A stretch of 64,000 bases of DNA, taken from assembly GCA_903813345.2 (NCBI GenBank), contig CAIIXF020000012.1, forward strand, positions 23,882,184 to 23,946,183, in the 5' to 3' direction. Under the pieces are notes generated by a model. It made no database searches and had not been told where the DNA came from. It worked only from the letters and a program-made list of their open reading frames with translations. Each line of letters begins with the position of its first letter. The first letter of the stretch is position 1. The translations under genes were made by a program, and so were the position numbers. Shown here piece by piece: positions 1 to 64,000 of the stretch. This DNA comes from Owenia fusiformis (taxonomy: Eukaryota > Annelida > Polychaeta > Sabellida > Oweniidae).

Positions 1-3000
1 AGATTTATCATACATTGAATGAAGATGATTTGTGCCAAATTTGAATAGCCAAAACACTATGGTTAGAAAGTTATTTGGTTTTATTGCTGTGGCAGTAGTC
101 TCCGACTGCGTTTTTCGTATCTTTCCAATACTAATGTCTTTTGAGCATTTGTCCAAGGCATCATGTTTTACAACTAACTAACAACATGAGCTATACATAC
201 ACAGTCTCTTCTTTCCTTCCTGAAAAAATGAACACAATTGGACTAGTATTTTCCAAGATATAGCGATTTCTTTGGGTTGCGTTTTTTTTTGAACACCCTT
301 GTACATGGTCACAAATCTTACATTTGTTTTCTTAAAAGACAGATCATTTGTAAGGGAAAACGCATGTTATACATGTATTATTTGGTTGTGTTATCCATCC
401 CCAAGGTGTTTTTAAATTAATTTACTTTTATATGAATAGATGACGTGTTTGGTTGACAAATAGACTAACTATGGCAAGAGGAGGAATGCCCCAGAGCTTT
501 AGAGATGACAGACATTATTACGTCTCTTGCTTGTTAGAATTTTCACAAGCAACGAATACAATGTTCAATTCGTTGTCATGTTTTAATCGATGTTAGCAAA
601 ACATCTTCATGTAACATATCAAGCCTTGATATTAATTAACATGCCAGATATTAACATGATATTATTCGAAGATGTTTAGAAAATTTGGAAACCACCATTT
701 TTCTGTTGATTTGGCCAATCAGCGGCGACGTCGTCTCAAAACAGATTTTATAACTACTTGGAAATCGAAGATGCCATGGAAAACAATTTACATGTCAATC
801 CGCGTGAACACATTTTCCCATATCATATAGAGCAAGTTATCTAAAATATTTAAAAGTGGCTAATAGTAAACTGTTATAATATCATATGTAGTTTGTAGAT
901 GGTTTTCAAAGAATAAATTATATCGCTTCATAGTGTTTTAATATGATCGCCGCATATTGTTATATTATCCAAGTTTTTGTGGATTGTGTTTGGTGCTTGG
1001 CAGTTGGTGGTCATTGGGTGGCATTCTACGATCAGCGTATGAAAACTTGAATGACAGGTGGATTTTAGAGCATACATTATTTTCGAACATTGCTAATTAT
1101 TTGGTCCATCTATAGGTGTGCTATTGAATGTTTTCGAACAAACTTCAAATTCAGACTCTGAAATAAGGAAATATGCTGAATCAGCATCTTCAAGCCTGAG
1201 CCGTCATTCGTAAGATTAAATTACAATGTAACATGAGGATTTCATGATACTGATACCAATGTACAACATATAATATGATTACCCGTACTTTAGAGCCATT
1301 GGTTTCTTCTCACCCAAAAGAGTTCTAGAACTTTTTACAGGGGGTTAAAAATGTTTTATAAAAAATTAATGAAATTTATTGTTTTATTGGATTAAGGGAG
1401 TCTTATCTTGTTTGCAGTAAATTTCTTCCTATTATATTTTCCACAGTCCCTAAGAGATCTTGACGGAACTCCACGAAGGTTGACGAACTGCTAATTTCTG
1501 ACGTCACTCTTCACTCTGTCACTACTACACGAGGCATGACACAGTCAACAGGTTTGAGTATATGGCTGTAGTTTTTTCTTATTTGCAGTTCTTTGTGTAA
1601 GTATAATCGTTACTTGTTTTTAATTTCCCATCCTTTTCTTCCCACCCTTGAATTATACAGACAAAGACCACAAATAGAATAAAAAAGTAAAAAATAAAAA
1701 AACAAATCCGTTCACTGGTGTTTGGGTTGTTATATCGCCCTCGGTCAATAGGATAATTTCCTTGGCCGATATCATATTTTCCCTCAGAATAAAATTCATA
1801 TTCTATCTCTCCCATTACATCCAGTGCCAGTTATATTCTATCAAGGATGCTGCATCTGCAGGGTGTCAAATAAATATGTCCCCCTTGATTTCAAGAGTAT
1901 ATATAGACGTTTTGACACGTTTTGACAGTTTTTAGGTGCTAAAGAACAGTTCAGACATCATACAGACAAAAAAGTTATGCAACATTTTGTCCGATGTAAA
2001 GTTGAGGGGGAAGAACATATTTATTGGACACTCTGTACATTGTACAAACTTGGTTCTTGTTGGTATAGGCCAGTGTCCATAATCGATAACAATTGATAAC
2101 GGAATGGATTTTAGCCATTTTTTAGTTTTAAGGCTGCTGGTGTTTTGTTGCAGAACATATTTTAAAAAAATACTTGGATTCCAAGCAAGCCTTGGTATGA
2201 CTGATTACTCATTTTGTTCTAACATCGGTTCAATTTTGCATATTTTTGAAGAAAAGATAACAATTTCTAGAGTACACAATAATATAATATCTATAAGGAT
2301 ATACCAGTGTAACCTCCGAAAAAATCGACCATTTTCAATCTCAACGAAAGTAGATTTTTATTATAGACCTAGATGTAGCGATTCGAAAAATGTAATAAAA
2401 AGGGTAGGTCAACGGATCAATTTTTTCATAAGAAGCTTCTGAAAATAGGTATGGCGTTATCATCATTTGAACATTTGAGGCGCCATTGATTTCAAAGCAA
2501 AAAAACATGTTTTCCTATATTTCTTCGATAAAATGATGATTTAGAGAGTATTGACGATTTTTGTCGAGCTTAGATAAACTTCCTATATATATAATTACGT
2601 TGGTTCGAATATTGGTACACTCGGGACATTTTTTCTTACTTTTTTTCACTTAAAGTGTTACCCAGTTAGACATTCATTCAATAAACGATGATTTAAAATG
2701 GCTAATAAAAGCCATATTAGACTCCTATTCTAATATGCTAATATTTCTGTTCATTTTTCGGGAAAGGATGACGAGGTTAATAATTGTGAAAATTCAACAT
2801 GTCCTCTCTTAATGAACTGCCTTCACAAGTATAACCTTACAGACCAGACATGAATGATTTCACTCGTGATATATAGCATGCATGCTTTTTGATGATTTTC
2901 GGATGGGGTTGTACATTCCCTGTGTTCCAGGTCCCCACTTATGTTAAGCTGTCAGATTTGAGCAAGATACGTCTACTGCATGTAGTACACAAATAATGTT

Positions 3001-5590
3001 TTTGTGAACGGCTACGGACGTTTTTCGCATTGTACCCGTCATGCCCGATCATGGTCGTTAATACTCATTGGAAAAATGTTTTTAACTGGTAACTATAGAG
3101 AATAAATAGAGAATAATAACATGAATTGAATAAAGGTTTGCTCGGCTTGTTTGACATGTTTGATGGTATTTGTTTTGAAAGAATGGAAAAACGAAACAAA
3201 GTAATGATTTCTATAGAAATACATATTCATGCACGGACTTAAAGGGTCCGTGGTTCATGTAATAAGTGTATACATGAATTATAGAAATTCCAAATAGAAT
3301 ACTGTATTTTACTGTTGCCTTTTAATATTAAACACCCCTCATTGGTCAATACTTAGGCTTAGTATAGACTATAATGAAAACTCATACAGACTGCTCATAC
3401 TCGACATTTGCGAAATAAGAAGCAAGTTACAAATTAGGTTTGTCGTGTTTGTAATACATGGGCACATATACAAACACTGCTGGAATTTAACGAAAGAAAC
3501 GGACACGAAACTGGAATGAAATAAGAATATACAAAAATTACCGAATTATTTGGAAGAATTGATGACGTATAGTTCATTTGTTTGTTTATTTGTTGATGGG
3601 GCAATATGTCACTGACGTCACAGATATTGGTATCATATTCCGAGAATTCATTAACAAAAGTGTAATATGACGTCATGATAAAACAGGATTGAAAATGAGG
3701 AGCTCTTATGGTATGAGGTTCCATATCCATCCGCCAAAAGGTATATAGTCCATTTAAAAACTTGTGGTTTTGTTCTAAATAACACCATAGTTGGCTTCTA
3801 GGGTACCTAGTATGCCACTATTTGGTATCAAAATAAAGAGGAGGAGTTCAACTTTCATTTGAATTACGAAAATAGCGATGTAGGTCAAAATAGTTCCGAC
3901 GTGATCATGTTTACTACGCGTTTGCCCGTCATCTCAGAATTGAGAAAATGGTAGCAAACGCGAGTTACAATAAATGGACGCCGATATCTCAAAAAGTAGC
4001 CGGACGCCCTATAATTTAATGTAGATCAATTGAGCCCCTATATGAACAGGTGCATTTTGATATATAACACTATGGGGGGAGGGGTAAGCGTTTTATAGTT
4101 GATCACGAACGCCATATGTGCAAAGTATTGTTCTGATTTTTCGAATTTGGTGTTCGATTACGGTACTCATACCCTATGGATTACTATGTCGTAAAGCGTC
4201 ATATATCGTCATTCTGCGTCATTGATATTTAATACAGAACACTTGTCAAACCTGAGGTTAACAAACAAGCTTTTCCTAGAGGTGTTTATTTTCTATATCT
4301 GTAATTTAAAGGTGTAATAATGAGTGCAGAGGGGTCATTCAACGATCATGGACCAATGTCAAAATATATTTAAGTTTGGATATTTCATCAAGACTAACAT
4401 CTATTTTTATTATCTACAAAGAAACCCCCTAGATAAACATTATTTTAGCTGGTATTCCTCTTGAAACTTTGTGGATCTTAAAAATATAAAAGTGGAAGTC
4501 CCCCTTTTGAAGCTTTTAACTGAATTTACACTTCTTAATGCTGAAATTGATAATTTATCCATACATTTTAAGAAAATAGGTATGTCAAAGAAGATGTTAA
4601 ACCAAATGTTGCCTTGATAGCTCAGAAAAAATGAAAAAACTTTCCTTTTTTCTCTGCAGTCCTTATTGCCCCTTTAAAAATATATCACCATTAACGTAAG
4701 GGATAGCATGGTATATCCTTAAGTGAAATTCACCATTCATGTCATTTTCAAATTCTATCGGATTGTGGATTTGGCATGTGATTATTTCTCATTTAATTGG
4801 TTTTAAATAAACGCGCTAGATTTAGATTTAAATTACTCATTTTATTCATATATGAAAAAAATATATTAACAAAATGAAGAACACTTTCTCCTTTACTGTT
4901 CGAAATATAATAAACAAAGAAGTATAATGTTGTCTAAAATGGAAATGCCAGTACAAGAAAATCCATTCATTTATTTGATGTCTCGTAAAGATCAAAACTG
5001 TATAAATGTAGCAAAATATTTATTTACATCCAGTACCAATAGCAATATCTCTAGTGCACCAATGCATCAGCATTATTAATAGTAATAGTTATGTACCAGT
5101 TATGTAAATGTCTTCCATGTACTTGACCCCAAGGGGTGTGAATGTACTTGAAGAATAAATATATACATACGAGTATAAATATGATTTAAGGAATACATCT
5201 ATATAGTGTCCAAATTGATTCAATAATCAATATAGATTTCGCACATATTCAGAAATTTTTGCATTTGTACATTCACATCGATAAATTAAGGAAGATCAGC
5301 GCACAAGAAGGCTATAGCATTAAATAAAATTTATGAACATAGAATACACCTATAGTTATACATTTTCAATTCCAAAACAAACATGAATATGATGAAACAA
5401 GTCCTATGTATCAAGTCACGTGCATGATTTATGCCGTCTGCTACAGAGGTCAATGTGTAAGATATATTGACCGGATATATTGATTGGATTTAGCATGTCG
5501 AATATGGATACAAATTAAATTCTATAGACTAGATAGTCTGCATGCACACGATCATCGATTTATCAATTGAAGCAGTGCATGACAAGCTTG
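1..5590. other. Non-coding AT-rich stretch, no gene supported
   Basis: Open frames here are short, lack recognisable domains and have amino-acid composition typical of random AT-rich translation. I see no tRNA or rRNA and no exon with both a convincing coding signature and splice sites. It may be intergenic or a long intron of a gene outside the window. Confidence 0.6.
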
Positions 5591-5600
5591 TGTATAATAG

Positions 5601-5698
5601 AGATCCTGCAGACATGTAGCACAAATGTTCTCAAGTCCAAGGTAAGAGGAGTGAGCCTGAAAATAAAAAGGAAAACAATCAGCAATGATTTAATTTTT
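5601..5698 (-). repeat. Diverged single-copy relic of the macrosatellite unit
   Basis: This stretch matches the unit segment that runs from the Pst-like CTGCAG motif through GTAGCACAAAT and CAAGGCAAGAG to the ATCAGCGATGGTTCAATT end, with many substitutions and with the middle of the segment (the GATTCTCTGTGGTTTTCC part) absent. It lies about 460 bp before the array starts. On the minus strand the segment keeps a pyrimidine-rich stretch ending in TTTTCAG at the same place as in the array units. It is either a decayed outlying unit or the local source sequence of the array. Confidence 0.6.
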
Positions 5699-6736
5699 GA
5701 ATGCTCCACCTTTTATGAGTACTAGTATCTACAACTGTTTTTGATCTAATGAGATATTTTCAATTCGTTCTTCAATATGTAAAATGACTTTTGTATAAAT
5801 GAACATGAAACGCCCCTAGGTGTTTTGGCACTGAATTGTGATGTTGGTTCTCGATTGAAGGGGTAAGGGAGAAGGGGATGTTAGACATTATTTCTTTTCA
5901 CGATAGATCATGGTTTTGCGATTTATAACATGTATAGGGTTAATTTATCCTATAACACCAACATAACTAAAGAAAAGAAGCAAGTCAAATATCCTGTTTA
6001 ATCCATTTTCGATAATTAGAATAGGGGTTCTTAAACAAGATATTAAAGCATTATTGGCGAGTACTAAAAGAAGAGGTTTACACTTCGAATTCTATTTGCT
6101 ATGTTTTAGTACTGAATCCTAGTGCCCAAGTTGCAGTAGGTATGAATATTCAAGAAAGCATGACAGACCACATGTGAAAAAATGAAAAATGGATTCATGG
6201 TACATTTGTACATTAAATGAAATCAAGGAAGTCATCATTCAGTGTATTTCTTAGAAAAGAATGTTTGCTGGACAAACATTTGCCAACAATGGAATTAGAA
6301 TCTCAACAATGGAAAATGTGTCATTGTGGAATAACCGTACTGAACCAGAGAGCATGATCATCACATAATAGAACTGATCATGCGCTACAGTACCTTTAAC
6401 AAGATGGTATGTAGATACAAATGCTGCAGATAGGTAGCACAAATTGTAGATTCTCTGTGGTTTTCCCTTTGTGGTTCTTTTTGTTCTCTCCAAGGCAAGA
6501 GGACTGCACCTGAAAGTACATTTAAGGAAAAGATCAGCGATGGTTCAATTAAAAAGAAAGAAACCCCGAAACTAAGCCCACAATTTTAACATGAAAACCC
6601 AATAGAAGACCCTTCAATCTCCAACTGTAGCTAAAATGAACACAAGACTTCAGACCTTCAAAATTTAGATCTGGAGTAGTACTTGAAGTCAACTTTAAAA
6701 TTGAATCATTACTGAGTAAGTACTGGTCAACGAAAT

Positions 6737-6794
6737 ACAATACAATACAATACAATACAATACAATATAATACAATACAATACAATACAATACT
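6737..6794. repeat. (TACAA)n pentanucleotide run, present in every unit
   Basis: About a dozen TACAA units with occasional TATAA variants. The same run recurs at the same point in all units (for example 8955-9015, 13935-13990, 27940-27995) with variable length and interspersed AAAC variants. Confidence 0.9.
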
Positions 6795-6829
6795 AAGCAC
6801 TAGATCCATGATCTTGGTCATCTGGTTCG

Positions 6830-7065
6830 TTGCTTGTCTGGTTCGTTGGTTGTTTGGTTCGTTGGATGGAGTGTTGGTTAGTTGGTTGATTAATTAGTTA
6901 GTTGGTTGGTTAGTTTTAACCTATTGGGTGGTCTGGTGGTTGTCTGGTTGGTTAGTTGGTTGGTTAGTAAGTAAGTTAGTTAATAGATTAAGCCTATCGG
7001 GTCATTGGTTGGTCAGTTGGATGTCCGGTAAGTTGGTTGGTTGGTTGGTTGTGTCTGGTTCTTTG
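6830..7065. repeat. GGTT-rich tract, present in every unit
   Basis: About 235 bp almost free of C on the + strand and built from GGTT, GTTA and GGTC words. It ends in a C run of six or more bases. The equivalent tract lies just after the TACAA run in each of the nine units. Confidence 0.9.
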
Positions 7066-8290
7066 ACACCCCCCCCCCCCCAAGAAAAACTGGAATAGTA
7101 CTGGGAGCAGTCCCCTGCTAATGGGATGCAACTGATTGCAAGAGATAAAAACTGGTCAAAAGCGACATCTACAGTAAGTCCTTGAAACTCAACCTAGTCC
7201 CCTAATGGAGACAAATGTGATTTAAAACAGGACTGTCTTTCCGCAGGAAAACTGGAATAGTACTGGGAGTTCCCCCCCCCTTCTAATGGGATGCAACTGA
7301 TTGCAAGAGATAAACTGGTCAAAATGCGACATCTACTGTAAGTCCTGGAAACTTGACCTAGTCCCCTCGCGGAAAAAATGTGATTCCAAAAGGACCGTCT
7401 TTGCAGGGACTTCACCATTTGTGCTACAAATAGATAAAACATGTTGTAGTAGTTGTTTTTACATAAAACTTTACATAAAAACTTTAAATAAAACTTTACA
7501 TTATACTTTACACTACACTACTAAAAATTTACAGAATATTACAAAAGATAAAATTTATTTCTCCCAATTTGATATAAACCAGTAGACTTCCATATTTTTG
7601 ATTTTGAAACATGAACTCTATTCCCCCGGAAACCCAACCACCCCCCTCCCACTTTACCTTAGAGTCCAGGTTTCTCCACCAAAAATATGGGTTGGCCAAC
7701 AAAAGTCCACAAGTAAATATCAAACTGGGAGGCGCCCCCCATCCCTATGCAAAACCAGGAAGGAATACTTAACTTAGGTAGCAGGAACGCAGCTGTTGTG
7801 TCGGTTGTGTGGTTGGTCATCGGGCTCCTCATCTCCAAGCTGAAAGGGAACCTGAAAACAGAGGAACTAAACTGTTGTAATAATTGAATAGAAAAAAGTA
7901 CTTACTTTGGTGCTTTGGTGACAGGAACACGAACACCTCTCGCCCATGATACTGTTTACGTGGACCGGACATGATGGCTCAAAGTTGTCGAAAGACTGAT
8001 CCAGCTGTCGCCCTAACTTGGTGTCTTTGCTGCATCTCTCTCATAGTTGTACCTGAAAGTTACAAGATAAGAAAATGAAAAATACAAGGATGCAACTTGG
8101 TCGAGTCACTTCCAATACAAGCGGAGGAGGGAATGCCAAGACATTCCTTTCATTGACTCTAGTAAATCTGTCATAGCCTTATACCCCTCCCGGCTTAAGA
8201 TTTATATCATCAAGTCAACTAACTGCTTGGGCAGATGTAACTCTGTAGGAAGAATGGAATAGTTGAGCATATGTATATTTTTTAAGAACA

Positions 8291-10517
8291 CAGACCACAT
8301 GTGAAAATAATGAAACATGGCTTCATGGTACATCTGTACATTAAGTGAAATCAAGGCAGTCATCATTTAGTGTATTTCTTAGAAAAAATGTTTGCCAAAC
8401 ATACATGTGCCAACAATGGGATTAGAATCCCAACAATTGAAAAATGTGTCGTTGTGGAATAACCGTACTGAACCAGAGAGCAAAATCATCAAATGATAGA
8501 ACTGATTACAGTACCTTTAACAAGATGGTATGTAGATATAAATGCTGCAGATAGGTAGCACAAATTGCAGATTCTCTGTGGTTTTCCTTTTGTGTTTCTA
8601 TTTGTTCTCTCCAAGGCAAGAGGTATGTAGATACAAATGCTGCAGATAGGTAGCACAAATTGTAGATTCTCTGTGGTTTTTCCTTTGTGGTTCTTTTTGT
8701 TCTCTCCAAGGCAAGAGGACTGCACCTGAAAGTACATTTAAGGAAAAGATCAGCGATGGTTCAATTAAAAAGAAAGAAACCCCGAAACTAAGCCCACAAT
8801 TTTAACATGAAAACCCTATAGAAAAGACCCTTCAATCTCCAACTGTAGCTAAAATGAACACAAGACTTCAGACCTTCAAAATTTAGATCTGGAGTAGTAC
8901 TTGAAGTCAACTTTAAAATTGAATCATTACTGAGTAAGTACTGGTCAACGATATACAATACAATACAAAACTATACAATACAATACAATACAATATAATA
9001 CAATACAATACAATACTAAGCACTAGATCCATGATCGTGGTCATCTGGTTCGTTGCTTGTCTGGTTCGTTGGTTGTTTGGTTCGTTGGATGGAGTGTTGG
9101 TTAGTTGGTTGATTAATTAGTTAGTTGGTTGGTTAGTTTTGACCTATTGGGTGGTCTGGTGGTTGTCTGGTTGGTTAGTTGGTTGGTTAGTAAGTAAGTT
9201 AGTTAATAGATTAAGCCTATCGGGTCATTGGTTGGTCAGTTGGATGTCCGGTAAGTTGGTTGGTTGGTTGGTTGTCTGGTTGTTTGACACCCCCCCCCCC
9301 CCCCAAGAAAAACTGGAATAGTACTGGGAGCAGTCCCCTGCTAATGGGATGCAACTGATTGCAAGAGATAAAAACTGGTCAAAAGCGACATCTACAGTAA
9401 GTCCTTGAAACTCAACCTAGTCCCCTAATGGAGACAAATGTGATTTCAACAGGACTGTCTTTCTGCAGGAAACCTGGAATAGTACTGGGAGTTCCCCCCC
9501 CCCCTTCTAATGGGATGCAACTGATTGCAAGAGATAAACTGGTCAAAATGCGACATCTACTGTAAGTCCTGGAAACTTGACCTAGTCCCCTCGCGGAAAA
9601 AATGTGATTCCAACAGGACCGTCTTTTCGCAGGGACTTCACCATTTGTGCTACAAATAGATAAAACATGTTGTAGTAGTTGTTATTTTACATAAAACTTT
9701 ACATAAAAACTTTAAATAAAACTTTACATTATACTTTACACTACACTACTAAAAATTTACAGAATATTACAAAAGATAAAATTTATTTCTCCCAATTTGA
9801 TATAAACCAGTAGACTTCCATATTTTTGATTTTGAAACATGAACTCTATTCCCCCGGAAACCCAACCACCCCCTCCCACTTTACCTTAGAGTCCAGGTTT
9901 CTCCACCAAAAATATGGGTTGGCCAACAAAAGTCCACAAGTAAATATCAAACTGGGAGGCGCCCCCCATCCCTATGCAAAACCAGGACGGAATACTTAAC
10001 TTAGGTAGCAGGAACGCAGCTGTTGTGCCGGTTGTGTCGTTGGTCATCGGGCTCCTCATCTCCAAGCTGAAAGGGAACCTGAAAACAGAGGAACTAAACT
10101 GTTGTAATAATTGAATAGAAAAAAGTACTTACTTTGGTGCTTTGGTGACAGGAACACGAACACCTCTCGCCCATGATACTGTTTACGTGGACCGGACCTG
10201 ATGGCTCAAAGTTGTCGAAAGACTGATCCAGCTGTCGCCCTAACTTGGTGTCTTTGCTGCATCTCTCTCATAGTTGTACCTGAAAGATACAAGATAAGAA
10301 AATGAAAAATACAAGGATGCAACTTGGTCGAGTCACTTCCAATACAAGCGGAGGAGGGAATGCCAAGACATTCCTTTCATTGACTCTAGTAAATCTGTCA
10401 TAGCCTTATACCCCTCCCGGCTTAAGATTTATATCATCAAGTCAACTAACTGCTTGGGCAGATGTAACTCTGTAGGAAGAATGGAATAGTTGAGCATATG
10501 TATATTCTTTAAGAACA
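8291..10517. repeat. Macrosatellite unit 2
   Basis: Edge-type unit with the 93-bp segment duplicated and two 166-bp modules (about 9312-9640). It carries the same edge-type substitutions as units 1 and 9. Confidence 0.9.
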
Positions 10518-13262
10518 CAGACCACATGTGAAAATAATGAAACATGGCTTCATGGTACATCTGTACATTAAGTGAAATCAAGGCAGTCCTCTTTTAGTGT
10601 ATTTCTTAGAAAAAATGTTTGCCAAACATACATGTGCCAACAATGGGATTAGAATCCCAACAATTGAAAAATGTGTCGTTGTGGAATAACCGTACTGAAC
10701 CAGAGAGCAAAATCATCAAATGATAGAACTGATTATGTGTTACAGTACCTTTAACAAGATGGTATGTAGATATAAATGCTGCAGATAGGTAGCACAAATT
10801 GCAGATTCTCTGTGGTTTTCCTTTTGTGTTTCTTTTTGTTCTCTCCAAGGCAAGAGGTATGTAGATCACAAATGCTGCAGGTAGGTAGCACAAATTGTAG
10901 ATTCTCTGTGGTTTTCCCTTTTTGGTTCTTTCTGTTCTCTCCAAGGCAAGAGGACTGCACCTGAAAGTACATTTAAGGAAAAGATCAGCGATGGTTCAAT
11001 TAAAAAGAAAGAAACCCCGAAACTAAGCCCACAATTTTAACATGAAAACCCAAAAGAAAAGACCCTTCAATCTACAACTGTAGCTAAAATGAACACAAGA
11101 CTTCAGACCTTCAAAATTTAGATCTGGAGTAGTACTTGAAATCAACTTTAAAATTGAATCATTACTGAGTAAGTACTGGTCAACGAAATACAATACAATA
11201 CAAAACAAAACAATACAAAACTATACAATACAATACAATACAATACAATACTAAGCACTAGATCCATGATCTTGGTCATCTGGTTCGTTGCTTGTCTGGT
11301 TCGTTGCTTGTCTGGTTCGTTGGTTGTTTGGTTCGTTGGATGGAGTGTTGATTAGTTTGTTGATTAATTAGTTAGTTGGTTGGCTAGTTTTAACCTATTG
11401 GGTGGTCTGGTGGTTGTCTGGTTGGTTAGTTGGTTGGTTAGTAAGTAAGTTAGTTAATAGATTAAGCCTATTGGGTCATTGGTTGGTCGGTTGGATGTTC
11501 GGTAAGTTGGTTGGTTGGTTGTCTGGTTGGTTGTCTGGTTGTTTGACTTCCCCCCAAGAAAAACTAGAATAGTACTGGGAGCAGCCCCCTGCTAATGGGA
11601 TGCAACTGATTGCAAGAGATAAAAACTGGTCAAAAGCGACATCTACAGTAAGTCCTTGAAACTCAACCTAGTCTCCTAATGGAGACAAATGTGATTTCAA
11701 CATGACTATCTTTCTGCAGGAAAACTGAAAAACTACTGGGAGTCCCCCCCCCCTGCTAATGGGATGCAACTGATTGCAAGAGATAATACTGGTCAAAATG
11801 CGACATCTACTGTAAGTCCTTGAAACTCAACCTAGTCCCCTAATGGAGACAAATGTGATTTCAACAGGACTGTCTTTCCGCAGGAAAACTGGAAGAGTAC
11901 TGGGAGTTCCCCCCCCTGCTAATGGGATGCAACTGATTGCAAGAGATGAAAACTGGTCAAAAGCGACATCTACGGTAAGTCCTTGAAACTCAACCTAGTC
12001 TCCTAATGGAGACAAATGTGATTTCAACAGGACTGTCTTTCCACAGGAAAACTGGAAGAGTACTGGGAGTCCCCCCCTGCTAATGGGATGCAATTGATTG
12101 CAAGAGATAAAAACTGGTCAGAGCGACATGTACGGTAGGTCCTTGAAACTCAACCTAGTCCCCTAATGGAGACAAATGTGATTTCAACAGGACTGTCATT
12201 CCGCAGGAAAACTGGAATAGTACTGGGAGTTCCCCCCCCCCCGCTTCTAATGGGATGCAACTGATTGCAAGAGATAAAACTGGTCAAAATGCGACATCTA
12301 CTGTAAGTCCTGCAAACTTGACCTAGTCCCCTCGTGGAAAAAATGTGATTCCAACAGGACCGTTTTTTCGCAGGGACTTCACCATCTGTGCTACAAATAG
12401 ATAAAACATGTTGTAGTAGTTGTTATTTTACATAAAACTTTACATAAAAACTTTAAATAAAACTTTACACTATACTTTACACTACACTACTAAAAATTTA
12501 CAGAATATTACAAAAGATAAAATTTATTTCTCCCAATTTGATATAAACCAGTAGACTTCCATATTTTTGATTTTGAAACATGAACTCTATCCCCCCGGAA
12601 ACCCAACCACCCCCCTCCCACTTTACCTTAGCGTTCAAGTTTCTCCACCAAAAATATGGGTCGGCCAACAAAAGTCCACAAGTAAATATCAAACTGGGAG
12701 GCGCCCCCCATCCCTATGCAAAACCAGGAAGGAATACTTAACTTAGGTAGCAGGAACGCAGCTGTTGTCTCGGTTGTGTCGTTGGTCATCGGGCTCCTCA
12801 TCTCCAAGCTGAAAGGGAACCTGAAAACAGAGGAACTAACCTGTTGTAATAATTGAATAGAAAAAAAATGTACTTACTTTGGTGCTTTGGTGACAGGAAC
12901 ACGAACACCTCTCGCCCATGATACTGTTTACGTGGACCGGACCTGATGGCTCAAAGTTGTCGAAAGACTGATCCAGCTATCGCCCTAACTTGGTGTGTTT
13001 GCTGCATCTCTCTCATAGTTGTACCTGAAAGATTCAAGATAAGAAAATGAAAAATACAAGGATGCAACTTGGTTGAGTCACTTCCAATACAAGCGGAGGA
13101 GGGAATGCAAAGACATTCCTTTCATTGACTCTAGTATATCTGTCATAGCCTTATACCCCTCCTGGCTCAAGATTTATATCATCAAGTCAACTAACTGCTT
13201 GGGCAGATGTAACTCTGTAGGAAGAATGGAATAGTTGAGCATATGTATATTCTTTAAGAACA
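10518..13262. repeat. Macrosatellite unit 3
   Basis: First core-type unit: the second 93-bp copy reads CTGCAGGTAGG instead of CTGCAGATAGG. It has five 166-bp modules (about 11565-12380). Confidence 0.9.
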
Positions 13263-16007
13263 CAGACCACATGTGAAAATAATGAAACATGGCTTCATTG
13301 TACATCTGTGCATTAAGTGAAATCAAGGCAGTCCTCTTTTAGTGTATTCCTTAGAAAAAATGTTTGCCAAACATACATGTGCCAACAATGGGATTAGAAT
13401 CCCAACAATTGAAAAATGTGTCGTTGTGGAATAACCGTACTGAACCAGAGAGCAAAATCATCAAATGATAGAACTGATTATGTGTTACAGTACCTTTAAC
13501 AAGATGGTATGTAGATATAAATGCTGCAGATAGGTAGCACAAATTGCAGATTCTCTGTGGTTTTCCTTTTGTGTTTCTTTTTGTTCTCTCCAAGGCAAGA
13601 GGTATGTAGATCACAAATGCTGCAGGTAGGTAGCACAAATTGTAGATTCTCTGTGGTTTTCCCTTTGTGGTTCTTTCTGTTCTCTCCAAGGCAAGAGGAC
13701 TGCACCTGAAAGTACATTTAAGGAAAAGATCAGCGATGGTTCAATAAAAAAGAAAGAAACCCCGAAACTAAGCCCACAATTTTAACATGAAAACCCAAAA
13801 GAAAAGACCCTTCAATCTACAACTGTAGCTAAAATGAACACAAGACTTCAGACCTTCAAAATTTAGATCTGGAGTAGTACTTGAAGTCAACTTTAAAATT
13901 GAATCATTACTGAGTAAGTACTGGTCAACGAAATACAATACAATACAAAACTATACAAAACTATACAATACAATACAATACAATACAATACTAAGCACTA
14001 GATCCATGATCTTAGTCATCTGGTTCGTTGCTTGTCTCGGATCGTTGCTTGTCTGGTTCGTTGGTTGTTTGGTTCGTTGGATGGAGTGTTGATTAGTTTG
14101 TTGATTAATTAGTTAGTTGGTTGGTTAGTTTTAACCTATTGGGTGGTCTGGTGGTTGTCTGGTTGGTTAGTTGGTTGGTTAGTAAGTAAGTTAGTTAATA
14201 GATTAAGCCTATTGGGTCATTGGTTGGTCGGTTGGATGTTCGGTAAGTTGGTTGGTTGGTTGTCTGGTTGGTTGTCTGGTTGTTTGACTTCCCCCCAAGA
14301 AAAACTAGAATAGTACTGGGAGCAGCCCCCTGCTAATGGGATGCAACTGATTGCAAGAGATAAAAACTGGTCAAAAGCGACATCTACAGTAAGTCCTTGA
14401 AACTCAACCTAGTCTCCTAATGGAGACAAATGTGATTTCAACAGGACTATCTTTCTGCAGGAAAACTGAAAAACTACTGGGAGTCCCCCCCCCCCTGCTA
14501 ATGGGATGCAACTGATTGCAAGAGATAATACTGGTCAAAATGCGACATCTACTGTAAGTCCTTGAAACTCAACCTAGTCCCCTAATGGAGACAAATGTGA
14601 TTTCAACAGGACTGTCTTTCCGCAGGAAAACTGGAAGAGTACTGGGAGTTCCCCCCCCCCCTGCTAATGGGATGCAACTGATTGCAAGAGATGAAAACTG
14701 GTCAAAAGCGACATCTACGGTAAGTCCTTGAAACTCAACCTAGTCCCCTAATGGAGACAAATGTGATTTCAACAGGACTGTCTTTCTACAGGAAAACTGG
14801 AAGAGTACTGGGAGTCCCCCCCCCTGCTAATGGGATGCAATTGATTGCAAGAGATAAAAACTGGTCAGAGCGACATGTACGGTAGGTCCTTGAAACTCAA
14901 CCTAGTCCCCTAATGGAGACAAATGTGATTTCAACAGGACTGTCATTCCGCAGGAAAACTGGAATAGTACTGGGAGTTCCCCCCCCCCTTCTAATGCGAT
15001 GCAACTGATTGCAAGAGATAAAACTGGTCAAAATGCGACATCTACTGTAAGTCCTGGAAACTTGACCTAGTCCCCTCGTGGAAAAAATGTGATTCCAACA
15101 GGACTGTCTTTTCGCAGGGACTTCACCATCTGTGCTACAAATAGATAAAACATGTTGTAGTAGTTGTTATTTTACATAAAACTTTACATAAAAACTTTAA
15201 ATAAAACTTTACACTATACTTTACACTACACTACTAAAAATTTACAGAATATTACAAAAGATAAAATTTATTTCTCCCAATTTGATATAAACCAGTAGAC
15301 TTCCATATTTTTGATTTTGAAACATGAACTCTATCTCCCCGGAAACCCAACCACCCCCCTCCCACTTTACCTTAGAGTCCAAGTTTCTCCACCAAAAATA
15401 TGGGTCGGCCAACAAAAGTCCACAAGTAAATATCAAACTGGGAGGCGCCCCCCATCCCTATGCAAAACCAGGAAGGAATACTTAACTTAGGTAGCAGGAA
15501 CGCAGCTGTTGTCTCGGTTGTGTCGTTGGTCATCGGGCTCCTCATCTCCAAGCTGAAAGGGAACCTGAAAACAGAGGAACTAACCTGTTGTAATAATTGA
15601 ATAGAAAAAAAAATGTACTTACTTTGGTGCTTTGGTGACAGGAACAAGAACACCTCTCGCCCATGATACTGTTTACGTGGACCGGACCTGATGGCTCAAA
15701 GTTGTCGAAAGACTGATCCAGCTATCGCCCTAACTTGGTGTGTTTGCTGCATCTCTCTCATAGTTGTACCTGAAAGATACAAGATAAGAAAATGAAAAAT
15801 ACAAGGATGCAACTTGGTCGAGTCACTTCCAATACAAGCGGAGGAGGGAATGCAAAGACATTCCTTTCATTGACTCTAGTAAATCTGTCATAGCCTTATA
15901 CCCCTCCTGGCTCAAGATTTATATCATCAAGTCAACTAACTGCTTGGGCAGATGTAACTCTGTAGGAAGAATGGAATAGTTGAGCATATGTATATTCTTT
16001 AAGAACA
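13263..16007. repeat. Macrosatellite unit 4
   Basis: Core-type unit, same length as unit 3, with five 166-bp modules (about 14306-15120). The module at 14626-14791 is a clear example of the exon-like structure. Confidence 0.9.
14626..14791 (+). repeat. Example of the ~166-bp inner module with exon-like structure
   Basis: One of 38 modules. It is preceded by the acceptor-like string TGTCTTTCCGCAG. The exon-like part (14626-14719) starts GAAAACTGGAA, contains a run of C bases, continues TGCTAATGGGATGCAACTG and ends ACATCTACG before a donor-like GTAAGTCC; 72 bp follow before the next TTTCTACAG. With a 7-C run one frame stays open as LEEYWESPPANGMQLIARDK followed by NWSKATST; the first module of each unit, which lacks the long C run, keeps YWEQSPANGMQLIARD from the same frame. 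I know no protein family with this sequence, and C-run variation breaks the frame in many copies. Confidence 0.7.
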
Positions 16008-18908
16008 CAGACCACATGTGAAAATAATGAAACATGGCTTCATGGTACATCTGTACATTAAGTGAAATCAAGGCAGTCCTCTTTTAGTGTATTTCTTAGA
16101 AAAAATGTTTGCCAAACATACATGTGCCAACAATGGGATTAGAATCCCAACAATTGAAAAATGTGTCGTTGTGGAATAACCGTATTGAACCAGAGAGCAA
16201 AATCATCAAATGATAGAACTGATTATGTGTTACAGTACCTTTAACAAGATGGTATGTAGATATAAATGCTGCAGATAGGTAGCACAAATTGCAGATTCTC
16301 TGTGGTTTTCCTTTTGTGTTTCTTTTTGTTCTCTCCAAGGCAAGAGGTATGTAGATCACAAATGCTGCAGGTAGGTAGCACAAATTGTAGATTCTCTGTG
16401 GTTTTCCCTTTGTGGTTCTTTCTGTTCTCTCCAAGGCAAGAGGACTGCACCTGAAAGTACATTTAAGGAAAAGATCAGCGATGGTTCAATTAAAAAGAAA
16501 GAAACCCCGAAACTAAGCCCACAATTTTAACATGAAAACCCAAAAGAAAAGACCCTTCAATCTACAACTGTAGCTAAAATGAACACAAGACTTCAGACCT
16601 TCAAAATTTAGATCTGGAGTAGTACTTGAAGTCAACTTTAAAATTGAATCATTACTGAGTAAGTACTGGTCAACGAAATACAATACAATACAAAACAATA
16701 CAAAACTATACAATACAATACAATACAATACTTAATACTAAGCACTAGATCCATGATCTTGGTCATCTGGTTCGTTGCTTGTCTGGTTCGTTGCTTGTCT
16801 GGTTCGTTGGTTGTTTGGTTCGTTGGATGGAGTGTTGATTAGTTTGTTGATTAATTAGTTAGTTGGTTGGTTAGTTTTAACCTATTGGGTGGTCTGGTGG
16901 TTGTCTGGTTGGTTAATTGGTTGGTTAGTAAGTAAGTTAGTTAATAGATTAAGCCTATTGGGTCATTGGTTGGTCGGTTGGATGTTCGGTAAGTTGGTTG
17001 GTTGTCTGGTTGGTTGTCTGGTTGTTTGACTTCCCCCCAAGAAAAACTAGAATAGTACTGGGAGCAGCCCCCTGCTAATGGGATGCAACTGATTGCAAGA
17101 GATAAAAACTGGTCAAAAGCGACATCTACAGTAAGTCCTTGAAACTCAACCTAGTCTCCTAATGGAGACAAATGTGATTTCAACAGGACTGTCTTTCTGC
17201 AGGAAAACTGAAAAACTACTGAGAGTCCCCCCCCTGCTAATGGGATGCAACTGATTGCAAGAGATAATACTGGTCAAAATGCGACATCTACTGTAAGTCC
17301 TTGAAACTCAACCTAGTCCCCTAATGGAGACAAATGTGATTTCAACAGGACTGTCTTTCCGCAGGAAAACTGGAAGAGTACTGGGAGTCCCCCCCCCTGC
17401 TAATGGGATGCAATTGATTGCAAGAGATAAAAACTGGTCAGAGCGACATGTACGGTAGGTCCTTGAAACTCAACCTAGTCCCCTAATGGAGACAAATGTG
17501 ATTTCAACAGGACCGTCCTTCCGCACGAAAACTGGAATAGTACTGGGAGTTCCCCCCCCCCTGCTAATGGGATGCAACTGATTGCAAGAGATGAAAACTG
17601 GTCAAAAGCGACATCTACGGTAAGTCCTTGAAACTCAACCTAGTCCCCTAATGGAGACAAATGTGATTTCAACAGGACTGTCTTTCCGCAGGAAAACTGG
17701 AAGAGTACTGGGAGTCCCCCCCCCTGCTAATGGGATGCAATTGATTGCAAGAGATAATAAAAACTGGTCAGAGCGACATGTACGGTAGGTCCTTGAAACT
17801 CAACCTAGTCCCCTAATGGAGACAAATGTGATTTCAACAGGACTGTCATTCCGCAGGAAAACTGGAATAGTACTGGGAGTCCCCCCCCCTTCTAATGGGA
17901 TGCAACTGATTGCAAGAGATAAAACTGGTCAAAATGCGACATCTACGGTAAGTCCTGGAAACTTGACCTAGTCCCCTCATGGAAAAAATGTGATTCCAAC
18001 AGGACCGTCTTTTCGCAGGGACTTCACCATCTGTGCTACAAATAGATAAAACATGTTGTAGTAGTTGTTATTTTACATAAAACTTTACATAAAAACTTTA
18101 AATAAAACTTTACACTATACTTTACACTACACTACTAAAAATTTACAGAATATTACAAAAGATAAAATTTATTTCTCCCAATTTGATATAAACCAGTAGA
18201 CTTCCATATTTTTGATTTTGAAACATGAACTCTATCCCCCCGGAAACCCAACCACCCCCCTCCCACTTTACCTTAGAGTCCGAGTTTCTCCACCAAAAAT
18301 ATGGGTCGGCCAACAAAAGTCCACAAGTAAATATCAAACTGGGAGGCGCCCCCCATCCCTATGCAAAACCAGGAAGGAATACTTAACTTAGGTAGCAGGA
18401 ACGCAGCTGTTGTCTCGGTTGTGTCGTTGGTCATCGGGCTCCTCATCTCCAAGCTGAAAGGGAACCTGAAAACAGAGGAACTAACCTGTTGTAATAATTG
18501 AATAGAAAAAAAAATGTACTTACTTTGGTGCTTTGGTGACAGGAACACGAACACCTCTCGCCCATGATACTGTTTACGTGGACCGGACCTGATGGCTCAA
18601 AGTTGTCGAAAGACTGATCCAGCTATCGCCCTAACTTGGTGTGTTTGCTGCATCTCTCTCATAGTTGTACCTGAAAGATACAAGATAAGAAAATGAAAAA
18701 TACAAGGATGCAACTTGGTCGAGTCACTTCCAATACAAGCGGAGGAGGGAATGCAAAGACATTCCTTTCATTGACTCTAGTAAATCTGTCATAGCCTTAT
18801 ACCCCTCCTGGCTCAAGATTTGTATCATCAAGTCAACTAACTGCTTGGGCAGATGTAACTCTGTAGGAAGAATGGAATAGTTGAGCATATGTATATTCTT
18901 TAAGAACA
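16008..18908. repeat. Macrosatellite unit 5
   Basis: Core-type unit with six 166-bp modules (about 17042-18020), one of them a variant reading GCACGAAAACTGG where the others read GCAGGAAAACTGG. Confidence 0.9.
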
Positions 18909-21141
18909 CAGACCACATGTGAAAATAATGAAACATGGCTTCATGGTACATCTGTACATTAAGTGAAATCAAGGCAGTCCTCTTTTAGTGTATTTCTTAG
19001 AAAAAATGTTTGCCAAACATACATGTGCCAACAATGGGATTAGAATCCCAACAATTGAAAAATGTGTCGTTGTGGAATAACCGTACTGAACCAGAGAGCA
19101 AAATCATCAAATGATAGAACTGATTATGTGTTACAGTACCTTTAACAAGATGGTATGTAGATATAAATGCTGCAGATAGGTAGCACAAATTGCAGATTCT
19201 CTGTGGTTTTCCTTTTGTGTTTCTTTTTGTTCTCTCCAAGGCAAGAGGTATGTAGATCACAAATGCTGCAGGTAGGTAGCACAAATTGTAGATTCTCTGT
19301 GGTTTTCCCTTTGTGGTTCTTTCTGTTCTCTCCAAGGCAAGAGGACTGCACCTGAAAGTACATTTAAGGAAAAGATCAGCGATGGTTCAATTAAAAAGAA
19401 AGAAACCCCGAAACTAAGCCCACAATTTTAACATGAAAACCCAAAAGAAAAGACCCTTCAATCTACAACTGTAGCTAAAATGAACACAAGACTTCAGACC
19501 TTCAAAATTTAGATCTGGAGTAGTACTTGAAGTCAACTTTAAAATTGAATCATTACTGAGTAAGTACTGGTCAACGAAATACAATACAATACAAAACAAA
19601 AGAATACAAAACTATACAATACAATACAATACAATACTAAGCACTAGATCCATGATCTTGGTCATCTGGTTCGTTGCTTGTCTGGTTCGTTGCTTGTCTG
19701 GTTCGTTGGTTGTTTGGTTCGTTGGATGGAGTGTTGGTTAGTTGGTTGATTAATTAGTTAGTTGGTTGGTTAGTTTTAACCTATTGGGTGGTCTGGTGGT
19801 TGTCTGGTTGGTTAGTTGGTTGGTTAGTAAGTAAGTTAGTTAATAGATTAAGCCTATTGGGTCATTGGTTGGTCGGTTGGATGTTCGGTAAGTTGGTTGG
19901 TTGTCTGGTTGTTTGACTTCCCCCCAAGAAAAACTGGAATAGTACTGGGAGCAGCCCCCTGCTAATGGGATGCAACTGATTGCAAGAGATAAAAACTGGT
20001 CAAAAGCGACATCTACAGTAAGTCCTTGAAACTCAACCTAGTCCCCTAATGGAGACAAATGTGATTTCAACAGGACTGTCTTTCTGCAGGAAAATTGAAA
20101 AACTACTGGGAGTTCCCCCCCCCCTGCTAATGGGATGCAACTGATTGCAAGAGATAAAACTGGTCAAAATCCGACATCTACTGTAAGTCCTGGAAACTTG
20201 ACCTAGTCCCCTCGTGAAAAAAATGTGATTCCAACAGGACCGTCTTTTCGCAGGGACTTCACCATCTGTGCTACAAATAGATAAAACATGTTGTAGTAGT
20301 TGTTATTTTACATAAAACTTTACATAAAAACTTTAAATAAACTTTACACTATACTTTACACTACACTACTAATAATTTACAGAATATTACAAAAGATAAA
20401 ATTTATTTCTCCCAATTTGATATAAACCAGTAGACTTCCATATTTTTGATTTTGAAACGTGAACTCTATCCCCCCGGAAACCCAACCACCCCCCTCCCAC
20501 TTTACCTTAGAGTCCAAGTTTCTCCACCAAAAATATGGGTCGGCCAACAAAAGTCCACAAGTAAATATCAAACTGGGAGGCGCCCCCCATCCCTATGCAA
20601 AACCAGGAAGGAATACTTAACTTAGGTAGCAGGAACGCAGCTGTTGTTTGGTTGTGTCGTTGGTCATCGGGCTCCTCATCTCCAAGCTGAAAGGGAACCT
20701 GAAAACAGAGGAACTAACCTGTTGTAATAATTGAATAGAAAAAAAAATGTACTTACTTTGGTGCTTTGGTGACAGGAACACGAACACCTCTCGCCCATGA
20801 TACTGTTTACGTGGACCGGACCTGATGGCTCAAAGTTGTCGAAAGACTGATCCAGCTATTGCCCTAACTTGGTGTGTTTGCTGCATCTCTCTCATAGTTG
20901 TACCTGAAAGATACAAGATAAGAAAATGAAAAATACAAGGATGCAACTTGGTCGAGTCACTTCCAATACAAGCGGAGGAGGGAATGCAAAGACATTCCTT
21001 TCATTGACTCTAGTAAATCTGCCATAGCCTTATACCCCTCCTGGCTCAAGATTTATATCATCAAGTCAACTAACTGCTTGGGCAGATGTAACTCTGTAGG
21101 AAGAATGGAATAGTTGAGCATATGTATATTCTTTAAGAACA
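18909..21141. repeat. Macrosatellite unit 6
   Basis: Core-type in most of its substitutions but with only two 166-bp modules (about 19925-20250), so module number is not tied to the edge/core class. Confidence 0.9.
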
Positions 21142-24100
21142 CAGACCACATGTGAAAATAATGAAACATGGCTTCATGGTACATCTGTACATTAAGTGAA
21201 ATCAAGGCAGTCCTCTTTTAGTGTATTTCTTAGAAAAAATGTTTGCCAAACATACATGTGCCAACAATGGGATTAGAATCCCAACAATTGAAAAATGTGT
21301 CGTTGTGGAATAACCGTACTGAACCAGAGAGCAAAATCATCAAATGATAGAACTGATTATGTGTTACAGTACCTTTAACAAGATGGTATGTAGATATAAA
21401 TGCTGCAGATAGGTAGCACAAATTGCAGATTCTCTGTGGTTTTCCTTTTGTGTTTCTTTTTGTTCTCTCCAAGGCAAGAGGTATGTAGATCACAAATGCT
21501 GCAGGTAGGTAGCACAAATTGTAGATTCTCTGTGGTTTTCCCTTTGTGGTTCTTTCTGTTCTCTCCAAGGCAAGAGGACTGCACCTGAAAGTACATTTAA
21601 GGAAAAGATCAGCGATGGTTCAATTAAAAAGAAAGAAACCCCGAAACTAAGCCCACAATTTTAACATGAAAACCCAAAAGAAAAGACCCTTCAATCTACA
21701 ACTGTAGCTAAAATGAACACAAGACTTCAGACCTTCAAAATTTAGATCTGGAGTAGTACTTGAAGTCAACTTTAAAATTGAATCATTACTGAGTAAGTAC
21801 TGGTCAACGAAATACAATACAATACAAAACAATACAAAACTATACAATACAATACAATACAATACAATACAATACTAAGCACTAGATCCATGATCTTGGT
21901 CATCTGGTTCGTTGCTTGTCTGGTTCGTTGCTTGTCTGGTTCGTTGGTTGTTTGGTTCGTTGGATGGAGTGTTGATTAGTTTGTTGATTAATTAGTTAGT
22001 TGGTTGGTTAGTTTTAACCTATTGGGTGGTCTGGTGGTTGTCTGGTTGGTTAATTGGTTGGTTAGTAAGTAAGTTAGTTAATAGATTAAGCCTATTGGGT
22101 CATTGGTTGGTCGGTTGGATGTTCGGTAAGTTGGTTGGTTGTCTGGTTGGTTGTCTGGTTGTTTGACTTCCCCCCAAGAATAACTAGAATAGTACTGGGA
22201 GCAGCCCCCTGCTAATGGGATGCAACTGATTGCAAGAGATAAAAACTGGTCAAAAGCGACATCTACAGTAAGTCCTTGAAACTCAACCTAGTCTCCTAAT
22301 GGAGACAAATGTGATTTCAACAGGACTGTCTTTCTGCAGGAAAACTGAAAAACTACTGAGAGTCCCCCCCCCTGCTAATGGGATGCAACTGATTGCAAGA
22401 GATAATACTGGTCAAAATGCGACATCTACTGTAAGTCCTTGAAACTCAACCTAGTCCCCTAATGGAGACAAATGTGATTTCAACAGGACTGTCTTTCCGC
22501 AGGAAAACTGGAAGAGTACTGGGAGTCCCCCCCCCTGCTAATGGGATGCAATTGATTGCAAGAGATAAAAACTGGTCAGAGCGACATATACGGTAGGTCC
22601 TTGAAACTCAACCTAGTCCCCCAATGGAGACAAATGTGATTTCAACAGGACCGACCTTCCGCACGAAAACTGGAATAGTACTGGGAGTCCCCCCCCCCCT
22701 GCTAAGGGGATGCAACTGATTGCAAGAGATGAAAACTGGTCAAAAGCGACATCTACGGTAAGTACTTGAAACTCAACCTAGTCCCCTAATGGAGACAAAT
22801 GTGATTTCAACAGGACTGTCTTTCCGCAGGAAAACTGGAAGAGTACTGGGAGTCCCCCCCTGCTAATGGGATGCAATTGATTGCAAGAGATAAAAACTGG
22901 TCAGAGCGACATGTACGGTAGGTCCTTGAAACTCAACCTAGTCCCCTAATGGAGACAAATGTGATTTCAACAGGACCGTCCTTCCGCACGAAAACTGGAA
23001 TAGTACTGGGAGTTCCCCCCCCCCTGCTAATGGGATGCAACTGATTGCAAGAGATGAAAACTGGTCAAAAGCGACATCTACGGTAAGTCCTTGAAACTCA
23101 ACCTAGTCCCCTAATGGAGACAAATGTGATTTCAACAGGACTGTCTTTCCGCAGGAAAACTGGAAGAGTACTGGGAGTCCCCCCCCCTGCTAATGGGATG
23201 CAATTGATTGCAAGAGATAAAAACTGGTCAGAGCGACATGTACGGTAGGTCCTTGAAACTTAACCTAGTCCCCTAATGGAGACAAATGTGATTTCAACAG
23301 GACTGTCATTCCGCAGGAAAACTGGAATAGTACTGGGAGTCCCCCCCCCCCCTTCTAATGGGATGCAACTGATTGCAAGAGATAAAACTGGTCAAAATGC
23401 GACATCTACTGTAAGTCCTGGAAACTTGACCTAGTCCCCTCGTGGAAAAAATGTGATTCCAACAGGACCGTCTTTTCGCAGGGACTTCACCATCTGTGCT
23501 ACAAATAGATAAAACATGTTGTAGTAGTTGTTATTTTACATAAAACTTTACATAAAAACTTTAAATAAAACTTTACACTATACTTTACACTACACTACTA
23601 AAAATTTACAGAATATTACAAAAGATAAAATTTATTTCTCCCAATTTGATATAAACCAGTAGACTTCCATATTTTTGATTTTGAAATATGAACTCTATCC
23701 CCCCCGGAAACCCAACCACCCGCCTCCCACTTTACCTTAGAGTCCAAGTTTCTCCACCAAAAATATGGGTCGGCCAACAAAAGTCCACAAGTAAATATCA
23801 AACTGGGAGGCGCCCCCCATCCCTATGCAAAACCAGGAAGGAATACTTAACTTAGGTAGCAGGAACGCAGCTGTTGTCTCGGTTGTGTCGTTGGTCATCG
23901 GGCTCCTCATCTCCAAGCTGAAAGGGAACCTGAAAACAGAGGAACTAACCTGTTGTAATAATTGAATAGAAAAAAAAATGTACTTACTTTGGTGCTTTGG
24001 TGACAGGAACACGAACACCTCTCGCCCATGATACTGTTTACGTGGACCGGACCTGATGGCTCAAAGTTGTCGAAAGACTGATCCAGCTATCGCCCTAACT

Positions 24101-24372
24101 TGGTGTGTTTGCTGCATCTCTCTCATAGTTGTACCTGAAAGATACAAGATAAGAAAATGAAAAATACAAGGATGCAACTTGGTCGAGTCACTTCCAATAC
24201 AAGCGGAGGAGGGAATGCAAAGACATTCCTTTCATTGACTCTAGTAAATCTGTCATAGCCTTATACCCCTCCTTGCTCAAGATTTATATCATCAAGTCAA
24301 CTAACTGCTTGAGCAGATGTAACTCTGTAGGAAGAATGGAATAGTTGAGCATATGTATATTCTTTAAGAACA
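21142..24372. repeat. Macrosatellite unit 7, longest
   Basis: Core-type unit with eight 166-bp modules (about 22186-23480). Two GCACGAAAACTGG variant modules alternate with normal ones, suggesting that a two-module block was itself duplicated. Confidence 0.9.
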
Positions 24373-27275
24373 CAGATCACATGTGAAAATAATGAAACAT
24401 GGCTTCATGGTACATCTGTACATTAAGTGAAATCAAGGCAGTCCTCTTTTAGTGTATTTCTTAGAAAAAATGTTTGCCAAACATACATGTGCCAACAATG
24501 GGATTAGAATCCCAACAATTGAAAAATGTGTCGTTGTGGAATAACCGTACTGAACCAGAGAGCAAAATCATCAAATGATAGAACTGATTATGTGTTACAG
24601 TACCTTTAACAAGATGGTATGTAGATATAAATGCTGCAGATAGGTAGCACAAATTGCAGATTCTCTGTGGTTTTCCTTTTGTGTTTCTATTTGTTCTCTC
24701 CAAGGCAAGAGGTATGTAAATCACAAATGCTGCAGGTAGGTAGCACAAATTGTAGATTCTCTGTGGTTTTCCCTTTGTGGTTCTTTCTGTTCTCTCCAAG
24801 GCAAGAGGACTGCACCTGAAAGTACATTTAAGAAAAAGATCAGCGATGGTTCAATTAAAAAGAAAGAAACCCCGAAACTAAGCCCACAATTTTAACATGA
24901 AAACCCAAAAGAAAAGACCCTTCAATCTACAACTGTAGCTAAAATGAACACAAGACTTCAGACCTTCAAAATTTAGATCTGGAGTAGTACTTGAAGTCAA
25001 CTTTAAAATTGAATCATTACTGAGTAAGTACTGGTCAACAAAATACAATACAATACAAAACAAAACAATACAAAACTATACAATACAATACAATACAATA
25101 CAATACTAAGCACTAGATCCGTGATCTTGGTCATCTGGTTCGTTGCTTGTCTGGTTCGTTGCTTGTCTGGTTCGTTGGTTGTTTGGTTCGTTGGACGGAG
25201 TGTTGATTAGTTTGTTGATTAATTAGTTAGTTGGTTGGTTAGTTTTAACCTATTGGGTGGTCTGGTGGTTGTCTGGTTGGTTAATTGGTTGGTTAGTAAG
25301 TAAGTTAGTTAATAGATTAAGCCTATTGGGTCATTGGTTGGTCGGTTGGATGTTCGGTAAGTTGGTTGGTTGGTTGTCTGGTTGTTTGACTTCCCCCCAA
25401 GAAAAACTAGAATAGTACTGGGAGCAGCCCCCTGCTAATGGGATGCAACTGATTGCAAGAGATAAAAACTGGTCAAAAGCGACATCTACAGTAAGTCCTT
25501 GAAACTCAACCTAGTCTCCTAATGGAGACAAATGTGATTTCAACAGGACTGTCTTTCTGCAGGAAAACTGAACAACTACTGGGAGTCCCCCCCCCTGCTA
25601 ATGGGATGCAACTGATTGCAAGAGATAATACTGGTCAAAATGCGACATCTACTGTAAGTCCTTGAAACTCAACCTAGTCCCCTAATGGAGACAAATGTGA
25701 TTTCAACAGGACTGTCTTTCCGCAGGAAAACTGGAAGAGTACTGGGAGTCCCCCCCTGCTAATGGGATGCAATTGATTGCAAGAGATAAAAACTGGTCAG
25801 AGCGACATGTACGGTAGGTCCTTGAAACTCAACCTAGTCCCCTAATGGAGACAAATATGATTTCAACAGGACCGTCCTTCCGCACGAAAACTGGAATAGT
25901 ACTGGGAGTTCCCCCCCCTGCTAATGGGATGCAACTGATTGCAAGAGATGAAAACTGGTCAAAAGCGACATCTACGGTAAGTCCTTGAAACTCAACCTAG
26001 TCCCCTAATGGAGACAAATGTGATTTCAACAGGACTGTCTTTCCGCAGGAAAACTGGAAGAGTACTGGGAGTCCCCCCCTGCTAATGGGATGCAATTGAT
26101 TGCAAGAGATAAAAACTGGTCAGAGCGACATGTACGGTAGGTCCTTGAAACTCAACCTAGTCCCCTAATGGAGACAAATGTGATTTCAACAGGACTGTCA
26201 TTCCGCAGGAAAACTGGAATAGTACTGGGAGTCCCCCCCCCCTTCTAATGGGATGCAACTGATTGCAAGAGATAAAACTGGTCAAAATGCGACATCTACT
26301 GTAAGTCCTGGAAACTTGACCTAGTCCCCTCATGGAAAAAATGTGATTCCAACAGGACCGTCTTTTCGCAGGGACTTCACCATCTGTGCTACAAATAGAT
26401 AAAACATGTTGTAGTAGTTGTTATTTTACATAAAACTTTACATAAAAACTTTAAATAAAACTTTACACTATACTTTACACTACACTACACTACTAAAAAT
26501 TTACAGAATATTACAAAAGATAAAAATTTATTTCTCCCAATTTGATATAAACCAGTAGACTTCCATATTTTTGATTTTGAAACATGAACTCTATCCCCCC
26601 GGAAACCCAACCACCCCCCTCCCACTTTACCTTAGAGTCCGAGTTTCTCCACCAAAAATATGGGTCGGCCAACAAAAGTCCACAAGTAAATATCAAACTG
26701 GGAGGCGCCCCCCATCCCTATGCAAAACCAGGAAGGAATACTTAACTTAGGTAGCAGGAACGCAGGAACGCAGCTGTTGTCTCGGTTGTGTCGTTGGTCA
26801 TCGGGCTCCTCATCTCCAAGCTGAAAGGGAACCTGAAAACAGAGGAACTAACCTGTTGTAATAATTGAATAGAAAAAAAAATGTACTTACTTTGGTGCTT
26901 TGGTGACAGGAACACGAACACCTCTCGCCCATGATACTGTTTACGTGGACCGGACCTGATGGCTCAAAGTTGTCGAAAGACTGATCCAGCTATCGCCCTA
27001 ACTTGGTGTGTTTGCTGCATTTCTCTCATAGTTGTACCTGAAAGATACAAGATAAGAAAATGAAAAATACAAGGATGCAACTTGGTCGAGTCACTTCCAA
27101 TACAAGCGGAGGAGGGAATGCAAAGACATTCCTTTCATTGACTCTAGTAAATCTGTCATAGCCTTATACCCCTCCTGGCTCAAGATTTATATCATCAAGT
27201 CAACTAACTGCTTGGGCAGATGTAACTCTGTAGGAAGAATGGAATAGTTGAGCATATGTATATTCTTTAAGAACA
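24373..27275. repeat. Macrosatellite unit 8
   Basis: Core-type unit with six 166-bp modules (about 25402-26360). The start anchor has one substitution (CAGATCAC). Confidence 0.9.
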
Positions 27276-29497
27276 CAGACCACATGTGAAAATAATGAAA
27301 CATGGCTTCATGGTACATCTGTACATTAAGTGAAATCAAGGCAGTCCTCTTTTAGTGTATTTCTTAGAAAAAATGTTTGCCAAACATACATGTGCCAACA
27401 ATGGGATTAGAATCCCAACAATTGAAAAATGTGTCGTTGTGGAATAACCGTACTGAACCAGAGAGCAAAATCATCAAATGATAGAACTGATTACAGTACC
27501 TTTAACAAGATGGTATGTATATATAAATGCTGCAGATAGGTAGCACAAATTGCAGATTCTCTGTGGTTTTCCTTTTGTGTTTCTATTTGTTCTCTCCAAG
27601 GCAAGAGGTATGTAGATACAAATGCTGCAGATAGGTAGCACAAATTGTAGATTCTCTGTGGTTTTCCCTTTTTGGTTCTTTTTGTTCTCTCCAAGGCAAG
27701 AGGACTGCACCTGAAAGTACATTTAAGGAAAAGATCAGCGATGGTTCAATTAAAAAGAAAGAAACCCCGAAACTAAGTCCACAATTTTAACATGAAAACC
27801 CAATAGAAAAGACCCTTCAATCTCCAACTGTAGCTAAAATGAACACAAGACTTCAGACCTTCAAAAGTTAGATCTGGAGTAGTACTTGAAGTCAACTTTA
27901 AAATTGAATCATTACTGAGTAAGTACTGGTCAACGAAATACAATACAATACAAAACTATACAATACAATACAATACAATACAATACAATACAATACTAAG
28001 CACTAGATCCATGATCTTGGTCATCTGGTTCGTTGCTTGTCTGGTTCGTTGGTTGTTTGGTTCGTTGGATGGAGTGTTGGTTAGTTGGTTGATTAATTAG
28101 TTAGTTGGTTGGTTAGTTTTAACCTATTGGGTGGTCTGGTGGTTGTCTGGTTGGTTAGTTGGTTGGTTAGTAAGTAAGTTAGTTAATAGATTAAGCCTAT
28201 CGGGTCATTGGTTGGTCAGTTGGATGTCTGGTAAGTTGGTTGGTTGGTTGGTTGTCTGGTTGTTTGACACCCCCCCCCCAAGAAAAACTGGAATAGTACT
28301 GGGAGCAGTCCCCTGTTAATGGGATGCAACTGATTGCAAGAGATAAAAACTGGTCAAAAGCGACATCTACGGTAAGTCCTTGAAACTCAACCTAGTCCCC
28401 TAATGGAGACAAATGTGATTTCAACAGGACTGTCTTTTCGCAGGAAAACTGGAATAGTTCTGGGAGTTCCCCCCCCCTTCTAATGGGATGCAACTGATTG
28501 CAAGAGATAAAACTGGTCAAAATGCGACATCTACTGTAAGTCCTGGAAACTTGACCTAGTCCCCTCGCGGAAAAAATGTGATTCCAACAGGACAGTCTTT
28601 TCGCAGGGACTTCACCATTTGTGCTACAAATAGATAAAACATGTTGTAGTAGTTGTAATTTTTCATAAAACTTTACATAAAAACTTTAAATAAAACTTTA
28701 CATTATACAGTACTTTACACTACACTACTAAAAATTTACAGAATATTACAAAAGATAAAATTTATTTCTCCCAATTTGATATAAACCAGTAGACTTCCAT
28801 ATTTTTGATTTTGAAACATGAACTCTATTCCCCCGGAAACCCAACCACCCCCCTCCCACTTTTCCTTAGAGTCCAGGTTTCTCCACCAAAAATATGGGTT
28901 GGCCAACAAAAGTCCACAAGTAAATATCAAACTGGGAGGCGCCCCCCATCCCTATGCAAAACCAGGAAGGAATACTTAACTTAGGTAGCAGGAACGCAGC
29001 TGTTTTGTCGGTTGTGTCGTTGGTCATTGGGCTCCTCATCTCCAAGCTGAAAGGGAACCTGAAAACAGAGGAACTAAACTGTTGTAATAATTGAATAGAA
29101 AAAAGTACTTACTTTGGTGCTTTGGTGACAGGAACACGAACACCTCTCGCCCATGATACTGTTTACGTGGACCGGACCTGATGGTTCAAAGTTGTCGAAA
29201 GACTGATCCAGCTGTCGCCCTAACTTGGTGTGTTTGCTGCATCTCTCTCATAGTTGTACCTGAAAGATACAAGATAAGAAAATGAAAAATACGAGGATGC
29301 AACTTGGTCGAGTCACTTCCAATACAAGCGGAGGAGGGAATGCCAAGACATTCCTTTCATTGACTCTAGTAAATCTGTCATAGCCTTATACCCCTCCCGG
29401 CTTAAGATTTATATCATCAAGTCAACTAACTGCTTGGGCAGATGTAACTCTGTAGGAAGAATGGAATAGTTGAGCATATGTATATTCTTTAAGAACA
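27276..29497. repeat. Macrosatellite unit 9
   Basis: Edge-type unit with two 166-bp modules (about 28280-28605), resembling units 1 and 2 more than its neighbours. A partial tenth copy follows (29498-29701). Confidence 0.9.
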
Positions 29498-29703
29498 CAG
29501 ACCACATGTGAAAATAATGAAACATGGCTTCATGGTACATCTGTACATTAAGTGAAATCAAGGCAGTCATCATTTAGTGTATTTCTTAGAAAAAATGTTT
29601 GCCAAACATACATGTGCCAACAATGGGATTAGAATCCCAACAATTGAAGAATGTGGAATAACCGTAATGAACCAGAGAGCAAAATCATCAAATGATAGAA
29701 CTA

Positions 29704-29806
29704 ATGTGCCTAGAAAAGACTTGTGAGAAGATTTGTTTTGTAAAATGTGTAAAAAACGTGAAAATTCAGTGAAAAGAATCTTCTCACCAGTCTTTTCTTG
29801 GCACAT
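29704..29806. repeat. Hairpin-forming inverted repeat at the right edge of the array
   Basis: Left arm ATGTGCCTAGAAAAGACT...GAGAAGATT (29704-29733) pairs with the right arm AATCTTCTCACCAGTCTTTT...GGCACAT (29776-29806), loop about 45 bp. The macrosatellite sequence stops immediately before it. It could be a small fold-back element that marks or caused the array boundary. Confidence 0.8.
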
Positions 29807-29894
29807 AAGTGCACTCTTTGTGCAAAACTGGAAGATATAGACAACATGGGGAAAGAGTGATTCTTGTTTGAAAAATAACATGTGACTCAATTGA

Positions 29895-30148
29895 GGGATG
29901 CAGAAAATTTCCCATCATGCACCCTGACCTTAAAATATACAATAGTTAGGGTTTGCTCATATGTTTCTATTTTTACAAACTGTTGTAATATGCTCATCTC
30001 ATTTTACATTTTCTACATTGGTCAGGGTGCATGAGGAATGCAGAAAATTTCCCAAAATGCACCCCGTCCTTAAAATATACAATAGTTAGGTTTTGCTCAT
30101 ATGTTTCAATTTTTCACAAACTGTTGTAATATGCTCATCTCATCTTAT
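29895..30148. repeat. ~113-bp direct duplication enclosing a 14-bp inverted repeat
   Basis: Copy A (29895-30007) and copy B (30035-30148) share GCAGAAAATTTCCC, CTTAAAATATACAATAG and CTGTTGTAATATGCTCATCT at about 90% identity. CATGCACCCTGACC in copy A is the inverse of GGTCAGGGTGCATG just before copy B. Confidence 0.85.
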
Positions 30149-31003
30149 TGCTTATCTTTTGAATTCAAAGTAGTAAGAAATATAAATTGACTCGGACTGA
30201 CGAATGAAAACACAAGTACAAGTTTGTGTATACGCATTCGAAATAACTTATTTCAAAAAGGCTCTAATACCCATACAAATTAGGTTATTCTTTCAAAACA
30301 ACATTTTGCCCATGCTATTTTCTGGAACAAAATAAAGTATGAAGACATGAGTGTATTTTCTTGCTTTCTTCAGGAAAGTATCATTACATTGTCTTCTCTA
30401 AGTAAACCTAGTAAGTGGTCAATGGAAAGTCAGTGTTATTGAGAAATTTGGAGTAGAAATTTAGAAAATCGAAAAGGTGGCCATTTTGAATGATTTTTCT
30501 TAAGAAATTTCATGGAGTTGCCAATTACTTTACTTTGTTCAAGGAAATAACATGGGCAGGTCCAGTATAGCATTTTTTAAATGTTGTTTGGAAAGAATAA
30601 CCTAGCCATAGAAAATATCCGTACCGTTATCATTGTGCTGCAGTACACCCCCATTCGTTCTTTTGTAGTTTGTGTTTTTACCTATTCCTTAGGTTTCTTC
30701 TTCTGGAACACTGCATGCTTTTAGACACTTGTTATAGTTTATAACTTTTGTTTAGTCCCATACTTGGCTCTGCTTATTCATTTTGTCTACAACAACGGCA
30801 AATAAGAGCAATTGTCATGATATACTGTGTTATTTTCGTTTTTACGTATCGGCATTTTTCAACTTCGAAAATTCCTTTGTTTTTATTTGTATAATGAATG
30901 CTCATAGGGATCTAACCATGTGATCAGACGTAAGGTGGTCTGTTGAGATTGACCAATGAACACTTCCGAGAAATTGCTGTAATTGAATGCTAGTACGCAT
31001 CAG
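30149..31003. other. Unannotated AT-rich spacer
   Basis: No open frame with recognisable content, no repeat I could define and no RNA gene. It separates the array-edge duplications from the mariner-like element. Confidence 0.5.
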
Positions 31004-31032
31004 TTTTAAGCGTCTGGTATCAGACGCTTAAA
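31004..31032. repeat. Perfect 12-bp-arm palindrome
   Basis: TTTAAGCGTCTG and CAGACGCTTAAA flank a 4-bp GTAT loop. It lies about 20 bp before a mariner-like element. A cruciform or a footprint of another element are both possible. Confidence 0.85.
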
Positions 31033-31052
31033 GAGTCAATAAAAGATATATA

Positions 31053-32085
31053 CGAGGGCGGATTCATAAGTAGTGGGACAAATGCTATAACTTCACTTAT
31101 ATCAACCAGATGTTATTCAAACTTAGAACACAGAACCACAAACATATGATAATCATTGTGTGAAAATTTCAAAAAGTTACACCCCACTTTAGTAAAGTGA
31201 GAGTTCCAATCATAACGTTACAACAGGGTTCACGGAGCACATTGTTTGTCACTAATTGCTAGTTAAATATACAAGTCTCTACTTATATTCAGGACGTGAT
31301 GTAGTCCGTGACTTCTAGCGAGTCCTTTTGTGGAGCACATCAATTCTGTGCAAGACTATTGATTCCTTATTCATCTGGTGCAATCTCACTCTTTCTCAAA
31401 GTATTCGCCATGACAATCAATGCATTTTTGGCATCCCCTCAACCATTCTAGGTATGCACCCTCAAAACCATATTTTCAAAATTGGTCATCTCAGCTCTCA
31501 CATCATATTCAGAATACATATACAGAATACCACCTACAGTTTTTTTACTTCTTCTTTCCCATAGACTTCCAACAAACCTCTATAGGTCTCTAATACTGAA
31601 AACTTTTTCAAAGCATTAAATTTAATCACAGCACAGATGTTTATACGTGATTCTTGCTTTTCCACAGCTTTTCCAATGCTATTTTAATCAAATTTTGCTC
31701 CATCCAAAAAGGACTGAAAATGGCAGTGTCCTGGTGTCACTGCTTTGTGTGACATCACAATAGCATGATGATGTAATATATGTTACTGTTATCATGACTA
31801 CAAGGCTTGAGACAATATGAAACCAAATATTTAAAAATAACTATCATTTTGAGATATTTATGAGCATATTTATGTTGATCAAGCCCTTTATTTTTTAACT
31901 GCTCCGTTAACCCCTACTTTTGGTTACCATAGCAACCGTTGTTGCTTGGGAACATTATGAATTAAATTGAAATTTCACCAAACAATGCCTATATCCTAGT
32001 CTGTTTATGTGCCAAATTTGGTTGAGATATGTACACAGGGACTTGCTGCCTCAGAAAAGTCCCATTACTTATGAATCCCCCCTCG
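31053..32085 (-). mobile_element. Decayed mariner-like (IS630/Tc1) DNA transposon
   Basis: About 28-bp terminal inverted repeats begin CGAGGGCGGATTCATAAGTA on the left and CGAGGGGGGATTCATAAGTA on the inverted right, followed by RTGGGAC. Both ends abut TA, the usual Tc1/mariner target duplication, within a TATATA context. On the minus strand 31466-31389 reads FEGAYLEWLRG followed by CQKCIDCHGEYFEKE and a stop, which resembles the C-terminus of mariner-type transposases. The rest of the transposase is not readable, so the 1033-bp copy should be inactive. Family assignment rests on termini, target site and this tail. Confidence 0.75.
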
Positions 32086-32159
32086 TATATATCGGTTCCA
32101 AATATATTTTATTTCCCAAATGGTTTCCTAATCGCGTTCGAATTTCGCGACGCTAGACA

Positions 32160-32252
32160 TTAAATGTATGTTTGTTTATTTATTTATTTATGTGCCTCGT
32201 ATAGAATACCCAGCCTATTTATCGGGCGTACAATATATTTGAAAGCAATATT
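32160..32252 (-). mobile_element. 3' tail of the minus-strand LINE, separated from its body
   Basis: On the minus strand, after the AATATT shared with the other side of the 8.48-kb insertion, this reads TTGTACGCCCGATAAATAGG, then ATACGAGGCACATAAATAAA and more ATAA repeats. A short simple-repeat tail of this kind ends many non-LTR retrotransposons. The body ends at 40,732 in the same orientation, so the two belong together if the intervening 8.48 kb is a later insertion. Confidence 0.65.
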
Positions 32253-32639
32253 CACGGGTAGTATCTGAAGCCCCGCCACGATTTAGAAATCGCGAGCAAG
32301 TTCCCGCTGAAATCGCGAGCAATTAAAAGAAATGAAGGGGTATCTTTTGTTTACTTAAATTGTATGTTGTACAAAGCGTTTTCATTTAATTTTATTCAAT
32401 TATCACATGGCAGTGATACTAAAAAGCAACTGCTGCAAAACAAGTATCACGATCTGATGTTCTGAATTTCGTTATTTGATAATTGGAGAGAGAATGTATC
32501 ATCTTAAATCTTTATCTATATATTTCTATATTTTATAGCCGAAGAAGGTCGTTGCCCTTCAGTTGAAATGTTTATAGTGATATGAAATAAAGGTATTCTG
32601 AGTTTCACTTCCTAAAGCTTCGCCGAAATTTATATATTT

Positions 32640-32765
32640 CCATTTTACCATATCCCTCAAGGCCCCGCTTCTAACATGAGCAATAAACTAAAGATCCCGC
32701 TGAAAACATGAGGAAGCCCCGCTGAAAACATGAGGAGGTCCCGCTGAAATCAGGAGCAAGTGTCT
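32640..32765. repeat. Left subterminal repeats (CCCGCTGAAA...ATGAGGA)
   Basis: Four imperfect ~21-bp copies, including AGGAAGCCCCGCTGAAAACA and AGGAGGTCCCGCTGAAATCA. The same set appears inverted at 40,255-40,325. Clustered subterminal repeats are common transposase-binding sites in several DNA-transposon superfamilies; here that is inference. Confidence 0.75.
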
Positions 32766-32799
32766 CTCCAAAATGGAGTTAAGCCCGATTTTACTCTGC

Positions 32800-33530
32800 A
32801 AATCTGCCACGATTGTAGCCAACAACGTAATATATATAATAATTATTGATACTCTACAGAGCACATGTATATATCATATATCATTGTTATTGTTATTATT
32901 GTGACAACTAAACATGTACATGTGCGACTCTTTTAATATTATGTAATATCATTGTTATTTACGACTCTCTTTCATCATCAACTATCAATTCTTTAAAAGA
33001 GTCTCACGTGATTATGTTATTATGATAAGTTTTACCAGTGCAAGAGGCGCATATACGTATGTTTAGGCCATCATAAAAAAGTACCAAAAACATTACGGAC
33101 TTTCCCAACCGCCCACCCGTATTTGACTCCCATACAATATTTCCCTGAGCCAGATGGCCTAATGCCAACCCCCTCTCATGAAGATGACCGATGACAAAGT
33201 TGTGCAGCAACCCAGTGGCTGTTAGACTACCATAAGCTAAAATGAACGGATGTGATTCATGTGAAGCAGGGATCTTATCTGGAAATAGCAGCATCCAATT
33301 GCAAAAACTCGGCAATACAATAAACTGCTGTAAAAATAAAATTAATGTTAAGTTGATGATTTCGCGCGTCATGTGGAACCAAGTGTTTAAAAGATGAGAG
33401 GAATTCCATCATGTTGAAGTACAGGTCGCATTTCAGCATCATATGGATCGGTGTTTCCGATTGTCTTGTCTTGTCTGGTTTGCTCAGCCAGCTAAAAATG
33501 TCATGTGAGATACAATGAGACGCGCAAATT
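32800..33530. other. Interior of the 8.48-kb element with one unassigned 122-codon frame
   Basis: The minus-strand frame at 33004-33372 starts MTREIINL and has a hydrophobic start, but no domain or convincing codon pattern. I do not call it a gene. Confidence 0.4.
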
Positions 33531-33533
33531 AAG

Positions 33534-33598
33534 AAGCACGGGACATGTGGAGCTCAGTTTAGAATCAAAGCACGGGACATGTGGAGCTCAGTTTTGAA
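33534..33598. repeat. ~33-bp direct duplication
   Basis: AAGCACGGGACATGTGGAGC followed by TCAGTTT occurs twice in tandem with only small differences. Function unknown. Confidence 0.85.
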
Positions 33599-34123
33599 TT
33601 CCATTATGGAAACAGATTTAAAATCAGAAATATTATTATTGAAATAATACATTCAAAATGATTTGGTTCGTAATCGTAATAGATAAGGGAGTTTAAGCTT
33701 GCAAATAAAATTTAAACGTCAACCTATACGTATGACCAATCGCCAAAACAAATGCATCGTTTAATATTTCCCGTTCACGTTAAGGTTGTAAAAAACATCG
33801 TAAGCTTAAACAACCTATTATCACGATACATCAACGTATAAATTGTTAACACTTTTAACACCAATGCAAAGATTGAACAAATGAAACAAATTTTTCAATA
33901 ATAAAATGCCATATCTAATGTGCCACTTCAGTGTTTTAGCATATCAAAGTATTTTGCAACCTAAGTGACATCATAGTGAAATCATTGCATGTAGGTAGCA
34001 AAACGTTTTGAACAAAATCAAAATTGATAAATGGTGAATGACAATCACATTAATTAAGTTCTATACGTATGAGAGAAAACGCAACGGAATATTTGTACAA
34101 TGTATTTTAAAAACATAAATATA

Positions 34124-34830
34124 CAGTGCGTATCAAAAAAAACGCAACAGATCGTTATCTCGGAAAAGCACAAAACCAGTGATAACAGCATTGATTTCAT
34201 TCAATGCACTGTAAAGCCATATGTCTCCTCTTTACAATGATATATCATTCATTGATATTTGGTCATGGTTGCGCGAGTAATCATTCCATTTGCAAAGTGC
34301 GCCAAAATTAGCTTTGGGCCAAGTTATAAAAATCGCAAAAGTCAGTGTACGGAGCCCGATGCAATATTGGAAGAAAACATAAAACCAATGCTGATTGCAT
34401 CCTTTTCATTCAATGTACCAAAAAGCTAAATTACTCCTCCTTGCAATGGAATATCATTCATTCACAGGGAGTCATGGCTGACCGAATAATCGTTGATATT
34501 GCAAAGGGGCAAAATTCAGCTCGGACCCAAGTTTTAAACATTGCAAAAGTCAGTACAACGGGCATTGGGGCTATTGGAAGAAGGTGTGACAGGTGTGGTA
34601 TAGACAGTAAAGTGTTCATACTCATACTCTTGCAAGAATACATCCAATACCCCTCCAAATTACTACCACCTTCTTGCACATAAAGATGCGCTCATCTGTC
34701 CACGTCATGCATGGTTCAGCCCTGAGTCATCTGTGGGTTAAAGCAGAGAAAAGCAGCACATGGGCAACTCTTTCTCGAGGTTTTGCAATATCTGGTGGAG
34801 GAATTGTGAGCAAAGATGTTCCTGAGAGAG
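34124..34830 (+). mobile_element. Truncated Tc1/mariner-like inverted-repeat element, copy 1
   Basis: It begins CAGTGCGTATCAAAAAAAAC after TA and shares over 150 bp with the left arm of the element at 38547. An internal near-duplication of the ~210-bp terminal region follows, then a segment present in inverse orientation in copy 2 (CTCATACTCTTGCAAGAATA; ATATCTGGTGGAGGAAT). The right end is lost where a different element begins near 34,833. No transposase frame is visible. Confidence 0.7.
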
Positions 34831-34895
34831 TATCCTGTTAATAATCAAAGATTCGAGGTAATAAATGTGGATGGATATCTGAAAGAACGGGAAAA

Positions 34896-35064
34896 CCGGT
34901 GTAAAGGGTAGGAGGTCCTATCAAATTATGGTCATACTCTCCATTGATTTATATGGTGACCTCAATAGAACTCTTTCCCTCATTATCTTATACGCAATTA
35001 GGGCCAGTAAGGGCCGTTAAGAAAGGGACCATAATCCCTGGGGGACCATCATTTCTTTCACACC
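34896..35064. mobile_element. Small MITE-like element, copy 1
   Basis: Ends CCGGTGTAAAG and inverse CTGGTGTGAAAG, with inner inverted AAATTATGGTC / GACCATCATTT. A second copy sits at about 48,070-48,204, giving independent support that this is a dispersed repeat. Confidence 0.75.
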
Positions 35065-36240
35065 AGCCACGGCCAAGAAATCAAAACTGGACATTAATAT
35101 TCTAAAATTATTCCACGGTTGGGTGGAAATTTTCTGAAATTTGGCCAATTGAACAATGTCAACCAAATGACCAAAAATGGTATGAGATTAACAGATCATC
35201 ATATAGTCGGTTCAGGATATTTGCAGTATCCCTTGGGCAATATAATGTATCAATCCTCGGGACCTAAGGCCCTCGGACAGATATATTATATTGGCCTCGG
35301 GATAATCCCAATATCCCGAACCTCATAAAGGATAATCTCTATATATTTTACTGACGTTACATTATACGTATACATGTAGTTCAGTACATCACTAAATAAG
35401 ATGAATCGGCAGCAATGGCGCACACATTTAAAAACCAAGTTTATAGATCCACTTCTGAATGTTATTAACCTAGGAGTACAGGCCTTCTTCGAATAGCATT
35501 TGTGTTTCAAATAATAATAGTATGACACAAATGTTAGTGCAACCAGGTGCAATCGGACCTGTAAGCATTACTATTATATGCAATTTTCCGTTTTGTAAAC
35601 TTCGATATACATAGCTAAGTATGGTGTATATTCCTTAGTTTTTTTCTAGAAATCTACAAAATTCCACTGCTGTTTTGTCTTAACAGTATTTTCAATCACG
35701 GCAATCACTTTTCAAACGAATTTACTAGAAATATCAGAGGGTTGACTGTTATTCTCATATTTAGTAGTACTAGATGTGAATGACATTCACTCTTTATCAA
35801 GCAGGAAAATAAAATAATAATTTGCTACATGGCATAATGAATATAACCAGAGGATATCGCCACGATATAATCCAGTAAACCAATATGCGGAAGGTTTTGT
35901 AATGATATACTCCAATTCTTGTTGATTTCCCCCATTTAGTACACTAATTGAAGGATATTTAGAACATCCTATGAGTTTTTCAGAAAATCATATTAATCTT
36001 CCCGACGATATTGATATATGAACTCGTTCGCTTCGCTCTCTCGTGCAGATATCAATATCATCTCTAGTTAGATAAAACTGATTTTCTTTAAAATCATAGG
36101 GTATCCAAAGAATTTACATCGGATTAACGATCTCGTAAAATGTATCATTTTGTCGAGTTATTGTTAATGGTGAAAAAGAAATGAAAATGCATGTGTTCAC
36201 CTTAAATTAGCAACAAATTATATTTAATGTAACATAAAGC

Positions 36241-36694
36241 TAAGGCCACAAGAAGTAGATTCTTTGTTTTGCGTCCTGGAAAAATCCAAAATCATGCAAG
36301 GGTACAAGGAAAACAAACACAAACTCAATAAAAAACACAATCTTATTTGCTGAGAAATGTTTACATTTTATGGGCTTAAAAGGGATGACATACCAATTTG
36401 CAGTGATTACAAACACATAGCTAAACATTTTATACAATATATTTAAACATACAGTAGCTATTATTCGACTGTAAAAAATAAGAAAATACACAATGTATGC
36501 CAAAGTAATCAATAAAACTGTCAATTTTGATGCACATCAAATTATCTGCCATTTTACCTGATTCTGATTGAACGAAACGCGACGATACGTCCAGACCCTT
36601 GTGATTGATATTTGGATGTGTTTATTTTTTCTGATTTACTCAAAATCCTGCAAGCTAGGGGACGCAAAACAAAGAATATACTTCTTATTGCCTA
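36241..36694. mobile_element. ~455-bp MITE-like element with ~35-bp inverted termini
   Basis: Left TAAGGCCACAAGAAGTAGAT followed by TCTTTGTTTTGCGTCC matches the inverted right end TTAGGCAATAAGAAGTATAT followed by the same TCTTTGTTTTGCGTCC. The interior is AT-rich with no transposase. The target duplication is not clear. Confidence 0.75.
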
Positions 36695-37277
36695 ACATTA
36701 CTTTTCATATCAAATTGATGAATCTATCAGAATAATCCAAAGAACCTTTTTCAAATTATTCGCTCAAATAACATGTTCTTGGGACTAATCAACTTTCATA
36801 GACATTTCAAAACATTCCTATATTTATATGATAGTACAGAAATAAAAAGTAAAAAGAAATAGGATTTCATATAAGAGCATGGAAATATTTCAATCCTAAT
36901 TTTGTAAGGGTTATGTAATGGGAGGTTTAGGATAAACCATGTATCCAAAACCGATCGTACATATAGAGATTATCCTATAGTCGGTTCAGGATATTGGGAT
37001 TATCCCAAGGCCTATATATTATATCTGCCCGAGGGCCGTAGGTCCCAAGCTTTGCAACCAACCATGGAATTATTCTAAAATATTCATGTCCAGTTTTGTA
37101 TTCCTGTCCGTAGCCGGATTTTCCTGTTCAAATCTTTGATTATTAACGGGGCATACTGCTCCTTCCCTTCTTTAAAGCATCAAAGAGATCGCGATTGTCT
37201 GCGTTTTTCTCCATTGTTGTTCACAGTATGTGAACGTTACAAAAAAAGAACCAATACGGGAACAGCGATTATGACGT

Positions 37278-38134
37278 AGCGGGCAGATATACTGACGAAT
37301 CGCAAAAAGGTGGCGCATTTGTTTTTAAGGGTATCGCGTGAATGTAAATTTGATTCCCCGGATTATAAGATAATATTCTAATTAAAGTTATATATCATTT
37401 TAAAGCTGTTTCGATGAAGTTTTTAGATCAACTACACTCCGTTCACGATTCTTGCGCGTTCTTTTTTAAAAAAAAGTTTTTTACCAAAACATCTGGCAAA
37501 TATCCCCTGTTGACATGTTACATTTTGAATTATTTTCCGTCTTTAAAAACTCAAACAATATATGACTATTATACTTATTTTTCGTCTTGATGAAGGTAGA
37601 TGGAAGTTTTATTTCAAAGGATGAATTTTAGTAAGCGTCCCATATTGTGACGTCATAGAATCTGTTGACAGCGACCTTTTTTGCTCATTTTTTGTTACCT
37701 TCAACTTTTCAAGTGTACATTAAACAAAAATTACGAGATCAATTTTTAATAAATCATAAGTGATTATTTTGCTCTTAAACTCTAGTTCATTAATAAATAG
37801 TTGATTTTGTTCGCAAAAGTATGTGTTTTCTGTTGTATGTGGAAAAGTGGAGGACGAAAGGTTTTCAAAATTCATTAAAATAGGGCTAATTTACGCCATT
37901 CGCCTATTTTCAAGCACAGCAACACGTATATTTATTTCACCTAGATACTCCTATCCCATTGTTAATACATATACGATATCAGAGTTATTCGCCTTAAATG
38001 TTTTGACTTATAGAGGGAAATGTGGAGGACGAAAGGATTTCCATATGTGTACATTTTTCTTTTTTGTTAAAAAGCGAAAATGTGTAACAATGCGTGCGCG
38101 ACCTTTTTGCGACACGTCACTATATCTGCCCGCT
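37278..38134. mobile_element. ~857-bp element with ~40-bp inverted termini
   Basis: Left AGCGGGCAGATATACTGACG then TCGCAAAAAGGTGGCGCA; inverted right AGCGGGCAGATATAGTGACG then TCGCAAAAAGGTCGCGCA. Two direct copies of GTGGAGGACGAAAGG lie inside at about 37,848 and 38,021. Another TTTGCCCGCT word follows the right end. No coding sequence is recognisable. Confidence 0.75.
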
Positions 38135-38546
38135 CGGAGAGGGACGTAAAGCTATATTTGCCCGCTGATGAAAATATAAGTTTTTACAAACCGACTTTAT
38201 GTACCCGTAACGCGTCCAAGTATGGGATAAAACAGATGTATTCTATAGCATAAACATAAACATAATGATAACTAACTTCCAAAATTCAAACACATACTAA
38301 AGTACGCATTTTCTCAAGAAGTAGTTTTTAAGTTTGATTTTACACTCATATATTGCCGGAGCAGATCAATAAATTGATATTAAAATTTCAAATATACAGC
38401 ATAAGTAAAGTTTAAGAAAATCTTTATTTCGTAAATTGAGTAAAACGTATTTATTGAGTTCGATTTTCAGGAGCGGTACCGGAGTGGATACAGCCCATAT
38501 CCATCCCGGTCTCGTACTTTAGCGATAACTCCCCACATACACTATA

Positions 38547-39575
38547 CAGGACGAATAAAAAACGCAACAAGCAGTTATCTCGTAAAATCACAAAACTAGA
38601 GGTGACTCCATCAATTTCATCCAATGTACCATAAAGCCACGTCTCTCCTCTTTGCAATGATATGTCATTCATTCACATGTGGTCATGGTTGGGTGAGAAA
38701 TCCTTCCATTTGCACAGTGGGTCAAAATCGGCTCTGGACCAAGTTTAAGATATTGCAAAAATCAGTGCAAGTACCAATGGAAGTTCTCCTGACTTGAATT
38801 GTTGTGAATTTTTCTTTTGGAGCTATCTCAGGAGCATCTGTGCTAATCATTCCTCCACCAGATATTGCAAAACTTCGAGAAAGAATTGCCAATGGGCTTT
38901 TTCTTCGCTTTAACCCACAGATGACTCAGGGCTGAACCATGCATGACATGGAGAGATGAGCGCATCTTTATGTGCAAAAGGTGGTGGCAATTTGGAGGGG
39001 AATAGGATGTATTCTTGCAAGAGTATGAGTATGAACACTTTGCTGTCTATCACGCGGTACTAACTTCGACCGTTAATTTGAATTTTTGACCTACCAAATC
39101 TTTGAAAATCAAGGATTGCGAGTCCCATACTGCACAATTTTTCTTCAAACTTGTTCCATTCAAAGCATAACAAAAATGCCTTTCGCGTGTCTATGTCACA
39201 CCTGCCACACCTTCCTCAAATATCCCATATGTCCTATGTACTGTTTAAAACTTGGGTCCGGGCTGAATTTTGCCCTACATTGCAAAATTAATGATTATTC
39301 GGAAATGATTATTATGAAAAGGATGCATTGGTTTTATGTTTTCTTCCAATATTACACTGATATTCGCGATGTTTATAAATTGGTCCCAAGCTTATTTTGG
39401 CCTACTTTGCAAAAGGAATGATTACTCGCTCAAACGTGACCCAATATCAATGAATGATATACCATTGGAAAGAGGAGACACGTGGCTTTATTGTACATTG
39501 AATGAAATCAATGCTGTTATAACTGATTTGCGCTTTTCTGAGATAACAATCTGTTGCGTTTTTTGATACGCATGG
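38547..39575. mobile_element. Tc1/mariner-like inverted-repeat element, copy 2
   Basis: TA abuts both ends (38545-46 and 39576-77). Left CAGGACGAATAAAAAACGCA and inverted right CCATGCGTATCAAAAAACGC lead into about 200 bp of inverted similarity, including ATATGTCATTCATTC / AATGAATGATATACC-type arms. The interior holds the segment shared inversely with copy 1, broken at 39,053 by the left end of another element. No transposase is readable. Confidence 0.75.
39053..39185 (+). mobile_element. Truncated left end of the 406-bp fold-back element family
   Basis: CACGCGGTACTAACTTCGAC and the following ~110 bp match the left end of the complete copy at 43376, including CCGTTAATTTGAATTTTTGA and CTTGTTCCATTCAAAGCATA. 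It lies nested in Tc1-like copy 2. Confidence 0.8.
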
Positions 39576-40254
39576 TATATTGATTGTATATCGGCTCGTT
39601 ATGTGCCTACAAAACCTCAGTAGCAAGGTATGGAATACTTAGATACGACATTAGTAACTTGGAGAAACATCAAATGACCATCGAAATCTTCCTGACATCT
39701 CACATTTTTGAAGTATTGTTATAACGTATTTTTCTACATTGATGGTGTATAAATCATTCTTGAAATAAATATTTAAAAAACAAAAACTTTAATGTTGTTA
39801 TTGTTAAATTATAAAAGTAGAACCTACAACGTCTTCTGAATTATCATGGAGCCTTTATGGTTCTCCTTTCTCTCAAAATTTCCTGTTCTTGGAACTTGGG
39901 GTGTCTCTGTTTAATAAAAGGCTCATTCCCCTGAACTTCATGCTTCCATCAAGTTGTCTTGAATTTATGTTGAAGTCGAATACACGATATATCCATCTTT
40001 CTCCTATATATTTTGGTTCGTTTATTTTGAAATCCAATGATGGGTGAAACTGTACAAAATGTTTGACGAAATCGTTCTGCTCTGATGACTTGAAGTTGCA
40101 ATAAAAACATTTGAAACGTGGCCCTAGAATGAAACAGTATATATAATTAATAGAAATACTTTACTTGGTCTTTCGTGTACGTTTATTTGAAGAACCTCAA
40201 TATTTAATGGAATGTAATGAAGCTTTCCTCGTGATCGAAGCGGGTACTCGTGAA

Positions 40255-40325
40255 ATCTGCTCCTGATTTCAGCGGGACCTCCTCATGTTTTCAGCGGGGC
40301 TTCCTCATAATTTCAGCGGGGCCAC
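40255..40325. repeat. Right subterminal repeats of the 8.48-kb element
   Basis: Inverse copies of the left subterminal repeats: TGATTTCAGCGGGACCTCCT, CATGTTTTCAGCGGGGCTTC and CATAATTTCAGCGGGGCC. Their order mirrors the left end. Confidence 0.75.
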
Positions 40326-40731
40326 TGGAACACCTCAAATGGTGTATTTCACCCCCCACAGGAGATGTTATTGTAAACTAACTTATCAATACATACAATA
40401 TTGATCCAATATTCATTATGAGGAATGCATATCGTAGTTCTTGTCTCAATTTTAACGACAAAAGTAATTTTGTTACAGTAAATTATGTAAACGTGCATAT
40501 TTGCGCCAGTTTCTTCCATGACGATAAACATATTTATCGTTCATGTCATTGTTTGCGAAGACTATACCTGTTCTGAAAGTATACCTCAAGTTTCAAAGAA
40601 CAGTAATGCGTATTCTTACCATTTTTGTCCATATTTCCAGGTGACACAAATAAAAAGGACTTTGCTCGTGATTTCAGCGGGAACTTGCTCGCGATTTCTA
40701 AATCATGGCGGGGGTTTAGATACTACCCGTG

Positions 40732-42990
40732 AATATTATAAGTTGTTATATGATGGGCATACTAGTAAAAAGTGGAACTCGTCCTCAATAGGGGATATAT
40801 TATCGTTCTTACAATGTAAGCAAAGTCTCTGGTCAACTGGGGTGGATCTGTACAATGTATCTTCCAGTCTCCAGCATTAATGGTAGTGTGCCTGATCTTG
40901 CTTTTGCAAGCAATGATCTGAATGTTCTTGGTAAACAGTTCTTGACATAATCTTCTGTTCCAAATGATGTTTTAAATGCCCTATAAGTCCTTAGTTTTGG
41001 CATATTGGCGATCTTAAGTTTCCATTCTTCGATGTATCGTTGTAGTTCCGCTGTTTTAACAGAATCGATGATGAGTGAACTATCTCCAAAGCGTCTTGTT
41101 TCATATTCACGTAGCAAATTAGCAGATATAAATATTTCTCTTACATCCTTGCACCAACATTTGTGTCTTAAGATAGCATTTTCATAATCAAAGTCGAAAA
41201 TTCATCTAGTTAGCCTATCACTAGGCATTTCTCTCAGTCTAATAAAGAGTCTCACCATCTCTAATCGGTGCCTTATGTTAGGTGGTATCCATCCCATATC
41301 ACCGTAAATTGCTGGAAGGGGAGCGTATTTACCCAGGCCAAGAAATGTTCGCATTGCTCGATTTTGTACTAGCTGTGGTTTGCTAAATTCCTTATATCCC
41401 CAAACTCCTGATTCATAGTCCATGATTGGGCAATTGCACTGTCGTATATCTTAGTATATGTACTGAAGTTTAATCCATTCATGGAAAAATGTTTTCTTAT
41501 ATGTCCACCAAGTGCACGACCGCTGGATTCAGCTAATGTTGTTGCAGTTTCGGTGTAATCCAGTGTCTCGTTTAAGGTGCTATGGAAGTTAACAGGAAAT
41601 GACAAGACAAAAAATGTCAAAACCATGCTATACCCCTACCCCCTGTTTGAAAATGAATAGATGGCGCCTCTTTAACTGCCCATAGCGACTTCGTTTACCA
41701 CACATTTTTATTCCACCCAAGATGAATTTATTCTAGAGAGTGTCTGGAACAAAATGATACCAACAAACCTTTTTTCCAAGCCGAGTAACGAAATTTTAGC
41801 TGGGGACAGGATCACCAGGGACAATGAATCTCGGATCCAAGTACGTCATTAATGGTCGAAAATCAAAATATTGACAAATTTATAGCCTAAAAGGCCGAAA
41901 GATTATGCGGCAAATATTGAAACGGTGGTTGTCAACATATTGTAATAGCTTTGATCTCTTAGAATCCGTTGAATCCTAAGCGATTGGAGCTGTTTAGATC
42001 ACTTAACGAATGATACGAAATGATGAGGATTTGGGTTTTTTCAAAGTTTATAATGGCGCCCAATGGGGGATTTAGCAAAATATCCCGAAAAATAAATCAT
42101 TAAAAGGCCGAAGGATCTGTGGATGGATTTTGCTGTTTTATATATCAAAATGAACACTTCGTTGGGTCTAACAAGGATCCATTGAATCCTAAGAAAATAA
42201 ATGATTTGCTAAAAAGTTATTAAGATTTTAAATTTTGATGAAGACTGCTCTCCATTAAAATCTTTGGACCATGAAATTTCGATTTACGCGCATGCGTTGT
42301 GACGTTATTTCCATTATTCTACGCTCGTATGTGTGTTTTTGCACGGTTTGGGCCTTTATGCTTGATGTATTGCTTTTCGTGGAGACAAGCGTCCGTCCAG
42401 AGTGATTCAAGTTCTTCATTCCACCAAGGCTTTGGCCGGAACTTAGATTTCCTAGTCGTGCTTGTTTTAATGTCTTTAAATGTTAATTTAGAGTCCATTT
42501 CTGTGTGTAAAATTGATACAAATTCTTCATAAATATTGTCAATTTCACTTTGGCACTTAAGAGATGTCTCCATGCGATCACAGACACGGGCAATTGACCG
42601 AGCAACACCTTCGCTAGCAAACATATCTATGGGAATTGTTCTGTCGTATTTCCTGTTAACAGGATCGTTATAAGTTTGCGTCTGAGTAGTTGCAAAATGC
42701 TGTTTTGGGCTCGATGTACATTTGTCGGCGTTATTATTTCAATTTCACACCAGCAGACAATAGAATGATCAAGTTTTGTATTGTCACGAATATTTGCGTC
42801 AATTTTGATGACTGAGATTGCCTTAACTCCACATTGTTTGATATAATCCAACATATAGTATGGTGTAATTATGTAATCAACAACTGATGATCCAATGGTT
42901 GATATATATGTATAATTGTCGTATTCATGAGTAACTCGACCATTGATAATGCACTGGCATCCATCTTTAAAACAGATAATCCCCGAATTT
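40732..42990 (-). mobile_element. Decayed, internally deleted LINE (non-LTR retrotransposon)
   Basis: Reading on the minus strand: an endonuclease C-terminus near 42,960-42,850 with YISTIGSSVVDYIITPY (the GxSxxDY-type motif); after a frameshift, a linker (42624-42319) with RPKPWWNEELESLW; then 41640-42300, where the RT fingers and palm should be, unrelated sequence; the RT C-terminal region from 41626 (ESSGRALGGHIRKHFSMNGL) into 41423 (DYESGVWGYKEFSK, GDMGWIPPNIRHRLEM); then 41117 onward (RTYRAFKTSFGTEDYVKNCL; GTLPLMLETGRY); and after another frameshift a C-terminal Cys/His module LCLHCKNDN...IEDEFHFLLVCP (about 40,845-40,741). These are known features of CR1/jockey-like LINEs. Several frameshifts and the missing polymerase core make it inactive. 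Confidence 0.85.
41880..42205. repeat. Degenerate ~225-bp duplication inside the LINE gap
   Basis: AAAAGGCCGAAAGATTATG and AAAAGGCCGAAGGATCTG, each followed about 80 bp later by a TTGAATCCTAAG word, suggest an ancient tandem duplication. It occupies the place where the RT core should be. Confidence 0.5.
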
Positions 42991-43369
42991 GTTGGATTTA
43001 ATGCATGCTAGTTTGAATATTGCGTTTTATTTATACGTTTCAATCACATAAACATAAACATTAAAATAACATGCTGAACATAAACTTTATTGAAAATGTC
43101 TACATAAAAACTCATTCATTCTTCATGGATAAAGTTATAGTCCAATAAAGTTACGTTTTTAAAGCAAAGTAACGTGTTTTGAAAATGCCTACATAGAAAT
43201 GCATTCATTCTTCGTAGAAAAAAGTTTAAGTCCAATAAAGTTGAGAAGCTTTCGTGCAAAACTTTTCGAACGACCCTAATATTAAGTTGGAATTCTACAT
43301 TTTTTCGATCGCATGCTGCGATCTGAGTTGCGAAGAGCGCATGATAAGCCCTCCGGATTACATTATTAT
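42991..43369. other. AT-rich spacer
   Basis: It contains an imperfect duplication of CAATAAAGTTACGTTT / CAATAAAGTTGAGAAG with ACTCATTCATTCTTCATGGA-like sequence, about 85 bp apart (43,100-43,240). No gene is seen. Confidence 0.5.
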
Positions 43370-43375
43370 ATACAT

Positions 43376-43781
43376 CACGCGGTCCTAACTTCGACCGTTA
43401 ATTTGAATTTTTGACCTACCGGATGTTTGAAAATCAAGGATTACGAGTCTCATACTGCACCGTTTTTCTTCAAACTTGTTCCATTCAAAGCATAACACAA
43501 ATCCCTTTTTGATGGTACATTATTCTCTTCAACAGAGTCCCTAATTCCAGCGGCATTTTGGTCCCCAGCTGTAAGAAGACCTTCTAACAGCTGGGGACCG
43601 AAACGCTGCTAGGACGAGGGCGTCTTTTCAATAAAGTAATGCACTGACAGAAAGGCAATTTTGTTCTGCTTTTAATGGTATAAGTATGAAAAAACGGTGC
43701 AGTATGAGACTCGCAATCCTTGATTTTCAAGCACCTGGTAGGTCAAAAATTCAAATTAACGGTCGAAGTTAGGACCGCGCG
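43376..43781. mobile_element. 406-bp fold-back element with ATACAT target duplication
   Basis: Left CACGCGGTCCTAACTTCGAC and inverted right CGCGCGGTCCTAACTTCGAC begin inverted termini of about 90 bp. ATACAT abuts both ends (43370-43375 and 43782-43787). A second inner inverted repeat, TTTTGGTCCCCAGCTGTAAG / ACAGCTGGGGACCGAAACGC, sits in the middle (43,551-43,610). A truncated relative is at 39053. No coding capacity. A 6-bp duplication is also seen at the 8.48-kb element, though the terminal sequences differ. Confidence 0.85.
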
Positions 43782-43789
43782 ATACATCC

Positions 43790-44779
43790 TCTCTACAGAA
43801 AACATTCGTAAACTGGTAAACAAACGTATATCCTATTTCACTGTTTCATTCAACATCCAGTTCGGAGAAAAAGCATAAGGAAGATGATGTCTCATTATTT
43901 TTATCCTGGCCAATAGGGGAGAACCAGGATGAAGAATTTCTGTCCGTAAAACACAAAGAGCTCAGCTTACAAAATGTAGAAAACTGCTAAAAATGAAAAA
44001 TGGGACATGTAGAAAATGCTCCTAATAAATGAAAAATTATCTAAATGCCAAAAGATAAGACATTTTATTTATATTATAGAGAGCAATGGAATGATATAAG
44101 AATAAAGAGATGATGTTTGAGTCATGGGTTTCTGCTAAATGGTTGCTTCTTGGTTCAAAAGCCAGATCTCATTCATCATATTTGTTATTTAAAGGCACAT
44201 TTCAAGCAATTACAAATGCTCTTTTTCAAATCTAATGTCAAAATGTTGATAATACGTACATATGAGAAATAGTGAATATCAATTATACACCATGTGAAAG
44301 CGAAATCATATGCAATTTTATAAGCATTTTATAATGCTTGCTTCAAAATAAGCTAACTTCCCCTTTAAAGATTAATAAACGTACATGTCCATGTAATTTA
44401 AACTCTTAAAATCTCACTTACCATAATTAGATCGGACTTATTTAACCCATGCGCACTGGCGGATCCAGAAGCTAACAAAGGGGGGGGGGGGGGACATTTC
44501 AAATAAGATTGTGCCCAAATTTTGAAAACTTAAGGCCCATTTTTGAATAATTTACCCAAGGAGGGGGGGGGGCATGGGATGTGTGCGGTTACTTTTATTT
44601 TATGTTTTGTGATAGACCCTCACTATGAAACTAAGTCTTATTGGGTATTCAAACATGAGCCTTTAAAGGGAACAAATAAACAATATGAAGTTACATTGTT
44701 TATTGTTTTTAATGATGTTATTATCAATGGTTTTTGGTACCCTAGATGCAACTTGACACGTTCTGCGGAACTCTGAACA
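43790..44779. other. Non-coding upstream region with G runs
   Basis: Spacer before the small secreted-protein gene. It contains a 14-G run at about 44,480 and a 9-10-G run at about 44,563, about 80 bp apart, and no supported open frame. Confidence 0.6.
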
Positions 44780-44787
44780 TATAAATA
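44780..44787 (+). promoter_or_regulatory. TATA box of the 44.8-46.1 kb gene
   Basis: TATAAATA lies 31 bp upstream of a pyrimidine-rich TTTTCAATC context whose A at 44,811 fits an initiator. Position relative to the first intron donor supports a 46-nt leader exon. Confidence 0.65.
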
Positions 44788-44810
44788 TGAAGAACATTTA
44801 GAGAGTTTTC

Positions 44811-44856
44811 AATCAGCTGGAGATTAACAAAGAAACAAGACAATCAACAATTAAAG
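44811..44856 (+). other. Predicted 5' untranslated exon
   Basis: Start taken from TATA/initiator spacing. The exon ends AATTAAAG before GTAACAAT and joins at 45,022 after TTTTTATTTCAG, nine bases before the ATG. Exact start is inferred. Confidence 0.55.
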
Positions 44857-45030
44857 GTAACAATTATATAATACAGTTGTTTTACTTATTCAAGCTTTTT
44901 CTTGTGCTAGTGGTGTTTGCAGATCTCAGTTATATTTTTTACTTTTATTTTTTAATTTTTTTGTATTTAATAATAAGCGTTTAATAATTGATATTTAAAC
45001 ATTGCATTGTTTTTATTTCAGTTCTCAAAT

Positions 45031-45850
45031 ATGCATATATCTCTGTGCGTAGTTCTAGTTGGATGCGTGGCACTACAGTCAGATGCATGGTTGTTTAGTG
45101 GTAGTAGTGGCTCACGTAGTAGTAGTTCATCACGTGGAAGAACAAGCAGCACTTCAGGAATGACGCGTCTCTATAATTCTCGCGTCACCCACGTTGATAG
45201 GGTATCAAGGCCTCTTAGTGGCTTCTTGGGACGTGTGGGGGTACGTCACTCAGGGGTGGTGGTCACAACAGAAGATGGTGGTAGACATCTTGTACATAAA
45301 GGTATGTATTAACACTACAATTCAATGTTAATTGTTGTACAATGCGAACACATCTGAATTAAAAAGTGTGCGTTGCAAGGTTCTCAAATCCTCAATGTGT
45401 TCTTTTAATTTTTTTTCATTCATAGAATTTATTTTACAAATACATATAGTGCATTAACATTATACACTTGTAGTGGCTTTGCTGAAGGCATTATCAGCCA
45501 CTTGTTCTTTTAATTAAAGGGAGTCACAAGACATAAACTTAGTATTGCTAGGTATTCATTTAAAAAGTTATCGGAATAATTTTCGTAAAAAGCACAAGGC
45601 AGGAGAGAAATCATTGAGTTTTCCTATGTTTACAGGAGCTGGATATGGTAGTCGAGGTGGCGACACTGTAGTAACAGATGCTGGTCATATGTCCAGTAGA
45701 TGGCGCACTGATAGTGGTCATCCTGTGTCAAATGGACGCGTTGGTGATTTTGTCAAAGCTGGAGGCACTGATTATAGCGTTGCAACTGACAATTGCCACC
45801 ACGCCTCTGGAAGGATGTCGGGTATTGAAAAAAGAAGTGCAGGCTGTTAG
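45031..45850 (+). CDS. Secreted 161-residue protein with LRAT/NlpC-like His-Cys pattern
   Basis: Two coding exons, 45031-45301 and 45636-45850, spliced at AAAG|GTATGT and TTTACAG|GAGC, keep frame through a split Gly codon. Residues 1-19 form a signal peptide (MHISLCVVLVGCVALQSDA). Residues 24-43 are a Ser/Arg/Gly-rich linker. The globular part has RHSGVVV (His73), RHLVHKG (His86, His89), AGYGSRGGDTVV, DAGHMSSRW, VGDFVKAGG and YSVATDNCHHASGRM (Cys144). A His on an early strand, a second His and a late Asn-Cys resemble the circularly permuted papain-like fold of LRAT and some NlpC/P60 proteins; that is inference from motif order. As far as I recall, similar small proteins exist in fish and marine invertebrates without known function. 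The gene sits alone on the + strand, convergent with the AUTS2-like gene. The ATG at 45031 is chosen because the one at 45007 lies in the intron. Confidence 0.8.
45302..45635 (+). other. Intron of the secreted-protein gene
   Basis: 334-bp phase-1 intron with GTATGT donor and TTTCCTATGTTTACAG acceptor. Joining it restores an uninterrupted frame through residues KGAGYGSRGG. Confidence 0.85.
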
Positions 45851-46055
45851 TTCAACCTGAGACCATCAAGTTAGACTCAGGTTCAACTTGACATTAAAAC
45901 ATGAAATTAAGGACTCAGACGTCACCTAGGAACACTTTATTCAGTTATATTAAGTAATCATATCTGTAACTGCTCAATTCAATAGTAATTAATGCAGGGC
46001 TTCCTGTTGGGACTTTTTAGAAGAATTTCAACATTTCATCATCACAAGGCTATAA

Positions 46056-46061
46056 TAATAA
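46056..46061 (+). terminator. Candidate poly(A) signal of the secreted-protein gene
   Basis: AATAAA about 205 bp after the stop codon. A second AATAAA follows at 46113-46118, so either may be used. Confidence 0.55.
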
Positions 46062-46119
46062 ATGAATGGGTCATTGGGCCATTAGATGTAATATTTTCAA
46101 ATATTTCTTAAAAATAAAC

Positions 46120-48069
46120 TTCTTTTTTTTAAAATACAATCTATCTGCGTAGTTTTCAATAACTTCATATTGGATCAGAAGTGTTTTACAAAAGAATTCC
46201 TCCAAGGGATAGATTGGTTTACCCATTGCCTGGGGGGGGGGTTATTTTGTCCAAGAAGCAAATTTAAGTAAGAAAATAAATTGTGCAAAACAATTCATAT
46301 TTCTGAGTAAAATGTCATGCTCCAGGGTCTTCCAGAAATTAGATGATCACACCACTCTGTATAATCATAAAAATAAACAAAATCCATAATTTATAATTTC
46401 ATATTTTTATAAGATATTTATTTTAGTTTCTAACTTTGTAGAAACATTGCAAATCTGACTATATTACTGTATAATTTACACATCTCCATTCTTGACTTAT
46501 ATTTCACGTTTTCCTCATGAAAACATTTTGGAACCCAATGACAAATGACTCCAGACTGATATGCCTAATGCAGGCTCCAGCACAAATTTACTAGACACTT
46601 CTCTTCTTATGTTAACTGCCCTGCCAATATTTTACAGAAATATATTTTCAGCCATTTTTAAAACTAAAACTGGAAATGAAGTTCAAATGTTATAATGTAC
46701 CTCATGAAGCATAGGTTTGCCTCAACTTGTAATTTTGACCTCACCTAACTTTAAGATACTGGCTTTGCCTCTTTATGTCCCATACTCAAGAAGCTCAAAG
46801 TTACCTCAGTATATTGACATTTTATATCTGAATTGAATTTTAGAGCTGCCTTTATATTATGTACTTAAGTTCATAAACGCGCAACTCACTCAATTCTGGG
46901 CTACTAATACTGGACATCTCATAAACTAGAACTCATTTTAAATGTATAATTTAAAGGCTTCTGTTTTCATAAAATACTGTCAGCAGCTTCGCTTCTGTTT
47001 GACACAATGACCCTTTGGTCTAAATGATTCCAATGACAATGTCCTTTAAGGCCTATAAGACCCAATTGCGAATAATAAATACTATTATGACATGTCACAT
47101 ATTTGATACTTTAAATTATTTCATTTCTGTCTACGTTTTTTCTATAAGATTTAAATATCTGGTAATCTACATAGGAATTATAACAATATTTTCAGAATTT
47201 TTAAAATTCCATATTTCATAAACATTAAATTGCATACTTTTTACAATATAAATACCATCAGATGGATTTCAGTTCACAATAACATAAACCAGTTCACAAT
47301 AAAATAACTAGTAGGTTTACAATATATAGAAAACATGTTTACAATATGTACAAACTAGTTTACAATAACATAAAGAAGTCTGCCATATTCTAAACAAGTT
47401 TACAATAAAACACTCCAGTTTACAATAGTATATAAAAACAGATTCTATATTCATTTCTACGATTCAAAATGTTACCAAATAAATAAGGTAAATGAACTGC
47501 ATCAAATTTATTTTTTACATTAATAATTCTGTCTCCAAAGTTTTCCATTAGTCCATTTTCAGATTAATTATCTGTTTAGCGGATATCATTTTTGAAAAAA
47601 ATACATGAGCCAGTCTTTTTTTATTTTACTTTAAATTGTGAAAAGTAATGTTAAAGTAAAAACAATATTCTCGAAAATCTGAGGGATCAGCGAGGTTTTC
47701 AAGGGTACCACTAAATACACAATTACATTGTTTTGGCCTTAGATGAGATCAGTCGACAAGTTAACTTTTCTGTTTCAGAACAATATTAATTTCAAAAGGA
47801 CCATATCAATATAATGATTTTAAGGAGACAAAATATGACGTTAAAGGATTCAGTTCTCATGCACAGTTCAAATATACCAAATGAGTCCCAGCCAATCAGA
47901 TTTGAGTATTTAAGTGCTTTATTACACAGACAATTTCTAACAGCAGTGCATTATTACGAACTGTTGCATGGTTTCACATTTCAACGATTTTAGAATTCGC
48001 TCTGTTTTTGCTGAAAAGAAGTATATTTGAATTGCGGGATAGGTCTATATAAGAAGTATAATTATGGTC
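46120..48069. other. Intergenic AT-rich region
   Basis: No supported gene. It holds a degenerate ~30-bp minisatellite (47,268-47,437) and short simple repeats. Confidence 0.6.
47268..47437. repeat. Degenerate minisatellite with AGTTTACAATA words
   Basis: At least seven imperfect copies of an AGTTTACAATAACATAAAC-like motif, spaced roughly 20-35 bp. Confidence 0.7.
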
Positions 48070-48204
48070 AAATTATGGTCCTACTCTCCATTAATTTATA
48101 TGGTGACCTCTTTCCCTTATTATCTTATACACAATCAGGGTCAGTAAGGGCCGTTAAGAAGGGGGACCATAATCCCCGGGGGACCATAATTTCTTTCACA
48201 CCGG
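48070..48204. mobile_element. Small MITE-like element, copy 2
   Basis: Inner termini AAATTATGGTC (48070) and GACCATAATTT (48182-48192), ending CTTTCACACCGG. About 85% alike copy 1 at 34896-35064, including TTATATGGTGACCTC and AGTAAGGGCCGTTAAGAA. The left end is less clear. Confidence 0.75.
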
Positions 48205-48945
48205 GAATGCACCCCCATGCTTTATCTATATGGGTAGGTACCCATGGCTTTAAATCTTCAATATAGAGTGTATTCAATTCTCTTTAGATATATCTAATAT
48301 CTGGTTGATTATATTACTGAAATGTATACTGTAAACTGGTTGAATTTGGCATCCATTTTAATTTAGCAATTCATCAATTTTTCTGAAAGCTCGCCAATCT
48401 AATCCTCAGTCATGTCAATAACTGCCTTATAATATATGCTATGATATTTCATAATTTCAAGGGTATTCACAAAATTCACCAAATCAAATGTTGAAAACAT
48501 CCACAAACTGGTGAAGGTGCCAAATTAAAAAAGCGCCAAAATAAACCAGTTTACAGTACGTGTCTGCTTTAACATAACGCCTATTTATCTTATTCATTGT
48601 AAATTTTTCTGACTCAGTTCGATTTTGTATTCTAGAATGTCAAATATGGAACGTTGTATTGTATGTATTGTCAATTTAACAGCATCACAAATTTGGCAAT
48701 GTGATATTACTTGTATCAAACAACCTAATGAAATAACTTATAAAATCTTTAATTTTACAATAAATGTTTTACACACAAATAAAAACAAATAACAGCAATT
48801 CCAGTTTAGTTTTCAAGATTTCAAAATTACTAAATATAATCTATAGTGCCCTCTTTTGGAAACAATATGTGCCACTATTACGAGAAACACTTGTTTCAAT
48901 ACACTGAATCAACTTGGGGACAATTTCTCTAAATAAATCAAGAAA

Positions 48946-48951
48946 TTTATT
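48946..48951 (-). terminator. Candidate poly(A) signal of the AUTS2-like gene
   Basis: First AATAAA met on the minus strand downstream of the stop codon, giving a 3' UTR of roughly 490 nt. AT-rich sequence makes chance matches likely; others follow. Confidence 0.4.
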
Positions 48952-49435
48952 GTGCATAAATATGCTAAAAGTTGTGTCATAAACAATATGAAAATCAAAC
49001 CAATCAAATTGAGGATGAGTCTCATTTTTTCATAATTTGTAATTACCATAAAACACAAAGGAAAGCTTTTAAACCATATATAAAAACTACTGACTTTTAG
49101 AGATCCATGATATGCATTTATAAATAACTGAAAACATTGTTTTATATTGTCATGGCAACATCATGTTGGTTTGTTTGATTGCTATAGAAATCACAGTATT
49201 ATGCATTACAATTACATGATATATCTTAAGACTCCATGGTGTAACGAATAAGAGGACTTCTATCATACCAGTGTCTATCGTAACCTAGGGCACCATGTGA
49301 TTTCAAATTATCATGTACATTAACACCAAATTTTATCCCCAAATTATTCAAATGTTTTAAATGTCTAGGATTAACCTTCGAGGTGATATGTCATGTGATC
49401 TCAGGGCATCTTGGGATTCCTATGGCTCCTTTGCT

Positions 49436-63380
<13,945 letters not shown>

Positions 63381-64000
63381 CTACATGATGTGCCGAGGAT
63401 AAATTAATCCAAAATGTTATAAGAATAGAATAATAAACGACAACAGCAATTCATTAAAGAACAGATGTTTCCTCTAAAGATGAACTTCATCAAACAATAA
63501 TAGGCTAGCACTTTTAAGAATCACTTCATATATCATTCCGAAATGTTAACATTTTAGAGGCTCCTAATTCTAAACTTATTTTTCAAATAATTTCTCTTTG
63601 CATATATTAATCCAGTTTTTGTCGATCTCAATTTATCGTTACATTTCCTCATATGATTGTGTCTAATAGGGCCTATATTTTTGTAATGATCCTGTTATAT
63701 TGTCATATTAGGTGTAGTTTTGCTTGTCATGTAACGGTAGTGAATAATTATCCTGTCAATATGCTGATCAGAACAGTTTGCTTTTCTCGTATTATCTTGT
63801 CTAGTTATCTTAAAAACCTATTTGAAAATGAGGTTGTAATGTTTAACCCTTTCAATAAAATGTAGTTATGATCATGATTTCTTTGCAAAATAACAAGAAC
63901 AAATAAGGTAAAAGCGAGAAATGGATAACACTTGTGAAACAATTATGATCTATATTATATTGATATAACTGAAAATGAGTATTCGTTCAGATTAAAGAGA
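63381..64000 (-). other. Intron continuing beyond the right edge
   Basis: Upstream of the first visible exon; no further exon recognised. The 5' exons and promoter of the AUTS2-like gene lie outside. Confidence 0.7.

Follow-up and report, generated by a model that had tools for sequence, protein, structure and literature searches.

A non-autonomous DNA transposon family of Owenia fusiformis and related elements encoding a candidate transposase with a YqaJ nuclease domain

The 8.5-kb insert found in the window (the whole stretch of 64,000 nucleotides of Owenia fusiformis DNA analysed here) is a copy of a DNA transposon that is not self-mobile and belongs to a large family in the host genome. 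Most probably (about 0.78), it is a cut-and-paste transposon of the non-autonomous kind that relies in trans on a related transposase combining a finger, a YqaJ domain and a DDE-like core. This links an orphan repeat family, which has some two hundred exact ends in a single genome, with a candidate transposase that possesses an exonuclease domain of its own. Only few cases of a nuclease besides the DDE enzyme in transposons were encountered in the literature searched, namely ISL2EU and some Dada. The initial annotation, made from the letters of the window, holds with respect to the boundaries, terminus, repeats and LINE, the lack of a transposase and the misfit with named superfamilies, but not for a duplication fixed at 6 bp, and it overlooked the trace of a gene.

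At the left junction ...GCAATATT abuts CACGGGTAGTATCT..., and at the right junction ...AGATACTACCCGTG abuts AATATTATAAG...; both junctions were read directly and, like the inverted ends, agree with the boundaries first proposed (Table 1). The mirrored subterminal repeats noticed initially are equally real, with arms (32696-32758 and 40258-40320) of 63 nt that are 97% complementary and harbor five CCCGCTGAAA-type units per side. The interior core (element positions about 3337-6932) is common to sister copies and was therefore in place before the subfamily spread.

Table 1. Features of the window element and of its insertion site (positions in the window)
Feature	Position	Strand	Evidence
Non-autonomous DNA transposon copy, long subfamily of the window family	32253..40731	.	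Ends, TIRs, copies
Left target-site duplication, AATATT	32247..32252	.	Junction read directly, copies compared
Right target-site duplication, AATATT	40732..40737	.	Junction read directly, copies compared
Left TIR, CACGGGTAGTATCT...GAGCAA	32253..32322	+	Arms 32247-32322 / 40662-40737, duplication included: 76 nt, 95% complementary; 66/70 bases match without it
Right TIR	40662..40731	-	Pairs with left TIR 32253..32322
Left subterminal CCCGCTGAAA-type 22-bp repeats	32664..32761	+	Repeat analysis
Right subterminal repeats, mirroring the left set	40226..40324	-	Repeat analysis
Nested inverted repeats filling the interior	34115..39584	.	Repeat analysis, copy comparison
95-codon stop-to-stop ORF, C2H2-like finger, remnant of first transposase exon	39876..40160	-	Exon alignments
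Host LINE, left part, 3' end	32160..32252	-	Genomic copies compared
Host LINE, right part as examined, reverse-transcriptase C-terminal-like ORFs	40738..41640	-	ORFs, genomic copies compared

The 14-base terminus singled out by the initial annotation occurs 198 times (95 + 103) in the 498-Mb assembly, against 0 + 0 for the reversed control. By eye, at least 24 head-to-head pairs of termini lying 1.6-17 kb apart were counted among the matches listed (100 of 198). The left end of the window element (548 bp) has at least 40 genomic matches at 91-100% identity, and the right end (552 bp) has at least 40 full-length matches at 89-100% together with two short ones. Subfamilies of about 2.8, 3.9 and 7-9 kb can be distinguished that have mainly some 550-700 bp per end in common; such a pattern of common ends and differing interiors is the usual look of non-autonomous families.

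When other copies with both ends were sought, as had been suggested, 28 could be read at both ends, and all of them start with CACGGG and end with CCCGTG. A duplication abuts these ends in 26 of the 28, being 5 bp long in 19 and 6 bp in seven (two of the seven represent one segmentally duplicated event), versus 3/756 in the mismatched flank pairs of the same copies that served as control. No duplication was present at the two other copy pairs read, and none longer than 6 bp was seen among the 28 copies. Since 19 duplications are of 5 bp and seven of 6 bp, the 6 bp claimed initially hold for AATATT at this site as one of two usual lengths, but not as a fixed length. The flanking sequence varies between copies and the duplications are without common sequence. 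AATATT is its own reverse complement and, from the window copy alone, would also fit as the last 6 bp of the TIR; this was ruled out by the unrelated flanks at other copies and by the duplications adjoining CACGGG and CCCGTG. Inverted ends together with a duplication are thus found in many independent copies, which is the pattern of class II, cut-and-paste transposons with TIRs.

The minus-strand ORFs on the right of the element are, as we recognise them from sequence, presumably those of a C-terminal LINE reverse transcriptase-like region; no Pfam match was obtained for the two right-flank ORFs scanned. Elsewhere in the genome, copies contain both flanks on the same strand with some 145-172 bp between them (a count by eye gave about 19 such places, in two of which the paired arrangement was read), as expected from the original view of a LINE of one orientation on both sides. 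The host LINE copy is without these intervening bases, the gap beginning 5 bp past the right duplication. Apart from this small deletion, the two parts of the LINE are thus colinear. The empty site envisaged as a check did not emerge: none of the 60 matches, a number that includes the two from the flanks of the window element itself, spans the joined flanks as an exact empty site would.

No transposase is visible in the window copy, as was initially stated, but a trace of one has been kept in the 95-codon ORF, whose homologs are the first transposase exons of C5:4840270-4851071 and C5:40973451-40990880, both of them complete elements. The ORF is 45% identical over 86 aligned positions to the finger exon of L047, the part of the relative that was read (E 3e-27), and 33% identical to the C5:40.97M exon (E 5e-15). 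The exon has the same orientation in all three elements and lies at a similar distance from the element end, namely 571-855 bp in the window element and 596-991 and about 670-930 bp in the relatives. The frames of at least 110 codons in L047 are the finger exon and a 1467-codon frame only. Both relatives have CACGRG ends; in C5:4840270-4851071 the TIRs show a single mismatch in 47 bp, with TACAT as the duplication, and in C5:40973451-40990880 the TIR bases are 63/63 identical and the duplication is GAGAG. Two elements with such near-identical ends provide a system for testing the role of the nuclease. The sister family of C5:4840270-4851071 comprises 152 termini (control 0), and all ten pairs read have a duplication, five of 5 bp and five of 6 bp (mismatched control 1/90); such a mixture of lengths is relevant to the question of what determines the size of the staggered cut. 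The TIRs of the three families have little in common beyond CACGRG, with GAGCAA-type repeats in two of them, and cross-mobilisation between the families can, given this slight similarity, only be supposed.

TIRs were found at two of the six transposase loci with flanks read, the search covering loci other than C3:22.03M. None was found in the flanks examined at C11:10.10M, C11:19.85M, C7:16.37M and C6:5.37M, and CACGGG is absent from those of the two C11 loci; these four loci may be decayed or domesticated. An end at C7:16373187 was rejected as terminus of the C7 transposase locus, as it belongs to a MITE-like element, roughly 300 bp long, from the same transposon group. None of the 35 transposase matches adjoins a CACGGGTAGTATCT end among the matches listed (100 of 198, ending within C7). 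Two window-family copies of 14.7 and 16.7 kb, the longest that were read, were discarded as autonomous candidates, no transposase being found in the longest ORFs of each (at most seven, all of at least 90 codons); the 16.7-kb copy carries a LINE-type zf-RVT ORF. The proposed search of the genome for an autonomous copy therefore yielded relatives with an intact-looking transposase, but none with exactly the ends of the window element.

In the protein of the relatives, a C2H2-like finger is combined with a YqaJ exonuclease domain and with a DDE-like core that bears a D-x2-H signature, the YqaJ domain and the core being found in the same ORF. YqaJ scores above the Pfam cut-off in P0001 (9e-6) and in two homologs (9.5e-9 and 1e-5), below it in two homologs, and gives no match at E 0.1 in a further two. 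The nuclease residues D525, E540 and K542, as well as D800, D1250-x2-H1253 and E1422, are invariant in P0001 and in every homolog that extends over the residue concerned (five or all of six), and the nuclease residues are conserved even in diverged copies. No Pfam transposase family scored above cut-off with nine fragments, and sequence comparison of P0001 or profile A1 with PDB chains gave no match up to E 10. Judging from the conserved D800, D1250xxH and E1422, the core may be a DDE enzyme.

It can be proposed that the CACGGG...CCCGTG ends, the ~70-bp TIR and the subterminal CCCGCTGAAA/GAGCAA repeats act as binding and cleavage sites for a transposase, which those complete elements of the group that have CACGRG ends would supply in trans. 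In such a cut-and-paste reaction, the protein of the relatives would connect the ends of the window element with a target cut staggered by 5 or 6 bases, which results in the duplication, and the YqaJ nuclease may act on transposition intermediates. The ancestor of the window copy would have retained just the first, finger-coding exon of the transposase gene, with nested repeats and other sequence now standing where the rest of the gene presumably was.

Alternatively, the ends of the window element could be mobilised by an unrelated transposase, the finger ORF being a captured host or foreign exon. C2H2-like fingers are common, which counts for capture, as does the failure to find an autonomous copy with the exact ends of the window element. 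However, the finger exon is alike in place and orientation across three CACGRG-ended families, two of which exhibit the 5/6-bp mix, and independent capture is unlikely because its place is the same in all three; this alternative is thus considered improbable. Even less credit can be given to a Transib/RAG-like origin. In its favour, CAC forms the first three bases in 28/28 copies and the duplication is of 5 bp in 19/26 duplicated copies; CAC ends and 5-bp duplications are given in PMC7204232 for RAG-like and Transib elements, of which they are the hallmark. Against it, 7/26 copies have 6-bp duplications and the bases after CAC are unlike the protostome consensus CACTWMCAAAC... given in the same source (PMC7204232). 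Neither P0001 nor profile A1 matched a RAG1-like core among PDB chains up to E 10 by sequence search. RAG1 and Transib structures are presumably within this set of solved structures, and YqaJ is not known to be part of the Transib/RAG-like family. With the rest of the terminus, the transposase and the frequent 6-bp duplications all differing, Transib was rejected as home of the group.

More plausible than these, but still doubtful, is an aberrant P superfamily with a P-type transposase, an added YqaJ and a shorter staggered cut. The Pfam family TNP-like_RNaseH_N (PF21787), of P/THAP9 type, matches one homolog below cut-off (E 0.0022; 18.7 bits for a cut-off of 24.6), the matched part including the residue aligned with D800, but just one of the nine fragments. 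The DxxHL-type motif is shared as well: DFHHLLTNSR resembles by eye DVPHLLKTSRN of this genome's P-like ORFs, although hhalign against these ORFs, with a poor profile of near-identical sequences, gave a probability of 0.2%. The links to P are no more than suggestive. The P superfamily finger is of the THAP type, YqaJ is not known from its transposases, and here too a match to solved structures is absent up to E 10. Furthermore, duplications of 5 or 6 bp in 26/28 copies (10/10 in the sister family) contrast with the about 8 bp reported for P and hAT (PMC3706591).

By definition, the transposon group could be assigned to none of the known superfamilies tested, as the initial annotation had suspected, and no description of a finger + YqaJ + DDE-like transposase group was found in the literature searched. 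Polinton/Maverick elements are self-synthesising, with a DNA polymerase gene and a 6-bp duplication; they were excluded by the mostly 5-bp duplications and by the two frames of L047. One may tentatively, at somewhat less than even odds, see in the group an undescribed eukaryotic DNA transposon superfamily with CACGRG...CYCGTG ends, 5- or 6-bp duplications in one family, and a finger, a YqaJ PD-(D/E)xK nuclease and a DxxH-type DDE core in a single transposase, the nuclease trimming transposon or target ends and the window element being its non-autonomous arm.

Among the remaining systems, IS3EU has TA..TA termini and a 6-bp duplication according to PMC10045372, and was rejected as the ends of the window family are CA..TG. 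The C/DxxH signature of hAT (PMC9587614) and its duplications, given elsewhere as 5-8 bp (PMC4482050), are compatible with the window group; no hAT family was among the Pfam matches of the nine fragments up to E 5. YqaJ is shared with autonomous ISL2EU (PHIS), described as having the exonuclease on a separate ORF and an AT (2 bp) duplication (PMC4482050, PMC9179366), whereas here a single ORF encodes it together with the core and the duplications measure 5 or 6 bp, so that ISL2EU was rejected for both reasons. Dada, as characterised in PMC3706591, has a DDE core with DxxH after the second D, a large transposase, a 6-7 bp duplication and subterminal repeats, and some members have a fused DnaQ-like exonuclease, which lies after the second D but ahead of DxxH and for which a role in trimming cleaved ends has been proposed; Dada inserts into small RNA genes, and Dada-U6 and U1 elements are reported without TIRs. 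Dada was rejected as home in view of the 70-bp inverted ends (66/70), the LINE target in the window and the lack of a common duplication sequence in 28 copies. Unlike Dada, the window group has TIRs and a YqaJ domain ahead of the core, and the target of the window copy is a LINE, but it is Dada-like in its DxxH core, large transposase, fused exonuclease and subterminal repeats.

The element at 32253-40731 is a real, well-bounded mobile element and is, as to its kind, an ordinary non-autonomous DNA transposon; the unusual part is the transposase group that stands behind it. On direct reading, its junctions, ends and repeats are as the initial annotation had described them. Since AATATT is palindromic, it could in a single copy be either a duplication or an extension of the inverted repeat, and other copies were therefore examined in the genome holding the window (498 Mb, 525 contigs). 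The 14-base terminus is found there 95 times in forward and 103 times in reverse orientation, with none for a reversed control. The 548-bp left end has at least 40 matches (19 at 97-100%, the remainder at 91-92%) and the 552-bp right end at least 42 (18 at 97-100%, 22 at 89-90% and two short pieces), both counts being lower bounds with 40 candidates scored per query. The genome search proposed with the original description can thus be said to have yielded many further copies with the window ends; 28, the window copy included, were read at both junctions, and all 28 start with CACGGG and end with CCCGTG.

Duplications directly abutting the termini can be found in 26 of these 28 copies, 19 of 5 bp and seven of 6 bp, against a 5- or 6-bp match in 3/756 control pairings of left and right flanks from different copies. 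The 6-bp duplication initially noted is therefore real in the window copy but is not a family rule. Among the seven 6-bp cases, those at C8:34295515 and C8:34449041 share both flanks and duplication and represent a single insertion event copied along with its surroundings. The two copies (C8:34295515-34302699 and C8:34449041-34456224) are near-identical in sequence and separated by 153 kb; either segmental duplication in recent times or a duplicate in the assembly would account for them. The two pairs without duplication, C6:5010471-5016950 and C8:32435959-32444797, may be composite.

Regarding the host LINE, the flanks were joined with a single AATATT and used as a query. The empty site envisaged in the initial annotation was not found, no copy spanning the join being present among the 60 matches listed, a number that includes the two flanks of the window copy itself. 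That LINE sequence of one orientation lies on both sides was borne out: the halves belong to one kind of LINE and occur on one strand, 145-172 bp apart, at about 19 places (counted by eye among the 60 matches listed). Two such places read AATATTATAAG, then extra bases, then TAA(G)TTGTTATATG or a one-base variant, so the LINE in the window has a small deletion, starting 5 bp outside the right duplication. A Pfam scan of the right-flank ORFs gave no match; judging from their sequence, they look like a reverse transcriptase of LINE type in its C-terminal part. Elsewhere in the window (49436-50332 and 59099-61589, minus strand), several ORFs rich in H, P and S resemble the exons of a gene like AUTS2; the two scanned against Pfam (49436-50332, 59099-59521) had no match.

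Comparison of the window copy with 17 further copies (16 different insertions) separates subfamilies which have in common mainly some 550-700 bp per end. The long subfamily, to which the window copy belongs, measures 7.2-16.7 kb among copies read; relative to the window, the 2.8-kb subfamily is at 91% in the left end and 88% in the right, and the 3.9-kb-type subfamily (3.0-6.5 kb among copies read) at 82-84% and 77-81%. Long-subfamily copies are about 92-99% alike in the core of their nested interior, so the window interior was largely in place before the subfamily spread. In 3.9-kb-type copies (loci L012-L019), the interior is a long low-complexity repeat that would read as LPSFL-like or KEGRK-like peptides, open in several frames (up to 749 codons) which, as far as can be told, are not a gene. 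At C3:9202894-9206737 (L020 and its left neighbour), there is a tandem array of roughly 1-kb units with end spacing of 962-1039 bp. In every unit a terminus of the window type is accompanied by a decayed finger ORF, one transposon end being multimerised in a satellite-like manner.

Junctions, flanking ORFs and related elements
Feature	Location	Sequence or TIR	Duplication	Remark
Left junction, window element	window	AATATT then CACGGGTAGTATCT	AATATT
Right junction, window element	window	AGATACTACCCGTG then AATATT	AATATT
Right-flank ORFs	window 41202-41450, 40833-41201 (minus)			resemble C-terminal part of LINE reverse transcriptase
Finger ORF	window 39876-40160 (minus)
L047 element	C5:4840270-4851071	CACGRGGGGAAAGAGTACCCGCGTATATACAACCTACCGCCGAGCAA	TACAT
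L050		perfect 47-bp TIR	TACAC	1.65-kb deletion derivative, L047 family
C5:40.97M element	C5:40973451-40990880	CACGGGATACCAGAGTATCCGCG..., 63/63 bases identical	GAGAG

The tie to the transposase is provided by an ORF that recurs in long copies near the right end, on the minus strand, and resembles a C2H2 finger, with Pfam scores below the cut-offs. As a genome query it gives 152 matches; among those listed, family copies are mostly at 85-100%, and the others, many of which are open, lie between about 30% and 75%. Among six neighbourhoods of such matches that were read, one, L047, has this finger exon ahead of an open frame 1467 codons long, the predicted transposase P0001. Aligned over 86 positions, the window ORF and the exon of L047 match at 45% (E 3e-27); for the C5:40.97M exon the figure is 33% (E 5e-15). 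The alignments have the pattern PRxKCxxCxxKS...DFxxHF...HP. In all three families the exon reads inward, the distance to the element end is about 0.6-1.0 kb, and the ends are CACGRG; the window and L047 families also have GAGCAA-type subterminal repeats and mixed 5/6-bp duplications. Taken together, exon homology, placement, ends, repeats and duplications place the window family within the group, as a non-autonomous branch.

Exact L047-family ends occur 152 times in the genome (control 0), and all 10 pairs read have a duplication, half of these being 5 bp and half 6 bp long (1/90 for mismatched pairs). The C5:40.97M terminus has 143 genome matches at up to 2 mismatches (control 0). With P0001 as query, 35 matching stretches were found, namely seven loci with conserved D and E motifs and shorter pieces. 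The C5:40.97M element holds one of the seven; for four others of them, no TIR was found in the fetched flanks. At C11:10096000-10100684 (L065, L055), a YqaJ-DDE-family frame is open for 1469 codons, with stops within stretches coding for the C-terminal part; no terminal repeats were found across 2.5 kb of upstream and about 4 kb of downstream sequence. It may be either an old copy or a gene that has been domesticated.

P0001 has a YqaJ nuclease domain (Pfam 9e-6, cut-off passed). Two homologs also pass the cut-off, two fall under it, and in the other two the domain was not reported at E 0.1. D525, E540 and K542, which are a PD-(D/E)xK site within YqaJ, are the same in P0001 and six homologs, as are D800 (DGQ motif), D1250-x2-H1253 and E1422 (5 or 6 of the 6 covered per position); one of the seven sequences has E in place of D748. 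Among the families compared, there was none whose definition the group was found to fit; for hAT the comparison was by Pfam, which gave no match. Judging from sequence, the nearest guess is that the core might belong to the P superfamily, as motif resemblance and a sub-threshold Pfam match in one of nine fragments would suggest; however, profile comparison gave no support, and solved structures gave no match up to E 10. Near-identical P-superfamily-type ORFs at C4:29370493, C11:2203561 and C10:19101834 (L077-L079) indicate that ordinary P-like elements are also present in this genome.

In the portions of the open-access literature searched, no description was found of YqaJ and a DxxH-type core in one protein, nor of CACGRG ends with 5/6-bp duplications. 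YqaJ appears there in other settings: a passage of PMC7826175 touches on it, pointing to a 2018 reference, and a scallop study counts YqaJ genes with transposition-related families (PMC10225492). In ISL2EU/PHIS elements, YqaJ is carried on a second ORF (PMC4482050, PMC9179366).
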